Source: Peptococcaceae bacterium (lineage in GTDB: Bacteria; Bacillota; Desulfotomaculia; Desulfotomaculales; Pelotomaculaceae). From it: 64,000 nucleotides of DNA. Made by a program: the position numbers and the translations under genes. The DNA lies in assembly GCA_012518875.1 (NCBI GenBank), contig JAAYRI010000087.1:27947-91946 (forward strand), read 5' to 3'. Below the pieces are notes generated by a model, which worked only from the letters and a program-made list of their open reading frames with translations, made no database searches and was not told the DNA's origin. Below, piece after piece: positions 1 to 64,000 of this stretch. The stretch's first letter is position 1; the number at the start of each line of letters is the position of its first letter.

Positions 1-246
1 GTCTCCCTGACCGGCATGTTTTTGCCTGTTGTGGTCAAAACGAAAATGGTATTCATGTAAGGAGCGGATGGGCACCCGGACAGTCTTGCGGCCATCATGC
101 ATGATGATGCTTTCCTCACTAACGATATCAGCCAGGTTTTTTTTAATGGCTTCTCGCACCTTTTCCCGATGGCGCTGCCTGTCTATTTCCCCCTTGCGGT
201 GTAGGGACCAGTCCTCACGGGTAATAACCAAATTCGGTTCCTTCAT
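1..246 (-). CDS. yhbH: Sporulation protein YhbH (DUF444 family), N-terminal part, truncated by window edge
   Basis: Minus-strand frame from ATG at 246 reads MKEPNLVITREDWSLHRKGEIDRQRHREKVREAIKKNLADIVSEESIIMHDGRKTVRVPIRSLHEYHFRFDHN, typical of YhbH/YeaH; adjacent to prkA. Confidence 0.85.
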   Translation of the reverse strand, partial: MKEPNLVITREDWSLHRKGEIDRQRHREKVREAIKKNLADIVSEESIIMHDGRKTVRVPIRSLHEYHFRFDHNRQKHAGQGD

Positions 247-257
247 GTTATAACCCC

Positions 258-2153
258 CTAGCGGTTGAGCAAACTGCCGATGTACCGCAGTAGTTCGTTG
301 GCACAGTTGGGGCAGTAACCATGGTCCGATATTAAACGGGCGCTTACCTGGTTGATTCTTTTTAGCTGATCGGCATCAGGGGTCTTGGCGGAGGTGGTAA
401 TTTTAACCACATCTTTCAAGTCGGCGAATAATTTTTTTTCGATGGCTTCCCGTAACCGTTCATGGGAGTTGTAGTCAAAGCGCTTGTTTTTACGGGCATA
501 ACTGGAGAGCCTGATTAATATTTCCTCTCGAAAGACCTTTTTAGCACTTTCGGCTATGCCAATCTGCTCCTCTATAGAGCGCATCAGTTTTTCATCGGGC
601 GCCAGCTCCTCATCCGTAATTGGATCCTTGAGCCTGGCCCCGTTGCAGAAAGCCTCTACATTATCCAGGTAGTTTTCAAACAATGTTTTGGCTGATTCTT
701 CATAGGAATAGACAAAGGCCTTTTGCACTTCCTTTTTGGCCATTTCATCATATTCTTGACGGGCGATGGAAATGAAGTTCAACAGGTTGTCACGTTCCTC
801 CACGGTGATGGATGGATGCTGGTCAAGGCCTTCTTTTAAGGCGCGCAGGACGTCGAGGGGGTTGATACAGCGGGTAGAGGTGCGAATGAGGGCTGATGAC
901 AGGCGATTAATCACATAACGGGGGTCAACACCGCTCATGCCCTCGTCCACCGCTTCCTTCTGTAGTTCCTGGAGATCCTTTTGCTTGAAGCCCTCCACAT
1001 CTTCCCCATCATACAGCTTCATTTTTTTTACCAGGTCCATACCCTGTTTTTTAGATTCTGTGAGTCGGGATAAAACTGAGAATATACTGGCCACCCGCAT
1101 GGCGTGAGGGGCAATATGGATGTTGCGCAGGTCGCTCTCCTTGATTAGCTTTTCATAAATCTTAACCTCATCCGTTACCCTGAGGTTGTATGGTATTTTG
1201 ATCACTATAATCCGTGATTGGAGGGCTTCATTTTTCTTATTGCTGATAAAACTCTTGTACTCGTTTTCATTGGTATGGGCTACGATCATCTCATCTGCGT
1301 AGATCAAGGCAAAACGGCCAGCCTTGAAATTGCCTTCCTGGGATAGGCTAAGTAGATTCCAGAGGAATTTTTCATCACACTTGAGCATTTCCTGAAATTC
1401 CATCAACCCCCGGTTGGCAATATTCAGCTCACCGTCAAAACGATAAGCCCGGGGGTCTGATTCCGACCCATATTCTGTGATGGTGGAAAAGTCCATGCTA
1501 CCGGTGAGGTCGGCAATATCTTGCGACTTGGGATCGGAAGGAGTAAAGGTACCAATTCCCGACCGGTTATCCTCAGATAAAAACACCCGTTCCACAGGCA
1601 TCTGTTCTATGTTGCCGTCGTATTTCGTTTCCAGCATCATGCGGCAGGAAGGACACAGTTCCCCTTCGATGTAAACATTATAAACATCTTGAAATTCTTT
1701 TCTCAATTCCCTGGGAATCAGGTGCAGGGGTTCTTCATGCATGGGGCATCCTTTAATACCATAAAAGGCACCTTCATTAGTACGGCTGTATTTTTCCAGA
1801 CCCCTTTTCAGCATGGCCACAAGGGTTGATTTACCGCCGCTTACCGGACCCATAAGCAGCAAAATCCGTTTACGCACATCCAGCCGGCGGGCAGCGGGGT
1901 GAAAGTATTCCTCCACCAGTGTTTCCAGGGTTTTTTCTAAACCAAAGAGCTCCGAGGCAAAAAAGTTATAACTTCTTAGATCACCTTTTTCCTCCATCCC
2001 GGCGCTCTTGATCATATTATAAATCCTGGCATGGGCTAATTGACATACTGATGGTTTTTCTTTGACTATATCAAGGTAGTCTTTAAAGGTTCCCTCCCAG
2101 GCGAGCTGTTTTTCCACAGTACGGTGTTTCTCTATCAATTTCAGGAAGTCCAT
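258..2153 (-). CDS. prkA: Serine protein kinase PrkA
   Basis: Protein MDFLKLIEKHRTVEKQLAWEGTFKDYL...; P-loop GPVSGGKSTL; length and synteny with yhbH. ORF track start (2204) is probably too far upstream. Confidence 0.93.
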   Translation of the reverse strand: MDFLKLIEKHRTVEKQLAWEGTFKDYLDIVKEKPSVCQLAHARIYNMIKSAGMEEKGDLRSYNFFASELFGLEKTLETLVEEYFHPAARRLDVRKRILLLMGPVSGGKSTLVAMLKRGLEKYSRTNEGAFYGIKGCPMHEEPLHLIPRELRKEFQDVYNVYIEGELCPSCRMMLETKYDGNIEQMPVERVFLSEDNRSGIGTFTPSDPKSQDIADLTGSMDFSTITEYGSESDPRAYRFDGELNIANRGLMEFQEMLKCDEKFLWNLLSLSQEGNFKAGRFALIYADEMIVAHTNENEYKSFISNKKNEALQSRIIVIKIPYNLRVTDEVKIYEKLIKESDLRNIHIAPHAMRVASIFSVLSRLTESKKQGMDLVKKMKLYDGEDVEGFKQKDLQELQKEAVDEGMSGVDPRYVINRLSSALIRTSTRCINPLDVLRALKEGLDQHPSITVEERDNLLNFISIARQEYDEMAKKEVQKAFVYSYEESAKTLFENYLDNVEAFCNGARLKDPITDEELAPDEKLMRSIEEQIGIAESAKKVFREEILIRLSSYARKNKRFDYNSHERLREAIEKKLFADLKDVVKITTSAKTPDADQLKRINQVSARLISDHGYCPNCANELLRYIGSLLNR

Positions 2154-2391
2154 AGTTTCCTTCTCTCCTTCCCCTTTTGCTTCTAACCTTTCTGTTTTTG
2201 CCAAAGCCGGGCAAACAAGCGGAGATGAATATTACATTATATGCAATATTAGTAAAAAGAAGAATAATCCCTACCCCTGGGAAATCCATAAATTACAACC
2301 TCATGTAGAAATTACTGATACACGGATCTATGAACAAAAAAGCCCCCGGCAAAACCCGATAGTTAGGACAAGCAGGGGCATGATTACTTTC

Positions 2392-2428
2392 AAACAAAAA
2401 AGGGACAGACCCTCCCAGGGTTTGTCCC
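2392..2428 (-). terminator. Intrinsic terminator downstream of the GerMN lipoprotein gene
   Basis: 12-bp stem GGGACAGACCCT/AGGGTTTGTCCC with 3-nt loop; on the minus strand followed by TTTTTTGTTTG. Confidence 0.75.
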
Positions 2429-2431
2429 CAT

Positions 2432-2541
2432 ACTAGCTAATAAATATTCCCAAATTGAAATGCAGGCCAACCAGGTAGTTGCAGTTGTCCCTTAACTAGC
2501 TAAATATTCTTAAATTGAAATGCAGGATAATCAGGCAGTCG
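2432..2541. repeat. Two imperfect direct copies of a ~48-bp sequence
   Basis: Copy 1 2432-2480 ACTAGCTAATAAATATTCCCAAATTGAAATGCAGGCCAACCAGGTAGTTG; copy 2 2495-2541 ACTAGCTAAATATTCTTAAATTGAAATGCAGGATAATCAGGCAGTCG. Confidence 0.75.
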
Positions 2542-2547
2542 ATGTGT

Positions 2548-3432
2548 TTACCATGTTACGGGGATAGAAATTTTGTCAAGTTCCTGTCCATCTCTGGGGC
2601 TAACCCAGAAAACTGCCAGTTCTCCCTGTCCAGGGGAAGGAGCTTGAAAGTCCAGCTCATATTTAAAGTCACCCCGGCCGGGGGCCCCTTCATTAGCTGT
2701 GGTAAAACCTTCCGCCAGGATTTCACCATGATCATCAACTAGTCGTATATTTACTCCAGCTTCAAACACCCTGGCACTGCCGGAAACCATCAGGGGTGAA
2801 CCCACCTCTTCCCCGGGCTGGGGGCTATTTACCCAGATGGATGGTTCGTTAACCCGGGAAAGATCCCGGCTGAAAGGCTGTAGGTAGAGACCAACATGGC
2901 CCCACCAGTCCATAGCTGCTTCTGCGTCCCCTTCCACAGTGAAAGACACCTTTTCGATGTCCGGAAATTCCGTCAAGGTATTGACGATACTTTGGATACC
3001 CAGGGCCTCCCCGGCAGCCCCCACATTAGCATTGAGAACCTCTTTAGAAAAATCCACTGTGGCCAGTCCATCTTCAATATCAATGTTATTAACCTGAGTC
3101 GCCGCCGGAAGCACCCGGGCTGCTCCGGGAACATTAGGGTTAACTTCTATCAATTCTTTCAGCGCTGCCAGGGCAGCCCCGGAAACAGCATCCGTCTCCA
3201 GAGATACCTGATGCGTTTCCCGCACCAGATAGGAATCATTTTCAGTAGTTTTTACATAGTATACTGCTAAATCTAATTTTTGATCAGGTTCCTCTGTACC
3301 CTGCCGAACACCTGGTGTGGGGCCGGGATCTTCCTTTTCCTCCATCGTATTGCAGCCGGCGAAGGTGAAGGAAACTAATAGAAACACTATGAACACTGGT
3401 AGCAGAACACTTCTTTTTTTATACCAGGACAT
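2548..3432 (-). CDS. GerMN-domain lipoprotein with C-terminal Gmad2 (spore germination Ig-like) domain
   Basis: Lipobox-like N-terminus (VSFTFAGC); GerMN-like middle (AALKELIEVNPNVPGAARVLPAATQVNNIDIEDGLATVDFSKEV); Gmad2-like end (WVNSPQPGEEVGSPLMVSGSARVFEAGVNIRLVDDHGEIL). SD AAAGGAGG before 3432. Confidence 0.85.
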   Translation of the reverse strand: MSWYKKRSVLLPVFIVFLLVSFTFAGCNTMEEKEDPGPTPGVRQGTEEPDQKLDLAVYYVKTTENDSYLVRETHQVSLETDAVSGAALAALKELIEVNPNVPGAARVLPAATQVNNIDIEDGLATVDFSKEVLNANVGAAGEALGIQSIVNTLTEFPDIEKVSFTVEGDAEAAMDWWGHVGLYLQPFSRDLSRVNEPSIWVNSPQPGEEVGSPLMVSGSARVFEAGVNIRLVDDHGEILAEGFTTANEGAPGRGDFKYELDFQAPSPGQGELAVFWVSPRDGQELDKISIPVTW

Positions 3433-3511
3433 AATCAAAACCTCCTTTGCACCAGAAATAATTATATTGTTCCACACAAACAATAATTAACCTTCATTTT
3501 TTTATATACAG

Positions 3512-4261
3512 TTAATTTGCCTTTAAACCCAGCCTATCTAATAGAGCTGTATGGGCACGCTGCTCAAAGGTATCATCAAGGGGTTTTAGGTATGGCTCTA
3601 GGCCTCGTTTTTTTAAAGCCAGTCTAATTAACTTGTCTGTGAGGGCAGCATTTTTCGGCAGCAGTGGCCCATGTAAATAGGAACAAAAAACATTTTTGTA
3701 CCTGGCGCCTTCCAAACCATCCTTGCCGTTGTTACCCTTACCAAACAATACCTTTCCCAATGGCCCAATGCCATCTAAGAAGGTTCGGCCATAGTGGTTT
3801 TCAAAACCAACAACCCTGGTGGGAACCCCATCCAGTTTCATTTCTATTACAGCATTACCCACCAACCTTTTGCCCCCCGTTTCAGTGTACATGTCCAGGA
3901 TAGCCAGCCCCGGTGCCTGTTTGCCATCCCCTGTTTCATAATGACAGCCGAACAATTGGTAGCCCCCGGAGATGGCTAAAACAACGAGACCGTTTTCTAT
4001 TGCCTTTTGCAACTGATCCCGGCTTTTCATTAAATCGGCACCAGCTAGTTTTTGTTCCTGATCAGAACCGCCTCCCAGAAACACAAAATCATATGCGTTA
4101 AAATCTTTTGTGTCAGCGAGGCTTTTATATAATATTTGCAGGGGAATATTGCGCCATTGGCAGCGTTTTTGGAATGCGACCATATTTCCCCCGTCACCGT
4201 AAAGGTTTAGTAGGTCAGGATACAGATGGCATGCCCTGATCACTTTTATCCCCCTTTTCAA
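3512..4261 (-). CDS. gatD: Lipid II isoglutaminyl synthase, glutamine amidotransferase subunit GatD
   Basis: IRACHLYPDLLNLYGDGGNMVAFQKRCQWR...FLGGGSDQEQ...; directly follows and overlaps murT. Confidence 0.9.
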   Translation of the reverse strand: MKRGIKVIRACHLYPDLLNLYGDGGNMVAFQKRCQWRNIPLQILYKSLADTKDFNAYDFVFLGGGSDQEQKLAGADLMKSRDQLQKAIENGLVVLAISGGYQLFGCHYETGDGKQAPGLAILDMYTETGGKRLVGNAVIEMKLDGVPTRVVGFENHYGRTFLDGIGPLGKVLFGKGNNGKDGLEGARYKNVFCSYLHGPLLPKNAALTDKLIRLALKKRGLEPYLKPLDDTFEQRAHTALLDRLGLKAN

Positions 4262-5618
4262 CCAGGGATTCTATTATCTTGTGCACCGGCCGCAAGGCGG
4301 TATAGGTAGAAAAAATGTAGGTTGACCCCCTATTACCCCCTAATACTGCCCTAACAGCCTGGTTCATGCTTGCATTTGCCACTATTTTCCCTGTGGGGAT
4401 ACCGGCATATTTCAAACGAAGAGCCACTTCTTCCCCACGTAACCCAGAACATATAAAGCATTGTAGGTGTTTTTGCCGTGCAGCCAACATTTCAAAATTC
4501 ACATCCCAAATCCAGGATATATCCCTGCTGTCGGCAAAGTTGTCGTTAAGAACGATCAGTACATCCCCGGCCCCCCTGTCTTCACAAAGGGTTTCCAGCC
4601 CCTGGTTGAACCCGGTGGGGTTTTTGACTAGGTTTAGATAGACCTGATTATTACCATGTCTAAAATTCTCCATCCGGCCGATAGCAGGTCGGTATTTTCT
4701 CAGGCCGCCCAGGATCGTTTGCAAATTAACACCTAGCAAAATGCTTACAGAAAAGGCTGCCAGAGCATTATACACGTTATGCAGCCCCTGGGTCTGCATT
4801 TCTAAAGCAGCTATAGAGGGAACCATGGACCCGGGATAGGTCAGGCTATATACTCCCTCTTCCCCGGCCTCCATGGCTTCAACCTGGGGCTTAGGCCTTT
4901 TAAAACCACAGTCAGGGCAGCTATATGCGCCAAGCTGGCCATAATGACAATAATTATAAACGAGTAGGGAGCCACAAAAAGGGCATAGCCTGGCTTCCCT
5001 GGCTGTGGGATCCCTTTTGCCCGTGTTTTTATCTGCTGCCAGCCCAAAATAATATACCGGTAAGCATGTCGTGCGATGAAACTGGGCCACAAGTGGATCA
5101 TCGGCATTTAATACCAGGGTGGTTTGGCTTTGCCCCAGAAGGGAGTCCCGGATAATACCAATAACCTTTCCCAACTCCCAGTATCTATCAAGTTGATCCT
5201 GAAAAAAATTTGTCAGCACTACCAACCTGGGGGATAAATTGTCTAACACTTCAGGAATTGAGGCCTCATCCACCTCAATAACAGCATAGTCGCAGTCGAT
5301 TTTTCCTGAGGCGATGGAATTCATGATAAAACTAGTGGTAATACCACTAATCATGTTGGCACCCTCACGATTGGAAATGGTCTTAAAACCAGCTTCCTGC
5401 AACACCCCGGTGATCATATTGACAGTTGTAGTCTTGCCGTTGGTGCCGGTGACCACGATAATCCCCTTACGCACCTGGGCTGCCAGTTTTTTTAGAGCCC
5501 CGGGACAAAAAAGGCGAGCCAGCAGGCCCGGGAAAGAAGAGCCGCCATAACCACAAACCCGGCTTAGTTTTGCTGCCAGCTTACCGGTTAATATCGCCGA
5601 AGATAATAGCAGCTTCAA
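4215..5618 (-). CDS. murT: Lipid II isoglutaminyl synthase subunit MurT (Mur ligase family)
   Basis: VVTGTNGKTTTVNMITGVL Mur-ligase P-loop; Zn-ribbon CPFCGSLLVYNYCHYGQLGAYSCPDC typical of MurT; paired with gatD. Confidence 0.92.
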   Translation of the reverse strand: MKLLLSSAILTGKLAAKLSRVCGYGGSSFPGLLARLFCPGALKKLAAQVRKGIIVVTGTNGKTTTVNMITGVLQEAGFKTISNREGANMISGITTSFIMNSIASGKIDCDYAVIEVDEASIPEVLDNLSPRLVVLTNFFQDQLDRYWELGKVIGIIRDSLLGQSQTTLVLNADDPLVAQFHRTTCLPVYYFGLAADKNTGKRDPTAREARLCPFCGSLLVYNYCHYGQLGAYSCPDCGFKRPKPQVEAMEAGEEGVYSLTYPGSMVPSIAALEMQTQGLHNVYNALAAFSVSILLGVNLQTILGGLRKYRPAIGRMENFRHGNNQVYLNLVKNPTGFNQGLETLCEDRGAGDVLIVLNDNFADSRDISWIWDVNFEMLAARQKHLQCFICSGLRGEEVALRLKYAGIPTGKIVANASMNQAVRAVLGGNRGSTYIFSTYTALRPVHKIIESLVEKGDKSDQGMPSVS

Positions 5619-5690
5619 TTTATCTCTCTCCTACATATATGACGTATGGGAGCGCTCTCCGGTTCTTGGACAACACCCCTGATGTTTTGG

Positions 5691-6662
5691 TTATTTGCTT
5701 TCTTGTACATTCCTATAATATATTGCTATTCCTTTCCGCCTCTCCCTGGTAATTCTACCCGTTTCCTGCAGGTAATCCAGGTGGGCAAACACCTCGGAAA
5801 TACCGAGAAATGCCTGAAACCCTTTAATTTTTGGATATAGTTGGCGCATTAGCTGGTAGGCGTTCATTTTTTTTCTCACCAGTATATTTTGCAGCACCTC
5901 AAGGCGCTGCCTGTGGTGTTCCAGATACCTTTCAACCAGCGATCGACAATCATCTATATTTTCACCATGGCCCGGTAAACATATCCTTACATCCATGTTT
6001 GCAATCCTTTTTAGGCCGGCCAGATACTGCTTTAAGGCCGGGTTCCGTCTGCTAAAATCGGGATAATCCGCCTCCATAACTGGATTTGGTGTAATGTGTT
6101 TGAGTAAAAAGTCACCGGCAAACAGTTCCCGGCCTACAGGATTATACAAACAAATATGACCGCTGGTATGCCCCGGCATGTGCAGCACGCGGAGGGAGCC
6201 ACCATCTGCAAAATGCAACACCTCTCCTCCTACTACAGCATCTATAAATGATGGCGGTAACACTGGTTTAACAACAGGATCCCTGTCCTGCAAAATTTCA
6301 TTTAGCTCGCCTGCCGGTAGCCCGCTCTCAATTAAAAAAGGGAGCCTTTCCTGGTAGTAACTATATGCGGGGGTAAGCTTCCTGATTTCCAGTTTATGTA
6401 TAACTACCCTTGCCTGTGCCTCCTTCATTAACCAGGCGGCCAAACCACTATGATCGGAATGGTAGTGGGTCACCACAACCCTCTCGATATCCTTTACTGC
6501 AACATCAAGGGAAAGCAACCCCTCTTTAAGGCTGTTCAAGGCTTCTACTGTTTCCGGCCCCGGATCTATTAGGGTCAGGGGACTATTTTTAATCAGGTAG
6601 GCATTGGCGGGGCCGGACCTATAGGGAGTGGGTACCTCAATTTTGTTTATGTTTAACGCCAT
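5691..6662 (-). CDS. MBL-fold metallo-hydrolase
   Basis: THYHSDHSG and PGHTSGHICLY metallo-beta-lactamase motifs. Confidence 0.85.
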   Translation of the reverse strand: MALNINKIEVPTPYRSGPANAYLIKNSPLTLIDPGPETVEALNSLKEGLLSLDVAVKDIERVVVTHYHSDHSGLAAWLMKEAQARVVIHKLEIRKLTPAYSYYQERLPFLIESGLPAGELNEILQDRDPVVKPVLPPSFIDAVVGGEVLHFADGGSLRVLHMPGHTSGHICLYNPVGRELFAGDFLLKHITPNPVMEADYPDFSRRNPALKQYLAGLKRIANMDVRICLPGHGENIDDCRSLVERYLEHHRQRLEVLQNILVRKKMNAYQLMRQLYPKIKGFQAFLGISEVFAHLDYLQETGRITRERRKGIAIYYRNVQESK

Positions 6663-6672
6663 ACCTACCACC

Positions 6673-6948
6673 CTAACTAATTGCAAATCCAGCAAATTCA
6701 CCAGTGTAATGTTCCCAGTTCGCAGCAACACCTGTTACTTCAGCCATTGGTGGACCCTGGCGGCACCAGGCAATTAACCTATTAATATCCTTCCTATGGC
6801 CTTCAGCTACAATTTCCACAGTGCCGTTAGATCTATTTCTTACCCAGCCTTTCAAACCCAGGATTGTGGCCTGCTCACGTGTTTCCAATCGAAAATACAC
6901 ACCCTGTACCCTGCCACTTATAATGAGATGTGCACGTGCTTTCACCAT
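6673..6948 (-). CDS. Acylphosphatase
   Basis: VKARAHLIISGRVQGVYFRLETREQATILGLKGWVRNRSNGTVEIVAEG acylphosphatase signature; SD GGGGGG upstream. Confidence 0.92.
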   Translation of the reverse strand: MVKARAHLIISGRVQGVYFRLETREQATILGLKGWVRNRSNGTVEIVAEGHRKDINRLIAWCRQGPPMAEVTGVAANWEHYTGEFAGFAIS

Positions 6949-7124
6949 TTGTTCCCCCCCCATCATTTTTACAAGCAAGTGCTCTTATTATAACAAAAAA
7001 ATATTAAATTTTTTTGAAGAGACACATACTTGTCAGTTATCCAATTTTTTATCCCACTACTGAGGAGCCGGTGGCATTCATAATATATAAATAAAATAGC
7101 AATTCTTAAAATGGGGGACGTACT

Positions 7125-8060
7125 TTGGTTAGAAAACCTGCTGCCCTTGAACAGGGGGCAACCCTGGGAATAATTTCTCCGGCAAGTCCGGCCCACGACC
7201 TGGAGCATTTATCAGCGGGGATAACAGTTGTTGAAAAACTTGGTTTCAAGGTTTCCCTGAGTAAAAACGTACTGGGCTATAATAAATACCTGGCCGGGAC
7301 GGAAAAAGAGCGCCTGGAGGACTTACACAGGGCATTTCTTGATCCGGCTATAAAGGGCATTATATGTCTACGTGGCGGCTATGGTAGTATGAGGCTGCTG
7401 TCCGGCATCAACTACCGTATTGTACGCCGCAACCCCAAAATATTCATCGGCTACAGTGATATAACCGCGCTACAGTTGGCCCTTTGGAAAAAAACCGGTC
7501 TGGTAACCTTTTCCGGCCCCATGCTTACAGCTGATCTGGGAAATGAGCCCAGTGCACTAACCCTTAAACATTTTTATAATGCGCTAACAGAAAGGCACCC
7601 TGTTGGCGCTATCCCCTGTGCACCCAATGCCCAAAAGACTGTGCTAGCCCCCGGTCGGGCCCGCGGACGCCTGCTTGGAGGTAACCTGACTATGGTTGCC
7701 GCTACCCTTGGCACCCCTTACGAAATAGACACCAGGGGCGCTATTCTATTCCTCGAGGATATTGATGAACAGCCCTATCGGGTCGACCGCATGCTCCAAC
7801 AACTGCATCTGGCCGGCAAACTTGACCGGTCCGCCGGGATAGTTTTTGGTGAATTTGTTAACTGTGAAGCTGATGATAAAAATAGCTCCCTAACCTTGCT
7901 GGAGGTTATTCAGGCGGCTGTTGCCAATCTAGGTGTTCCGTCCTTCTATGGACTTTGCGCCGGCCATGGTGCCCACAAGGTAACCCTTCCTTTGGGGGTC
8001 CAGGCAGAAATAAATGCAGATGAATGCCTGTTGGAAATTATCGAACCGGCCACTATTTGA
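7125..8060 (+). CDS. LD-carboxypeptidase (muramoyltetrapeptide carboxypeptidase, S66 family)
   Basis: LGIISPASPA...CLRGGYGSMRLL...KIFIGYSDITALQLAL...TFSGPM S66 motifs; TTG start. Confidence 0.9.
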   Translation: MVRKPAALEQGATLGIISPASPAHDLEHLSAGITVVEKLGFKVSLSKNVLGYNKYLAGTEKERLEDLHRAFLDPAIKGIICLRGGYGSMRLLSGINYRIVRRNPKIFIGYSDITALQLALWKKTGLVTFSGPMLTADLGNEPSALTLKHFYNALTERHPVGAIPCAPNAQKTVLAPGRARGRLLGGNLTMVAATLGTPYEIDTRGAILFLEDIDEQPYRVDRMLQQLHLAGKLDRSAGIVFGEFVNCEADDKNSSLTLLEVIQAAVANLGVPSFYGLCAGHGAHKVTLPLGVQAEINADECLLEIIEPATI

Positions 8061-8145
8061 ACAATAAATAAATATTATAGACTGATAAAGATAACTTTTG
8101 GTTACATTTCTGGTTCTATTATGATAAAATATAGTTCAGTTGATT

Positions 8146-8205
8146 GAGAATTTAATATTGTGAGGTTAGTTGAGTTAGAGATGAGCTTAGGTAAGATTGG
8201 TTGAG
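8146..8205 (+). promoter_or_regulatory. Candidate TRAP-like RNA-binding site: regularly spaced NAG triplets in the iorA leader
   Basis: GAG 8162, TAG 8167, GAG 8172, GAG 8178, GAG 8183, TAG 8188, AAG 8193, with spacers 2,2,3,2,2,2 nt; further GAG at 8146 and 8203. Confidence 0.5.
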
Positions 8206-8223
8206 GTGTTTTTTTGTTTTTTT

Positions 8224-8248
8224 AAAACTGGGCTCCGCCCGGTTTTTT
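8224..8248 (+). terminator. Intrinsic terminator in iorA leader (candidate attenuator)
   Basis: AAAACTGGGC-TCC-GCCCGGTTTTTT; 7-bp stem, 3-nt loop, T-run; upstream of iorA. Confidence 0.8.
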
Positions 8249-8349
8249 ACCTTTTTGGAGACTTTTGAGGCCCTTTGCCCAGAAAGTCACCAGGTAGTAG
8301 GGTTACATGCACATCTATAGCAAAATTTAAATCAATTGGGGGTTTAAAT

Positions 8350-10146
8350 TTGGTTGTCAAACTATTAATGGGAAACGAAGCCATTGCCCATGGCGCAGTG
8401 GAAGCCGGTGTAAAGGTTGCCGCTGCTTATCCGGGTACCCCATCATCGGAAATTTTGGAGACCCTGGCGACTATGGCTAGGGAACATGGTTTTTACACAG
8501 AGTGGTCTGTTAACGAAAAGGCAGCCCTGGAAACTGCCATTGGCGCCTCCTTTGCAGGCGCCCGTTCCCTGGCAGCCATGAAGCAGGTTGGACTCAATGT
8601 GGCTGCCGACCCTTTGATGAGCCTGGCCTACATCGGCATTAAGGGGGGCCTGGTACTGGTGGTGGCCGATGACCCCGGCCCCCACAGTTCACAAACCGAA
8701 CAGGATACACGCAAGTTTGCCCAATTTGCCAAACTACCGGTACTTGATCCGGTTAATCCTGCCGAAGCCAGGGAAATGGCAAAATATGCCTTTGAGCTAT
8801 CGGAACAACTACTGCTGCCGGTCATTCTCCGGCCAACAACGCGTACCTGTCACGCCTGCCAGGATATCGATTTACCCGCAGGCATAGGAAAAAACCCCCC
8901 ACCGGCTGGTTTTGAGAAAGACCCTAATTGGGTTATTTTCCCCAGCTTATCCGCCCGCAAGCATATCTGGCTCAACAAACAGCAGGAAACAGCCGGGAGC
9001 ATCCTTGGGTTATCTCCCTTCAACCGCCTGGAAATCGATCCAGGCGCTCGGGTAGGCATTGTCGCTTGTGGGTTAAGTTATAACTATGTACGGGAAGCAT
9101 TGCAACTGACCGGCTTGCAGGCTACCATCCTAAAAATAGGCACACCATATCCCCTCCCCAATGACCCGGTGCTGGAACTGTTTAAACATGTGGACCGGAT
9201 CCTGGTTATCGAGGAACAGGAGCCTGTGGTTGAAGACCAGCTCATTTCCCTGGCCTGGCAACAGGGTTTAACAGCCCCCATTTCCGGGAAACACGACCGC
9301 CTGGTAGCCAGAGAAGGGGAATTCGATGTAGACAAGGTAAAAGCAATTATTGAGAAATTTTATGGCTTGCAGGGGCAGTTAGGACAGGTAACACCCCTGC
9401 CCGAACTGCCCCTGCGGCCGCCGGTTCTTTGCGCCGGCTGTCCCCACCGGGCCTCCTTCTATATTTTTAAAAATGCCGCCCGGGGCACAGAGGCAGTGTT
9501 TACCGGAGACATCGGCTGCTATACCCTGGGGGCCATACCACCCCTTAACGCATTGGACACCTGCCTATGTATGGGAGCCGGCGTCACTATAGCTGCAGGC
9601 TTACACCGAGTTGAACCGGGCCGCAAGCAGGTAGCCTTCCTTGGAGACTCCACCTTTTTCCACTCCGGCGTTACAGGGCTAATCAACGCCGTTTATAACC
9701 GGGCTGACATCACTGTAGTCATCCTGGACAACCGCACTACCGCCATGACCGGCCACCAGCCTCACCCTGGTATAGGGAATACTGGTGCTGATGGGCATGG
9801 CACAACCGTGGATATAACCGGGTTGGCCCGGGCCTGTGGTGTTGATTTCGTACGTGAAGTAGACCCTTACGACCTGACGGCAGGGGTTAAGGCTGCCTGT
9901 GAAGCCATGAACTACAATGGCCCGGCAGTGGTAATCATGAAGCGTGAATGTACGGCCCTGGTAAAAAAGGACCGGCCCTACACCATCAGCAAGGATGACT
10001 GTATAGATTGTGGTGCCTGTGTGGAAGATTTGGGATGTCCGGCTATCGGCAGGCAGGATGGCCTGCCGGCTATAAACACCAACTGTACGGGCTGCGGCGT
10101 CTGCGCACAAATTTGCCCTGTCCAGGCCATTAGGAGGAAATTATGA
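8350..10146 (+). CDS. iorA: Indolepyruvate ferredoxin oxidoreductase, alpha subunit
   Basis: KLLMGNEAIAHGAVEAGVKVAAAYPGTPSSEILETL; TPP-binding region GDSTFFHSGVTGLINAVYN; C-terminal ferredoxin clusters CIDCGACVEDLGCP and CTGCGVCAQICP. TTG start at 8350 with GGGGG SD preferred over the ORF-track start. Confidence 0.93.
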   Translation: MVVKLLMGNEAIAHGAVEAGVKVAAAYPGTPSSEILETLATMAREHGFYTEWSVNEKAALETAIGASFAGARSLAAMKQVGLNVAADPLMSLAYIGIKGGLVLVVADDPGPHSSQTEQDTRKFAQFAKLPVLDPVNPAEAREMAKYAFELSEQLLLPVILRPTTRTCHACQDIDLPAGIGKNPPPAGFEKDPNWVIFPSLSARKHIWLNKQQETAGSILGLSPFNRLEIDPGARVGIVACGLSYNYVREALQLTGLQATILKIGTPYPLPNDPVLELFKHVDRILVIEEQEPVVEDQLISLAWQQGLTAPISGKHDRLVAREGEFDVDKVKAIIEKFYGLQGQLGQVTPLPELPLRPPVLCAGCPHRASFYIFKNAARGTEAVFTGDIGCYTLGAIPPLNALDTCLCMGAGVTIAAGLHRVEPGRKQVAFLGDSTFFHSGVTGLINAVYNRADITVVILDNRTTAMTGHQPHPGIGNTGADGHGTTVDITGLARACGVDFVREVDPYDLTAGVKAACEAMNYNGPAVVIMKRECTALVKKDRPYTISKDDCIDCGACVEDLGCPAIGRQDGLPAINTNCTGCGVCAQICPVQAIRRKL

Positions 10147-10733
10147 AATCTGACATTGTAATCAGTGGGGTAGGCGGACAGGGTTCCATACTGGCTTCCC
10201 GGGCCCTGGCCGGGGCTGCAATAGCAAAGGGGCTGCATGTACTGACCTCCGAGGTGATTGGCATGGCCCAGCGGGAAGGGCCGGTGACCAGCCATATCAG
10301 GATTGGGAACAATCTATCCGGTGCTTTAATCCCGGACTATACAGCCGATTATTTGATTAGTCTGGAACTTTCTGAAACCGTACGCAACCTCAGCAAACTA
10401 AGGCCGGGGGGTACAGTGATTACCAGCAAAACAGCGATTATACCGACCTCAGTTCAGCTGGGTCTCTCTAAATATGATCAAGAAATATATGTACAGTACA
10501 TCAAAGAGCAGACTGAAAAGGCAATTTTCCTTGATCTGGAGAGCCTGTCTCTCCAGGCAGGTAACCCCCGGGCCGGCAATGTGGTGATCATGGGAGCCTT
10601 TTCTACATGCCCGGGGCTGCCGCTGCAGGGGGAACAAATTTTACAGGCAATTTTGCAGTTAGTCCCCGAAAGGTACAGAAACATCAATACCCACGCCTTT
10701 GAACTAGGGCGTCAGGCTATGGAGGAATTTTAA
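10143..10733 (+). CDS. iorB: Indolepyruvate oxidoreductase, beta subunit
   Basis: SDIVISGVGGQGSILASRALAGAAIAKGLHVLTSEVIGMAQREGPVTSHIRIG; overlaps iorA end. Confidence 0.92.
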   Translation: MKSDIVISGVGGQGSILASRALAGAAIAKGLHVLTSEVIGMAQREGPVTSHIRIGNNLSGALIPDYTADYLISLELSETVRNLSKLRPGGTVITSKTAIIPTSVQLGLSKYDQEIYVQYIKEQTEKAIFLDLESLSLQAGNPRAGNVVIMGAFSTCPGLPLQGEQILQAILQLVPERYRNINTHAFELGRQAMEEF

Positions 10734-10734
10734 A

Positions 10735-12012
10735 ATGTCATTAGCAGCGAAAAAAGAATGCGCAAGTCTGGAACAAGTCTTCTCTTATCAGGAAAGAAAG
10801 CTGCAGGAACTGGTTCCCCGCCTCTACGCAAATTCTCCTTTTTACCGCCGGAAACTGGATCAGGCCGGCATTGATCCCCGCAGCGTTAAGACCTGGACGG
10901 ACCTGAGCCGGCTGCCCTTCACCACCAAAGAAGAACTACGGATTGGCTACCCCCTGGGATTAATGGCAGTTCCGGAGGAACAGATCGTTAGAATTCACTC
11001 CTCATCGGGCACCACAGGCAAGCCGATAGTTGTGCCCTATACCGCCGGGGACGTAGCCACCTGGGCCGAAATGATGGCTCGCTGTATGGCTATGACCGGT
11101 GTAACAAACAGGGATCGGGTCCAGGTAACCCCTGGTTACGGCCTGTGGACTGCGGGTATCGGCTTTCAGGCTGGTGTGGAGCGGCTTGGTGCTATGGCTA
11201 TCCCCACCGGCCCGGGCAATACGGAAAAGCAGATGGAAATGATGTGCGACCTGAAAACAACTGTTCTCTGTTCTACGTCCTCCTATGCGCTGCTGATCGC
11301 TGAAGAAATACATAAACGAGGCCTGTTAAATCAAATCAAACTGCGCCTGGGCATTATCGGCTCGGAACGCTGGGGAGAGAAAATGCGGGCCAGGATAGAA
11401 GAATTGCTGGGTATCGAAACCTTTGATATTTACGGACTGACTGAAATATACGGTCCCGGCACTTCAATCGATTGCCCTTTGCACTATGGTCTCCATTACT
11501 GGTACGAACACCTGTTGTTTGAAATAATAGACCCTGTTTCCGGCCGGCAGCTGCCCCCCGGGCAGGAAGGTGAACTAGTGGTAACAACGCTGACCAAGGA
11601 AGGCATGCCCCTGCTGCGCTACCGCACTCGTGACATCACCAGCATTATCCCGGAGATGTGTCCCTGCGGCAGCCCCTACCCCATGCACGAACGCATACTG
11701 GGGCGCACAGACGATATGATCAAAATTAAAGGCGTGAACATTTATCCGGGCCAAATTGAACATGTACTCAAAATCACCCGGGGAGCCGGCAGTGAATACC
11801 AGATTATTGTTACCAGAAAACAGGGCAAGGACAGCATCCTGGTCAAGGTGGAATGTCTGGAAGGAGCCCCCATCGAACATGTGGCCGGGCAACTGCGCAA
11901 GAATATAAAAACCCGCATCGGCATTTTGACGGAAACAGAGGCTGTCCCTCCCGGCACCCTGCCCCGCAGTGAGAAAAAAAGCAAGCGGGTCTTCGACTAT
12001 AGAAACCTGTAA
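10735..12012 (+). CDS. paaK: Phenylacetate-CoA ligase family (arylacetate-CoA ligase)
   Basis: IHSSSGTTGKPIVVPYTAGD AMP-binding motif; YGLTEIYGPG; LGRTDDMIKIKGVNIYPGQIE PaaK C-terminus. Confidence 0.92.
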   Translation: MSLAAKKECASLEQVFSYQERKLQELVPRLYANSPFYRRKLDQAGIDPRSVKTWTDLSRLPFTTKEELRIGYPLGLMAVPEEQIVRIHSSSGTTGKPIVVPYTAGDVATWAEMMARCMAMTGVTNRDRVQVTPGYGLWTAGIGFQAGVERLGAMAIPTGPGNTEKQMEMMCDLKTTVLCSTSSYALLIAEEIHKRGLLNQIKLRLGIIGSERWGEKMRARIEELLGIETFDIYGLTEIYGPGTSIDCPLHYGLHYWYEHLLFEIIDPVSGRQLPPGQEGELVVTTLTKEGMPLLRYRTRDITSIIPEMCPCGSPYPMHERILGRTDDMIKIKGVNIYPGQIEHVLKITRGAGSEYQIIVTRKQGKDSILVKVECLEGAPIEHVAGQLRKNIKTRIGILTETEAVPPGTLPRSEKKSKRVFDYRNL

Positions 12013-12020
12013 ATAATGAG

Positions 12021-12058
12021 GAGGTGTGGATACTATCTGCCGGTAGAATCCACACCTC
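12021..12058 (+). terminator. Intrinsic terminator of iorA-iorB-paaK operon
   Basis: GAGGTGTGGAT...ATCCACACCTC perfect 11-bp arms followed by TTATTTA. Confidence 0.7.
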
Positions 12059-12267
12059 TTATTTACCCAACTTTATTTAGCTATAGCCATACACAAACCC
12101 AGACCCGATCACCTTGCAATCTTCAGAACCATTGTACCCTCATTTCTTAAACCCGCCACTAACCTCCTCACTATGGTATAATTTTACTACCACTAACTGA
12201 GCAGTCTCCCAACTGAAAATTCACGTCCAAATAGGCTGCTGCTCACAGTATACAAGGAGGGCTCCCA

Positions 12268-12780
12268 ATGAAATATCCCTTGCTCCATGATAAAAACCGT
12301 GAATACCTGATATCTTTATTAGAGGACATGGCTAAAAGATGGCTGGCCCACGACGGGTTATGGTTTCAGGCCGTTGAAAGAGAACTGGGCATGGAACAGG
12401 CCATCAAAATAGATGCGGCGGCCTGGGAAAAATTCACGCAGATTGAGGCCCAAAGAATCAAATCACTGCTCCAACTGCCTGATAACGGTGGTCTGGCGGC
12501 GTTAAAATTAGCCCTGGGACTGCGCCTTTATGCCTTTGTGAACGAACAGGAAATTATTGACACAGACGAAAATAAAATAATTTTCAGAATGAACGATTGT
12601 CGGGTGCAATCAGCGCGGAGAAGAAAGGGTTTGCCTGATTTCCCCTGTAAAAGTGTGGGGATAGTGGAATACTCTTTTTTTGCCAAAACAATTGACCCCC
12701 GGATAAAAACCAGGTGTCTGACCTGTCCCCCCGATGAACATCCGGATGAGTATTTCTGCGCCTGGGAGTTCCGGATTTAA
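12268..12780 (+). CDS. Conserved hypothetical protein, DUF6125-like
   Basis: 170-aa ORF with SD AAGGAGGG; Cys-containing C-terminus RCLTCPPDEHPDEYFCAWEF; family call is from memory. Confidence 0.55.
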   Translation: MKYPLLHDKNREYLISLLEDMAKRWLAHDGLWFQAVERELGMEQAIKIDAAAWEKFTQIEAQRIKSLLQLPDNGGLAALKLALGLRLYAFVNEQEIIDTDENKIIFRMNDCRVQSARRRKGLPDFPCKSVGIVEYSFFAKTIDPRIKTRCLTCPPDEHPDEYFCAWEFRI

Positions 12781-12838
12781 TCCCCGGCCAGATCAAACAG
12801 CACAGGCCATACAAGCCCTCTAAACCCTTATCTGAAAT

Positions 12839-14446
12839 TTATTTAAGATATTCAATAATTCTTTGTCGCGCCCGGGCTCTTTCCAAACTGTCACCCGGCC
12901 TGCCGGCCACCTTGTCAGCCTGCTGCTGCTGGATCAGCAGATATTCCTGTAGCTCTAACTCCAGTGTGGGGTCACTGTTTTGTTCATATACCTGTAAGGC
13001 TGCATGAACACCGGCGGCACCCGATCGATATAAGATTTCCATATCAAAATTCTCCAGGGTACCGGCTAGATAACGGTGCCCATTGTATTTGGCTACCAGG
13101 CTGTCGGGATTTATTATGCACAATGTACAGAACATAAATATGCCCGCCCCAACTGCCAGGCGCATGATGGAAAAGGACCATTTCTGCAGCGCTATGACTC
13201 CCCCACATATAATAGCCATAAAGCTCATAAGAACACAGGGCAACAACCGGCGCATGGATAAACCATATGCCCCAATATAAAGAGCCATTTTGCTGAAGGC
13301 AGTAGCAATGAGCACCAGTGTAAGCATCGCCAGCACTGCGTTGAGTATTCTTAGTAACATACTATCCCTGTTATGCTGTTGACTGATGATATTTGCTGCT
13401 ATCAATACCAACAGGTTTATGACTGCAATACGGCACAGCTCAAAAAACCCGCTGCGGGCATATGATGAATAAACCTGCCACTCCTCCGGCCGTTGGCCGA
13501 CAAAGGCAGAAAAAAAATAAGGAGCCTGGCTGCCGATAAATAGGATATAAAGTGAACATAAGAGGCCGATTAAGATATAAACTGTAGTCATGGGTAGTAT
13601 CCGCAAACCTGAAAGTTTCTTCAGGGTAATGTCTTTTTCAAACAGGTCGGTACCCCTTTTGTGAGCACTACCGGCAACTAGACCAAAGATATAGGCAGCA
13701 ATGGGAATAGCAAGCAGAAGCTGCCAACACGTTTCCCAAAATTTATCGCTGAACCCTCGGAATCCATCTAATATCCCCTGGATCAGTTTGGCGAAACCAC
13801 CGCTGTCGGCTGCCATCAGCAAGGGTAAAACCATAACTGTCACAATCAAGGCCAAAAACAAACCCAACGCAATGGGGAAAATTTGTTTCCCCCACCCAAC
13901 CCTATTGTTAACCAGAAGAGCCAGGCCCTTATACTGGCAACCGAAATTGCTAAATGGGATAACCAGCAAGGCATTATAGCCGTCCAACGGCAGTAGATTA
14001 CTGGTTTTGTCCAGAATAAGCCCTCCGGTGGCACATAGGATCCAATACACAGTGCTGAAAAACAACAGCAAAGCAGGCCAGGGGGCTAAGCCGTTGTTGG
14101 CCCATAAACTGTAGCTCAGGCCTATTAATATCACTACCACCAGCCAGAACCAGCTGGATTTGGGAATCGGCAATCCTTTTTTCAGCAGATACAAGGTTAC
14201 CAAACCACAAAATACCAGGGTAAACAAAGTCACTCCCCAGCCCTGCCAGGAAAGCAATACCCAACGAACAAAAAGAAAACCCAGGAGAAGAGCAAACAGG
14301 GCCAAATAGCTGTCCCAGCGGTCAGGAACAAAAGGGTCTTTCTTTTTCCATAGCCGGGTTTCTGACAGGCTTTCCCCGGGTTCGCCCCGACCGAGGGCCC
14401 CCGAAGTCCAGGCTGTTTCATTTTTGTTCATTTCAGGCTTATCCAT
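12839..14446 (-). CDS. Multi-pass membrane protein, DUF4173/DUF4153-like
   Basis: 535 aa with many hydrophobic segments; late segment YRSGAAGVHAALQVYEQN typical of DUF4173 proteins; follows HTH and DUF2975 genes. Confidence 0.65.
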   Translation of the reverse strand: MDKPEMNKNETAWTSGALGRGEPGESLSETRLWKKKDPFVPDRWDSYLALFALLLGFLFVRWVLLSWQGWGVTLFTLVFCGLVTLYLLKKGLPIPKSSWFWLVVVILIGLSYSLWANNGLAPWPALLLFFSTVYWILCATGGLILDKTSNLLPLDGYNALLVIPFSNFGCQYKGLALLVNNRVGWGKQIFPIALGLFLALIVTVMVLPLLMAADSGGFAKLIQGILDGFRGFSDKFWETCWQLLLAIPIAAYIFGLVAGSAHKRGTDLFEKDITLKKLSGLRILPMTTVYILIGLLCSLYILFIGSQAPYFFSAFVGQRPEEWQVYSSYARSGFFELCRIAVINLLVLIAANIISQQHNRDSMLLRILNAVLAMLTLVLIATAFSKMALYIGAYGLSMRRLLPCVLMSFMAIICGGVIALQKWSFSIMRLAVGAGIFMFCTLCIINPDSLVAKYNGHRYLAGTLENFDMEILYRSGAAGVHAALQVYEQNSDPTLELELQEYLLIQQQQADKVAGRPGDSLERARARQRIIEYLK

Positions 14447-14461
14447 CTACCTAAACCCTCC

Positions 14462-14674
14462 TCAGTCTTGGTCCGGTTTGTATTCCAGTATGTCTCCGGG
14501 CTGACAATCCAGTGCTTTACAAATCGCTTCCATAGTGGAAAAACGAATCGCCCTTGCCTTACCGGTTTTAAGAATGGAGAGATTGGTTTGATTTATGCCT
14601 ATCTTTTCAGCCAGTTCGACAGATGACATTTTTCGTTTGGCCATCATTACATCCAAATTTACCACGATGGGCAC
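14462..14674 (-). CDS. Small HTH transcriptional regulator (Cro/C1, YozG-like)
   Basis: IVVNLDVMMAKRKMSSVELAEKIGINQTNLSILKTGKARAIRFSTMEAICKALDCQPGDILEY. Confidence 0.9.
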   Translation of the reverse strand: MPIVVNLDVMMAKRKMSSVELAEKIGINQTNLSILKTGKARAIRFSTMEAICKALDCQPGDILEYKPDQD

Positions 14675-14692
14675 GATTTCCCTCTCCCTTCC

Positions 14693-15142
14693 CTAAACTG
14701 TGTAATCAGCTTCATTTTTTAGTTCCACTGCCTGGGCCACAACATTTTTCACCACACGCACAATCAAACCCATAAAAGCAGCGGCTACCGCCACAAAGAA
14801 CCACGGATAATAGTAAAACTGGGAAGCCAGAGCTATCCCTGCCCCGGCAAAACAGCTCCAGGAAATACGCCGTAGATATTCTACATTTTGGATCGTAAAT
14901 ACCTGGCCGGACTCAATTCCGCGCAGCAGTTTTAGCAAGCTATAGAGCAGATAAGCGGCGGGAACAAATCCGACATAAATGGTGATCATAAAATAGACGG
15001 CTTCATCTTCCAGCCCGGCCTGGGAAAACTCCACGAACCAGTGGGTCAACCAGGGTGCAGCCACCACTGCAACCAATAATAGACCCATAAAGAACAAAAC
15101 ACACAGCCTGCTTAAAAGAATGGACTTTTCTTCACTCCCCAT
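14693..15142 (-). CDS. DUF2975 family membrane protein
   Basis: 149 aa, four hydrophobic segments, PAAYLLYSLLKLLRGIESGQVFTIQNVEYLRRISW typical of DUF2975; upstream of HTH gene. Confidence 0.8.
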   Translation of the reverse strand: MGSEEKSILLSRLCVLFFMGLLLVAVVAAPWLTHWFVEFSQAGLEDEAVYFMITIYVGFVPAAYLLYSLLKLLRGIESGQVFTIQNVEYLRRISWSCFAGAGIALASQFYYYPWFFVAVAAAFMGLIVRVVKNVVAQAVELKNEADYTV

Positions 15143-15336
15143 GGTTTTTTTCCTTTCTAAATAGGTGAATCACCCTTTATTTGCACTTGTAGTATAGCAA
15201 AAACATCCACGTAAGGCAATAAGGTTTTATTGTTAAACGATAAAAACTATTCGTTTATCGCCTTTACCGTAGGGATTGTGGCATAAGAAAAGGCATGACA
15301 GTCAAATGACCACCATGCCAGGCCCCCGATACCTTA

Positions 15337-18300
15337 TTAGATGCACTTAAGGGCCAGATCCTGGGAGAAGAGGTATATTTGTTTTTCTTTGACCGGGCGG
15401 GCCAGGATGTCTTCTACTGCCCGGGCATATAGCATTAACTGGCCCCGGTAGCGTTCCACTACCCCAGCCGCCCCTTCGGCTGCTGGTTTGTCTGTCTTAT
15501 AATCCAACAGCAGGTAACCATCCCCTTCATCCACCAGACAGTCCACCACCCCCTGGACAATAACCTTTTCCTCAATATTGTCCGGCAGATCCGGGTATAT
15601 TTCCCGGGCAGGCAGGGCCAGGGTAAAGGGCAATTCCCGCAGCACCTCTCGGCCGGCCAGCATCCTTTTCCCCAGGGTCCCGGCAAAAAAAACAGCTATT
15701 TTTCCCACCGGCACTGCAGCCGCCTGTTCCGCCGTTAAAATTTCCCGCCTCACCAAATCGGCTATTTCCTTTTCTATATCTGCAGGGGCCAGCGGCCCCC
15801 CTAAATCAATATTTTTCATTACCAGGTGCAGGGCCGATCCCTTTTCTAGAGCTGTCAGTTTCCGCTCCCCCTGTGTAAAAAACGGCCGGCCACCAATTTT
15901 CCACTGATAGTTCTGCCCGGCGCTATCCTCCATGATGGGGGCGGGATCAAGCCTCCTCTGTAGTTCCGTTACCGAAACCCTGGTTGGTAAACCGCCGGTG
16001 GCAACAGCAGGATAGCGCCAGTTGAGCCGATCATTAATCACATCGGTATATACCCCTGGATCAGCCGGTGTTTCCTGTCGTTTTATCAGCTCAAGGATTT
16101 CCGGAACAGCAGCTCTTTCCATGATGGTACCTTTCAGCCCGGTATCCAGATCTATTTGCCAGCGGGAACTATCACCTTGGGCGGAGGCAAACATCTCCTC
16201 CATAAACAAACCGGCCTGTCTGACCACTGCACCATCCCTGTGCCTGGCCAGGGCCGCCCCCAGCCAGTCCAGGTACGTTTGGGCATCGGCCAAATAACCG
16301 TCGGGCAGACGCCACCCGGTAGTGCCGGCAGGCATACACCAGCGCCGGGCATAGTTGGCCAGGCTGTCCACAGACCCGACAAGAACCAGTTTTTCCCGCG
16401 CCCTGGTCATGGCTACATATAGAATACGCATTTCTTCCGCCAGGGCTTCTAATTTTAATTTTTGTTTCAAGGCCAGTTTGGACATCGCCGGATAAGTAAG
16501 CCGGGCCTCAACATCCACCAGCTGTAGTCCCAGCCCCAGGTCCTTATGAAAAAGAATGTCCCTGCTCAAATCAGTGAGGTTGAACTTTCTGCCCAGGCCG
16601 GCTACAAATACCACCGGAAATTCAAGGCCTTTGCTTTTATGAATACTCATCACCCTGACCACGTTTTCCTTTTCCCCCAGGGCGCGGGCAGGGCCAAGAT
16701 CACCGCCTCTATCCAGCAACTGCTCTATAAAGCGAAGAAACAGGAACAATCCCCGGAAGGGACCGGCTTCGTACTGCCGGGCCCTATTGTACAGTGAACG
16801 CAGGTTGGCCTGTCTCTGGCCGCCACCGGGAAGACCACCGGCAAAATCGTAATAGCCTGTTTCCCGATAAATGGTCCAGATCAAGTCAGCCAGGGAGCTG
16901 CGCCTGGCTGCCGTACGCCATTTTTCCAGTTTCCTCAAAAAGTCTATTAATTTTGGGGAAAGATCAGCTTCACCTGCCTCACTGGCAGCGACCACTGCAT
17001 GAAAATAGTAGCCCCGGCGTAAATGCAACCTGATCCGGGCTAATTCACCGGCATCCAGCCCCACCAGGGGTGAGCGCAGCACTGCCGCCAGGGGCACATC
17101 CTGCAAGGGGTTGTCAATAATTTTTAATAGGGACAGGATTGTTTCTATTTCCGTGGCCTGAAAGTATCCTGTGGCCAGTTCAGCGTAAACCGGGATGTCC
17201 AACTGCCTGAATTCTTCCACAAAGGTATTGGCATGGCCAGACGTGGCCCGCATTAGGACGACCACATCACGGTAGGTCAGAGGCCGGTATTGTTTCAAGC
17301 CCCGGTCATAAATATGTAAAGCATTTTTTTCAGCAGACAACCCAGCCAGTTCTTTTATTCGTGTAGCAATGAGCCGGGCTTCCTTCTGCATCGCCTCAAG
17401 CCCTTCTTCAAATTCAACAGGTGCTGCCTGCTCAGTTTGGCAGGCTCCTTTGTGGGCAGCTTTTTGTTCCCTATGGGCCGTGGGGCCTTTCTCTATTAAA
17501 TGCACCTCCACAACCTCATCCGGAATCTGCTCTGCCCCCACAGGGGGGGGGTAATCGGCCCCATAAACCAGCTCGGCGTCAGGCCCATAGTCTATTTCTC
17601 CCACAGAGGGGGTCATCAGCTGGCGAAATACAAAATTGACAGCATTGACCAGGCCCGACCTGCTGCGAAAATTTCTAGCCAGGTCTATGCGACGCTGCCG
17701 GCCTTGTGGTCCGGTGGAATAGGTCGTATATTTTTGCAGAAAAAGTCCGGGATCGGCCAGTCTAAAACGGTAGATACTCTGTTTTACATCCCCCACCATA
17801 AAAAGATTGGGGATACCGTTTTCCTGCCTGGAAACAAGCCGTAGTATGGCCTCCTGCATAGCGTTAATATCCTGGTATTCATCTACCAACACTTCTTCAT
17901 ATCTTTCCTGGAGGTTCATTGCCACGGGAGAAGGAAGCAGCCCCCCGGGCCCCCTTTCCGAAAGCACCTGCAGACTATATTGCTCCAGATCACCAAAGTC
18001 AACCACATTTCGCGCTCTTTTGGCATCCTTGTAAGCTATTGCAAAATCTATTGCTAACTCGGCCAGTTCCTGCACAAGAGGGTACAGTCTCCTCAGGTCA
18101 TGGCAAATCCTTTCCGGGGTAGTGTCAAAATAACTCCGACGGACTGCAGCAGCCTTTTCCTTGGCCCGATCCCGGAGTTTTTTCACCTGTTCAACCAGTT
18201 CCGGATCGGCATCTTTTTTCCGGCAGGTGGGCAGCCTGGCAAAGGTAATACCCTGGAACAAATCATACAATTCAGACCAGGAAATACCCTGGCTACAGCG

Positions 18301-19101
18301 CTGCAACAGTCTGCTAAAAATCTCCTGTTCCTCTTCCAGGTTAGGCAAATAAACCCCCGGGCCGTCAGTTCTTAAGGCCAGGCCAATGGCCTGCTCCAGG
18401 GCTGATATGATCACGGCCAGCTCATTCTCCAGGGATTTTTTTAATATTTCGCACCAGGGTAGTTGATCAAAAACCTGGTCTTCCCCCAGGTTATAGGCAG
18501 CCGGCAGTCCTTTTAACCAACCGATAGGATCCACCGTGCTGCGGGCAAAATTGTAGGCACTGAGGACCATCTCCTGTAACAAAGAATCGTCCCGTTTGCC
18601 ACCGTAACAGTCAACCAGCGCTGTAAAGAGATGATTGTCATCAGCATTGTATCGCCGTTCGAAGAGTTCTGTCATGGCTTCTGCCCGGATCAGAGAACAC
18701 TCGGTTTCATCCGCCACCCGGAAGGAGGGATCCAGATCCAAATGGTAAAAATACCGGCTCAGCAGGTCCTGGCAAAAGGAATGGATGGTACTGATAGCAG
18801 CCCGGCTAAAAAGGGCCATCTGCCTGTGCAGGTGCGCGGCCGCAGGGTTTTTTTCGATTTCTGCCGCCAGGCCGCGTCCAATGCGCTCCCTCATTTCCGC
18901 AGCGGCGGCATTAGTAAAGGTTACCACCAGTAGACGGTCTGCATCCACCGGATCCCTCTCGTCGGTTAGGCGTCTAATAATTCGTTCCACCAACACCGCT
19001 GTTTTTCCCGAACCGGCGGCGGCAGCCACCAATAGATTCCCTCCTCGGCCGGTAATAGCCGCCTGTTGTTCTTTTGTCCATTGATTAGCCAACTGTTTCA
19101 C
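15337..19101 (-). CDS. addA: ATP-dependent helicase/nuclease AddAB, subunit A
   Basis: WTKEQQAAITGRGGNLLVAAAAGSGKTAVLVERII; VDEYQDIN; LDYKTDKPA nuclease motif; GTG start at 19101 just after addB stop region. Confidence 0.95.
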   Translation of the reverse strand: MKQLANQWTKEQQAAITGRGGNLLVAAAAGSGKTAVLVERIIRRLTDERDPVDADRLLVVTFTNAAAAEMRERIGRGLAAEIEKNPAAAHLHRQMALFSRAAISTIHSFCQDLLSRYFYHLDLDPSFRVADETECSLIRAEAMTELFERRYNADDNHLFTALVDCYGGKRDDSLLQEMVLSAYNFARSTVDPIGWLKGLPAAYNLGEDQVFDQLPWCEILKKSLENELAVIISALEQAIGLALRTDGPGVYLPNLEEEQEIFSRLLQRCSQGISWSELYDLFQGITFARLPTCRKKDADPELVEQVKKLRDRAKEKAAAVRRSYFDTTPERICHDLRRLYPLVQELAELAIDFAIAYKDAKRARNVVDFGDLEQYSLQVLSERGPGGLLPSPVAMNLQERYEEVLVDEYQDINAMQEAILRLVSRQENGIPNLFMVGDVKQSIYRFRLADPGLFLQKYTTYSTGPQGRQRRIDLARNFRSRSGLVNAVNFVFRQLMTPSVGEIDYGPDAELVYGADYPPPVGAEQIPDEVVEVHLIEKGPTAHREQKAAHKGACQTEQAAPVEFEEGLEAMQKEARLIATRIKELAGLSAEKNALHIYDRGLKQYRPLTYRDVVVLMRATSGHANTFVEEFRQLDIPVYAELATGYFQATEIETILSLLKIIDNPLQDVPLAAVLRSPLVGLDAGELARIRLHLRRGYYFHAVVAASEAGEADLSPKLIDFLRKLEKWRTAARRSSLADLIWTIYRETGYYDFAGGLPGGGQRQANLRSLYNRARQYEAGPFRGLFLFLRFIEQLLDRGGDLGPARALGEKENVVRVMSIHKSKGLEFPVVFVAGLGRKFNLTDLSRDILFHKDLGLGLQLVDVEARLTYPAMSKLALKQKLKLEALAEEMRILYVAMTRAREKLVLVGSVDSLANYARRWCMPAGTTGWRLPDGYLADAQTYLDWLGAALARHRDGAVVRQAGLFMEEMFASAQGDSSRWQIDLDTGLKGTIMERAAVPEILELIKRQETPADPGVYTDVINDRLNWRYPAVATGGLPTRVSVTELQRRLDPAPIMEDSAGQNYQWKIGGRPFFTQGERKLTALEKGSALHLVMKNIDLGGPLAPADIEKEIADLVRREILTAEQAAAVPVGKIAVFFAGTLGKRMLAGREVLRELPFTLALPAREIYPDLPDNIEEKVIVQGVVDCLVDEGDGYLLLDYKTDKPAAEGAAGVVERYRGQLMLYARAVEDILARPVKEKQIYLFSQDLALKCI

Positions 19102-22100
19102 CCTCCATTCTCTGCAGCCTGCTCCAAATAGTGTCCTCATCTTCTCGTTTGATGATCCGGTAAGTGTTGCCTGCCAGGAGAATATCAAACCGGCATACCG
19201 GCTTATAAGGGCAGTACCGGCAGGGCCTGTTAGCACCATCCAGGTAGGGATGAATGTCAATTACCCCATCCATAATCCTGGTGCCGGCAATAGTCAGCTG
19301 TATATCCAGATGTGCCCCAAGCAAACCAAACTGATCCCGGGTAAAAACAGCAGAACGGGCCGAAAAACCGCCATCTTTTTTTATTTGCACGGGTATTAGT
19401 TGGGACTGACCGGTCAGGCCGCTGTCCGTCAATTGCACCACCTGGGTGTCCGCTAACACAAAACCTGTCATCCTGAATTCCCGCAAAATCATTTTCTCTA
19501 CCTCTGCAGGAGGGGGTATGGCCCCGTTGGTCTTCACCAGTGGGTCGGCGATAGGAAAATACAGCATAGCGCCCGGCAGTGCCTGATCAGCGCCCAATAA
19601 TTCACCTGCATAACACAGCGCCACATTCAGATAGGCCGGCAACTGCAATTTTAGACCGTGATAGATATCCTGCAAGTTAACTTTGCTGCCCCCTGTTTTA
19701 TAGTCAATAATACGTAGATAGCAACCCTCTTCCCCCTGAACAGCATCAACCCGGTCTATCCTGCCGGTGAGAACCATCTCCCTGCCGCCCGTTAGGGAAC
19801 AGGTAATAGCCGGCAGGTCACCACCCGGTCCGAAGGCCAGCTCCAGACCCACCGGCTGAAAGCTGCCGCGCCGGTAATGTTCTACCAGGGCCAGAGCAGT
19901 CTGCTGGACTATCCTTTTTAATTTGCTCACCAGATAACGGCGCCTGGCTGTGCTGATTAAAATTTCATTTTGTAAACGTGGTGCCAGTTTGTCCACAATG
20001 TCACCGGCAAGCAGCCGGCACTGTTCATGATCGAGCTGACCCCAGCCAATGCCCATCTTTCGCAGCTGATCGCCCATGTTTTTTAACGCTACATGGAAAA
20101 ACTGGCCCAGTTCAGGAGCACCTACCCTGTAGATAATCCGCTCCTGCAGCCTTAATCCCCGGGCCAGAAAATGGGCAAAGGGGCAGGCCAGAAATTTTTC
20201 TATGCCGGATATGCTGGTTTTCAGCCTGGGCCCATAAAGTGCCTTACTGACAGGGGCAGGCAGCCTGGCTTCCTTATTTGAGATAAATAGGCTGGAAAGA
20301 GCAAAGGATGTTTTTTCCCGGCAAGCACTACCCATAAACCAGGAATAAACCTCTGCCCAAAGAGGGGCAACTGTCTGTCCCTCCTTAACCTCCCGCATCC
20401 TGGTAACCAGGTGAGGCAGCGTACACAGAGGATTGTTGACAAAAGCCAGTTCCTGTACCCTTTCGCCGCTGGGCTCAAGGGGCCAAAAAAGTTTCTCCAG
20501 ACGGGGGAATAGTGCTTTGAGCCTGGCCACCACAGGTGACGGTGCCATTGCCCTCCCCTCATCATCGGCCAGGGGATAGCTGAGATACAGTTTTTCTGAG
20601 GAGCGGGTAAGGGCAATATAGATAAGGTATTGTTCTTCAAAAACCCTGTGTCGTGTACCAGGGGCCAGCCTCAGGCCTATAGCCCGCAGCCGGTCCCTTT
20701 CTTCTTCAGACAGAAGCCCCTTTTCAACTACCCTGGCCGGCAACATACCGTCGCAAGCGCCCATAACAAAAGCCACCCTGGCTCCTGAGTTGCGAAGGCG
20801 TTTCAGGGAGCAAACCATCACCTGATCAAAACCAGGCGAACCCGGATCCAGACCCATACCCGCCAACCCGGCATCCAGGATGGCAGCGTAGTCTTCAATG
20901 GGCAGGACTTCATCGCCCAGTACCTCTACCACCTGTTCCAGGAGGGCAATCAAACCATCCCAGATCCGCTTGTGTTCCGGCACCTGTTCCAGTGGGACGT
21001 CTTTTTCGGCTGCTTTGACCCAGCTAGCCAGCTTTTCCGGCACCTGCATTTTTTCCAGCAGGTTAAACAGGGCTTCTGTAATCCCACGAACATTGATCCC
21101 TGGACTGGCTGTCCGGCAAAATTCGTCAAGAAAAGACACTACCCGGCAGCGGATATGGTTGACAGCGTCCAGTTCCCCCTTTTCTTCATCCCCGGGTTTG
21201 CTATCTTCCTCCAGGGAAAAGCAGCGGTAGTATTCCCAGGGCTCTCCATCAGTCCAACGGCTGCCCCTGATGCCATGGGCCAGCACATAGTTTTCTAATA
21301 AATCAATTTCCTTACGGCTCAGTGGGGCAAGATCAGTTTTTAAAAAACGAAAAACCGGGTCAAATGACCAGTTGGAAAGGGTTACCTCCAGGGCGGCTCG
21401 CACCAGCTCCACCAGTGGATGGTGCATCACTGTCCCCTGCCGGTCAATAAACACCGGGATACCGTAATCAGCAAAAATGCAGCGGATTTCCTCGGCGTAG
21501 TGATCAAGATTCCGCAGCAGGATAATGATTTCCCTGTATCTATACCCGGCGTCCCGGCAAAGGGCTGTGATTTCGCGGGCTACCCCCTCTATCTCCGCCC
21601 TGGGGTTGGCTGCCGCGGCCAAAAGGACACCGCCTTCGTCGCCATACCATTGGGGGGCCGGGTAACTGAAAAAATGTTTTTCCAGGTGGGCTATACCGGG
21701 ACTATGGTACCGTACCCCTCCAGAGCCGTCTAGAACCAGGGGTTCTTCCACCGGGATGTCCTCTGCGGCCGCCAACCGGGAGAGGGATGCATAGGTTTTC
21801 CAGATGGGGTAGAACACTCCGGCCCGATCCAATCCAGCATCAAGGGTGGCCCCATCAGCACACAGGGTAATGTTTACCTGCCGGGCACAATGCATAAGGG
21901 AGGCCAGCACCCGGCATTCCTGTGGTGTGAAATTAGAAAAGCCATCTACCCAGACCTTACCATTTTGGACTGCGGCCGATAGCGGCAAACGCTCCGCTAG
22001 AAGTTTTAAATGGTCCCCGGGTTCAATAAAACGATTGGCCAGAAAACCCTCAAAATCGCTGTAAAACAGGTGGAGTTCATCCAGCTTTTCCGCCAATGTT

Positions 22101-22561
22101 TCTGCCCCCTGGCGGTTATGTAAGGCGGCGGCAGCAGTAGCCAGCTCCTCCGGTTCGAGGCAGTAATTTTTTATTTCTCCCAGGGTGTGTGCCAGGGTGT
22201 CCAAAAAGCCGGGTTTGTTAACCGAACCGCGAAATACCTTTATTTCATCCCGGCGCTCCGCCAACAGGCGCCACAGGAGCATCCGCTTGCCCTGTTCCCC
22301 GATAGGAGATCGAGCTAACCCGCCCGCATCCTGTAATACCCGGTGGGCCAAACACCGAAAACTGAATACCCCTGCCCGGACAAATCCTTTTAGCCCCGGG
22401 GTAGCGGCCAGCATATATTCAGACTGCTGAACAGACTGCTCCGGTACCAGCAATATCAGTGGGGTACCGGTTGGGCCGGCCTTTAATTCTGTGCGAATTT
22501 GTTCCAGACAGGCCTGGGTTTTACCACTTCCTGCCCGGCCGACAATAAACCGTAGTGACAA
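19085..22561 (-). CDS. addB: ATP-dependent nuclease AddAB, subunit B
   Basis: MSLRFIVGRAGSGKTQACLEQIRTEL; Fe-S nuclease end RIIDYKTGG...CRYCPYKPVCRFD. Confidence 0.95.
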   Translation of the reverse strand: MSLRFIVGRAGSGKTQACLEQIRTELKAGPTGTPLILLVPEQSVQQSEYMLAATPGLKGFVRAGVFSFRCLAHRVLQDAGGLARSPIGEQGKRMLLWRLLAERRDEIKVFRGSVNKPGFLDTLAHTLGEIKNYCLEPEELATAAAALHNRQGAETLAEKLDELHLFYSDFEGFLANRFIEPGDHLKLLAERLPLSAAVQNGKVWVDGFSNFTPQECRVLASLMHCARQVNITLCADGATLDAGLDRAGVFYPIWKTYASLSRLAAAEDIPVEEPLVLDGSGGVRYHSPGIAHLEKHFFSYPAPQWYGDEGGVLLAAAANPRAEIEGVAREITALCRDAGYRYREIIILLRNLDHYAEEIRCIFADYGIPVFIDRQGTVMHHPLVELVRAALEVTLSNWSFDPVFRFLKTDLAPLSRKEIDLLENYVLAHGIRGSRWTDGEPWEYYRCFSLEEDSKPGDEEKGELDAVNHIRCRVVSFLDEFCRTASPGINVRGITEALFNLLEKMQVPEKLASWVKAAEKDVPLEQVPEHKRIWDGLIALLEQVVEVLGDEVLPIEDYAAILDAGLAGMGLDPGSPGFDQVMVCSLKRLRNSGARVAFVMGACDGMLPARVVEKGLLSEEERDRLRAIGLRLAPGTRHRVFEEQYLIYIALTRSSEKLYLSYPLADDEGRAMAPSPVVARLKALFPRLEKLFWPLEPSGERVQELAFVNNPLCTLPHLVTRMREVKEGQTVAPLWAEVYSWFMGSACREKTSFALSSLFISNKEARLPAPVSKALYGPRLKTSISGIEKFLACPFAHFLARGLRLQERIIYRVGAPELGQFFHVALKNMGDQLRKMGIGWGQLDHEQCRLLAGDIVDKLAPRLQNEILISTARRRYLVSKLKRIVQQTALALVEHYRRGSFQPVGLELAFGPGGDLPAITCSLTGGREMVLTGRIDRVDAVQGEEGCYLRIIDYKTGGSKVNLQDIYHGLKLQLPAYLNVALCYAGELLGADQALPGAMLYFPIADPLVKTNGAIPPPAEVEKMILREFRMTGFVLADTQVVQLTDSGLTGQSQLIPVQIKKDGGFSARSAVFTRDQFGLLGAHLDIQLTIAGTRIMDGVIDIHPYLDGANRPCRYCPYKPVCRFDILLAGNTYRIIKREDEDTIWSRLQRMEGETVG

Positions 22562-22590
22562 AAGACTACACCCCTATCAAATGAAGAAAC

Positions 22591-22629
22591 AGTCCTATTA
22601 GGATTTATTGATAAATTTCACGGGACTGT
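22591..22629 (-). terminator. Hairpin downstream of the first FlK-like thioesterase gene
   Basis: ACAGTCC...GGACTGT arms, minus strand followed by TTTC; inner palindrome ATTTATTGATAAAT. Confidence 0.4.
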
Positions 22630-22640
22630 CCCCTGGCATG

Positions 22641-23039
22641 TTATTTTGTGAGTTTACCTGTGGCCTTACTGACAAAGCGATCTGTGTTTACAATAAACCG
22701 TTCATGGATACCCGAGCAGATCAAGTCAATCCGGTCCCGCGCCTCAACTGTAAATAGCAGCTTTTTTCCAGTAACCTCCGCCAGGCGGGTAGTAACAACT
22801 ACTTCCATGCCTACGGGGGTGGCAGCCAGGTGCTTAACATCAACCCTGGTACCAACTGTGGTTGAACCTTCCTCCAGATAGGAGGCCACAGATAATAAAG
22901 CTGCCTTTTCTATGAAACGAATCAGGGCCGGTGTTGCGAAAACTGGCACAGAACCACTTTCGTAAACAACTGCCGTTTCCTTTTCACTAACCGTCATCCT
23001 CACCTCGCCGGTAAGGCCCGGTTTTATCTTGTTTTCCAT
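22641..23039 (-). CDS. Hotdog-fold thioesterase, FlK (fluoroacetyl-CoA thioesterase)-like
   Basis: ATPALIRFIEKAALLSVASYLEEGSTTVGTRVDVKHLAATPVGMEVVVTTRLAEVTGKKLLFTVEARD...GIHERFIV. Confidence 0.8.
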   Translation of the reverse strand: MENKIKPGLTGEVRMTVSEKETAVVYESGSVPVFATPALIRFIEKAALLSVASYLEEGSTTVGTRVDVKHLAATPVGMEVVVTTRLAEVTGKKLLFTVEARDRIDLICSGIHERFIVNTDRFVSKATGKLTK

Positions 23040-23305
23040 CAGTTTGCCTGGTTTCCCAAACCGGTAGATAGCTAGTTTGCACAATACATTTAACCTCATA
23101 GCCGGTACATCGTTCCCGTGGATTTTCAGAAAACCAGGATTTTCACCTGCCTATTTTTTGGTTTTTAGAAAGAATAAGTATGGCTGTCATAAAGTCGTCC
23201 TTTTCAACCATTGTCAGGCCGTATACAGCTTGATACTTGATATTAGAATACTTTGCACTAACAGAGAGAACAATATTTTTAATATCTTCCCGGGAGGAAT
23301 TAAAC

Positions 23306-24358
23306 ATGGAACACCATACTGCTGTGGAAACCCGGGGCGAAGGCCTGGTGGCCCACCACAATCCCCCGCTAACGGCCCCTGAATCAGCCAGGCTCTGGCA
23401 GGTAAATCTCTATTACAAAATGCTTTACTGCGTCTTTAAACACTTTTTAAGCACCTGTGATGACCAGGACCTGCGCCTGCATATCGAGGAAGCCCTGTCT
23501 ATGTTTGAAGAGCGGATAAACCGTTCCACGGAAGTGCTTACAGAAGAAGGACACCCCGTTCCAATCGGGTTTACGGATAATGATCTGGAGCCGGAAAGCC
23601 CCAGGTTGTTTACAGACCTGTACTATTATTACTATATTTTGCATATGGCCCAGATTGGGCTTCAATTAAACAGCATGGATTTGGCCCATACAACCCGCAA
23701 GGACGTAAGGGAATTTTTTACGGCGTCGGTTTCTTCCACAATGGGATACTATAACCGGTTTTCCGACTTGATGCTGGAAAAAGGCATTTATATCCGCCCA
23801 CCGGCTGTTAATATTTTCAAGGAAACAGATATTGTGGAAAAACAGGACTTCTTACGCGGTTTTCTAGGCAAACGCAGGCCCCTTCTAGAGCTGGAAATAA
23901 ATCACCTTTTTTCCGGCATTAGAAATAATGTGATCGGGGGCCTTTTGGCAACAGGTTTTCAGCAGGTGGCCGGGTCAGAGCAGGTCCGGGCATATATGGC
24001 TAGAGGAACGGATATCTCACGAAAACATGCAGATATACTCAATTCCGTTTTACAAAAGGAAAAAATACCTGCTCCAATGCACTCCGGGGTGTTGCTCCTG
24101 GACTTAACCACGCCTCCCTTCTCCGACAAATTAATGATGCAGCACATGGTGATTTTAACAGGTATCGGCATCGGTAATCTCGCTAATGCTATGGCTACTT
24201 CCCTGAGGCATGATCTCGGTGTAAGCTTCACCCGGCTGATTGGCGAAGCTGCCAACTATGGGGAGGATGGGTTAAATATCATGATTGAGAATGGCTGGTT
24301 TGAACAACCGCCCCGCAAAATAGACCCCCGGGATCTGGCCAGGGAACAAGTACATTGA
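23306..24358 (+). CDS. DUF3231 family protein (spore coat-like)
   Basis: Two repeated four-helix-like halves (NPPLTAPESARLWQVNLYYKMLYCVFKHFL...; LLELEINHLFSGIRNNVIGGLLATGFQQVAGSEQVRAYMARGTDISRKHADIL). Confidence 0.75.
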   Translation: MEHHTAVETRGEGLVAHHNPPLTAPESARLWQVNLYYKMLYCVFKHFLSTCDDQDLRLHIEEALSMFEERINRSTEVLTEEGHPVPIGFTDNDLEPESPRLFTDLYYYYYILHMAQIGLQLNSMDLAHTTRKDVREFFTASVSSTMGYYNRFSDLMLEKGIYIRPPAVNIFKETDIVEKQDFLRGFLGKRRPLLELEINHLFSGIRNNVIGGLLATGFQQVAGSEQVRAYMARGTDISRKHADILNSVLQKEKIPAPMHSGVLLLDLTTPPFSDKLMMQHMVILTGIGIGNLANAMATSLRHDLGVSFTRLIGEAANYGEDGLNIMIENGWFEQPPRKIDPRDLAREQVH

Positions 24359-24398
24359 ATTCAATAGAAAACCAGGAACAATTCGTCCTCCAATATTC

Positions 24399-25196
24399 TT
24401 AGATAAAGCCCCCTGGACGATCCCCCATTATATCTGGACCCGGTTGGGGTGATGTTAGAGGTATGAACTTATATCTTGCCTGGCCCCGGGCATTAAATTC
24501 CACATAAAGGACCCTGGGCCTGCGCACCAATTCCTGTTTTAGACCTGTTAGACGGGCCAAGGCGCCAGGGTTCAGAAAATACTTGTCACCGACCACCTCA
24601 TGATAGCCAAGATGGGCATGTGCTCCCAGGGTAATGTCTGCCTCCGTGGAAATTATCTCAGTTATTAGGGTACAGGGAACCTGATTGGAAAACGCCTTGG
24701 GCAAAAGCATGCCATGGACCACATGGAGCGCTATATCACAGTGTTTCTTTTTAACCATATAATGCTCCTTGTTCTTTTGCCTATCGATGTTACCATAAAA
24801 ATGCTGGCCGCTGAGCTGCAACACGCAACCACCGTTGTCCAGGTATAATGCTTTTCCAGGTTGCAAAAGGTTGATTAATCCCTGTTTAGCCAGCTTGCCC
24901 ACAGCAGTATGTTCAAGACTGTTCAACCGCTGCCCAATAAGATCGTGATTACCTGCTACACAGTAGGCCGGCAAATCCAATTCTTTTAAAAACCAGTTGA
25001 ATAGTTCTAGAGATTTCTGATCGGGGTGGGGATGGTCAAAAACGTCCCCACCATGAATTATAAAGTCAACCTGGTTTTGCCGGCAAAGACCAAGCACCTC
25101 AGAAAGCTTTAATGAAATGGCATTGAAAAAGTTGTCCCTGCGGTTTTCAGGAATTCCGCTACGTATATGTGTGTCAGCAAGATAGATTAAACGCAT
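24399..25196 (-). CDS. Metallophosphoesterase, SbcD/Mre11-like
   Basis: MRLIYLADTHIRSG, IIHGGDVFDHPHP, YCVAGNHDLIG, LGAHAHLGYHE motifs. Confidence 0.87.
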   Translation of the reverse strand: MRLIYLADTHIRSGIPENRRDNFFNAISLKLSEVLGLCRQNQVDFIIHGGDVFDHPHPDQKSLELFNWFLKELDLPAYCVAGNHDLIGQRLNSLEHTAVGKLAKQGLINLLQPGKALYLDNGGCVLQLSGQHFYGNIDRQKNKEHYMVKKKHCDIALHVVHGMLLPKAFSNQVPCTLITEIISTEADITLGAHAHLGYHEVVGDKYFLNPGALARLTGLKQELVRRPRVLYVEFNARGQARYKFIPLTSPQPGPDIMGDRPGGFI

Positions 25197-25244
25197 AGCG
25201 GTTCCCTCCAATATTACACATGTTTTTGCGGTGTCGCATCAAGG

Positions 25245-25460
25245 CTAAAATATTGACCGCCCGGTGTCCACTCTTTTCTCATCATCGGGTCCCAGAGACA
25301 CAAACAACTTTTTAAATCTTTCAAAATCCGCCAAATCCATCAATTCTGTGTGGGAATAAAATATTCTTCCGGCGTTGTTCATAGCTCCCCAGGTCAGTTT
25401 AACAATATCCTTATTAACACCCTTTTTGGTTTCTGTTTTGGCAAAGAGTTTTATAGACAT
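25245..25460 (-). CDS. Small hypothetical protein (71 aa)
   Basis: ORF with ATG start, between phosphoesterase and second thioesterase; no family recognised. Confidence 0.5.
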   Translation of the reverse strand: MSIKLFAKTETKKGVNKDIVKLTWGAMNNAGRIFYSHTELMDLADFERFKKLFVSLGPDDEKRVDTGRSIF

Positions 25461-25546
25461 GTCTTAACACCTTTTACGCCTCGTATTTTCTCCCAATCAA
25501 TTACATTATATCAAGGAGAGGGAACTCTTTCATAGAATGTTATTGT

Positions 25547-25954
25547 TTATGTGCCTTTTCCTATCTTCTTTTCCCGAGCCCTCTGGAGAAAGCTGTCCAG
25601 ATCCACTATAAACCTCTCATGTGTTCCTCTGCCAATTTGTTCCTTATCATCCCAGGCCTCAAAGGTAAACAAAAGCTTCTTTCCTACAATACCCACCAGG
25701 GTTGAATAGACTGCCACCTTCTTACCTACCGGTGTTGGTGATAGATGCTGCACCTCAAACCTTGTACCTACCGTGGTCATCCCCTCTTCCAAATAAGGTA
25801 AGACAGATTCCAGGGTGGCCTTTTCCATCAAGCCAATCATAGCCGGTGAGGCATATACATTTACCACCGTATTGCCGTAAGCGATGGCCGTGTTTTGATC
25901 CGTTACCTCATCCCTGGCTATCCCCTTGACACCTACCTCCAGCAATTTGGCCAT
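25547..25954 (-). CDS. Hotdog-fold thioesterase, FlK-like (second paralog)
   Basis: ASPAMIGLMEKATLESVLPYLEEGMTTVGTRFEVQHLSPTPVGKKVAVYSTLVGIVGKKLLFTFEAWDD...GTHERFIVDLDSF; similar to 22641-23039. Confidence 0.85.
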   Translation of the reverse strand: MAKLLEVGVKGIARDEVTDQNTAIAYGNTVVNVYASPAMIGLMEKATLESVLPYLEEGMTTVGTRFEVQHLSPTPVGKKVAVYSTLVGIVGKKLLFTFEAWDDKEQIGRGTHERFIVDLDSFLQRAREKKIGKGT

Positions 25955-26077
25955 GTTTTCTCCTCCCTTAAAATTGTTTTTATGTATTTAAATTCATGAT
26001 CAACCTAGAAAAACCTGCCACCATAGGCAATTAACCTTTAAAATAACAATATTTTTTGACTGTTAATATGTAATATT

Positions 26078-26599
26078 ATGGGGCTACTGGCATATCCTAT
26101 CAATATAACGGAGATGATCCGGATGAGCAATCCTTTCCTGGGCCATGAGGCTTCAGAAATAATACTAATAATTCTACTGTTTTTAGGGCTTTTTGGCCGA
26201 TCAAATATTATTGTCGTCTCATCCTGTATTCTGCTCTGTGTTAGATACTTCAGCCTGGATCAGATAATTCTCCCCCTGCTGGAGAAACGCGGCATAGAAA
26301 TCGGGCTCTTATTTTTAATGCTGCATATCCTGACACCGATAGCCACCGGCAAACTGGCCAAGGAGGATATATACTCATCAGTATCTCTAAAAGGTCTACT
26401 GGCCCTCTCGGCAGGTGCCCTGGCCACGAAACTCAATGGGGACGGCCTGAACCTAATGAACACAAGCCCAGAAATTATATTTGGGCTAACCGCAGGTACT
26501 GTGGCAGGGATTCTTGTCCTCCGCGGTAGACCCTGTGGGCCGGTGATGGCTGCTGCCGTAACAGCCGTATTCTATAAATTATTTAGTTTTTTCACCTAA
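26078..26599 (+). CDS. DUF441 family membrane protein
   Basis: Hydrophobic; GLFGRSNIIVVSSCILL, LEKRGIEIGLLFLMLHILTPIATGKL, GLTAGTVAGILVLRGRPCGPVMAAAV. Confidence 0.85.
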   Translation: MGLLAYPINITEMIRMSNPFLGHEASEIILIILLFLGLFGRSNIIVVSSCILLCVRYFSLDQIILPLLEKRGIEIGLLFLMLHILTPIATGKLAKEDIYSSVSLKGLLALSAGALATKLNGDGLNLMNTSPEIIFGLTAGTVAGILVLRGRPCGPVMAAAVTAVFYKLFSFFT

Positions 26600-26607
26600 A
26601 AATAATA

Positions 26608-26632
26608 ATCCCATATCACTAAGATACGGGAT
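26608..26632 (+). terminator. Hairpin downstream of DUF441 gene
   Basis: ATCCCATATC-actaa-GATACGGGAT. Confidence 0.45.
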
Positions 26633-26692
26633 ATTCCAGCACTAACAGGGCAGACACCTTGAGGTGATTTAGCAAAAGTCATTTATAGGGTA

Positions 26693-27034
26693 TTAAAGGA
26701 GCATCCTAAAAACCATAATCTGGATAAACATTATTATTGGTATACCAAGGGTAAAAAGGAGCTTTCGGGTTTTATGTTTAAAAACATGCATACCAATATA
26801 AACACCTATGGATCCGCCTATAGCAGCCAGCAATAACAACCTGATCTCCGGTACCCTGTACCTGTGAGATTTGGCCATGGCTTTGTCATAACACATGATT
26901 AAAAAACAGGCCACATTAATGATCAAAATATAAATGAGCAAAATTAAGACCCTCTTTTTTCGGATTCCAGGGCCCCATGCATAGAGGAAACACTTAATGC
27001 CCAAACTATGGACATGGGAATAATAGCCGTACAT
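26693..27034 (-). CDS. DUF1294 family membrane protein
   Basis: MCYDKAMAKSHRYRVPEIRLLLLAAIGGSIGVYIGMHVFKHKTRKLLFTLGIP; true start probably internal because the ORF-track start overlaps the + strand gene. Confidence 0.8.
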   Translation of the reverse strand: MYGYYSHVHSLGIKCFLYAWGPGIRKKRVLILLIYILIINVACFLIMCYDKAMAKSHRYRVPEIRLLLLAAIGGSIGVYIGMHVFKHKTRKLLFTLGIPIIMFIQIMVFRMLL

Positions 27035-27928
27035 GGCGGGTTGGATACCAGCCGGGAAAAACAGTATCTGGAAATTCTCCAGGAGGCAGCGTTAAAAGGT
27101 TATGAACTCCTGCTAAAAAGCCGTGTTCAAGCGCTGGAGGCGGTGCTGCAGGTGCTGGAGAAATCCCCCAAATTTAATTGTGGCTACGGTTCCGTACTTA
27201 ATTTTGATGGTATCGTAGAAATGGATGCTGCCATCATGGATGGTCCATCTAGCCGTTTTGCCGCTGTTGCTGCCATTCAGGATGTCCAACATCCTATTTC
27301 TGTAGCCCGGGCACTAATGGAGAAGACATCAAATGTGATCCTGGCTGGTGCCGGGGCTGTTAAATTTGCCCGGGCACAGGGTTTCCCCGTAGCAGACTGC
27401 ATAGCCGGCAGACAGCGTGAAGCCTGGCAAAAAGCCCGGGCAAGCCTGGCCCGTGGTGAAAAACCGGCCCAAAACCTATATACAGGTCTTGCTGCTCCCT
27501 ATGGTGACACCGTTGGCTGCGTCCTATGGGACGGAACAGGACTCGCTGCAGCTTCATCCACCGGTGGCTGTTTGCTTAAAACGCCGGGCCGTGTTGGGGA
27601 TACTCCCAGCCTTGGCGGTGGTATTTTCGCCTCAAAAACAAGCGCTGTTGTATGCACAGGTATTGGTGAAGCTTTTATAGAAACCCTAACCGCAAAATAT
27701 GTTGATCAAGTTATCGCCGCAGGCAATGAACCCAATCAAGCTACCAGGCTAGCCCTGGGTAGACTGTATGAACAAAAGAAGGCAGAGGGTGGTATCCTGG
27801 CTGTTGATGCCCGGGGCAATGTTGGTTCCACCTTCAATGCCGGCCGGTTTCCGGTAGTAGTTGTCGCCGGTGGCCGGCTGATTGACAACTACCAGCCAGT
27901 CAACCTGCGCGCGGAGCAAGTACACTAG
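27008..27928 (+). CDS. Isoaspartyl peptidase/L-asparaginase (Ntn-hydrolase)
   Basis: IIAVHGG...; DTVGCVLWDGTGLAAASSTGGCLLKTPGRVGDTPSLGGGIFAS with catalytic Thr in DTVG. Confidence 0.9.
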   Translation: MDMGIIAVHGGLDTSREKQYLEILQEAALKGYELLLKSRVQALEAVLQVLEKSPKFNCGYGSVLNFDGIVEMDAAIMDGPSSRFAAVAAIQDVQHPISVARALMEKTSNVILAGAGAVKFARAQGFPVADCIAGRQREAWQKARASLARGEKPAQNLYTGLAAPYGDTVGCVLWDGTGLAAASSTGGCLLKTPGRVGDTPSLGGGIFASKTSAVVCTGIGEAFIETLTAKYVDQVIAAGNEPNQATRLALGRLYEQKKAEGGILAVDARGNVGSTFNAGRFPVVVVAGGRLIDNYQPVNLRAEQVH

Positions 27929-28061
27929 TATAATTTGATATGGCTGTTTAAGCCCCGGTCTTGATAACATACAACTGGTGTCTAACACTATAAAGCCTAA
28001 CACATTTAAATATTTTTAGCTAAACACTCTTTATATCCTCCTTAAAAATCATAAAAAAATT

Positions 28062-28095
28062 TAGGCCCCCGGCCTTTTTTGTGCCGGGGGTCATT
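28062..28095. terminator. Bidirectional intrinsic terminator between convergent genes
   Basis: CCCCCGGC...GCCGGGGG stem with A-rich 5' flank and T-rich 3' flank. Confidence 0.75.
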
Positions 28096-28134
28096 TTTGC
28101 CAATCATATTTACAGGAGACATCCTATAGCCTGG

Positions 28135-28776
28135 TTAAAAAAGTTTCTTCCACCATGGTAACTGTTCCCTGTCATGATTGTGTTTTTGCAGGTTGCTTTC
28201 TCTTTGATCAAACATTCGATTGTATGCTTCCCTGATACCTTGAGATGGGTCAATCCCTGCCTTTTTTGGACTTTCTTTCTGGGGTGTATGGGGTATGCCT
28301 GTTGGTTCTGCATATTCCTCATCTATAATTTTATTGTAGGTGTCACGGATGTGCTGAATGGGTTCTTCGGCTTCCTCTTCCAGATCATCAAGGCTATGCT
28401 GGACATCATTTTTATAATTGGTTCTGCTGGTCAAACCCTCTCTAATTTCCCGGATTGGTTCCTCCTTCAGTTCATCCTCAAGGGAACTAATGCTGCTGTG
28501 GGCTTGCCCCCCATCACCCAGCCTTTTTTCGTAACCTTCCCTTATTATTTGGATTGGATCTTTTCTCTGACCGTCCGGAGGTGGGTTAACACCCAATTCA
28601 GTGCCAAATTCATTATCCAGCTTTTGATGGTAGCCATCCCTGATATCCTGGGTAGGATCGTCTTCCAGGGCCCCGGTCAGGGCATCCCGGAAATGTTTTG
28701 CCAGGCCGGCCCAAATTTTATTTTTTGATCCCCTACTTCCATCCATACCCTCAAGCCCCTTTAAAGTTATAGTCAA
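28135..28776 (-). CDS. Uncharacterised protein of five degenerate '[DE]P-x-[QR]-x-I-R-[DE]' repeats
   Basis: 213 aa; DDPTQDIRDGYHQKLD, KDPIQIIREGYEKRLG, EEPIREIREGLTSRTN, EEPIQHIRDTYNKIID, IDPSQGIREAYNRMFD. Confidence 0.75.
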   Translation of the reverse strand: MTITLKGLEGMDGSRGSKNKIWAGLAKHFRDALTGALEDDPTQDIRDGYHQKLDNEFGTELGVNPPPDGQRKDPIQIIREGYEKRLGDGGQAHSSISSLEDELKEEPIREIREGLTSRTNYKNDVQHSLDDLEEEAEEPIQHIRDTYNKIIDEEYAEPTGIPHTPQKESPKKAGIDPSQGIREAYNRMFDQRESNLQKHNHDREQLPWWKKLF

Positions 28777-28863
28777 TTCCAGGGTTCTCTATTATAATGT
28801 CAAATCCCTGCCTGTTATATACACATCTTCAGTAGTCAGCTAGCCTGGTAAACCCTCATCATT

Positions 28864-29055
28864 TTATATAAATCCCCGCAGGATAGGCATAATTTTTGAC
28901 TTTATTGGTTCCGATAAATCCTTCAACCTGACATCATCTACCTTTAAAATATCAATGGTATCCAGCTTTACCAGCTGTGCCAGTTCCCTGGCCGTTAAAC
29001 CCTGGTTTTTCCGTAGTTCTTTAACTTTTTTGTTTTTTATGCCAAAACCGAACAT
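28864..29055 (-). CDS. Small XRE-like helix-turn-helix protein (63 aa)
   Basis: NKKVKELRKNQGLTARELAQLVKLDTIDILKVDDVRLKDL HTH pattern; SD AGGGAGGGG upstream. Confidence 0.7.
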   Translation of the reverse strand: MFGFGIKNKKVKELRKNQGLTARELAQLVKLDTIDILKVDDVRLKDLSEPIKSKIMPILRGFI

Positions 29056-29271
29056 AAAACCCCTCCCTTTTTACGGTTGCTGTACCTATCCAGCACACTT
29101 TATGCCAATTATATCAAATTCACATGAATTAAACGAAGAATTTTTGCTACCAGTTCTTTATCCCTTGCCGCCTTACTGTAAAATAGAACAATTGAACCCT
29201 ACAGAAAGGGTAACCCCACCAGTTAATAGAATCATAGTCTATTAGTATTTTTTATAATGGGGGGATAAAGA

Positions 29272-29523
29272 ATGTCACATATTTTTTCTATTGATGTAGT
29301 CAAAGCAGCTTTTATTCGTTCAGACGGAGAATGTGAGTGCATTGCAAATAACCATAAACATGCGGGAAGATGCAATAATATGGTTATTTACAACATGAGA
29401 GGCCTGAATCTACCCGGCGGTTGGGAAGCCTACCGCCAGTCATCTGATCGCCCCCTTGATGTAGGCAACTGCCGGATACTTTGCATGAACTGCTATAAGG
29501 CCTCACTACAAGACAATAGGTAG
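29272..29523 (+). CDS. Small Cys-rich protein resembling a degenerate HNH/zinc-finger module
   Basis: SDGECECIANNHKHAGRCNN...GNCRILCMNCYKAS: paired CxC/C and CxxC arrangement as in HNH proteins, without an HH core. Confidence 0.55.
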   Translation: MSHIFSIDVVKAAFIRSDGECECIANNHKHAGRCNNMVIYNMRGLNLPGGWEAYRQSSDRPLDVGNCRILCMNCYKASLQDNR

Positions 29524-29644
29524 ACAATAACCAGCGAGATGATATAGGTTCTGGCATTACAGTCCATATTGTTTCTGGAAGGATTAAAGAACATCTGGTC
29601 GAATATCAAATAATGGAAAGAATAACTATTTAGCGGAGGCTTAG

Positions 29645-31201
29645 ATGATAGCCATCGTAAAAAGCACTGCCCTTCATGGTCTTGATGGTCAGGTAGTGGA
29701 GGTTGAGGTTGATATTTCTAATGGCCTGCCTTGTTTTGACATAGTAGGGCTTCCTGATGTCTCAGTCAGAGAGTCAAAGGATCGGGTGCGGGCGGCAATA
29801 AAAAATTCTGGATTGGAGTTCCCTATCAAAAGAATTACTGTGAATTTGGCCCCGGCAGATCTAAAAAAAGAAGGCCCCATATATGATTTGCCCATTGCAA
29901 TAGGGATTCTCGCTGCTACTGAACAGCTATCCCAGGAACAGTACGGAAGATTCGCCTACCTGGGTGAGCTTTCTTTAAACGGCTCCCTACGCAGTATTAC
30001 CGGGGCGCTGCCCAATGTCCTGGCAGCCGTAGAAGCATCAATGGATGAAATCATTGTTCCCAGGGAAAATGCAGCCGAAGCTGCCCTTGTTAAAAATGCA
30101 ACTATTTTCCCCGCCTCCAGTCTGGCGGAACTAGCTGGTTTTTTGCGAGGTGAAAACAACATAGCACCTTTCTCTCTAGATTTAGGACATTATAGTAAAC
30201 CATCTGGAGCAGGCTGCCCTGACTTTGCTGATGTAAAGGGACAGCATACTGCCAGGCGCTCACTAGAGGTGGCTGCTGCCGGTTCGCACAATCTGCTTAT
30301 GTTTGGCAGCCCTGGTTCAGGCAAAACAATGTTGGCCCGTCGTCTACCCGGTATCCTGCCTGACATGACCTTTTATGAATCTATTGAAACAACTAAAATT
30401 TACAGCCTGGCCGGCCTACTCACACCTGACATGCCACTGGTTACCCATAGGCCTTTCAGGTCGCCCCATCATACAGCCTCTGCTGTGGGAATCGTTGGTG
30501 GTGGTAGAACACCCCGCCCCGGTGAAATTAGCCTTGCTCATCATGGAGTTTTATTTTTGGATGAAATACCTGAGTTCCACAAAAATGCCCTTGAAGCCCT
30601 TCGTCAACCCCTTGAAGACGGCGTCATTACAATATCAAGGGCTGCCGCCACACTGACATATCCCGCCAGGATAATGCTTGTTGGGGCCTTAAATCCATGC
30701 CCCTGTGGCTATCTAGGAGATCCCTTGCGGGAATGCATGTGTACCCCCTATCAGGTGCACCGTTACATCTCCCGTCTTTCCGGTCCACTCCTGGACCGAA
30801 TGGATATCTGCGTAGAGGTGCCAAGGCTACCATATGAAGAAATTAACTCGAAAAAAAAACCAGAAGGATCGGCATCCATAAAAAAAAGGGTTGAATTAGC
30901 ACGGAAACGCCAGCGTGAAAGATTTCTCAGTATTCACCAAAATGGTAATCAAAAAGCCCCTTTTTGCAACGCCCAAATGAAACCAAGAGACATAGGCCGT
31001 TACTGTCAAATGACCAAAACAGCCCGGAGTCTTCTGCAGTCCGCCTTTCAAAAATTAGCACTAAGTGCCCGGTCTCATGACAAAATCCTCAAGGTTTCCC
31101 GCACAATTGCCGACCTGGACGGTGCAGATATTATTAATGATGGTCACCTGGCAGAAGCCTTCCAATACCGCTCTCTAGACAAGATCCTATCCAGCTATTA
31201 G
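29645..31201 (+). CDS. comM: YifB/ComM family Mg-chelatase-like AAA ATPase
   Basis: VEVDISNGLPCFDIVGLPDVSVRESKDRVRAAIKNSG; GSPGSGKTMLARRLPGILP; LNPCPCGYLGDP. Confidence 0.95.
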   Translation: MIAIVKSTALHGLDGQVVEVEVDISNGLPCFDIVGLPDVSVRESKDRVRAAIKNSGLEFPIKRITVNLAPADLKKEGPIYDLPIAIGILAATEQLSQEQYGRFAYLGELSLNGSLRSITGALPNVLAAVEASMDEIIVPRENAAEAALVKNATIFPASSLAELAGFLRGENNIAPFSLDLGHYSKPSGAGCPDFADVKGQHTARRSLEVAAAGSHNLLMFGSPGSGKTMLARRLPGILPDMTFYESIETTKIYSLAGLLTPDMPLVTHRPFRSPHHTASAVGIVGGGRTPRPGEISLAHHGVLFLDEIPEFHKNALEALRQPLEDGVITISRAAATLTYPARIMLVGALNPCPCGYLGDPLRECMCTPYQVHRYISRLSGPLLDRMDICVEVPRLPYEEINSKKKPEGSASIKKRVELARKRQRERFLSIHQNGNQKAPFCNAQMKPRDIGRYCQMTKTARSLLQSAFQKLALSARSHDKILKVSRTIADLDGADIINDGHLAEAFQYRSLDKILSSY

Positions 31202-31432
31202 GGTAACAAGGAAGGGAAATATGGTGTCTTGTTTTTTATACCACACCATTGCACCCGGTGTTATATCTTGTGTTAATAACAGCCCCGCTGATACCCTACC
31301 TTTTGAAAAATCGGGGCGAAATTGCACGACCAACAGATCTTTACTTTATAATATATTCTGTATATAATAATTTAGTAGGAGACATATTATCACAGTTTTT
31401 CTAAGCTCGACCTATAAACCAAACATATCAGA

Positions 31433-31466
31433 TCGGCGGTTACAAGGTAGTCGCCGAATATTTTTT
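31433..31466 (+). terminator. Terminator-like hairpin just upstream of the rnk-like gene
   Basis: CGGCG-GT-TAC-aag-GTA-GT-CGCCG followed by AATATTTTTTAG. Confidence 0.55.
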
Positions 31467-31493
31467 AGCAGTTTATGAAAGGTGGCTTGACCA

Positions 31494-31907
31494 TTGTCGA
31501 GGCAAATATTCATTACTGAAAAAGACAAAATTAAACTACAGAAACTTATAAATGAAGCAAAAGAATTTCATCCCAGTAGCGAAGTGTACCTTAATAACCT
31601 GGAACAGGAATTGGATCGGGCGCAATTAGTGGATTCTCAGAAGGTTCCACATGATGTGATTACCATGCATTCAAAGGTATTGTTAAGAGACATAGATTCC
31701 GGCGAAGAGATGATCTACACACTTGTTTACCCTAATGAGGCCAACATAATGGAGGATAAAATTTCTGTGCTGGCCCCGGTGGGTACGGCGATCATCGGCT
31801 TACGTGAAAAGGATGCTATTGACTGGAAAATCCCCAGTGGCATGGTCAGATTGGAGGTAAAAGAAATCCTCTATCAACCGGAGGCAGCAGGTGATTTTGA
31901 TTCATAA
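31494..31907 (+). CDS. rnk: Rnk/GreA-GreB C-terminal family regulator (nucleoside diphosphate kinase regulator-like)
   Basis: VTMHSKVLLRDIDSGEEMIYTLVYPNEANIMEDKISVLAPVGTAIIGLREKDAIDWKIPSG; TTG start. Confidence 0.85.
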   Translation: MSRQIFITEKDKIKLQKLINEAKEFHPSSEVYLNNLEQELDRAQLVDSQKVPHDVITMHSKVLLRDIDSGEEMIYTLVYPNEANIMEDKISVLAPVGTAIIGLREKDAIDWKIPSGMVRLEVKEILYQPEAAGDFDS

Positions 31908-32113
31908 AACTAATCACATTTAATCTTCTGTGTAATGTAGAGTTACCCCAGCAATTCGGCTGCCACATTTTTAGACAGATTTTATCCTATACTGCTTCCA
32001 ACATTGCCATTATGCCAAAACACTTGTTTACATATAGTAGCAGAAAACAACCTGCTAAATTTTTTCTTTTTCGTGGGAATATCTAAAATGTATCTAACAT
32101 CCCCCGATCATTA

Positions 32114-32488
32114 TTAGAAGGCGTTTATTATATGTTCCAGCTTGCTTACCCTTTCATTCTTATCAAACAAAATACCAATGACATCGAACCGGCAGCTACT
32201 GTCGGTTTTTCCATGTGCGATTAGATAATTCCAGGCCACCTGCCTTAATTTATGCTGCTTGCGCCTCGTAACACTCTCCTGGGGTAACCCGTATTTTACA
32301 CTACTATGTGAACGAACCTCCACAAAGATAGTCACTCTTCTATCTATGGCGATCAAATCTATTTCACCGAGACCACAGGTGTAATTCCGGCAAATCACCT
32401 TATATCCAATTCCTTTTAAATATTCAGCAGCATAGTCCTCACCTTTTTTTCCCAGCCGTTTTTTCCATATCGTCATACCCTTATACAT
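32114..32488 (-). CDS. YraN family protein (UPF0102, putative endonuclease)
   Basis: GKKGEDYAAEYLKGIGYKVICRNYTCGLGEIDLIAIDRRVTIFVEVRSHSS. Confidence 0.92.
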   Translation of the reverse strand: MYKGMTIWKKRLGKKGEDYAAEYLKGIGYKVICRNYTCGLGEIDLIAIDRRVTIFVEVRSHSSVKYGLPQESVTRRKQHKLRQVAWNYLIAHGKTDSSCRFDVIGILFDKNERVSKLEHIINAF

Positions 32489-32550
32489 CCTTCACTAGTT
32501 AATGGTTTATCCTATAGTTTAGATTTCTTAGATCGAGTCACATTAATGAA

Positions 32551-32584
32551 AAAACCTCCGCAAAAAATTGATGCGAAGGTTTTA
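32551..32584 (-). terminator. Intrinsic terminator downstream of formate dehydrogenase operon
   Basis: Minus strand AAAACCTTCGC...GCGGAGGTTTTTT. Confidence 0.75.
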
Positions 32585-32619
32585 GACTAGATGAGTTTTA
32601 GGGATAACCCCATTATTTA

Positions 32620-32678
32620 GCCTGCCTCTGGAGCCATACCCGGCATTTTCAGGCCGGGTTAGACTCCTGTAGGCCGGC
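32620..32678. repeat. 59-bp rod-like inverted repeat in the 3' region of the formate dehydrogenase operon
   Basis: Nested arms: GCCTGCCT/AGGCCGGC, GGAG/CTCC, ACCCGGC/GCCGGGT. Confidence 0.7.
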
Positions 32679-32735
32679 ATCATCTGGCTGTTTGCTGGTT
32701 TGCTAATCCTTTAACCTTTTAGTTCTAGTTAATAT

Positions 32736-35700
32736 TTATGCTTTTCTAATATTAACCAGGAAGGCCTTGTACTCCGGAACAGCAACGTTAGCATCGCCAA
32801 TAAAGGGCGTTAGATTATTCCCAACATCACCCTGGGATAACCCCGTGTAGCCCCAATGCCATGGTAACGATACAATTTCCACGGGACTATCATTGACAAT
32901 TAAAGGTCTCACAATCGGCAAAACGTTGGCCTTGCATTTTATTTCTGCCCGGGCACTGCTCACAATGATATCATCTCCGGCTTTTATACCTAAATTGGCA
33001 GCCAGGGTCGGTGATATGGTAGCAAATTGCTCCGGCATCAATTCCACCAGCCAGGGGCTGTTTCTCGTCCTGACCCCAGTTTGGTAATGCTCAATATAGT
33101 GGACAGTAGTAGCAACATAAGGGAATTCTTCACTGCCGGTTTCGGCCAGGTTAGAAAAAATGCCGTCCCATCTCATTGCCATGGGGTTATTTTGCTGGCT
33201 ACTAATCAGGTTTTTCACTGGGCTTTCTACCGGTTCATAGTGTTCCGGCATCGGGCCCTCTTTTAACCCTGAGGGGTTAAAGAAACGTGCTTGCCCCTCC
33301 GGCAGCATAATAAAGGGTGCGTTGGCCGTTACTTCAGGCGGTGAGGGCTCTTTTGTCACCGGGTTCACGATACCAAAGTCAGGTACATCGTTGGTAACCC
33401 ATTTTGCTCCATCCCAGTAGATCAAAGGCTTATCCTTTTTCCAGGGCCGTCCGGCTGGGTCGGCGGAACAACGGTTATAAACAATACGCCGGTTCAGGGG
33501 CCAGACAAAGGTCCATTTAGGAAATACACCAAGGCCGCTTTTATCTTCAGTACCGTGCCGCTTAGTAGCAGGCACCTTTAGTAACGGGTCTTGCTCCTGG
33601 GGATCAACATAGTAATAACCGGTATAAACCCATACCCCACAGGCTGTGGAGCCATCATCCTTGAGGTCACCAAACGTACCCAGGACCCGGCCATCAGCCA
33701 CATTATAGCCGTTAATTTCAATGGCTATTTTTTCTATATCCGGCTCATCATTATCCGGTTGGTCATAATCCCAGGTTATGTTCAAAATGGGGTCTGTGAA
33801 TACACCGCCGGCCTCATATTCCTTGCGGATAGCCTTGTACAACCTGTCAGCAATCCAAAGGTCACTTTTTGCCTGTCCGGGTGGTTCTACGGCCTTCCAA
33901 CGCCAGGGAATATGACGTGCGCTACTTGTTCTGGTGCCTTCTTTTTCATAAATATGGGCTGCCGGCAGTAAGAATACTTCTGTTTTTATGTCTGCCGGGT
34001 TTGCTCCTGGACGCCTCCAGAAAGCAGCCGTTTCGTTCTCGAAAATATCGACACATACCATCCAATCCGCATTCTCCAGAGCTTTGGCCTCGTTAGAAGC
34101 ATCAGGTCCGGCCACAGAGGGGTTTTCAGCCCAGCAAAAGACACCCTTAATATGTCCTTCCGCCAGGGAGCCGTAGGAAGACATGTGGGAGTGGTCTTTA
34201 CCATCTGACTTAGGCAACCAATCAAAACAAAAGTCATTTTCCCTGGTTGCTTTCTCTCCGTACCAGGCTTTAAGCAAACTGGCGACAAATTTAGGTGTGT
34301 TGGACCAGTAACCCGTTTTCGGTGTTGTCACATCCAGGTATTCCTGATATGTGGGGTGTTTAGTGGCATCAGGGACAGCAAGATAGGCTGTAATATTGTT
34401 CCATAGCATCCCCATGTCACAGGCGCCCTGAACGTTAGATTGCCCCCGTTGCGGGTTCACACCGCCACCGGGCATACCCACATTGCCCAGTAGGAGTTGA
34501 ACCATGCAAGTTGCCCTTGTGTTTTGGGTACCATAACTGTGTTGGGTGATCCCCAATACATATATTAGGTTACCGGCCACATCCGGTTTTCCTGACTCAC
34601 AGTAGGTAGAGTAAGCCTCCAGCAAGGTGTCTTCCGGGGTTCCCGTGACCCTACTTACTGTTTTTATGTCATAGCGAGAAACATGCTTTTTCAAAATTTG
34701 CCAGACGCACTGAGGATCCTGCATTGTAGGATCCTTTCTAATATTATCGCCATCTTTTTGGTAAGCCCAACTTGCAGTGTTGTAGACCAGTTTGCCGTCC
34801 TTTTCCTCTAGGCCTGAGAAAAGTCCGTCTTCAAAATGATAGTCAGGATTGATTAGGTAGGAAGCGTTGGTATAGTTTTGCACATATTCATGTTGGTAAA
34901 GATCATTTTCTATGGCATAATTCATCAAACCATACAGAAATGAAATATCTGTACCCGGACGCAAGGGAACATAAATATCTGCCTGAGCCGCTGTTTTGGT
35001 AAACCTGGGGTCAACGACAATGATTTTGGCCCCTTTTCCCTTGGCCTTGCCGATATGACGCATGGCCATTGGGTGGGCTTCAGCCGGGTTGGAACCGATA
35101 ATCAAGAATATGTCTGTGTTTTGATAGTCATTAAAGTTGTTTGTCATTACTCCCCGACCAAATGAATTAGCCAGACCGGCTACGGTGGGAGAGTGTCAGA
35201 GGCGGGCACAGTGATCGAGATCAACTACACCAAGACCACCCCGCATCAGCTTATTTATTATATAATCCTCTTCGTTGTTTACATTGGCACTGCCCATTTG
35301 GCAAATAGCCATGGTGCGGTTAACTGTAACACCATTTTCATCTTTTTCTTCGAATGTTTCATCCCGGGTCTTTTTTACCCGCTGGGCAATTTCAGATAAG
35401 GCCCAGTCCCAGTCTTTTACCTCCCACTTGTCACTGCCAGGGGCACGGTAAAGAACCTCCGTTAACCGCCCCGGATTGAGCACGCGTTGACGGTTTTTAT
35501 CTACAATTGTATAAACATCTGAAAGAGCTGTCCCCTTGGGACATAAGGCCCCTTCATTAACGGGGCTGTCAGGATCCCCTTCAATATAAACCACCTTATC
35601 ATTTTCAGAGTAAACTATAGTGGTACAACCACATCCACAATAGGAACAGCCGGAGGAGGTTTCCTTAGTTTTCGTTATTTTTAAAGGACCCATATCAAAG

Positions 35701-35819
35701 CTGGGCAAGTTATCGCTTGCAGCAGCAGGTTTGGCACTGATTCCCTCAAAAAAAACCGTTCCAGCCGCGCCTATTCCCAAATACTTAAAGAAATCACGGC
35801 GGCTAATACCTTTTTTCAT
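32736..35819 (-). CDS. fdhA: Formate dehydrogenase catalytic subunit, selenocysteine-containing, Tat-exported
   Basis: Two ORF-track pieces (35196-35819 and 32736-35147) are in frame across one TGA at 35198-35196 in ...DHCARL-U-HSPTVAGLANSFGRG; Tat motif SRRDFFKYLG; Fe-S CSYCGCGCTTIVY; molybdopterin oxidoreductase body. Confidence 0.95.
35151..35198 (-). promoter_or_regulatory. Bacterial SECIS-like element at the Sec UGA
   Basis: TGA-CACTCCC context: TCCCACC-gt-AGCC-GGTCT-GGCT-aattcattt-GGTCGGGGA; apical loop GGUCU. Confidence 0.8.
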
Positions 35820-35922
35820 AGCGGTTAATATTACCCTCCTTTACCTTGGAATAAACACTGTTAATTTTGCTGGGTATCGCACAAATCCATATCCTGTAAT
35901 TCATTTCAAGCATCATTTACAA

Positions 35923-37095
35923 TTAGGCCTGGAAGCCTGTACCGGTTCCAATTGAGTGACCGCTGCCATGAACATACTCCTCTTTGGCCATAATTGGGAA
36001 ATTTTCAACAAAGAAACAATATGCCAGGACCAGGAAGCTCCACATACCGAGAGTGATCAACCATTCCCAAATACTGGGGAAATAGCTGCCTCCCATGGCT
36101 CCCGCCATACCTGTAAATACCACGTTTACCCGGTTGAACACGACCCCTACGACCACTAGTATGGAAGCTGTCAAAACACCACCTAGCTTGTTGCGTACCG
36201 ACGGCATAGCGTACATGATGATTGGGAGGATAATAAACAAAATCATTTCTATTAGGAACATATTACTTTCAAAGGCCCCATTAAAGGCCATAGAAAACAC
36301 ACCCCGGTAGACCAGATCAATTATTTTCACAATGAGATAAATGACCAGCATCCACAGGGTCACTTTTGTTAGGCTAGAGAATATTGGTAATTCTGGTTCC
36401 CGTCCATATGTCCTAGCAGCAAGTGTCCCTTCGATGGTAACCATAGCGGGCCCAAGAAAGAAGGCCGACCAAACGAAGAAAAATGGGATGAGCATCGACC
36501 ACCACAGGGGATAAAGCCTGTCAACGGCTACAATATAGAGGGATCCAAGTGAGGACTGGTGCAGGGAAGGTAAAACTATTCCCAGAATTAACAAGAAAGG
36601 CAATGCAGCGTGCAGTATTCTTTTGAGACTCGGGAAATGGATTTTTTCAAAAACAATATCGCCGAACTCCAGTATCTGCACAGTTGTATAGAGGGCTATG
36701 CACCAAAACACTTCAAATAACACTGAGTGATATCCCCAATAAAAGAAGGGGCGCCAGAAGTTGAACCAGCGGCCAATATCCAGGAACAAGCTGACCAGTG
36801 CTATTATATAGCCAAGCATGGAAGTCAAAAGAGCAGCCCGGACTATCGGCAGGTATTTATCCTTGTGCAGCACATGCACAATCAGGGCCGTGCTGAAACC
36901 GCCACCGGCCAGGGCAATGCCGCAAAGCAAGTCAAAACCAATCCACAGACCCCAGGGCCATTCATCACTCAGATTGGTTACCGCTCCCAAGCCCGATATA
37001 AAACGCCAAAGTGCAACTACAATAGCGATTCCCATCAACAGTATCAATAACTTTCTAAAACCAGTCAACCTGAAACTAAAGCGTCCAAATTGCAT
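35923..37095 (-). CDS. NrfD/HybB-like membrane subunit of formate dehydrogenase
   Basis: 390-aa polytopic protein WPWGLWIGFDLLCGIALAGGGFSTALIVHVLHKDKYLPIVRAALLTSMLGY, HybB/PsrC-type. Confidence 0.88.
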   Translation of the reverse strand: MQFGRFSFRLTGFRKLLILLMGIAIVVALWRFISGLGAVTNLSDEWPWGLWIGFDLLCGIALAGGGFSTALIVHVLHKDKYLPIVRAALLTSMLGYIIALVSLFLDIGRWFNFWRPFFYWGYHSVLFEVFWCIALYTTVQILEFGDIVFEKIHFPSLKRILHAALPFLLILGIVLPSLHQSSLGSLYIVAVDRLYPLWWSMLIPFFFVWSAFFLGPAMVTIEGTLAARTYGREPELPIFSSLTKVTLWMLVIYLIVKIIDLVYRGVFSMAFNGAFESNMFLIEMILFIILPIIMYAMPSVRNKLGGVLTASILVVVGVVFNRVNVVFTGMAGAMGGSYFPSIWEWLITLGMWSFLVLAYCFFVENFPIMAKEEYVHGSGHSIGTGTGFQA

Positions 37096-37125
37096 TTGAT
37101 TCTCACCTCCAGTTATCCAGAATAA

Positions 37126-37959
37126 CTACTTATTGTCAATAGGCTCAAACAGTTCCGACTCTTCAACATGCTCCGCACGGCGCTTGGTGTAGGCGCGCAT
37201 TATGGTTAGAACGGCACCCCATCCAAAGAATAGAGCAGGGGTCCATTTAAGCACATCCCAAGTTAGGGAAGGTATTGACCTGGTGGTGACAGGTTTGCCG
37301 AAAGCTTCGGTCCTGAAACCTATTTTGTCAAAGGGAACGTCAGAAATATAAAGCCACGAGGTACCACCATATTCCTTTTCACCGTATACATGTTTTACAT
37401 ATCCTGGGATTGCATTAATTCTTTCCCAGGCCTCAGCCAATAGTTCATCCCTTTCCCCGTATTGCAACGCACCTGTGAGGCAGGCTGAAACACAGGCCGG
37501 TTCCATACCCTCTTCCTTCATGCGATCATAGCAAAAACGGCATTTCAACACATAGGGGAAAGCCTTGTCCCACTGGAATGAAGGCACTCCGAAAGGGCAA
37601 GCAATCATGCAGTAGCGACAGCCGACACAGTAATCCTTATTAAGTTCTGTTGGCTTGTAAATTACTGCCCCTTCTTTTGTTTTAACAAAGGAATGAGTAA
37701 AACATGCTGACTCGCAGGCAGGTTCCAGACAGTGCATACACTGTCTTTTTACGAAGCGCCATTTGAGTTTGTCGTCATTTTCGATCAGATAATAATTTAC
37801 CTTGGTCCAGGTATTGGCACTCAACTTCTCTGGGTTGTCCCAGCTGTTGGAAAACTCGCTCTTATCGGCTGGCAAATCGTTCCATGATTTGCACGCAACC
37901 TGGCAGCTGCGGCAGCCGATACACCTGGTAATGTCCACCAGGACACCTTTAGACATCAT
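37126..37959 (-). CDS. fdhB: Formate dehydrogenase iron-sulfur subunit (4 x [4Fe-4S], C-terminal TM anchor)
   Basis: CIGCRSCQVACKSWNDLP, CMHCLEPACESACF, CVGCRYCMIACPFGVP, CRFCYDRMKEEGMEPACVSAC; hydrophobic C-terminal segment; SD GGAGGTGG. Confidence 0.93.
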   Translation of the reverse strand: MMSKGVLVDITRCIGCRSCQVACKSWNDLPADKSEFSNSWDNPEKLSANTWTKVNYYLIENDDKLKWRFVKRQCMHCLEPACESACFTHSFVKTKEGAVIYKPTELNKDYCVGCRYCMIACPFGVPSFQWDKAFPYVLKCRFCYDRMKEEGMEPACVSACLTGALQYGERDELLAEAWERINAIPGYVKHVYGEKEYGGTSWLYISDVPFDKIGFRTEAFGKPVTTRSIPSLTWDVLKWTPALFFGWGAVLTIMRAYTKRRAEHVEESELFEPIDNK

Positions 37960-37989
37960 TCCACCTCCGGTTTCTGCTTGGATTTAAGA

Positions 37990-38113
37990 TACTCGGGTAT
38001 TACACCTTATCCCCTTTCCAAATCCGGGAGGCACATTGGTTTCCCTATGCACCCTAACGACCTGGCATTCATAGCTATTATAGGCTTCCAGATTGCCAGG
38101 TTCGGAGATTTAG
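37990..38113 (-). ncRNA. Candidate Moco RNA motif (molybdenum/tungsten cofactor riboswitch) upstream of formate dehydrogenase operon
   Basis: Minus strand CTAAATCTCCGAACCTGGCA...TGCCAGGTCGTTAGGGTGCATAGGGAAACCAATGTGCCTCCCGGATTTGGAAAGGGGATAAGG; aligns in order with the moeA leader. Confidence 0.7.
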
Positions 38114-38516
38114 CACACACAAATAATACCCTTTTTCTGTCTGTACTCTAATACCCCCTCAAATATTTCCTCCTTTCTTTCTATAAATAAAAAATGCTTT
38201 GGGCTACGTCACACCATATGACATTAATTGGGGTTATAAAGCCATAAAAAAATCTAATAGGTAGCCCGCAAATTATTTATTTAAGTTCTATACAATTATT
38301 TGATTTACCTGCATAAAAAATAAATTTTCTGTGTTTTTTTGAGAAGTTTATAATATTACATACATAAATTTAAAAAACGATTTTGTATAGAGGCAGGTTC
38401 TTGGGCCTGATACTTCATCGACCAAGGCTTAAACCTTGACCACTAATAGTGTTGATGTGGTCATACCACAGTCTTGTTCCTTACTGGGACATTGTGGACA
38501 AGGTAATTTATTGTGG

Positions 38517-39281
38517 CTAGGCATCTGCCGCTTCCCTGGCCTGTTCCCGCGCCTTTCTGCGGATCATCCTACGTTCGGTAATGCGCACCACCAAAACACT
38601 AAACTCAAAAAGCAGGTACATGGGCCCACTAACTATTAGACAGGTAATAATGTCTGGGGTAGGAGTAATAACAGCAGCAATAACAACAGATACCAGGATC
38701 GCGTAGCGACGGTTTTTGGCACAGAAGGCATAGCTGATCAACCCCAGCCTGGACAGAAAGTAGCTGATTAAGGGAAGCTCAAAAACTATACCGAAAGGAA
38801 TGAGAAAGGAAATTGTAAAGGAAATATACTTGTCGATGGTCAGGACCGGGAATAGGTTCGGGCCGGCAAACTGTAGTAAGAAATTGACCCCATAACGCAG
38901 TACACCAAAAAAACCGAAAGCTACCCCGGCAATAAAGCTTAGAAAAGAAATCACTACAAACGAGGTAAAGAAAATTTTTTCATGTTTCTTTAGGGCTGGC
39001 ACAACAAATCCCCAGATTTGCCACAAAATAATGGGTAGCGATGCCAGGAAGCCGGTGAAGAACGATAATTTTAGTTTTACAAATATGGGCTCGGTAACGC
39101 CCAGAAAGCTTACCGTTTGATCAAGTCTGGTCAGTGGTTCCATGAGGATCTCTAGAATCTGGTCAATAAAAAAATAGGCAGCAATGGCTAGCACTATTAT
39201 GGAAATTGCAGAAACAACAAAAACCCGGCGCAGTTCCTCCAGGTGTGCCATTACGGGCATTTCTTCTGTTTTTTTAGCCAT
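38517..39281 (-). CDS. tatC: Twin-arginine translocase subunit TatC
   Basis: PVMAHLEELRRVFVVSAISIIVLAIAAYF; FVVPALKKHEK; GIVFELPLISYFLSRLGLIS. Confidence 0.95.
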   Translation of the reverse strand: MAKKTEEMPVMAHLEELRRVFVVSAISIIVLAIAAYFFIDQILEILMEPLTRLDQTVSFLGVTEPIFVKLKLSFFTGFLASLPIILWQIWGFVVPALKKHEKIFFTSFVVISFLSFIAGVAFGFFGVLRYGVNFLLQFAGPNLFPVLTIDKYISFTISFLIPFGIVFELPLISYFLSRLGLISYAFCAKNRRYAILVSVVIAAVITPTPDIITCLIVSGPMYLLFEFSVLVVRITERRMIRRKAREQAREAADA

Positions 39282-39551
39282 TTCACACCTCCCGTAAGCA
39301 ATGAAAAATAATTATTGCAACCTTGGACTGGTAATACAAGAAATCGATTTTTGCTGCTACTTCTGTTATTTGTATTGCTTTATGCGGTCTGCCCACGCCA
39401 ATAAACAATTAAAATCTGGATGGGATTCCATAATCAACCCGGTTGCCCAGATTTACGGCATTAGAAACACATATCCATTATTACCTTTAAAGAATTAACT
39501 TACGACACCTTTGCTTAATATTCCTGCCCATCTGTTATTTATCTCATACAA

Positions 39552-40346
39552 TTAATCAACCTGTTGATTGAAATAACCCTCCCGCATGGCCAGGATGTCC
39601 AACTGTACCGTATTAATGTCTTCCCAGAAAGGCATTAACTCTTTACCGCCCATTTTGGCTCCATCTACAGTTTTAATGTAGCCCAGGCATTTGTCACAAT
39701 AATAAACCCTATATTTCCCCATTCCTTCCACTGTGAAAAATTGTGATTCCTTACTTGCACAATGTGGGCAACCCAGACGATAAAAACGCCATTTCGTTTC
39801 ACAGAGGCCACAATATAGGTAACGCTTGCCACTTTCCTTTTCCAGCAGTGCCAAAACTGGTTTGGCGCCACAGACAGGACAACTCCCTCTCATCCATGTT
39901 TCGGAATCAAAAATGGCCTTTACATTGTTGGCATACTGTCGCAAATATGGCCTGGTAGTGTGGTTCAATAAAAAACCAAAGGTTTCTGGGGACAGGTCTA
40001 TTTTTAAATGTGAAAGCAAATTTTCTCCCGGGATAAATGCTCTGGCGGCAAATTCCTCTCGATCAGATGGTGCAACAGGTAAGGCAGACTCTATCTGCTT
40101 TACTTCCTCAGCTAGTTCAGGCAGGTGTTCCTTGATTACACCGGCCACCTGTTTCATGGTAGTAAAAAAGTCTTCAGTTTTAACCTGGGGTGGACATATA
40201 GCAGCTAACGGCAGCGTCCTCTCTTGCCCTTGTTTCAAAGCCGCCTCATCAGGCATGTTGAAAGTTACGGCGTCGTCCTTTACTGTAATCTGCAGAAATT
40301 TCTGATGATAGTCCCCCAGAATATCCTGTAGTGACGGAGTTTGCAT
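39552..40346 (-). CDS. fdhE: Formate dehydrogenase accessory protein FdhE
   Basis: RGSCPVCGAKPVLALL...RYLYCGLCETKWRFYRLGCPHC...YCDKCLGYIKTVD multiple CxxC motifs. Confidence 0.92.
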   Translation of the reverse strand: MQTPSLQDILGDYHQKFLQITVKDDAVTFNMPDEAALKQGQERTLPLAAICPPQVKTEDFFTTMKQVAGVIKEHLPELAEEVKQIESALPVAPSDREEFAARAFIPGENLLSHLKIDLSPETFGFLLNHTTRPYLRQYANNVKAIFDSETWMRGSCPVCGAKPVLALLEKESGKRYLYCGLCETKWRFYRLGCPHCASKESQFFTVEGMGKYRVYYCDKCLGYIKTVDGAKMGGKELMPFWEDINTVQLDILAMREGYFNQQVD

Positions 40347-40598
40347 TGTAAAATTTCGCCTACTTTCTTTTTTATATTATATTAGCCTAGCATTATGTGC
40401 GATCCTCTATTCTAGAGTGAGCATAACAAGTAGGACATATGGATGTCAATTAAATTATTTTCCACTCCGGCAGCAAAATCAGCTCTAAGGTCAAGGACAT
40501 TTTATTTTTATGGCGAAGTCTATTGTTAAATTAAGGGGCGCCTTTAAACATGTAGTGTTAATGGGGCACAAATACTATGGATCCCGGGGGAAACAGCA

Positions 40599-41381
40599 TT
40601 GGACATATCAAGGTTAACAGTCAAGGAAATTAGAGAATTAGCAGTAGGGCCAAAAGGAGCAGGCCCCAAGTTCCGGCAAGCCCTGGCGGAGGATAAAAGA
40701 ATAGGGGTCCTTGAAATATACAGAAAGCTGTTGCGTACTGAGACGGCCATGATCTATGAGGCCAGGCGTCTGACAAAAATGTTTACATATGAAAAAGACC
40801 TGAAAAGAAAGGGGAGCTATCCCATTGCGGGTGTGGATGAAGCGGGAAGGGGCCCCCTGGCCGGGCCAGTGGTAGCTGCCGCCGTTATTCTGCCCGAGGT
40901 TGAAGCCCCAATTGGCCTTGATGACTCGAAAAAACTCACAGCCCCCAGAAGGGAGGCATTAGCCAACCAAATCAAAAAAACCGCACGGGCATGGTCCATT
41001 GGCATTTCATCGGTAGAGGAAATTTTTGCTGACAATATCCACCAGGCCAGCTTAAAAGCCATGCTCAGGGCTGTCTTGGGACTCACCCTAAAACCTGCCC
41101 ATGTACTAGTTGATGGTTTCAAAATTAAACACCTGGCCTGTCCCCAGACACCCATTATCGGCGGGGATGCTCTATGCGCTTCCATAGCCGCAGCCTCAAT
41201 CCTGGCTAAGGTAACCAGAGACAGCATAATGGATTCCTTCCATAAGATTTACCCACAATACGGCTTTGACAGCCATAAAGGCTACTGTACACCGGAACAC
41301 CTGGAGGCCCTTTCCACATACGGTCCATGTCCCATTCACAGAACAGGCTACAAACCTGTGGAGGGACGCCTGCGGCTGTGA
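40599..41381 (+). CDS. rnhB: Ribonuclease HII
   Basis: YPIAGVDEAGRGPLAGPVVAAAVILP; DSKKLTAPRRE; HVLVDGFKI; SHKGYCTPEHLEAL. Confidence 0.96.
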   Translation: MDISRLTVKEIRELAVGPKGAGPKFRQALAEDKRIGVLEIYRKLLRTETAMIYEARRLTKMFTYEKDLKRKGSYPIAGVDEAGRGPLAGPVVAAAVILPEVEAPIGLDDSKKLTAPRREALANQIKKTARAWSIGISSVEEIFADNIHQASLKAMLRAVLGLTLKPAHVLVDGFKIKHLACPQTPIIGGDALCASIAAASILAKVTRDSIMDSFHKIYPQYGFDSHKGYCTPEHLEALSTYGPCPIHRTGYKPVEGRLRL

Positions 41382-41408
41382 TCCGATCTGCTTCCCCAGC
41401 ATATATAT

Positions 41409-41434
41409 TAATCCCCCTTCGGGGGATTGTGTTT
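41409..41434 (+). terminator. Intrinsic terminator of rnhB
   Basis: AATCCCCCTTCGGGGGATTGTGTTTT. Confidence 0.85.
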
Positions 41435-41494
41435 TGCATATTTAGGAAATATAATCAAAATGCTATGTATTATTATAGCAATAAAAACTAACTG

Positions 41495-41615
41495 CTAAAT
41501 GCTCTCCGAGCTGGTTAACCTATATCTACACCAGGACATGGTTACCGGACGCTAGGGTACCCTGGGAAACCGGGTTGCCTTCCATTGTGAAAAGGGGAGT
41601 TGGACCCTGGGATTG
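41495..41615 (+). ncRNA. Candidate Moco RNA motif (molybdenum cofactor riboswitch) upstream of moeA
   Basis: CTAAATGCTCTCCGAGCTGGTTAACC...ACCAGGACATGGTTACCGGACGCTAGGGTACCCTGGGAAACCGGGTTGCCTTCCATTGTGAAAAGGGGAGTTGG; gene context moeA; shares ordered blocks with the fdh leader. Confidence 0.75.
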
Positions 41616-41617
41616 TC

Positions 41618-41660
41618 GACCGGGCCAGCTTTGCTGTGCAATGCTAGTCCGGTGTTGTGT
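41618..41660 (+). terminator. Terminator hairpin between Moco-type aptamer and moeA (candidate expression platform)
   Basis: GACCGGGCCAGC...GCTAGTCCGGTGTTGTGTTTTTT. Confidence 0.7.
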
Positions 41661-41729
41661 TTTTTGGATTAAAATTTCCTAGAAGCCAGACACTATAGAA
41701 TAAATATTGATAAACGGGGATTTTTTACA

Positions 41730-42986
41730 ATGGGTGATGACTTGATTACATCTTTTGAAAATGCAAAAAAAAACATATTAAACTCCGTAAAGCCACTTGG
41801 ATCTGAATTTATTCCCATTACAGCCGCCTATAATCGTGTTCTCTATGAGGATATTGTTTCAGAAGTCATGGTCCCCCCCGCAGATGATTCTGCCAGGGAT
41901 GGTTATGCAATAATAGCGGCAGATACCCGGGGAGCAACAAAAAGCAACCCCACCAGGCTAGAGGTTGTCGGAGAAATAAGGGCCGGTGAATCCGCCGTAG
42001 ACAAAAAGGTAACACCGGGAACTGCAATCAGAATAATGACGGGTGCGCCAATACCACAAAACACAAATTCGGTAGTCCAGTTTGAGGATACTGATGAAAA
42101 AAATGGTCATGTAGACATTTTTGTTGAAGTCAAGCCCGGCCAAAATTACAGAAGGGCAGGAGAGACAATTAGAAAAGGAGATACTGTCCTGCTGCGGGGC
42201 AAACGCCTGAACTCAGCAGACATTGGCATCCTGGCCTCACTCAATTACAGTTTGGTGAAGGTGTATAAACAGCCGGTTGTAGCCATCATTTCCACCGGCG
42301 ATGAACTGGCTGATCTGGGCGCAGATATTAAAAGTGGCCACATTAGGAACGCCAACGCCTATACCATATATACCGAAGTCAAAAAATGTAACGCCATTCC
42401 TGAATATATGGGCATAGCTAAAGATACTCTAACGGATGTAAAGAAAATCTTTTTGAAAGCCTTGAAGGCTAATGTTGTGATCTCAACAGGCGGTGTATCA
42501 AAGGGAAGGTACGATTTTGTTAAGGATATTTATGCTGCCCTGGGTATCAAAATCCAATTTGAAAAGGTAAATATTAGACCCGGCAAACCATTTACCTTTG
42601 GCAAGAAAGGAGACAAACTGTTTTTTGGTTTACCTGGAAACACCGTCCCTACTTTAACATCTTTTATCCAATTCGTCAGGCCGGCACTCCTCAGCCTGAT
42701 GGGGGCAAAACAATTGGAAAAACCCGTTGTAAACGCCACCCTGGAAGAGGATATAAGTAATAACTCCGACAGTGTTAATCTTGTCAGAGGCTATTTTACA
42801 ATAAAAAACAATGAATTCTATGTCACATCCACAGGTGGGCAAAAACCATCCATGCTGCGCTCCATGAGCAGTGCTAATTGCCTGATCATTGTTCCGGGCG
42901 AAATTGTCAAGTTAAGGGCAGGTGAAAAGGTGCCAATCCAATTAATTGATCATGAAGAGATATTAGGAGCTTTTAAAACATTTTAG
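41730..42986 (+). CDS. moeA: Molybdopterin molybdenumtransferase MoeA
   Basis: PPADDSARDGYAIIAADT; RIMTGAPIPQNTNSVVQFEDT; STGDELADLG; GGVSKGRYDFV; FGLPGNTVPTL. Confidence 0.95.
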   Translation: MGDDLITSFENAKKNILNSVKPLGSEFIPITAAYNRVLYEDIVSEVMVPPADDSARDGYAIIAADTRGATKSNPTRLEVVGEIRAGESAVDKKVTPGTAIRIMTGAPIPQNTNSVVQFEDTDEKNGHVDIFVEVKPGQNYRRAGETIRKGDTVLLRGKRLNSADIGILASLNYSLVKVYKQPVVAIISTGDELADLGADIKSGHIRNANAYTIYTEVKKCNAIPEYMGIAKDTLTDVKKIFLKALKANVVISTGGVSKGRYDFVKDIYAALGIKIQFEKVNIRPGKPFTFGKKGDKLFFGLPGNTVPTLTSFIQFVRPALLSLMGAKQLEKPVVNATLEEDISNNSDSVNLVRGYFTIKNNEFYVTSTGGQKPSMLRSMSSANCLIIVPGEIVKLRAGEKVPIQLIDHEEILGAFKTF

Positions 42987-42998
42987 GGTATATGTCTG

Positions 42999-43244
42999 CT
43001 AGTTGGGTTTTTTCTGTGTCCCATTTGCAATTTGATTAACCTCTTTGTTAATCACTTCTTTAACTTCCTTAACTTCCTTTGTAACCTCTTCAAAATCTGC
43101 AAAACTTGCCGCCGAAGCGCGCCTGAATTCATTCATTGTTCTGCCCAGCGCCTTCCCCATTTCAGGTAATTTGCTGGGTCCAAATATAACCAGTGCGATC
43201 ACCAGAATTAATACTAGTTCTCCCATCCCCAGGTTGGGAAACAT
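42999..43244 (-). CDS. tatA: Twin-arginine translocase subunit TatA/TatE
   Basis: [43 protein letters not shown]. Confidence 0.95.
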
Positions 43245-43365
43245 CTTACCACCCCCCGTAGAAATAATGATACCCTAATTCTATACCGGAGATAACAAAA
43301 TCACAATATAATATTATTTATAATCTTATCATTCGGTACCTTAATAAATATTCCTGCCGGAACCC

Positions 43366-44229
43366 TCAAACCTGATGATCTTCGGGTGCCTCCATTGTAA
43401 AACGGCCCAGTCTGCCACTCCGGAATTCCTTTAAAAAAACCTGGGCCACCTTTGTGGCATCCACCTTGCCGCCAGCCAAAAGCAATCCTCTCGTTTTCCC
43501 TATCACCTGAAGCATTTCCGCCTCTTCCACTGGAAATTCCTCCGTTATTTTGTAGCGCTGCCGCAAGGCATGGGGATAGTTTTGCATGATCCATCCTAAT
43601 AAATGGCAAGCCACATCATAAGGATCATAAATATCCCCCTTAATCGCACCTGTTGCTGCCAACCTAAAAGAAACTGTTGCGTCCGCAAACTTGGGCCAGA
43701 GCACGCCAGGTGTATCCATTAGATCCAGGCCTCCGGCCGCCCTAATCCACTGGCGTCCCCTGGTAATGCCCGGTTTATCTTCAGTTCTGGCAACATTGCG
43801 GCCGGCAAGTTTATTAATAAAATATGATTTCCCTACATTCGGTATCCCCACCACCATGCAGCGGGCCGGTCTGGGACGCCGGCCTGAAAGGGCCAGCGCG
43901 GACATTCTTTTGGCGATAAGTTTTTGTACCATGCCCGGCACCCGTCTAATTCCCTTACCATTCAAAGAATCAGCTGCCAGAGCGGGGAACCCAGTCTTTT
44001 TTAAAAAAAAACCTTCCCAGTCAGAGGTTAAAGCCGGGTCGGCCAAATCTGATTTATTTAGAATGATAAGCCGTGGTTTTCCTTTGGCCATACTGCTAAT
44101 ATCCGGGTTTCGGCTACTGGCTGGTATTCTTGCATCTAAAATCTCTATTACAATGTCCACCAGCCCCAGATCCCTTTTTATTTGTTGCCTGGTTTTAGCC
44201 ATATGTCCCGGAAACCATTGAATACCCAT
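43366..44229 (-). CDS. rbgA: Ribosome biogenesis GTPase YlqF/RbgA
   Basis: MGIQWFPGHMAKTRQQIKRDLGLVDIVIEILDARIP; circularly permuted GTPase motifs NKSDL then GIPNVGKS. Confidence 0.95.
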   Translation of the reverse strand: MGIQWFPGHMAKTRQQIKRDLGLVDIVIEILDARIPASSRNPDISSMAKGKPRLIILNKSDLADPALTSDWEGFFLKKTGFPALAADSLNGKGIRRVPGMVQKLIAKRMSALALSGRRPRPARCMVVGIPNVGKSYFINKLAGRNVARTEDKPGITRGRQWIRAAGGLDLMDTPGVLWPKFADATVSFRLAATGAIKGDIYDPYDVACHLLGWIMQNYPHALRQRYKITEEFPVEEAEMLQVIGKTRGLLLAGGKVDATKVAQVFLKEFRSGRLGRFTMEAPEDHQV

Positions 44230-44268
44230 AACCCACCTCCAAAACTGGTTAACATTAGCGTTGTTTAT

Positions 44269-44808
44269 CTACCTGGCCACTCCAATACGATCCGGCGGCC
44301 AGTAAATTAACACCTCCTTCCCCACTATCAAATTCCTGGGAACGTAGCCCCAATCCCTACTGTCACTGCTGTTATTGCGGTTATCCCCAAGCATAAAATA
44401 GCTTTCCTCCGGTACCGTCACCGGTCCATAATCCTCAAACATTAATCCCTGTGGCAGGTAATCCTCAGGCACCTGCTGGCCGTTAATATATAGTTGGCTG
44501 TCCCTAATTGCTACTGTCTCCCCACCAACAGCAATCAATCTCTTAACAAAATACCTGCTGGTGTCTTTAGGGTATTTAAAAACCACAATATCCCCTCGCT
44601 TCGGTTCATCCAGCCTATAAGACAATTTGCTGGCAAAAATATAATCCTGCACCTGCAGTGTGGGCTCCATTGAACCAGAAGGAATACGGAAGTTTTGCAT
44701 TATGAAGGTATGTATAATAAAAGCCAAAACTGCAGCAACCAAAAGTGATTGCAGGACTTCCTTAAAAAATGAAGGGTTTTTCTTGGCGGGGGCACCATTC
44801 TGATCCAA
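44269..44808 (-). CDS. lepB: Signal peptidase I
   Basis: FRIPSGSMEPTLQVQDYIF; KRGDIVVFKYP; FVKRLIAVGGE; GDNRNNSSDSRDWG. Confidence 0.96.
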   Translation of the reverse strand: MDQNGAPAKKNPSFFKEVLQSLLVAAVLAFIIHTFIMQNFRIPSGSMEPTLQVQDYIFASKLSYRLDEPKRGDIVVFKYPKDTSRYFVKRLIAVGGETVAIRDSQLYINGQQVPEDYLPQGLMFEDYGPVTVPEESYFMLGDNRNNSSDSRDWGYVPRNLIVGKEVLIYWPPDRIGVAR

Positions 44809-44905
44809 ACCTATTACCTCCTGGAATTAACTGCTTGATCTACTACTGTTAATAGCCCAATACGGCTCAAGGATAGGCTACCCTTTTATTTCGGGCTAAA
44901 AGCAA

Positions 44906-44932
44906 GAGGGGACTGTATTAGCCAGTCCCTTC
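44906..44932 (-). terminator. Hairpin downstream of rplS
   Basis: GGGACTG-tattagc-CAGTCCC; minus strand followed by CTCTTGCTTTT. Confidence 0.45.
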
Positions 44933-44936
44933 GAGT

Positions 44937-45278
44937 TTACCGTTTATCCTGAATACGAGCAGCTTTGCCCCGCAACCCGCGCAGGTAATACAGCTTGGCC
45001 CGGCGCACCCGGCCTCTTCTTATTACCTCAATACGATCAATTTTTGGGGTATGCAGGGGGAATGTTCTTTCCACGCCTATCCCATAAGAAACCCTTCTAA
45101 CGGTAAAGGTTTCACCCAGGCCGCCACCACGTCGTCTTATAACCACACCCTCAAAAACCTGAATTCTTTCCCGGGTGCCTTCTATAACCTTCACGTGCAC
45201 TCTTACTGTATCTCCGGGGTTAAACCTGACTATATTCCCCTTGATTTGCTCCTCTTCAAGCGAATGGATGAGGTTCAC
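44937..45278 (-). CDS. rplS: 50S ribosomal protein L19
   Basis: [80 protein letters not shown] start with SD GGAGGT preferred over longer ORF. Confidence 0.97.
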
Positions 45279-45423
45279 CTTAAGAATACCTCCTTCCCTT
45301 AGAATACATTTAATGTTATTATTGCAAATACAAAACAAACATATTTTACACCAGTGGTAATTATAGCACAAACAGTTTTAAGCATCAACAAATATCCACA
45401 AAGCTAAAACCTACATTGGCAAC

Positions 45424-46185
45424 CTAACCGAGGTCAAGACCCTGCAGATCACCTTTCAGTTTTTTCAATATGGCCTTGTCTTCTTCAGTCATTTCCAATT
45501 GGGTCAGCATTTCCGGTCGTCGTTCTAACGTCCTAATTAGGGATTGTCTCCTGCGCCATTTCCTAATCTCTTCATGGTGGCCGCTTAAAAGGATATCGGG
45601 TACAGCCTGACCCCGAAATTCCCTGGGCCTGGTGTACTGTGGGTATTCTAATAAACTATTATTAAAGGATTCTTCCTGTACAGACGCATGATCCCCCAGC
45701 ACCCCCGGAATGAGCCGCGTAACTGCGTCAATCACTACCATTGCCGGCAGCTCGCCACCGGTAAGGATATAGTCACCAATTGATATTTCATCGGTTACTA
45801 GCTCTTCCCGCACTCTTTCATCAACACCCTCATAATGGCCGCAAATAAAGATCAGATTTTCCTCACCAGCCAAATTAAGGGCTGTCGCCTGGTTGAAGGG
45901 CCTGCCCTGGGGACACATCAGGACTATCCGAGTGGTGGCGCCCGGATGCTCTCTAAGAACATTTTCTACTGCTTTAAAAATAGCCTCCGGCGACATGACC
46001 ATACCCGCACCGCCTCCATAAGGAGTATCATCTACTGTGCGGTGTTTGTTGGTTGAAAAATCTCGGATATCGATCAGGTTAACAGCAATTAAGCCTTTGT
46101 CCTGGGCTCTCTTCAGGATGCTGGTGGAGAACGGCCCGGCAAACATCTCCGGGAAAAGGGTGAGGATATCAATTCTCATCATCAA
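45424..46185 (-). CDS. trmD: tRNA (guanine37-N1)-methyltransferase
   Basis: [69 protein letters not shown]. Confidence 0.97.
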
Positions 46186-46687
46186 CTAGCCCGTCCGGTA
46201 GTTCAACAAACATTGTCCGGCCGGGCAAATCAATCTCCTTTACCACCTGTTTGAGGGCTGGGATGAGCAGTTGTCGAGAACCTTTTTCTACAATATACAC
46301 ATCATTTGCTCCAGTTTGCAGAATATCTGTAATTTCCCCCAAAGACCCTCTAGTTTTATCCTTTACGGTAAGCCCAATGATATCAAAAATATAGTAGGTG
46401 TCTTCAGGTAGAGGAAGCAGATTGGCCCGGGTAATTTCCAGTAGTGCCCCTTTAATTTCTACCGCCCCATTCATATCCACTATTTCTTTAAATTTAACAA
46501 TAAGGTACCTTTTGTGGGGAACAGCACTTTCCACTGTCATCAGCTTCCTAGATTCTTTCAGGGACACATGCATTTGGCTATTGACTGCAAATCTTTCCGG
46601 ATGCTCTGTTAGCGGTAGGACCCGGACAGCACCAGTTCTCCCCTGGGTGTTTAAAACCTTGCCCACAGTTATATATTCTTCAGTCAT
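46169..46687 (-). CDS. rimM: Ribosome maturation factor RimM
   Basis: [43 protein letters not shown]; between khpA and trmD. Confidence 0.94.
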
Positions 46688-46690
46688 GAT

Positions 46691-46918
46691 CTAGATTATT
46701 TCCACTATCACTTTTTTCTTTTGACGCGCCGCAGCCACCTTGACCACTGCCCTGATCGCCTTTGCAATACGTCCCTGTTTGCCTATAACTTTACCCATAT
46801 CTCCTCGGGCTACCTGCAGTTCTATTAGAACCGATCTGTCTTTTTCGATCATATTAACCACTACTTCTTCAGGTTGGTCAACGAGAGCCTTGGCCAAAGT
46901 TTCCACCAATTCTTTCAT
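46691..46918 (-). CDS. khpA: KH-domain RNA-binding protein KhpA (YlqC)
   Basis: MKELVETLAKALVDQPEEVVV...DMGKVIGKQGRIAKAIRAVVKVAAARQKKKV. Confidence 0.94.
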   Translation of the reverse strand: MKELVETLAKALVDQPEEVVVNMIEKDRSVLIELQVARGDMGKVIGKQGRIAKAIRAVVKVAAARQKKKVIVEII

Positions 46919-46932
46919 TAATAATAGCCTCC

Positions 46933-47202
46933 CTATTCACTGACCTCTCCTGCTGTCTTTTTCAATATCCCAGCCTTATTAAATAAGGCCTTGGCAGTTT
47001 CTGAAAGTCTGGCACCCTTGCTAATCCAATCAAGTGCCCTTTCTTCATTAATATTGATCACCACCGGATTTTTCAGGGGATCATAAAACCCAATTTCCTC
47101 AATAAATCTACCATCCCTTGGGGAACGTGAATCAGCAACAACTACACGATAGAAAGGTGCTTTTTTTGCGCCCATTCTTTTCAAGCGGATTTTTACAGCC
47201 AT
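46933..47202 (-). CDS. rpsP: 30S ribosomal protein S16
   Basis: [43 protein letters not shown]. Confidence 0.97.
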
Positions 47203-47226
47203 ATGTCTTCACCTCCTTTTATTGTT

Positions 47227-48576
47227 CTAATTCATGAAAGGGTTTTTAAGCATTTTGCCACCCTTTTTTAAGGTTTTTTCCATATCCAAAAATTGCTTCA
47301 TCATTTTTTTAGTCTGTTCAAACTGTTTAAGCAGACGGTTAACATCCTGCACAGTGGTTCCACTGCCCCTGGCAATCCTTCTTTTTCTGCTGCCGTTAAG
47401 CACCCGTTCCGGTTCATTTCGCTCCGCCCGGGTCATAGAGTTGACAATCGCCTCCACAAAAACGAGCTCTTTTTCTTCCAACTTGATGTCTTTTAACTTT
47501 TTTATGCCTCCCAGACCAGGAATCATCCCTAAAACCTGTTCCAGGGGGCCAAGTTTTTTTACCTGGTTTAATTGTTCCATAAAATCATCAAGGGTAAAAT
47601 CCATACTCTTGATTTTTTTCTGCATTTGGGCCATTTTCTCAGCATTGAAGTTTTCCTGAGCTTTCTCGATTAGGGTCAGCATATCACCCATACCAAGAAT
47701 TCGTTCCGCCATCCGTTCCGGATGAAATGGCTCCAAGGTGTCCAGCTTTTCACCAACACCAATAAATTTTATCGGTTTACCTGTAACAGAGCGCACAGAA
47801 AGGGCCGCCCCTCCTCTGGTGTCACCATCTAGTTTGGTCAGCACTACACCCGCCACACCTAAACGCTGATCAAAGGTTTCAGCTACATTTACTGCAGCCT
47901 GGCCGGTCATGGCATCTACCACCAGCAATATTTCATGGGGGACAATCGTTTCTTTCATGTTTTCCAGTTCGGCCATAAGTTCTTCATTTACTTCTTGGCG
48001 TCCGGCAGTATCAATAATGACAATATCCCTGCCCCCGGTAAGAGCACCTTTAACTGAAGCCCGGGCAATATTAACGGGATTTTTCTCCCCCGGCATGGTA
48101 AAGACAGGTATATTTAGCTGGTTACCAAGCACCTCCAGCTGTTTTACCGCTGCCGGACGGTAGACATCAGCAGCTACCAACAAAGGACGCCGGCCTTGCT
48201 TTCGCTGCAGATTAGCTAATTTGGCGGCAGTTGTTGTTTTACCTGCACCATTTAACCCCACCATCATGATAATAGTGGGCGGCTTGGAGGAAAGATTGAT
48301 TTTACTATTTTGCCCACCCATGAGGATTGTAAGCTCCTCATGCACTATTTTGATCACATGCTGGGCCGGATTTAAACTGGCCAGTAGCTCCCGGCCGACA
48401 GCCCGTTCCCTTATCCTGGAGACAAAGTCCTTGACAACCCTAAAATTAACATCTGCCTCCAAAAGCGCCAGGCGCACCTCACGCAGGGCCTCATTAACAT
48501 CAGCTTCGGTAAGGCGTCCCTTCCCTTTTAATTTTTTAAAGGTTTCCTGCAGCCTTTCAGCCAAATTGGCAAACAT
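47227..48576 (-). CDS. ffh: Signal recognition particle protein Ffh
   Basis: MFANLAERLQETFKKLKGKGRLTEADVNEALREVRLALLEADVN; GLNGAGKTTTAAKLA; DTAGRQ; Met-rich C-terminus. Confidence 0.97.
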   Translation of the reverse strand: MFANLAERLQETFKKLKGKGRLTEADVNEALREVRLALLEADVNFRVVKDFVSRIRERAVGRELLASLNPAQHVIKIVHEELTILMGGQNSKINLSSKPPTIIMMVGLNGAGKTTTAAKLANLQRKQGRRPLLVAADVYRPAAVKQLEVLGNQLNIPVFTMPGEKNPVNIARASVKGALTGGRDIVIIDTAGRQEVNEELMAELENMKETIVPHEILLVVDAMTGQAAVNVAETFDQRLGVAGVVLTKLDGDTRGGAALSVRSVTGKPIKFIGVGEKLDTLEPFHPERMAERILGMGDMLTLIEKAQENFNAEKMAQMQKKIKSMDFTLDDFMEQLNQVKKLGPLEQVLGMIPGLGGIKKLKDIKLEEKELVFVEAIVNSMTRAERNEPERVLNGSRKRRIARGSGTTVQDVNRLLKQFEQTKKMMKQFLDMEKTLKKGGKMLKNPFMN

Positions 48577-48637
48577 AGTTGTCCACCCCCTGTCTTTGTT
48601 TCTCCACAAAAATCAATACTGTCTAGATTTTTTCTCA

Positions 48638-48982
48638 CTACATTTCCAGGACTTCCCCAATATTTTTCTGCGCCTCGCGCAGCCTGTTTCTATTTTCTGC
48701 TGTTTCGCATTCCTTGAGTATAGCAACAACGGCAGTAAGTTTATCTCTTTCCACTGTTGATTTTCTTGCCAATCCCAGCTTTTCTTCATATTTTTTTAAT
48801 ATCTGTTCCGCCCTTTTCAGGGTATCATATACCGCCTGGCGTGTTACCTTAAATTCAGTGGCTATTTCACCCAGGGACAGATTCTGACAGTAGTATAATT
48901 CCATATAATCTTTTTGACGCTCAGTTAGAAGTACACCGTAGAAGTCAAAAAGCATATTCATCCAGGCTACCTTCTCAAGCAA
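48638..48982 (-). CDS. ylxM: YlxM family putative DNA-binding protein (SRP-associated)
   Basis: [52 protein letters not shown]; upstream of ffh. Confidence 0.92.
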
Positions 48983-49071
48983 CTACTTGCCCCCTTCCTC
49001 TCGCCGTGCCGGCAACCCGGCCGTTTGGGCAAAAATTAGGTTATGTCACCCGATGCAGCTGAACAAACCTT

Positions 49072-49107
49072 ACCTTTGCAGTGTAACCCTATGCCCACTG
49101 CAAAGGT
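49072..49107. repeat. Perfect 12-bp inverted repeat upstream of class III aminotransferase
   Basis: ACCTTTGCAGTG-taaccctatgcc-CACTGCAAAGGT. Confidence 0.85.
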
Positions 49108-49233
49108 GGCAAGCTTTACAGGTAGATTCTAAACAATTGCTTCCCTGGTGTCAAGCAAAAAACACTTATTTTATTTTCATGAAGGTTATTTTGACCAGGG
49201 GAAAGAAAATCTTATAGCGGAGGTGCAGTAGTA

Positions 49234-50655
49234 TTGAAAACTAAATCAGACAAAAATCGAAAAAGCACAAAACCAGCAAATTTTATCCCACTTGAAGAAG
49301 CAGTTAAACAAAGTAGACAACAAGTAGTAGAAAACCATAAGACCTACCTGAATTCGGGACTGGCCACTATGCTGGGACTTCTAGACTTTGACAAACAGTT
49401 TGTACGTGCTGAGGGAGTTTATGTTTGGGACAGCAATGGTGTTAAGTATATGGATTTTCTAGGTGCTTATGGTGCCCTGAATACAGGACACAACCATCCC
49501 CAAATCCTGGCTGCTATCGATCAGGTAAAAGGGATGCCCAACCTGCTCCAGGTTTCTCTTGGTACTGTAGTAGCAGCCCTGGCCAAAAATCTGGCCCTGG
49601 TGACACCGGGTGACCTGCAGCGCTCTTTTATTTGCAACAGTGGGGCGGAGGCGGTAGAAGGAGCCCTAAAACTAGCCCGTGCTGCTAGCGGCAGGCAAAA
49701 ACTGATCTACTGTGAAGGCTCATTTCATGGTAAAACCTTGGGCGCTCTAGCAGTAACAGGGCGAGGCAAATACCAAAAGGTATTTCAGCCCCTGGTACCG
49801 GGCTGCACAGCAGTACCCTATGGGGATCTTGATTCCCTAACGGAAGAACTTAAAAAAGAGGATACAGCCGCCTTTATACTTGAACCTATACAGGGTGAAG
49901 GAGGAATAATAATTCCACCGCCGGGTTACCTTGCCGAGGCAAGAAAAATCTGCTCCCAATATGGGACCCTGCTAATTATTGATGAAATTCAAACCGGGTT
50001 GGGGCGTACAGGCAAATTGTTTGCTTGCCAACATGATGGCATCACACCGGATATTATGTGCCTGGCCAAATCCTTGGGCGGTGGTGTTATGCCGGTAGGC
50101 GCCTACATTACCACTGATGAAATATGGAAAAAGGCCTATGGGGGCATGGATAAGGCACTGCTACATACATCAACATTTGGGGGTAACACCTGGGCAGCAG
50201 CGGCGGCCATAGCCTCATTGGAGATAATACTAGAGGAAAACCTGCCCCAGAAGGCCGGGGAAACAGGCGCCTACCTGCTACAAGGATTGACTCGTTTAAA
50301 GGAAAGGTACCCACTGATCAAGGATGTGCGGGGCCGGGGGTTGATGGCCGGTATCGAATTTAACCAGCCGGGGTCTATGGCCTCCAAGATTTCCTTCGGC
50401 CTGGCCACCAGGCTTTCAGAAGAATATCTAGGTAGCCTGGTGGCGGGGGAACTAATGAACAAACATCACATAATTACTGCCTATACCCTAAACAATCCCA
50501 ACGTGATTAGGCTGGAACCGCCGTTAGGTGTCACTAAGGAGCAAATTGACATTGTTCTAGGGGCATTGGAGGACATTTTCACTAAACACAGAGGCTTTCT
50601 TAGCGCTGCAAAGTCAGGGGCCAAGTCAATAATTAGATCTTTCATCAAAAAATAA
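49234..50655 (+). CDS. Class III PLP aminotransferase (putrescine/acetylornithine aminotransferase-like)
   Basis: FICNSGAEAVEGALKLARAASGRQKLIYCEGSFHGKTLGALAVTG; LIIDEIQTGLGRTGKLFA; CLAKSLGGGVMPVGA; starts with TTG. Confidence 0.88.
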   Translation: MKTKSDKNRKSTKPANFIPLEEAVKQSRQQVVENHKTYLNSGLATMLGLLDFDKQFVRAEGVYVWDSNGVKYMDFLGAYGALNTGHNHPQILAAIDQVKGMPNLLQVSLGTVVAALAKNLALVTPGDLQRSFICNSGAEAVEGALKLARAASGRQKLIYCEGSFHGKTLGALAVTGRGKYQKVFQPLVPGCTAVPYGDLDSLTEELKKEDTAAFILEPIQGEGGIIIPPPGYLAEARKICSQYGTLLIIDEIQTGLGRTGKLFACQHDGITPDIMCLAKSLGGGVMPVGAYITTDEIWKKAYGGMDKALLHTSTFGGNTWAAAAAIASLEIILEENLPQKAGETGAYLLQGLTRLKERYPLIKDVRGRGLMAGIEFNQPGSMASKISFGLATRLSEEYLGSLVAGELMNKHHIITAYTLNNPNVIRLEPPLGVTKEQIDIVLGALEDIFTKHRGFLSAAKSGAKSIIRSFIKK

Positions 50656-50665
50656 AAACTATTGG

Positions 50666-50783
50666 GGCTAATAGGATGGTTAGATTAACAAGATAGAAAC
50701 CAATGCCTGGCACCGCTGTCGAGAATTGCCCCCCGGCGGGGCATAGCTTTTTTATCCTGTTAATCCTTTAAACCCTATTAGCC
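50666..50783. repeat. ~118-bp palindromic element: ~30-bp imperfect inverted arms around a terminator hairpin
   Basis: Left arm GGCTAATAGGATGGTTAGATTAACAAGATA; reverse complement of right arm GGCTAATAGGGTTTAAAGGATTAACAGGATA; core TGCCCCCCGGCGGGGCATAGCTTTTTTA. Confidence 0.8.
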
Positions 50784-50798
50784 TTTTGATCTACTGAA

Positions 50799-52100
50799 CT
50801 ATTTTTTGCCTACTAGTCTGTCAGCGCATTTTTGCGCCTGGGCCATAACTTCCTCTTCATCCATCGTTAGTACCTTCCGGCCCTCCATCACTATTTGCCC
50901 ATTGATAATCACTGTATCCACATCGGCAGCATTGGCGGAATAGACCAGATGAGCCACCAAATCATGCCGGGGATAAAGGTGAGGGCGCTGCAGATCAACC
51001 AAAATTAGGTCTGCCAATCTACCTGGTTCCAGAAGCCCCAGATCACCGAGACCAATGGCTATTGCCCCATTATAGGTAGCCATTTTTAGTGTCTCAAAGG
51101 CAGGTAGGGCCATAGCATCCCTGGTAGCTACCTTCTGCAGGAAGCTAGCCGTGCGCATTTCCTCGATCATATCCAGGTTGTTGTTACTGGCAGCCCCATC
51201 TGTGCCCAAGGCCACGTCTACACCGGCTTTGATCAAGTCAGCCACAGGAGCAATGCCACTGGCCAATTTCATATTGCACTGTGGGCAGTGGACAACCCCC
51301 ACCATATTGCTGGCCAGTAATTCTATCTCCTCTTGATCTAGATATATACAGTGGGCTGCCAACACAGGATTGTGGAAAAGGTTTAGGGAATCCAGATGAC
51401 GTACAGGCGTTGTATTGTATTCCTTTTTGATTTTCTCTACCTCATCTGCTGCCTCAGCCACGTGAATATGTACAGCCACCCCATAATCAGCCGCCATTTC
51501 AATAACCAACCTTAGAATGTCGGGGGGACAGGTGTAGGCGGAATGAGGCCCAAACATTGTTGTGATCCTGCCATCTGCCTTGCCATGCCATTTTTCAATG
51601 AATTTGACGCTTTCATCTATCGCCACATCAATATTAGAATCGTCACCAATCAAACCCCGGGACAGACAGGCCCTCATGCCGCTTTCCTCAACAGCACGGG
51701 CTACCTCATTCATTTGAAAATACATATCGGCAAATGCTATTGTGCCGGATTTAATCATTTCCAAGCAGGATAACTTGGCTCCCCAGTAAAAGTCCTCCTG
51801 TTGTAGCTTTTTCTCTAGCGGCCATATTCTGTCGTTCAGCCATTTCATAAGCGGTAGATCATCAGCATAGCCCCGCATGAGGCTCATAGAAGCATGAGTG
51901 TGGGCATTGACAAAACCGGGCATGGCTACCATTCCGGCGGCGTTAATAGTTTTTTCTGCTTTAAAATCAGCCGGTGCAGAACCTCTCTTGCCTACAGACA
52001 CAATTCGATCACCGGAGATGGCAATTTCCCCATCCTCAATGATGCTGTCATGCCCTACCATAGTAATTATAGCTGCTCCCTGGATTAAAATGCTGTTCAT
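50799..52100 (-). CDS. mtaD: Amidohydrolase: 5-methylthioadenosine/S-adenosylhomocysteine deaminase family
   Basis: MPGFVNAHTHASMSLMRGYADDLPLMKWLNDRIWPLE; VHIHVAEAADEVE; AHCIYLDQEEI; LGTDGAASNNNLDM. Confidence 0.9.
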   Translation of the reverse strand: MNSILIQGAAIITMVGHDSIIEDGEIAISGDRIVSVGKRGSAPADFKAEKTINAAGMVAMPGFVNAHTHASMSLMRGYADDLPLMKWLNDRIWPLEKKLQQEDFYWGAKLSCLEMIKSGTIAFADMYFQMNEVARAVEESGMRACLSRGLIGDDSNIDVAIDESVKFIEKWHGKADGRITTMFGPHSAYTCPPDILRLVIEMAADYGVAVHIHVAEAADEVEKIKKEYNTTPVRHLDSLNLFHNPVLAAHCIYLDQEEIELLASNMVGVVHCPQCNMKLASGIAPVADLIKAGVDVALGTDGAASNNNLDMIEEMRTASFLQKVATRDAMALPAFETLKMATYNGAIAIGLGDLGLLEPGRLADLILVDLQRPHLYPRHDLVAHLVYSANAADVDTVIINGQIVMEGRKVLTMDEEEVMAQAQKCADRLVGKK

Positions 52101-52126
52101 GATTTATCCCCCTGTATGTTTTATTA

Positions 52127-53389
52127 TTATTGCCATTCGCCAAGATAAGCTTTTTGTTTTTCATCTAGGCTGTCTATGGTTATAGCCTGAGATTTTAGTT
52201 TAAGTTCTGCTACCAGTTGATCAATTTCCTCGGGTATTGGGTAGAGTTTTTTTGCCAGGGAGTTGCCCTTTTCCCTGATGTATCTTGCCGAGAGGGCCTG
52301 AATGCCAAAAGACATATCCATAATTTCCACTGGGTGTCCATCCCCGGCCGCCAGATTGACCAGCCGACCGGCTGCAATGAGGTAAATTCGCCTTCCGTCC
52401 GCAAGTAAAAACTGTTCAACATTTTGACGGGCCACACTGATCCTCTCCGCAAGGGAACCCAGGTGCTCCTTATTAATCTCCACGTCAAAATGGCCCGCAT
52501 TGGCCAGTATCGCCCCATCCCTCATAAGCTTAAAATGGCGCTTTTCCAAGGTATCCCGGCATCCGGTTACAGTGATAAAAATATCCCCATTGGCAGCAGC
52601 CTCCTCGCTGCCCATCACCTGGAAACCCTCCATCAGTGCTTCCAACGCCCTAATGGGATCAACTTCACAAACTATGACATGGGCCCCTAGCCCCCTGGCT
52701 CGCATGGCCACACCTTTACCACACCAGCCGTAGCCCAGTACCACTACTGTTTTGCCGGCTACTACCAGGTTAGTAGTGCGCATGATCGCTGACCATACCG
52801 ATTCCCCCGTGCCATAACGATTATCAAAAAGAAACTTACACCGGGCGTTATTCACCGCCATCATTGGGAAAAGCAGCTTTCCTTCCCGCTCTAGGTTAAC
52901 CAGACGACGTACACCTGTGGTCGTTTCCTCACAGCCACCGATGACCTCCGGTGCCTGATTTGCCCGCTCGGTATGCAATAAATTTACCAGATCCCCGCCA
53001 TCATCAATAATCACCTGGGGATGGGAGTCAAGAACAGACAAAAGGTGTCCCCGGTACTCGGCATCGGAGGCATTGTGCCAGGCAAAAACCTTAATACCTG
53101 CTGTGATCAGGCCTGCAGCCACATCATCCTGGGTGGACAAGGGATTGGAACCAGTGACAGCTACCTCTGCCCCAGCAGCCTTGATTACCTCAGCCAAATA
53201 GGCAGTTTTAGCCTCCAGGTGGATCGAAAGGGCTACCTTGATGCCTTTGAAGGGCAGTTCCTTGGAAAACTCCTTCCTAATGGCATTCAATACCGGCATG
53301 TGCTCCTGCACCCATTGGATTTTTAATCTACCACCCGGTGCCAGTCCAATATCTCTAACAGCATAATCAGGCATTTTTTCGGCCCCCAT
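52127..53389 (-). CDS. ahcY: Adenosylhomocysteinase family protein (SAH or S-inosylhomocysteine hydrolase)
   Basis: GIKVALSIHLEAKTAYLAEVIKAAGAEVAVTGSNPLSTQDDVAAGL; NAD-binding VVLGYGWCGKGVAMRARGLGAHVIVCEVDP; AGHFDVEI. Confidence 0.92.
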   Translation of the reverse strand: MGAEKMPDYAVRDIGLAPGGRLKIQWVQEHMPVLNAIRKEFSKELPFKGIKVALSIHLEAKTAYLAEVIKAAGAEVAVTGSNPLSTQDDVAAGLITAGIKVFAWHNASDAEYRGHLLSVLDSHPQVIIDDGGDLVNLLHTERANQAPEVIGGCEETTTGVRRLVNLEREGKLLFPMMAVNNARCKFLFDNRYGTGESVWSAIMRTTNLVVAGKTVVVLGYGWCGKGVAMRARGLGAHVIVCEVDPIRALEALMEGFQVMGSEEAAANGDIFITVTGCRDTLEKRHFKLMRDGAILANAGHFDVEINKEHLGSLAERISVARQNVEQFLLADGRRIYLIAAGRLVNLAAGDGHPVEIMDMSFGIQALSARYIREKGNSLAKKLYPIPEEIDQLVAELKLKSQAITIDSLDEKQKAYLGEWQ

Positions 53390-53406
53390 TATTTTTGGTT
53401 TTTGCC

Positions 53407-54462
53407 CTACATTTCCCTCAGGTTTTCACTATAAGGTGTCTGAACTATACCTCGGTCTGTGACAATGGCAGTAATTAAATTGTGCGGTGTCACATCAAAA
53501 GCCGGGTTCCAAACCTTAATCCCGGTCGGGGTCAAAAGATGCCCCCCGTGGTGGGTGACCTCCCTCTGATCACGCTCCTCGATGGGAATTTCACTGCCAT
53601 TTTTTAGGCCTAGATCAACAGTGGAAAAGGGTGCAGCCACATAAAAAGGTATATTGTGCATTTTGGCCATTACAGCCAGCCCATATGTCCCTATTTTGTT
53701 GGCCACATCACCATTGGAGGCTATACGATCAGCCCCCACAATAACCAGGTCAACCTTTTTTTTAGCCATGAGAAAACCAGCCATATTGTCTGTGATTAGC
53801 GTTACCGGTATGTTTTCCTGCACTAGTTCGAGGGTTGTCAGCCTGGCACCCTGCAGAAGAGGTCTTGTTTCACCGGCATAAACACTAATGTTTTTTCCTG
53901 CTGCGTGGGCTGCCCTGACAACCCCCAAAGCAGTACCATAGCCGGCTGTTGCCAGGGCCCCCGCATTACAATGTGTCAGAATATTGCCGTTCTGCGGCAC
54001 AAGTTCTTGCCCATACTGACCAATCTTGCGGTTGCCCAAAATATCTTCCTTAAAAATGGTGTGGGCTTCCTCCAGGAGTAGTCCCTTCAACACTGTTGGT
54101 GCACCGGCAGGGGAACTATGAACCTTCTGTAAAAGCAGGGTTAAGGCCCAGCTTAAATTAACCGCAGTGGGACGGGTAGCAGCCAATTCACGGGCTGCCA
54201 TTTCCAGCTGTGCTAGAAATTCTTCTTTTGTATGAGACATAATCTGTCCGGCGGCCAGAACCAGCCCATAGGCAGCAGCAGCTCCAATAGCGGGAGCACC
54301 CCGTACAGCCATCCCCTTAATGGCGTAAGCAACCTGATGGTGGTCAAAACATTTAATATATACTACCTCTATAGGTAGCTTTGTTTGATCCAGTAACTCC
54401 AGGCATTCTTCGTCAGACAACCAACGTATAGTCTCCAACATGCTGTTTCCCACCCCCTCCAT
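53407..54462 (-). CDS. mtnA: S-methyl-5-thioribose-1-phosphate isomerase
   Basis: MAVRGAPAIGAAAAYGLVLAA; NILTHCNAGALATAGYGTALGVVRAAH; ETRPLLQGARLT; VGADRIASNGDVANKIGTY. Confidence 0.95.
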   Translation of the reverse strand: MEGVGNSMLETIRWLSDEECLELLDQTKLPIEVVYIKCFDHHQVAYAIKGMAVRGAPAIGAAAAYGLVLAAGQIMSHTKEEFLAQLEMAARELAATRPTAVNLSWALTLLLQKVHSSPAGAPTVLKGLLLEEAHTIFKEDILGNRKIGQYGQELVPQNGNILTHCNAGALATAGYGTALGVVRAAHAAGKNISVYAGETRPLLQGARLTTLELVQENIPVTLITDNMAGFLMAKKKVDLVIVGADRIASNGDVANKIGTYGLAVMAKMHNIPFYVAAPFSTVDLGLKNGSEIPIEERDQREVTHHGGHLLTPTGIKVWNPAFDVTPHNLITAIVTDRGIVQTPYSENLREM

Positions 54463-54588
54463 TATTTTCCCTGGGCTAACAAGGTCAGGACTATAGGGTG
54501 TTGAATAGACCGGCTGAACAGAGAAGTTATTAATTAGAGTTGCTGCTTAATTTATCAGGTTTGGTGACGCCTTGATTAAACATGTTCA

Positions 54589-55362
54589 TCAAGTGCTTTC
54601 GGCACAAGTGCAGGTACTGTCCTCTTCAACCTGTTCAATAACCTGCATCAGTAGCCTTCTGATGTTTTCACCATTTTGGATCATGGTGTCTACAACCTCC
54701 TGGTGGGAAAGCCTGTCGGCAGAGATACCGGCAGCAAAATTTGTGACCATTGCTATGGTCGAATAGCATATTCCTGCCTCCCGGGCCAAAGGGGCCTCAG
54801 GCACACCAGTCATGCCAACCAGGTCACCACCCAACATGCGATACATCTTAACCTCTGCAGCCGTTTCAAAACGTGGCCCTTCTGTGCATACATAGACGCC
54901 CGCCTTGTGATGTATTAACCCCAGGTTTCCAGCAGCCTGTGATAGGGATTCCCTCAGTCGGGGGCAATACGGTTCTGTCATATCGGTATGGATCACTCCA
55001 GCGCTGCCCCCGGCAAAAAATGTTTGCTCCCTAAATTTTGTAAAATCCAGGAATTGATCCACAAATATTAAATGTCCGGGCTCCATGGCAGGATTTAACG
55101 ATCCTACTGCTGCGGTAGCCAGTATATTTTGCACCCCCAGCCTCTTTAGTGCGTCTATATTGGCCCTGTAGTTTACCTTGTTGGGAGGGATAGAGTGTCC
55201 TTCCCCGTGACGGTTCATAAAAGCCACCAACCTGTCTTGATGTTTGCCAATTCTCAGCACAACATCCCCATATGGCGTTGAAACCTTCTCATCCCTAATC
55301 TCCTGCAAAATATCCGGATCATAAACACCTGTACCGCCAATAATAGCTGTTTTAACGTCCAT
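54589..55362 (-). CDS. mtnP: S-methyl-5'-thioadenosine phosphorylase
   Basis: AIIGGTGVYDPDIL; FMNRHGEGHSIPPNKVNYRANIDALKRLGVQNILATAAVGSLNP; EGPRFETAAEVKMYRMLGGDLVGMTGVPEAPLAREA. Confidence 0.95.
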   Translation of the reverse strand: MDVKTAIIGGTGVYDPDILQEIRDEKVSTPYGDVVLRIGKHQDRLVAFMNRHGEGHSIPPNKVNYRANIDALKRLGVQNILATAAVGSLNPAMEPGHLIFVDQFLDFTKFREQTFFAGGSAGVIHTDMTEPYCPRLRESLSQAAGNLGLIHHKAGVYVCTEGPRFETAAEVKMYRMLGGDLVGMTGVPEAPLAREAGICYSTIAMVTNFAAGISADRLSHQEVVDTMIQNGENIRRLLMQVIEQVEEDSTCTCAEST

Positions 55363-55456
55363 CCTTCCTCCCCCGCTAACATTGCAAAATAAAACCCAAT
55401 ATTACTCAATGTCCTACCCTACCTACTGCGCTCCTCTTATTACTTAAAATTTGGTA

Positions 55457-55726
55457 TCAGTTCATCAGCTTCTCTTTTTCAACCCTTTTGAATCCAAGCG
55501 AAACATCATAATGGCAGCGTGGGCAAGCAAACAGGTGCACACAGCATAACCCGCTATGACACCTGTAACCATCTTCATAAATGTCCCGTCCCAGGTAGGC
55601 ACTATAATTATCGTAATAGTCCTGAAGCAGACCGGCATCGATCATAATTGCACCGCACTTGGGGCAAGGTTTTTCAACAGTAGCCAAGCCATTGCATAAC
55701 ATGCATAGGCTCATAGCAATTGTCAC
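55457..55726 (-). CDS. Small zinc-ribbon-like protein
   Basis: CMLCNGLATVEKPCPKCGAIM...CRHSGLCC-like region HSGLCCVHLFACPRCHYDV: two CxxC pairs. Confidence 0.7.
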   Translation of the reverse strand: MTIAMSLCMLCNGLATVEKPCPKCGAIMIDAGLLQDYYDNYSAYLGRDIYEDGYRCHSGLCCVHLFACPRCHYDVSLGFKRVEKEKLMN

Positions 55727-55794
55727 CCTTTATATTTTAATAAACATGGCCGGACTATTTGTCAAGCCTGCCATTTCTTCTTAGATTAATGTTT

Positions 55795-55840
55795 CCAGGG
55801 AGGAAAAATATAAACCTCCTGGGTTTTTCTTTTTTCTTTT
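55795..55840 (+). terminator. Plus-strand-oriented intrinsic terminator in a minus-strand gene tract
   Basis: CCAGGGAGG-aaaaatataaa-CCTCCTGGGTTTTTCTTTTTTCTTTT. Confidence 0.65.
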
Positions 55841-55979
55841 GTTTGCTTTCTAAATAGGAATTGCTGCGGATATTGACGGCAGTAAAGGCATTTTGGGCCA
55901 AATTGTTTCTGGTAGGAGATAGCCGGTAGGCATACATCCAGGCACCTATGGGCACTTATAGGCATTACCCGGCACCACC

Positions 55980-56975
55980 TTATTCCGCAAAAAGGGCCTC
56001 AGCAAAGTCAACAGGGGAAAAGGGTCGCAGATCCTCCATTTCCTCACCAATACCGATTAGTTTTACGGGTATATCCTGGGTATGTTTAATTGCAATGACA
56101 ATGCCCCCTTTGGCACTGCCATCCAGCTTGGTTAAAGCTATACCAGTCACACCTACCGCCTCCTGAAAAAGCACCGCCTGATTCACAGCATTCTGCCCCG
56201 TTGTTGCATCAAGAACAAGTAGCACCTCTTGCGGCGCCCCCGTCATTTCGCGGTTTAAGACCCGGTGGATTTTTTTCAGTTCTTCCATCAGGTTTGTCTT
56301 GGTATGTAGCCTTCCTGCAGTATCTATAATTAGAATATCAGCACCGCGAGCCTTTGCTGCTTGTAGGGCATCGAATGCTACTGCCGCCGGGTCTGCTCCC
56401 TCCCGGTGCTTGATTAAATCTACCCCCACCCGATCCGCCCATACTTCAAGTTGTTCAATGGCAGCAGCACGAAAGGTATCGGCTGCACCAATAACGACCT
56501 TCTTGCCATCAGCCTTGTACTGGTATGCCAGTTTGCCGATTGTAGTTGTTTTGCCGACACCGTTAACCCCCACAACCATTATTATCGTTGGTGCCACACT
56601 ACTGGTATTTAAAACAGCTGTTTCATTACCGAGCATATCCCCGATATGTTCCTTAAGAATATCTTTTAAACCCTCAGCATCATCAAGGCGCCTTTCCTTG
56701 ACAGTACGCCGGGTTTTTTCCACTAGTTCCATGGCGGTGTCAACACCAACATCCGCCTGAATAAGTATTTCTTCTAATTCCTCATATAGTTCTTCATCTA
56801 TAATTCGGCCCCGGAACAGAACATCTATTTTTTCTATAAAGCCCTGTCGTGTTTTGGTCAGGCTTTCTTTTAAACGTCCAAAAAAACCCGGCTTGTCCGG
56901 TACAGTCTCCGCCGTACTTGCTACCTCCTGGGCTACAGTCTTTTTACCACCTAATATGCGGCTGAACAAACCCAT
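55980..56975 (-). CDS. ftsY: Signal recognition particle receptor FtsY
   Basis: MGLFSRILGGKK...VVGVNGVGKTTTIGKLAYQYKADGKKVVIGAADTFRAAAIEQLEVWADRVGVDLIK; DTAGRLHTKTNLMEEL; TKLDGSAKGGI. Confidence 0.97.
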   Translation of the reverse strand: MGLFSRILGGKKTVAQEVASTAETVPDKPGFFGRLKESLTKTRQGFIEKIDVLFRGRIIDEELYEELEEILIQADVGVDTAMELVEKTRRTVKERRLDDAEGLKDILKEHIGDMLGNETAVLNTSSVAPTIIMVVGVNGVGKTTTIGKLAYQYKADGKKVVIGAADTFRAAAIEQLEVWADRVGVDLIKHREGADPAAVAFDALQAAKARGADILIIDTAGRLHTKTNLMEELKKIHRVLNREMTGAPQEVLLVLDATTGQNAVNQAVLFQEAVGVTGIALTKLDGSAKGGIVIAIKHTQDIPVKLIGIGEEMEDLRPFSPVDFAEALFAE

Positions 56976-56976
56976 T

Positions 56977-57687
56977 TTACCTGGCTCCTCCAATCTTATT
57001 TACCAGAGCGAATTTTGCTGCCTGCTGTTCCGCATCTTTTTTAGAACGTCCTCTTCCAGTACCAACCAGTTTCCCTTTATACAAAACACCAGCAGTAAAA
57101 ACCTTCTCATGATCAGGTCCTTCCTCCCTCAGAATTTTATATTGGACCTGTTCACTACCACGCTGCTGGACAATTTCCTGTAGTTCCGTCTTGTAATCCC
57201 TATCCAGACGCCCTTCCAACACATCCTCTATTACCGGTTCCAGGAGCCTCAAGGCCAGGTTGCCGGCTACCTTTAACCCCTGATCCAAATATACGGCACC
57301 CAGAAGGGCCTCAAAAACATCTGCCAGGATAGAAGGGCGCTCCCGGCCACCGGTACGTTCTTCACCCTTCCCCATAAGCAGGCAAAGACCTACCCCCAGT
57401 GTTTTGGCCACTCGAGCCAAGGAAGGTTCGCATACCAGGGCCGCACGCATTTTAGTAAGATTACCTTCATCCAGATGGGGATAACTGCGAAACAGATGAT
57501 CGCTCACGGCCAGATCCAGTACAGCATCACCAAGGAACTCCAGCCTTTGATTGTTTTCGAACCCGTTTTGTTTGCTTTCATACGTATACGAACTATGTGT
57601 CAGTGCCTGATGTAATAGATTATAATCATGCCAGTCCACGGCCAACCTCTGAATAAGGTCTCTCAGAAAAGCCTTCCTATTTAACAC
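56977..57687 (-). CDS. rnc: Ribonuclease III
   Basis: NQRLEFLGDAVLDLAVSDHLF; ILADVFEALLGAVYLDQGL; C-terminal dsRBD GTGRGRSKKDAEQQAAKFAL. Confidence 0.97.
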   Translation of the reverse strand: MLNRKAFLRDLIQRLAVDWHDYNLLHQALTHSSYTYESKQNGFENNQRLEFLGDAVLDLAVSDHLFRSYPHLDEGNLTKMRAALVCEPSLARVAKTLGVGLCLLMGKGEERTGGRERPSILADVFEALLGAVYLDQGLKVAGNLALRLLEPVIEDVLEGRLDRDYKTELQEIVQQRGSEQVQYKILREEGPDHEKVFTAGVLYKGKLVGTGRGRSKKDAEQQAAKFALVNKIGGAR

Positions 57688-57732
57688 CTAATCATCACCT
57701 GGTTCACTATTTGAAAAAATGCTGGGAACAAA

Positions 57733-58983
57733 TCATAGTACCTGGGCCAGATATTTTCTAAAAACTAGTGTGGCATTATGCCCGCCAAAACCAAAAGAGT
57801 TGGTCATGGCCACATCTACCGTGGCCTTTCTGGCAATATTAGGTACATAATCCAGATCACAGTCCGGATCCGGCTGCTCGTAATTAATAGTGGGTGGAAT
57901 AATCCCATTTTCTATGGCTAGAACACAAGCCATCGCCTCTAACCCGCCTGATGCCCCCAGCAGGTGACCGGTCATAGATTTGGTAGAACTGATGGCAACC
58001 TCCTGCGCATGACTACCAAAAACTTTTTTTATGGCCAGGGTTTCCGCCTTGTCACCCAGAGGTGTCCCGGTGGCATGAGCATTGATATAATCTATTGCGG
58101 GCGGTTCAAGGCCGGCGTCAACCAGGGCCTCTTGCATGGAGTTGGTCGCCCCATATCCTTCCGGATCAGGAGCTGTAACATGATAGGCATCACAGGTGCT
58201 GCCATAACCAATAACTTCCGCATATATTCTAGATTTTCTCTCCAGGGCATGTTCAAGGGTTTCTAAAATTAGAATAGCTGCCCCCTCACCGATAACAAAA
58301 CCATCCCGCTCCAGATCGAAAGGTCTGCTAGCTTTTTCCGGCTCTGAGTTTCGTGACGACATGGCTTTCATCTGAATAAAACCAGCCATGGCCAGGGGCG
58401 TTATAGCTGCCTCCGCTCCCCCGGTAATCATTATATCCGCACGCCCATGCTGGAGCATCCTAAATGCCTCACCAATAGCATTACTGCTGGAAGCACAAGC
58501 AGAAACACTGGTGGTATTGGGTCCTCTCAGGCGGTATTTGATTGCCACCTGGCCTGCCCCCATGTTGGCAATCATCATGGGCACAAACAACGGGCTCACC
58601 CGCCCGGGACCTCTTTTGGCTAAAACCCGGCCTTGCTCCTCTAATGTTTCAATGCCCCCAACCCCGGAACCGAGAACAACACCAATTCTGTCCCTATTTT
58701 CTTTAGTAAAATCTAAGTCGGCATCTTCCACAGCCATGCCGGTAGCGGCCACCGCAAACTGGGTAAACCGGTCCATGCGCCTGGCTTCTTTTCTATCAAT
58801 ATAAAGGGTGGGCTCGAAATCCCTCACTTCACCCGCTATTTTGGTATTAAAATTAGTTGGATCAAACCTTGTCACCGGCCCAATCCCGGAAACCCCAGCA
58901 GTCAAGGCACTCCAGAAAGCCTCTATACCTGTACCTACCGGGGATATTATACCCAAGCCGGAAACAACAACCCGTTTGAGCAA
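57733..58983 (-). CDS. fabF: Beta-ketoacyl-ACP synthase II
   Basis: VVVSGLGIISPVGTGIEAFWSALTAGVSGIGPVTRFD; TSVSACASSSNAIGEAFRML; NAHATGTPLGDKAET; STKSMTGHLLGASGG. Confidence 0.97.
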   Translation of the reverse strand: MLKRVVVSGLGIISPVGTGIEAFWSALTAGVSGIGPVTRFDPTNFNTKIAGEVRDFEPTLYIDRKEARRMDRFTQFAVAATGMAVEDADLDFTKENRDRIGVVLGSGVGGIETLEEQGRVLAKRGPGRVSPLFVPMMIANMGAGQVAIKYRLRGPNTTSVSACASSSNAIGEAFRMLQHGRADIMITGGAEAAITPLAMAGFIQMKAMSSRNSEPEKASRPFDLERDGFVIGEGAAILILETLEHALERKSRIYAEVIGYGSTCDAYHVTAPDPEGYGATNSMQEALVDAGLEPPAIDYINAHATGTPLGDKAETLAIKKVFGSHAQEVAISSTKSMTGHLLGASGGLEAMACVLAIENGIIPPTINYEQPDPDCDLDYVPNIARKATVDVAMTNSFGFGGHNATLVFRKYLAQVL

Positions 58984-59047
58984 AAAATTACCCCCCTCTT
59001 CAAAAGAGTCCCAGGATTACCTCCGGGACTCATATGTAGCAATGATT

Positions 59048-59278
59048 CTATTTGTGTTCCTGAATATATTTAACTGCTTCACCAACGGTACGAATTTTTT
59101 CCGCATCCTCGTCGGAAATTTCCAGTTCGAATTCTTCCTCCAGGGCCATCACAAGCTCAACAATATCCAGGGAGTCGGCCCCAAGATCATCCACAAAAGA
59201 AGCCTCCATCTGGACATCTTCCTCGTCAACACCTAATTGATCAATTATAATTGCTTTAACCTGCTCTATTATCGCCAT
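59048..59278 (-). CDS. acpP: Acyl carrier protein
   Basis: [50 protein letters not shown] with DSLD phosphopantetheine site. Confidence 0.97.
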
Positions 59279-59323
59279 ATCTATTTGTTCACCTCCCTTC
59301 ATGTGATTTAGCCCATCACATTT

Positions 59324-60070
59324 TTAAATGCATGTCATCCCACCGTCCACAGCGATAGTCTGGCCGCTAATATAACCTGCCGCACCAGAGGTTAGAAAAG
59401 CTACCAATTCAGCAACCTCACCGGCCTTGCCGAATCTTTTCAAGGGAATCTGGGCCAGCATTTTTTCTTTCAGTTCTTCCGGTAGCCCCGAAGTCATTTC
59501 AGTAGTGATGAAGCCCGGGGCCACAGCATTAACAGTTATATTGCGGGGACCCAGTTCCTTGGCCATCGCCTTTGTTAACCCAATTAAACCGGCCTTTGCA
59601 GCGCAATAATTGGCCTGGCCTGTATTGCCGGCCAACGCTACAACCGAACTGATATTGATGATCCGTCCCCAACGGCCCCTAATCATGGCCCTGGCTGCTG
59701 CCTTTGTACAGTTAAAAGCCCCTTTCAAATTTACACCAATGACCTGATCCCAATCATCATCATTCATTCTTACTATGAAGTTGTCCCTGGTAATACCTGC
59801 ATTATTCACCAGGATATCAACACTACCATATTCATCAAGGGTAGTATTGATCAGGGCCCCGGCCTCTGTCGGGTTAGCAACATTGGCCCTAAAAACCAGG
59901 GCCCGGCCACCGTTGTCCCTAACCTGCCCTACCGTTTCCTCCGCTGCTTCTGCATTAGAAGCATAATTTATGACCACTGTGGCCCCTCTTTTAGCCAACG
60001 TAAGAGCAATAGCCCGCCCGATACCCCGTGAGGCTCCGGTAATAATGGCTATTTTCCCATCCAGGATCAT
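59324..60070 (-). CDS. fabG: 3-oxoacyl-ACP reductase
   Basis: AIITGASRGIGRAIALTLAKRGATVVINY; NNAGITRDNFIVRMNDDDWDQVIGVNLKGAFNCTKA; YCAAKAGLIGLTKAMAKE. Confidence 0.97.
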   Translation of the reverse strand: MILDGKIAIITGASRGIGRAIALTLAKRGATVVINYASNAEAAEETVGQVRDNGGRALVFRANVANPTEAGALINTTLDEYGSVDILVNNAGITRDNFIVRMNDDDWDQVIGVNLKGAFNCTKAAARAMIRGRWGRIINISSVVALAGNTGQANYCAAKAGLIGLTKAMAKELGPRNITVNAVAPGFITTEMTSGLPEELKEKMLAQIPLKRFGKAGEVAELVAFLTSGAAGYISGQTIAVDGGMTCI

Positions 60071-60071
60071 T

Positions 60072-61013
60072 TTAGCTAACCTCCCTGGTTAAAGCAAGGA
60101 TTTTTTCCAAAGATGAACTATCCGCAAAATTTAATACAGTCACCTTACGGTTGATTTTTTTAACCAGCCCGCTAAGCACCTTTCCCGGACCAACTTCAAT
60201 AAACGTATCCACCCCGAGAGAGATCATTTTGAGGACACTTTCCTCCCAACGAACAGGACTGGATACCTGCTTTACTAGAGATTCACTTACCTCCTGGCCT
60301 GTATGCACAAGGTCGGCGCTCACATTGGCCACCACTGGAATCTGCGGGTCCGCAACAACAACCTGCCCCAGATCATGTGCCAATTTCCTTCCAGCAGGCA
60401 CCATCAGACTAGAATGGAAAGGGGCACTGACGGAAAGGGGAACAATGCGCCTGGCACCGGCCTCCTTTAGCAATGGCTCCACAGCTTTTAAGCCGGCTGT
60501 ATCGCCGGCCACCACTACCTGGCCGGGACAGTTAAGGTTAACGGCCTCAATTACACCTGCTGCTGAAGCCTCCCAACAGGCCTTGATCACCTGTTTGCCG
60601 CTTAGACCCAGCACGGCAGCCATACCGCCTTCACCAACCGGTACCGCCTGCTGCATATACTGGCCCCTTTTGTGTACCAGCCGGACTGCATCCCCAAACA
60701 TTAATGAACCTGCAGCCACCAGAGCTGTGTATTCACCTAGGCTATGCCCGGCCACTGCACTGGGAACCAGTTCAGTAACACTCTTTAAAACCTTTAAGCA
60801 GGCCAAGCTTGTCGTTAGTACAGCCGGTTGTGTGTTGGCAGTAAGATTTAACTCTTCCCGGGGACCCTCAAAGCATAGCCTGGACAGGGGAAAACCAAGT
60901 GCTTCATCCGCCTTTTTATAAATTACAGCCGCCTCGGGATATTCCCGACAGAGTTCTTTTCCCATACCGACATACTGGGAACCCTGTCCAGGAAAAACAT
61001 AGGCAATATTCAT
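60072..61013 (-). CDS. fabD: Malonyl-CoA:ACP transacylase
   Basis: AYVFPGQGSQYVGMGKELC; AGHSLGEYTALVAAGSL; SAPFHSSLM; EVGPGKVLSGLVKKI. Confidence 0.97.
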   Translation of the reverse strand: MNIAYVFPGQGSQYVGMGKELCREYPEAAVIYKKADEALGFPLSRLCFEGPREELNLTANTQPAVLTTSLACLKVLKSVTELVPSAVAGHSLGEYTALVAAGSLMFGDAVRLVHKRGQYMQQAVPVGEGGMAAVLGLSGKQVIKACWEASAAGVIEAVNLNCPGQVVVAGDTAGLKAVEPLLKEAGARRIVPLSVSAPFHSSLMVPAGRKLAHDLGQVVVADPQIPVVANVSADLVHTGQEVSESLVKQVSSPVRWEESVLKMISLGVDTFIEVGPGKVLSGLVKKINRKVTVLNFADSSSLEKILALTREVS

Positions 61014-61017
61014 TTAT

Positions 61018-61968
61018 TTACACCACCTGTCCGTTCAAGCCCTTTACCACCCTGCGGGCACCATTGATAATATCCTGAATTATTTCCTCGGCCGGTTGCA
61101 CCTTGTTGACCATTGCGCTGACCTGCCCAGCCATTACTGTACCATTTTCAATATCGCCTTCCACCATTGCCCGCCTGAGGCTACCCACTCCAAGATTTTC
61201 AATATCGGCCACAGGGGCATGATTTTTCTCCATTTCCTCATATTTCCGGGTCAGCTTATTGCGCAGGGCACGTACAGGATGGCCGGTGGAGACACCGGAA
61301 ATCGCCGTATCACGATCCCGGGATCTAATGACAAAGTCTTTGACTCTCCTGGGTATGGTACATTCGGCCGCGCACATAAAGCGCGTACCCATCTGGACTC
61401 CCACAGCCCCCAGGGCCAGTGCAGCAACCAGGCCTCTACCATCATAAACACCACCAGCGGCAATAACCGGCAAATCTACCGCCTCCACCACTTGGGGCGT
61501 TAGAGCCATAGTCGTCAATTCGCCGATATGGCCTCCAGACTCCATACCCTCTGCAATGAAAGCATCCACACCCCAGCGGGTCAACCTTTTCGCCAGGGCC
61601 ACTGAGGAAACCACGGGAATAACCCTTGTTCCCAACTCCTTGAGAGCGGGCACATATTTACCAGGGTTGCCGGCCCCGGTGGTCACCACCGCCACAGGCT
61701 CTTTTAACAAAATCTCCATAATTTCATTTGCATAGGGGGAAAGCAGCATTACATTAACGCCAAATGGCTTTTGAGTCAGCTTTCTGGTCCTATGCAACTG
61801 CTCCCTGAGCCATTCAGGAGGCGCAGCACCGGAACCAATAACGCCCAGACCACCAGCCTCAGAAACAGCTGCCACCAATTCGGCAGTAGCTACCCAGGCC
61901 ATTCCACCTTGAATGATAGGGTATTCAATACCCAGCAGGTCACATAACATGGTGCGGATCATCTTCAC
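61018..61968 (-). CDS. fabK: Enoyl-ACP reductase II (FabK), nitronate monooxygenase-like fold
   Basis: CDLLGIEYPIIQGGMAWVATAELVAAVSEAGGLGVIGSG; AEGMESGGHIGELTTMALTPQVV; AAGGVYDGRGLVAALALGAVGVQMGTRF; position in fab operon. Confidence 0.94.
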   Translation of the reverse strand: MKMIRTMLCDLLGIEYPIIQGGMAWVATAELVAAVSEAGGLGVIGSGAAPPEWLREQLHRTRKLTQKPFGVNVMLLSPYANEIMEILLKEPVAVVTTGAGNPGKYVPALKELGTRVIPVVSSVALAKRLTRWGVDAFIAEGMESGGHIGELTTMALTPQVVEAVDLPVIAAGGVYDGRGLVAALALGAVGVQMGTRFMCAAECTIPRRVKDFVIRSRDRDTAISGVSTGHPVRALRNKLTRKYEEMEKNHAPVADIENLGVGSLRRAMVEGDIENGTVMAGQVSAMVNKVQPAEEIIQDIINGARRVVKGLNGQVV

Positions 61969-62010
61969 CCCCCTTATAACAACTACCTTAAACCCAACAG
62001 GGCTTTCATT

Positions 62011-63027
62011 CTACCATTTTAATACTGCTGCCGCCCAGGTTAGGCCGGCACCAAATCCAACCATTAAAATATGATTTCCTTTTTTTATCCGACCGGACTG
62101 CACCGCCTCAGCCAGGACAATTGGTATGGAAGCTGTTGATGTATTACCGTAGCGGTCCACATTGCTCAAAACCTTTTCTGCAGGCAGCCCCAACCTTTTG
62201 GCAGCCGCCTCAATGATCCTCACATTAGCCTGATGGGGTATGAAATAATCAACATCAGACACCTTCACACCGGCCATATCCAACACTTCCGCTGCTGATC
62301 GGGCTGTTGCCCGGACAGCAAACCTAAAGATGTCTCGGCCACTCATGTGTATGTAATGCAGTTTATTGTCCACTGTTTCGTGGGTAGCAGGCATCCTGGA
62401 ACCGCCGGCGGGCAGGTTAAGGTGTTTCCCCCCAGAGCCGTCAGCATACAGTTTATACGCCAAAATTCCGCTACCAGGCTCGGCTGGTCTAACAACTGCT
62501 GCACCGGCACCATCACCAAAAAGCACACATGTTTTGCGATCCTGCCAGTCAATGATTTTAGATAAATTTTCGGCGCCAATAGCTAGAACATTCTTGTAGG
62601 ATCCGGTAGACACAAACTGGCTGGCCACTACTAAAGCATACATAAAACCGGAACAACCGGCAGCCAGGTCAAATGCCCCTGCTTTTTTGGCCCCAATCCG
62701 TTCCTGCACCAGGCAGGCTGTAGCGGGAAAAACCATGTCTGGTGTGTTGGTAGCAACTATTACCAGGTCGATTTCTTCCCCAGCAATTCCGGCATCAGCA
62801 ATGGCCTTCCCGGCAGCTGCTACGGCAAAATCCGACGATGCCATTGTCGCCGGTGCGATCCGCCTTTCCCTGATACCAGAACGGGAGATGATCCATTCGG
62901 TGCTTGTGTCGACAGTTTTCTCCAGATCCTCGTTAGTAACAATATTATTCGGCAGGTAGGCCCCTACACCAGCAATACCGGCGCTGATCAATTCTTTAGG
63001 CAATGTGGCCACCAGCCCCCCCGGCAT
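62011..63027 (-). CDS. fabH: Beta-ketoacyl-ACP synthase III
   Basis: AGIAGVGAYLPNNIVTNEDLEKTVDTSTEWIISRSGIRERRIA; DLAAGCSGFMYAL; FIPHQANVRIIEAAAKRLGLP; NVDRYGNTSTASIP. A TTG start at 63003 is also plausible. Confidence 0.96.
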   Translation of the reverse strand: MPGGLVATLPKELISAGIAGVGAYLPNNIVTNEDLEKTVDTSTEWIISRSGIRERRIAPATMASSDFAVAAAGKAIADAGIAGEEIDLVIVATNTPDMVFPATACLVQERIGAKKAGAFDLAAGCSGFMYALVVASQFVSTGSYKNVLAIGAENLSKIIDWQDRKTCVLFGDGAGAAVVRPAEPGSGILAYKLYADGSGGKHLNLPAGGSRMPATHETVDNKLHYIHMSGRDIFRFAVRATARSAAEVLDMAGVKVSDVDYFIPHQANVRIIEAAAKRLGLPAEKVLSNVDRYGNTSTASIPIVLAEAVQSGRIKKGNHILMVGFGAGLTWAAAVLKW

Positions 63028-64000
63028 CCATTTTTTCCATGATTTCCCGGATTGATTCTACGAGGTAGTTATCCACCGAATCCTGGGCCAGTTTGATCGC
63101 ATTTTTAATGGCATTGGATGCAGAGCTACCATGACAAATGATGGACACCCCATTTACACCCAAAAATGGGGCCCCGCCATATTCATTATAGTCAAGACGT
63201 TTTTTTAATTCTTTTAGTACCGGTGAAGCCATTGCCATACCGAATTTAGCCAGATAGCTTCTAGTTATTTCCCCTTTTACCATTTTTAATAACAACGTGG
63301 CCATACCTTCTCCTGCTTTGAGAACAACATTGCCTATAAAACCGTCACAAACGATTACATCAGCATGGCCGCTAAAAATGTCCCTTCCTTCTACATTGCC
63401 GATAAAGTTAATGCCGGCGGCCTGCAGTTGGGGAAAAACCGCCAGGGTGGTTTCATTACCCTTGTGGTCTTCTTCACCGTTACTCAAAAGCCCCACCCGC
63501 GGCCTGGGGATACCCATAATTTTTTCAGCATAATGGTACCCCATAATGCCAAAACGGAGCAGGTGGGCCGGTTTACAGTCCACATTGGCCCCTACATCCA
63601 GCATCAGGGCCCGCCCCTTTTCGCTAGGTAGGATACCTGCTATCGCCGGGCGATCCACGCCTTTGATCCGGCCCAGATACAACAGAGCAGCAGTCATTGC
63701 TGCACCAGTGTTCCCGGCGGATACCACAGCACCGGCCCGGCCATCCCTGACCAGTTGCGTGGCCTTAACAATAGATGAATTCTTTTTTCGCCTAACAGCA
63801 ATAGCGGGATGTTCCTCCATCCCAATCACATCCGGGGCGTGGGTTATATCAATCAGACCAGCTGTGTCTGCAGGGCCTAATTCAGCCTGTATTTGCTCTT
63901 CGTCCCCGACCAGAATTAGGGAAATATTGTATTCAGTGGCGGCAAGGAGGGCACCCCGCACTATCTCCCGCGGCGCCATATCTCCTCCCATAGCGTCTAC
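62996..64000 (-). CDS. plsX: Phosphate acyltransferase PlsX, N-terminus cut by window edge
   Basis: VDAMGGDMAPREIVRGALLAATEYNI open to base 64000; VDVGANVDCKP-like and GFIGNVVLKAGEGMATLLLKMVK motifs. Confidence 0.95.
   Translation of the reverse strand, partial: VDAMGGDMAPREIVRGALLAATEYNISLILVGDEEQIQAELGPADTAGLIDITHAPDVIGMEEHPAIAVRRKKNSSIVKATQLVRDGRAGAVVSAGNTGAAMTAALLYLGRIKGVDRPAIAGILPSEKGRALMLDVGANVDCKPAHLLRFGIMGYHYAEKIMGIPRPRVGLLSNGEEDHKGNETTLAVFPQLQAAGINFIGNVEGRDIFSGHADVIVCDGFIGNVVLKAGEGMATLLLKMVKGEITRSYLAKFGMAMASPVLKELKKRLDYNEYGGAPFLGVNGVSIICHGSSASNAIKNAIKLAQDSVDNYLVESIREIMEKMDAGGAGGHIA

Follow-up and report, generated by a model that had tools for sequence, protein, structure and literature searches.

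A predicted TRAP attenuator before the iorA-iorB-paaK operon of a Peptococcaceae bacterium and its relatives

We analyzed a 64,000-nt stretch of one contig (JAAYRI010000087.1, assembly GCA_012518875.1) from a Peptococcaceae bacterium, referred to below as the window, in which the genes for the two subunits of an indolepyruvate:ferredoxin oxidoreductase (IOR) are followed by a gene for a paaK-like ligase (Table 1). The iorA gene probably starts at a TTG codon, the longest open reading frame beginning at 8275, and the space that separates it from a peptidase S66 gene (ending at 8060) holds a promoter-like site, a run of NAG triplets, a U-rich tract and a terminator. Since sites of this kind occur at about chance frequency in the consensus scan, the promoter is given as a prediction only. 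Downstream of paaK, a DUF6125 protein (PF19620) is encoded at 12268-12780; its gene adjoins paaK in the relative G018 as well and is possibly a member of the operon. The closest named relative is Candidatus Syntrophopropionicum ammoniitolerans (93% IorA identity; Peptococcaceae according to NCBI).

Table 1. Features of the leader and operon in the window, with related arrays elsewhere in the last line
Feature	Position	Strand	Basis
Sigma-70-like promoter GTTACA-18-TAAAAT, TG before -10	8101..8130	+	Consensus scan, 9/12 matches; predicted
TRAP-type array GAG UAG GAG GAG GAG UAG AAG (7 NAG triplets)	8162..8195	+	Sequence; kept in orthologous leaders
Possible antiterminator 5' arm GAGCUUAG	8183..8190	+	Partner 8228-8235; 8 bp, no statistical support beyond NAG arrays generally
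Probable in-register array continuation, UGG (degenerate) and GAG	8198..8205	+	Sequence; relative G020 reads UAG-GAG there
U-rich tract, array to terminator	8206..8223	+	Sequence
Intrinsic-terminator-like hairpin AAAACUGGGC-UCC-GCCCGGUUUU, then U	8224..8246	+	Conserved position in leaders
iorA, indolepyruvate:ferredoxin oxidoreductase alpha subunit	8350..10146	+	TIGR03336, 799.9 bits (cut-off 650.9)
iorB, beta subunit	10143..10733	+	Best matches IOR beta models NF004917 and TIGR03334, below equivalog cut-offs; PF01558 above cut-off
paaK-like aryl-acid-CoA ligase	10735..12012	+	TIGR02155, 423.7 bits, below 646.3 cut-off; PF14535 and PF00501 above cut-off
Arrays at a distant trpB homolog	L210:1251-1302 (own genome, contig C70); L201, L202, L203, L204, L205, L209, L211		

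The tryptophan-binding regulator TRAP (MtrB) is a textbook case, studied almost wholly in Bacillus, and its targets are genes of tryptophan synthesis and transport. In the window, the triplets start at 8162, 8167, 8172, 8178, 8183, 8188 and 8193 with spacers of 2, 2, 3, 2, 2 and 2 nt, base for base as the preliminary description had given them. Past the last of these, the register continues as AAG-at-UGG-tt-GAG, so that a degenerate eighth triplet (UGG, 8198-8200), which is UAG in the same-genus relative G020, is followed by a ninth (GAG, 8203-8205). We scored chains of triplets by rewarding GAG and UAG, tolerating AAG and CAG and favoring 2-3-nt spacers, whereupon the array scored 6.6, against 4.0 for the next-best chain in the real window. 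Dinucleotide shuffling of the window, repeated 100 times and scored on both strands (12.8 Mb), produced no chain as high as 6.6, and among 20,000 shuffled versions of the intergenic region (292 nt) one did so. Rfam covariance models gave only a sub-threshold snoRNA match within 8000-8400 (E = 0.87), and a tryptophan T-box or other riboswitch was rejected for lack of an Rfam match.

The preliminary description had named mtrB as the gene to look for in this genome and its relatives, and it is present in both. The host genome encodes MtrB (PF02081, E = 4.7e-40; the same gene on two contigs), as do 24 of the 25 family genomes, while among 14 control genomes only that of Bacillus subtilis does so. 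All PDB matches of the protein were to MtrB/TRAP, and the block FHHSEK...AQFTEHT-A-K-RG of solved TRAP structures (AQFTEHTSAIK-RG in the host protein) is conserved in 30 sequences. Among the genomes tested, every carrier of an array at the iorA operon also has mtrB, and the leader array was found in 0 of the 7 genomes that lack the gene.

We then compared leaders across the order. Among 113 of its genomes, 38 contained a close iorA ortholog (E <= 1e-200), and in 32 of these, from seven families, the orthologous operon was preceded by an array of 6-13 triplets. Within the family, the array was found upstream in all 12 genomes with a close ortholog (68-100% identity); outside it, the array lay 3.0-3.4 kb upstream or directly before iorA in 20 of 26, a count that includes one marginal leader (L268, score 4.6). 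Six of the 38 orthologs had no array, three of them on contigs that end early. Scans of the opposite strand in the 26 non-family genomes gave no scoring array (0/26). Arrays were also absent from leaders of iorA paralogs (40-50% identity) encoded alongside the orthologs. Among the named carriers are Desulforadius tongensis, Desulfofundulus australicus and a Desulfosporosinus metagenome-assembled genome. A terminator followed within 75 nt of the array in 34 of 37 leaders, compared with 1.4% of random windows, and the trpE leaders of the family, serving as a positive control, had the same layout of array and terminator. Thus, triplet spacing and terminator alike are kept before orthologous operons across the order.

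These data bear on whether the array could be no more than purine-rich intergenic sequence that by chance precedes an ordinary terminator. Single NAG triplets are common, and patterns of three matched ~600 times genome-wide, although a similar number for the reversed control makes this count uninformative. Since a chance origin is contradicted by the shuffles, the orthologs, the opposite-strand controls and the association with a terminator, and had already been refuted by the comparative data, we rejected it; its probability is negligible.

The position of the array relative to iorA varies within the family. It stands directly before iorA in the window, G018, G020, G023 and G014, and at a second site in G001, and lies ~3-4 kb upstream in G011, G010, G003, G002, G004, G001 and G012, where it precedes a longer operon, trpP-ecfA-ecfA'-ecfT-iorA-iorB-paaK. 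A gene for a TrpP-like S component (PF17099) comes first after the array in seven family genomes; outside the family, trpP was verified with Pfam in some genomes only and is elsewhere deduced from distance. In G001 (L064, reverse strand), one operon carries two arrays, at 13455-13396 before trpP and, with a differing sequence, at 9868-9808 directly before iorA. Second short arrays occur in L262, L263, L270 and L274 ~3.05-3.1 kb ahead of iorA, at the expected start of trpP; such arrays downstream of the attenuator array might provide dual control of transcription and translation. In L060, L061, L062, L064, L065, L066, L057 and L058, a hairpin is found ~30-50 nt before the array, with arms that vary by genus (e.g., GUGAAAGG/CCUUUCAC and UGGAAGG/CCUUCCA). 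Strong arrays were also seen downstream of iorA in other genomes (L097:17379-17433, 11 triplets; L104:10420-10463, 9 triplets).

With 7 strict triplets (9 with one UGG), the window array is at the low end of the range of the orthologous leaders, and at or below the 9-11 triplets given for TRAP sites (PMC4347634), while relatives reach 10-13. It could therefore be read as the decaying relic of a trpP-operon leader that is now too short for effective TRAP binding: most family relatives have 9-13 triplets, no TrpP was found in the host genome, G018 or G020, and the window shows no evident counterpart of the upstream hairpin of other genera. However, the array is in register in G018 (94% IorA identity) and G020 (81%), the terminator is kept too, and in G020, which has 9 triplets, the letters have changed while the spacing has not. 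We regard decay as very unlikely; the window leader is very probably a genuine TRAP binding site.

We next considered how termination might be brought about. The terminator, first described as spanning 8224-8248, was confirmed as a hairpin ending at 8246; in the DNA it reads AAAACTGGGC-TCC-GCCCGGTTTT, followed by a T-run, and it has 10 pairs, 5 of them G-C. It had further been claimed that the array can pair with the 5' arm of the terminator to form an antiterminator. This pairing exists, GAGCUUAG forming 8 pairs with CUGGGCUC, two of them G-U, but as a specific interaction it proved no stronger than controls. Its good result against plain shuffles (fraction 0.003) arises because GAG triplets pair with GCUC in general, and against shuffles that preserve the triplets, the window pairing was not better. 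Moreover, over 33 leaders, the array paired with its own terminator arm (mean z -0.47) no better than with arms from other clades (-0.51), so the antiterminator step is not established. A single-sequence fold of 8130-8260 was uninformative (z -0.21).

The same TRAP site might instead act by direct termination at the U-rich tract or the terminator, with no antiterminator helix in competition. TRAP of B. subtilis can terminate transcription in vivo when just an A+U-rich segment lies downstream (PMC3913778), so an antiterminator is not essential to the claim of a TRAP attenuator. Apart from this precedent and the equality of the array-arm pairing with its controls, direct termination is favored by the U-rich tract that follows the array (mean 6.8 U in 14 nt in the leaders, compared with 3.5 in random windows) and by the minimum-energy fold of the full leader, in which the terminator is present even with the array free. 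Conversely, the 8-bp alternative pairing of the window is real, the strength and conservation of the terminators suggest that these are in use, and the U-tract stands out mainly in the window's family, being less marked elsewhere. We put direct termination at slightly under even odds. In sequence terms, the leader thus agrees with a TRAP attenuator in every test except that of the antiterminator, and both its target and its metabolic role appear to be new.

Since the Bacillus trp leader is likewise built as an array followed by a terminator, tryptophan-bound TRAP should cause termination here too. When tryptophan is plentiful, tryptophan-loaded TRAP would wrap the NAG array and transcription would stop at or before the terminator, so that no IorAB or PaaK is made; when tryptophan is scarce, TRAP would be released and the operon read. 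The ligase could then activate scavenged indole-3-acetate, and perhaps other aryl acids, to indoleacetyl-CoA, which IOR would reductively carboxylate to indolepyruvate, a transaminase finally yielding tryptophan. Such repression by the end product implies that the enzymes are most likely anabolic. The tryptophan-sensing TRAP switch on iorA-iorB-paaK that the preliminary description had proposed is supported by the presence of mtrB and the conserved spacing and terminator, and we give the reading of the leader as a TRAP attenuator exerting end-product repression on most likely anabolic enzymes a probability of almost 0.9.

Control by TRAP could also be real while IOR and PaaK serve mainly in catabolism or general aryl-acid metabolism, tryptophan merely reporting nutrient status. 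Ligases of the paaK type act on phenylacetate too, and the one genus in which both trpE and authentic trpB are missing has no prephenate dehydratase domain either, so that several aromatic acids may be substrates. In addition, IorAB is often assigned to the fermentation of aromatic amino acids (PMC5817080). Repression by the substrate amino acid would, however, be the opposite of what a catabolic operon calls for, the neighbors are a tryptophan transporter and an acid-activating ligase, and IOR homologs of Methanococcus maripaludis serve to convert aryl acids to aromatic amino acids (Porat et al., as cited in PMC4162585). A catabolic role therefore seems unlikely, and from tryptophan repression together with the transporter and the ligase we infer synthesis from indoleacetate rather than degradation.

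The state of the classical tryptophan pathway is as would be expected if IOR and PaaK supply tryptophan. PF00425, the domain of TrpE and its relatives, was absent from the host genome, G018, G021, G022, G001-G004, G008 and G014. Authentic trpB was absent from G001-G004, G021 and G022 and in pieces in G014; in the host and G018, trpB is still present and has its own array. Given a completeness of 80% and a contamination of 5% for the host genome, the evidence that it lacks trpE comes mainly from relatives (G018, 90%; G002, 97%); completeness of 74-100% across the genomes limits single absences, and the four genomes of one genus (G001-G004) agree. No chorismate-binding enzyme, authentic trpB or prephenate dehydratase domain was found in that genus, which has nevertheless kept TRAP; its members may obtain their aromatic amino acids from aryl acids or by uptake. 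TRAP thus persists in genomes whose classical pathway is partial or lost, and the ior operon is one of its predicted sites there.

The regulon of the host genome was sampled by pattern and by gene. A ten-triplet array (L087:4145-4192, contig C226) lies upstream of a trpB-trpA-trpD-trpC-trpF-like operon without trpE, the gene order being read by inspection, and this array is also found before trpB in G018 (L190). In eight genomes, GAG arrays overlap the Shine-Dalgarno sequence and start codon of a distant trpB homolog (~460 aa), which suggests translational control by TRAP. A third KAG cluster in the host genome (C97), before an open reading frame judged phage terminase-like from its translation by eye, was taken as chance. 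For the lineage without trpE and authentic trpB, we think it somewhat more probable than not that TRAP has been kept for a transport-plus-salvage regulon, comprising trpP-ecf-iorAB-paaK and the ribosome-binding-site-overlapping site on the distant trpB homolog, as feedback on the tryptophan that reductive carboxylation of indoleacetate would yield.

Among papers available without subscription, a search of titles and abstracts yielded no report of TRAP acting on an iorA-iorB-paaK target, and no paper joining the full name of TRAP with indolepyruvate was found, in keeping with an earlier remark that this target was not known from the TRAP literature. The arrays described here extend predicted TRAP sites to an order of strict anaerobes, and the direction in which their target acts has been ambiguous. 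The logic of the switch would then be independent evidence that IOR and PaaK make tryptophan in these syntrophs and sulfate reducers, and it provides an example, open to test, of a regulator that has outlived the pathway from which it takes its name.

Several known systems resemble this arrangement in part. The M. maripaludis precedent is archaeal and without TRAP, and the corresponding route is proposed here only from operon content and regulatory logic. With the B. subtilis trpEDCFBA leader, the window shares an NAG array with 2-3-nt spacers followed by a terminator, and a genome that contains mtrB; it differs in having iorA-iorB-paaK rather than trpE as its target, in its fewer triplets and in an antiterminator without statistical support. 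The 5' stem-loop of that leader has a similarly placed counterpart in the pre-array hairpin of relatives, although none is evident in the window. The closest parallel in target is trpP (yhaG), a tryptophan transporter gene on which B. subtilis TRAP is known to act by blocking the binding of ribosomes (Yakhnin et al. 2004, as cited in PMC4347634), and trpP is first in the operon in many relatives of the host. In contrast to B. subtilis, these relatives have an attenuator before trpP, in some cases followed by another short array close to the start of that gene, and carry iorA-iorB-paaK in the same operon.
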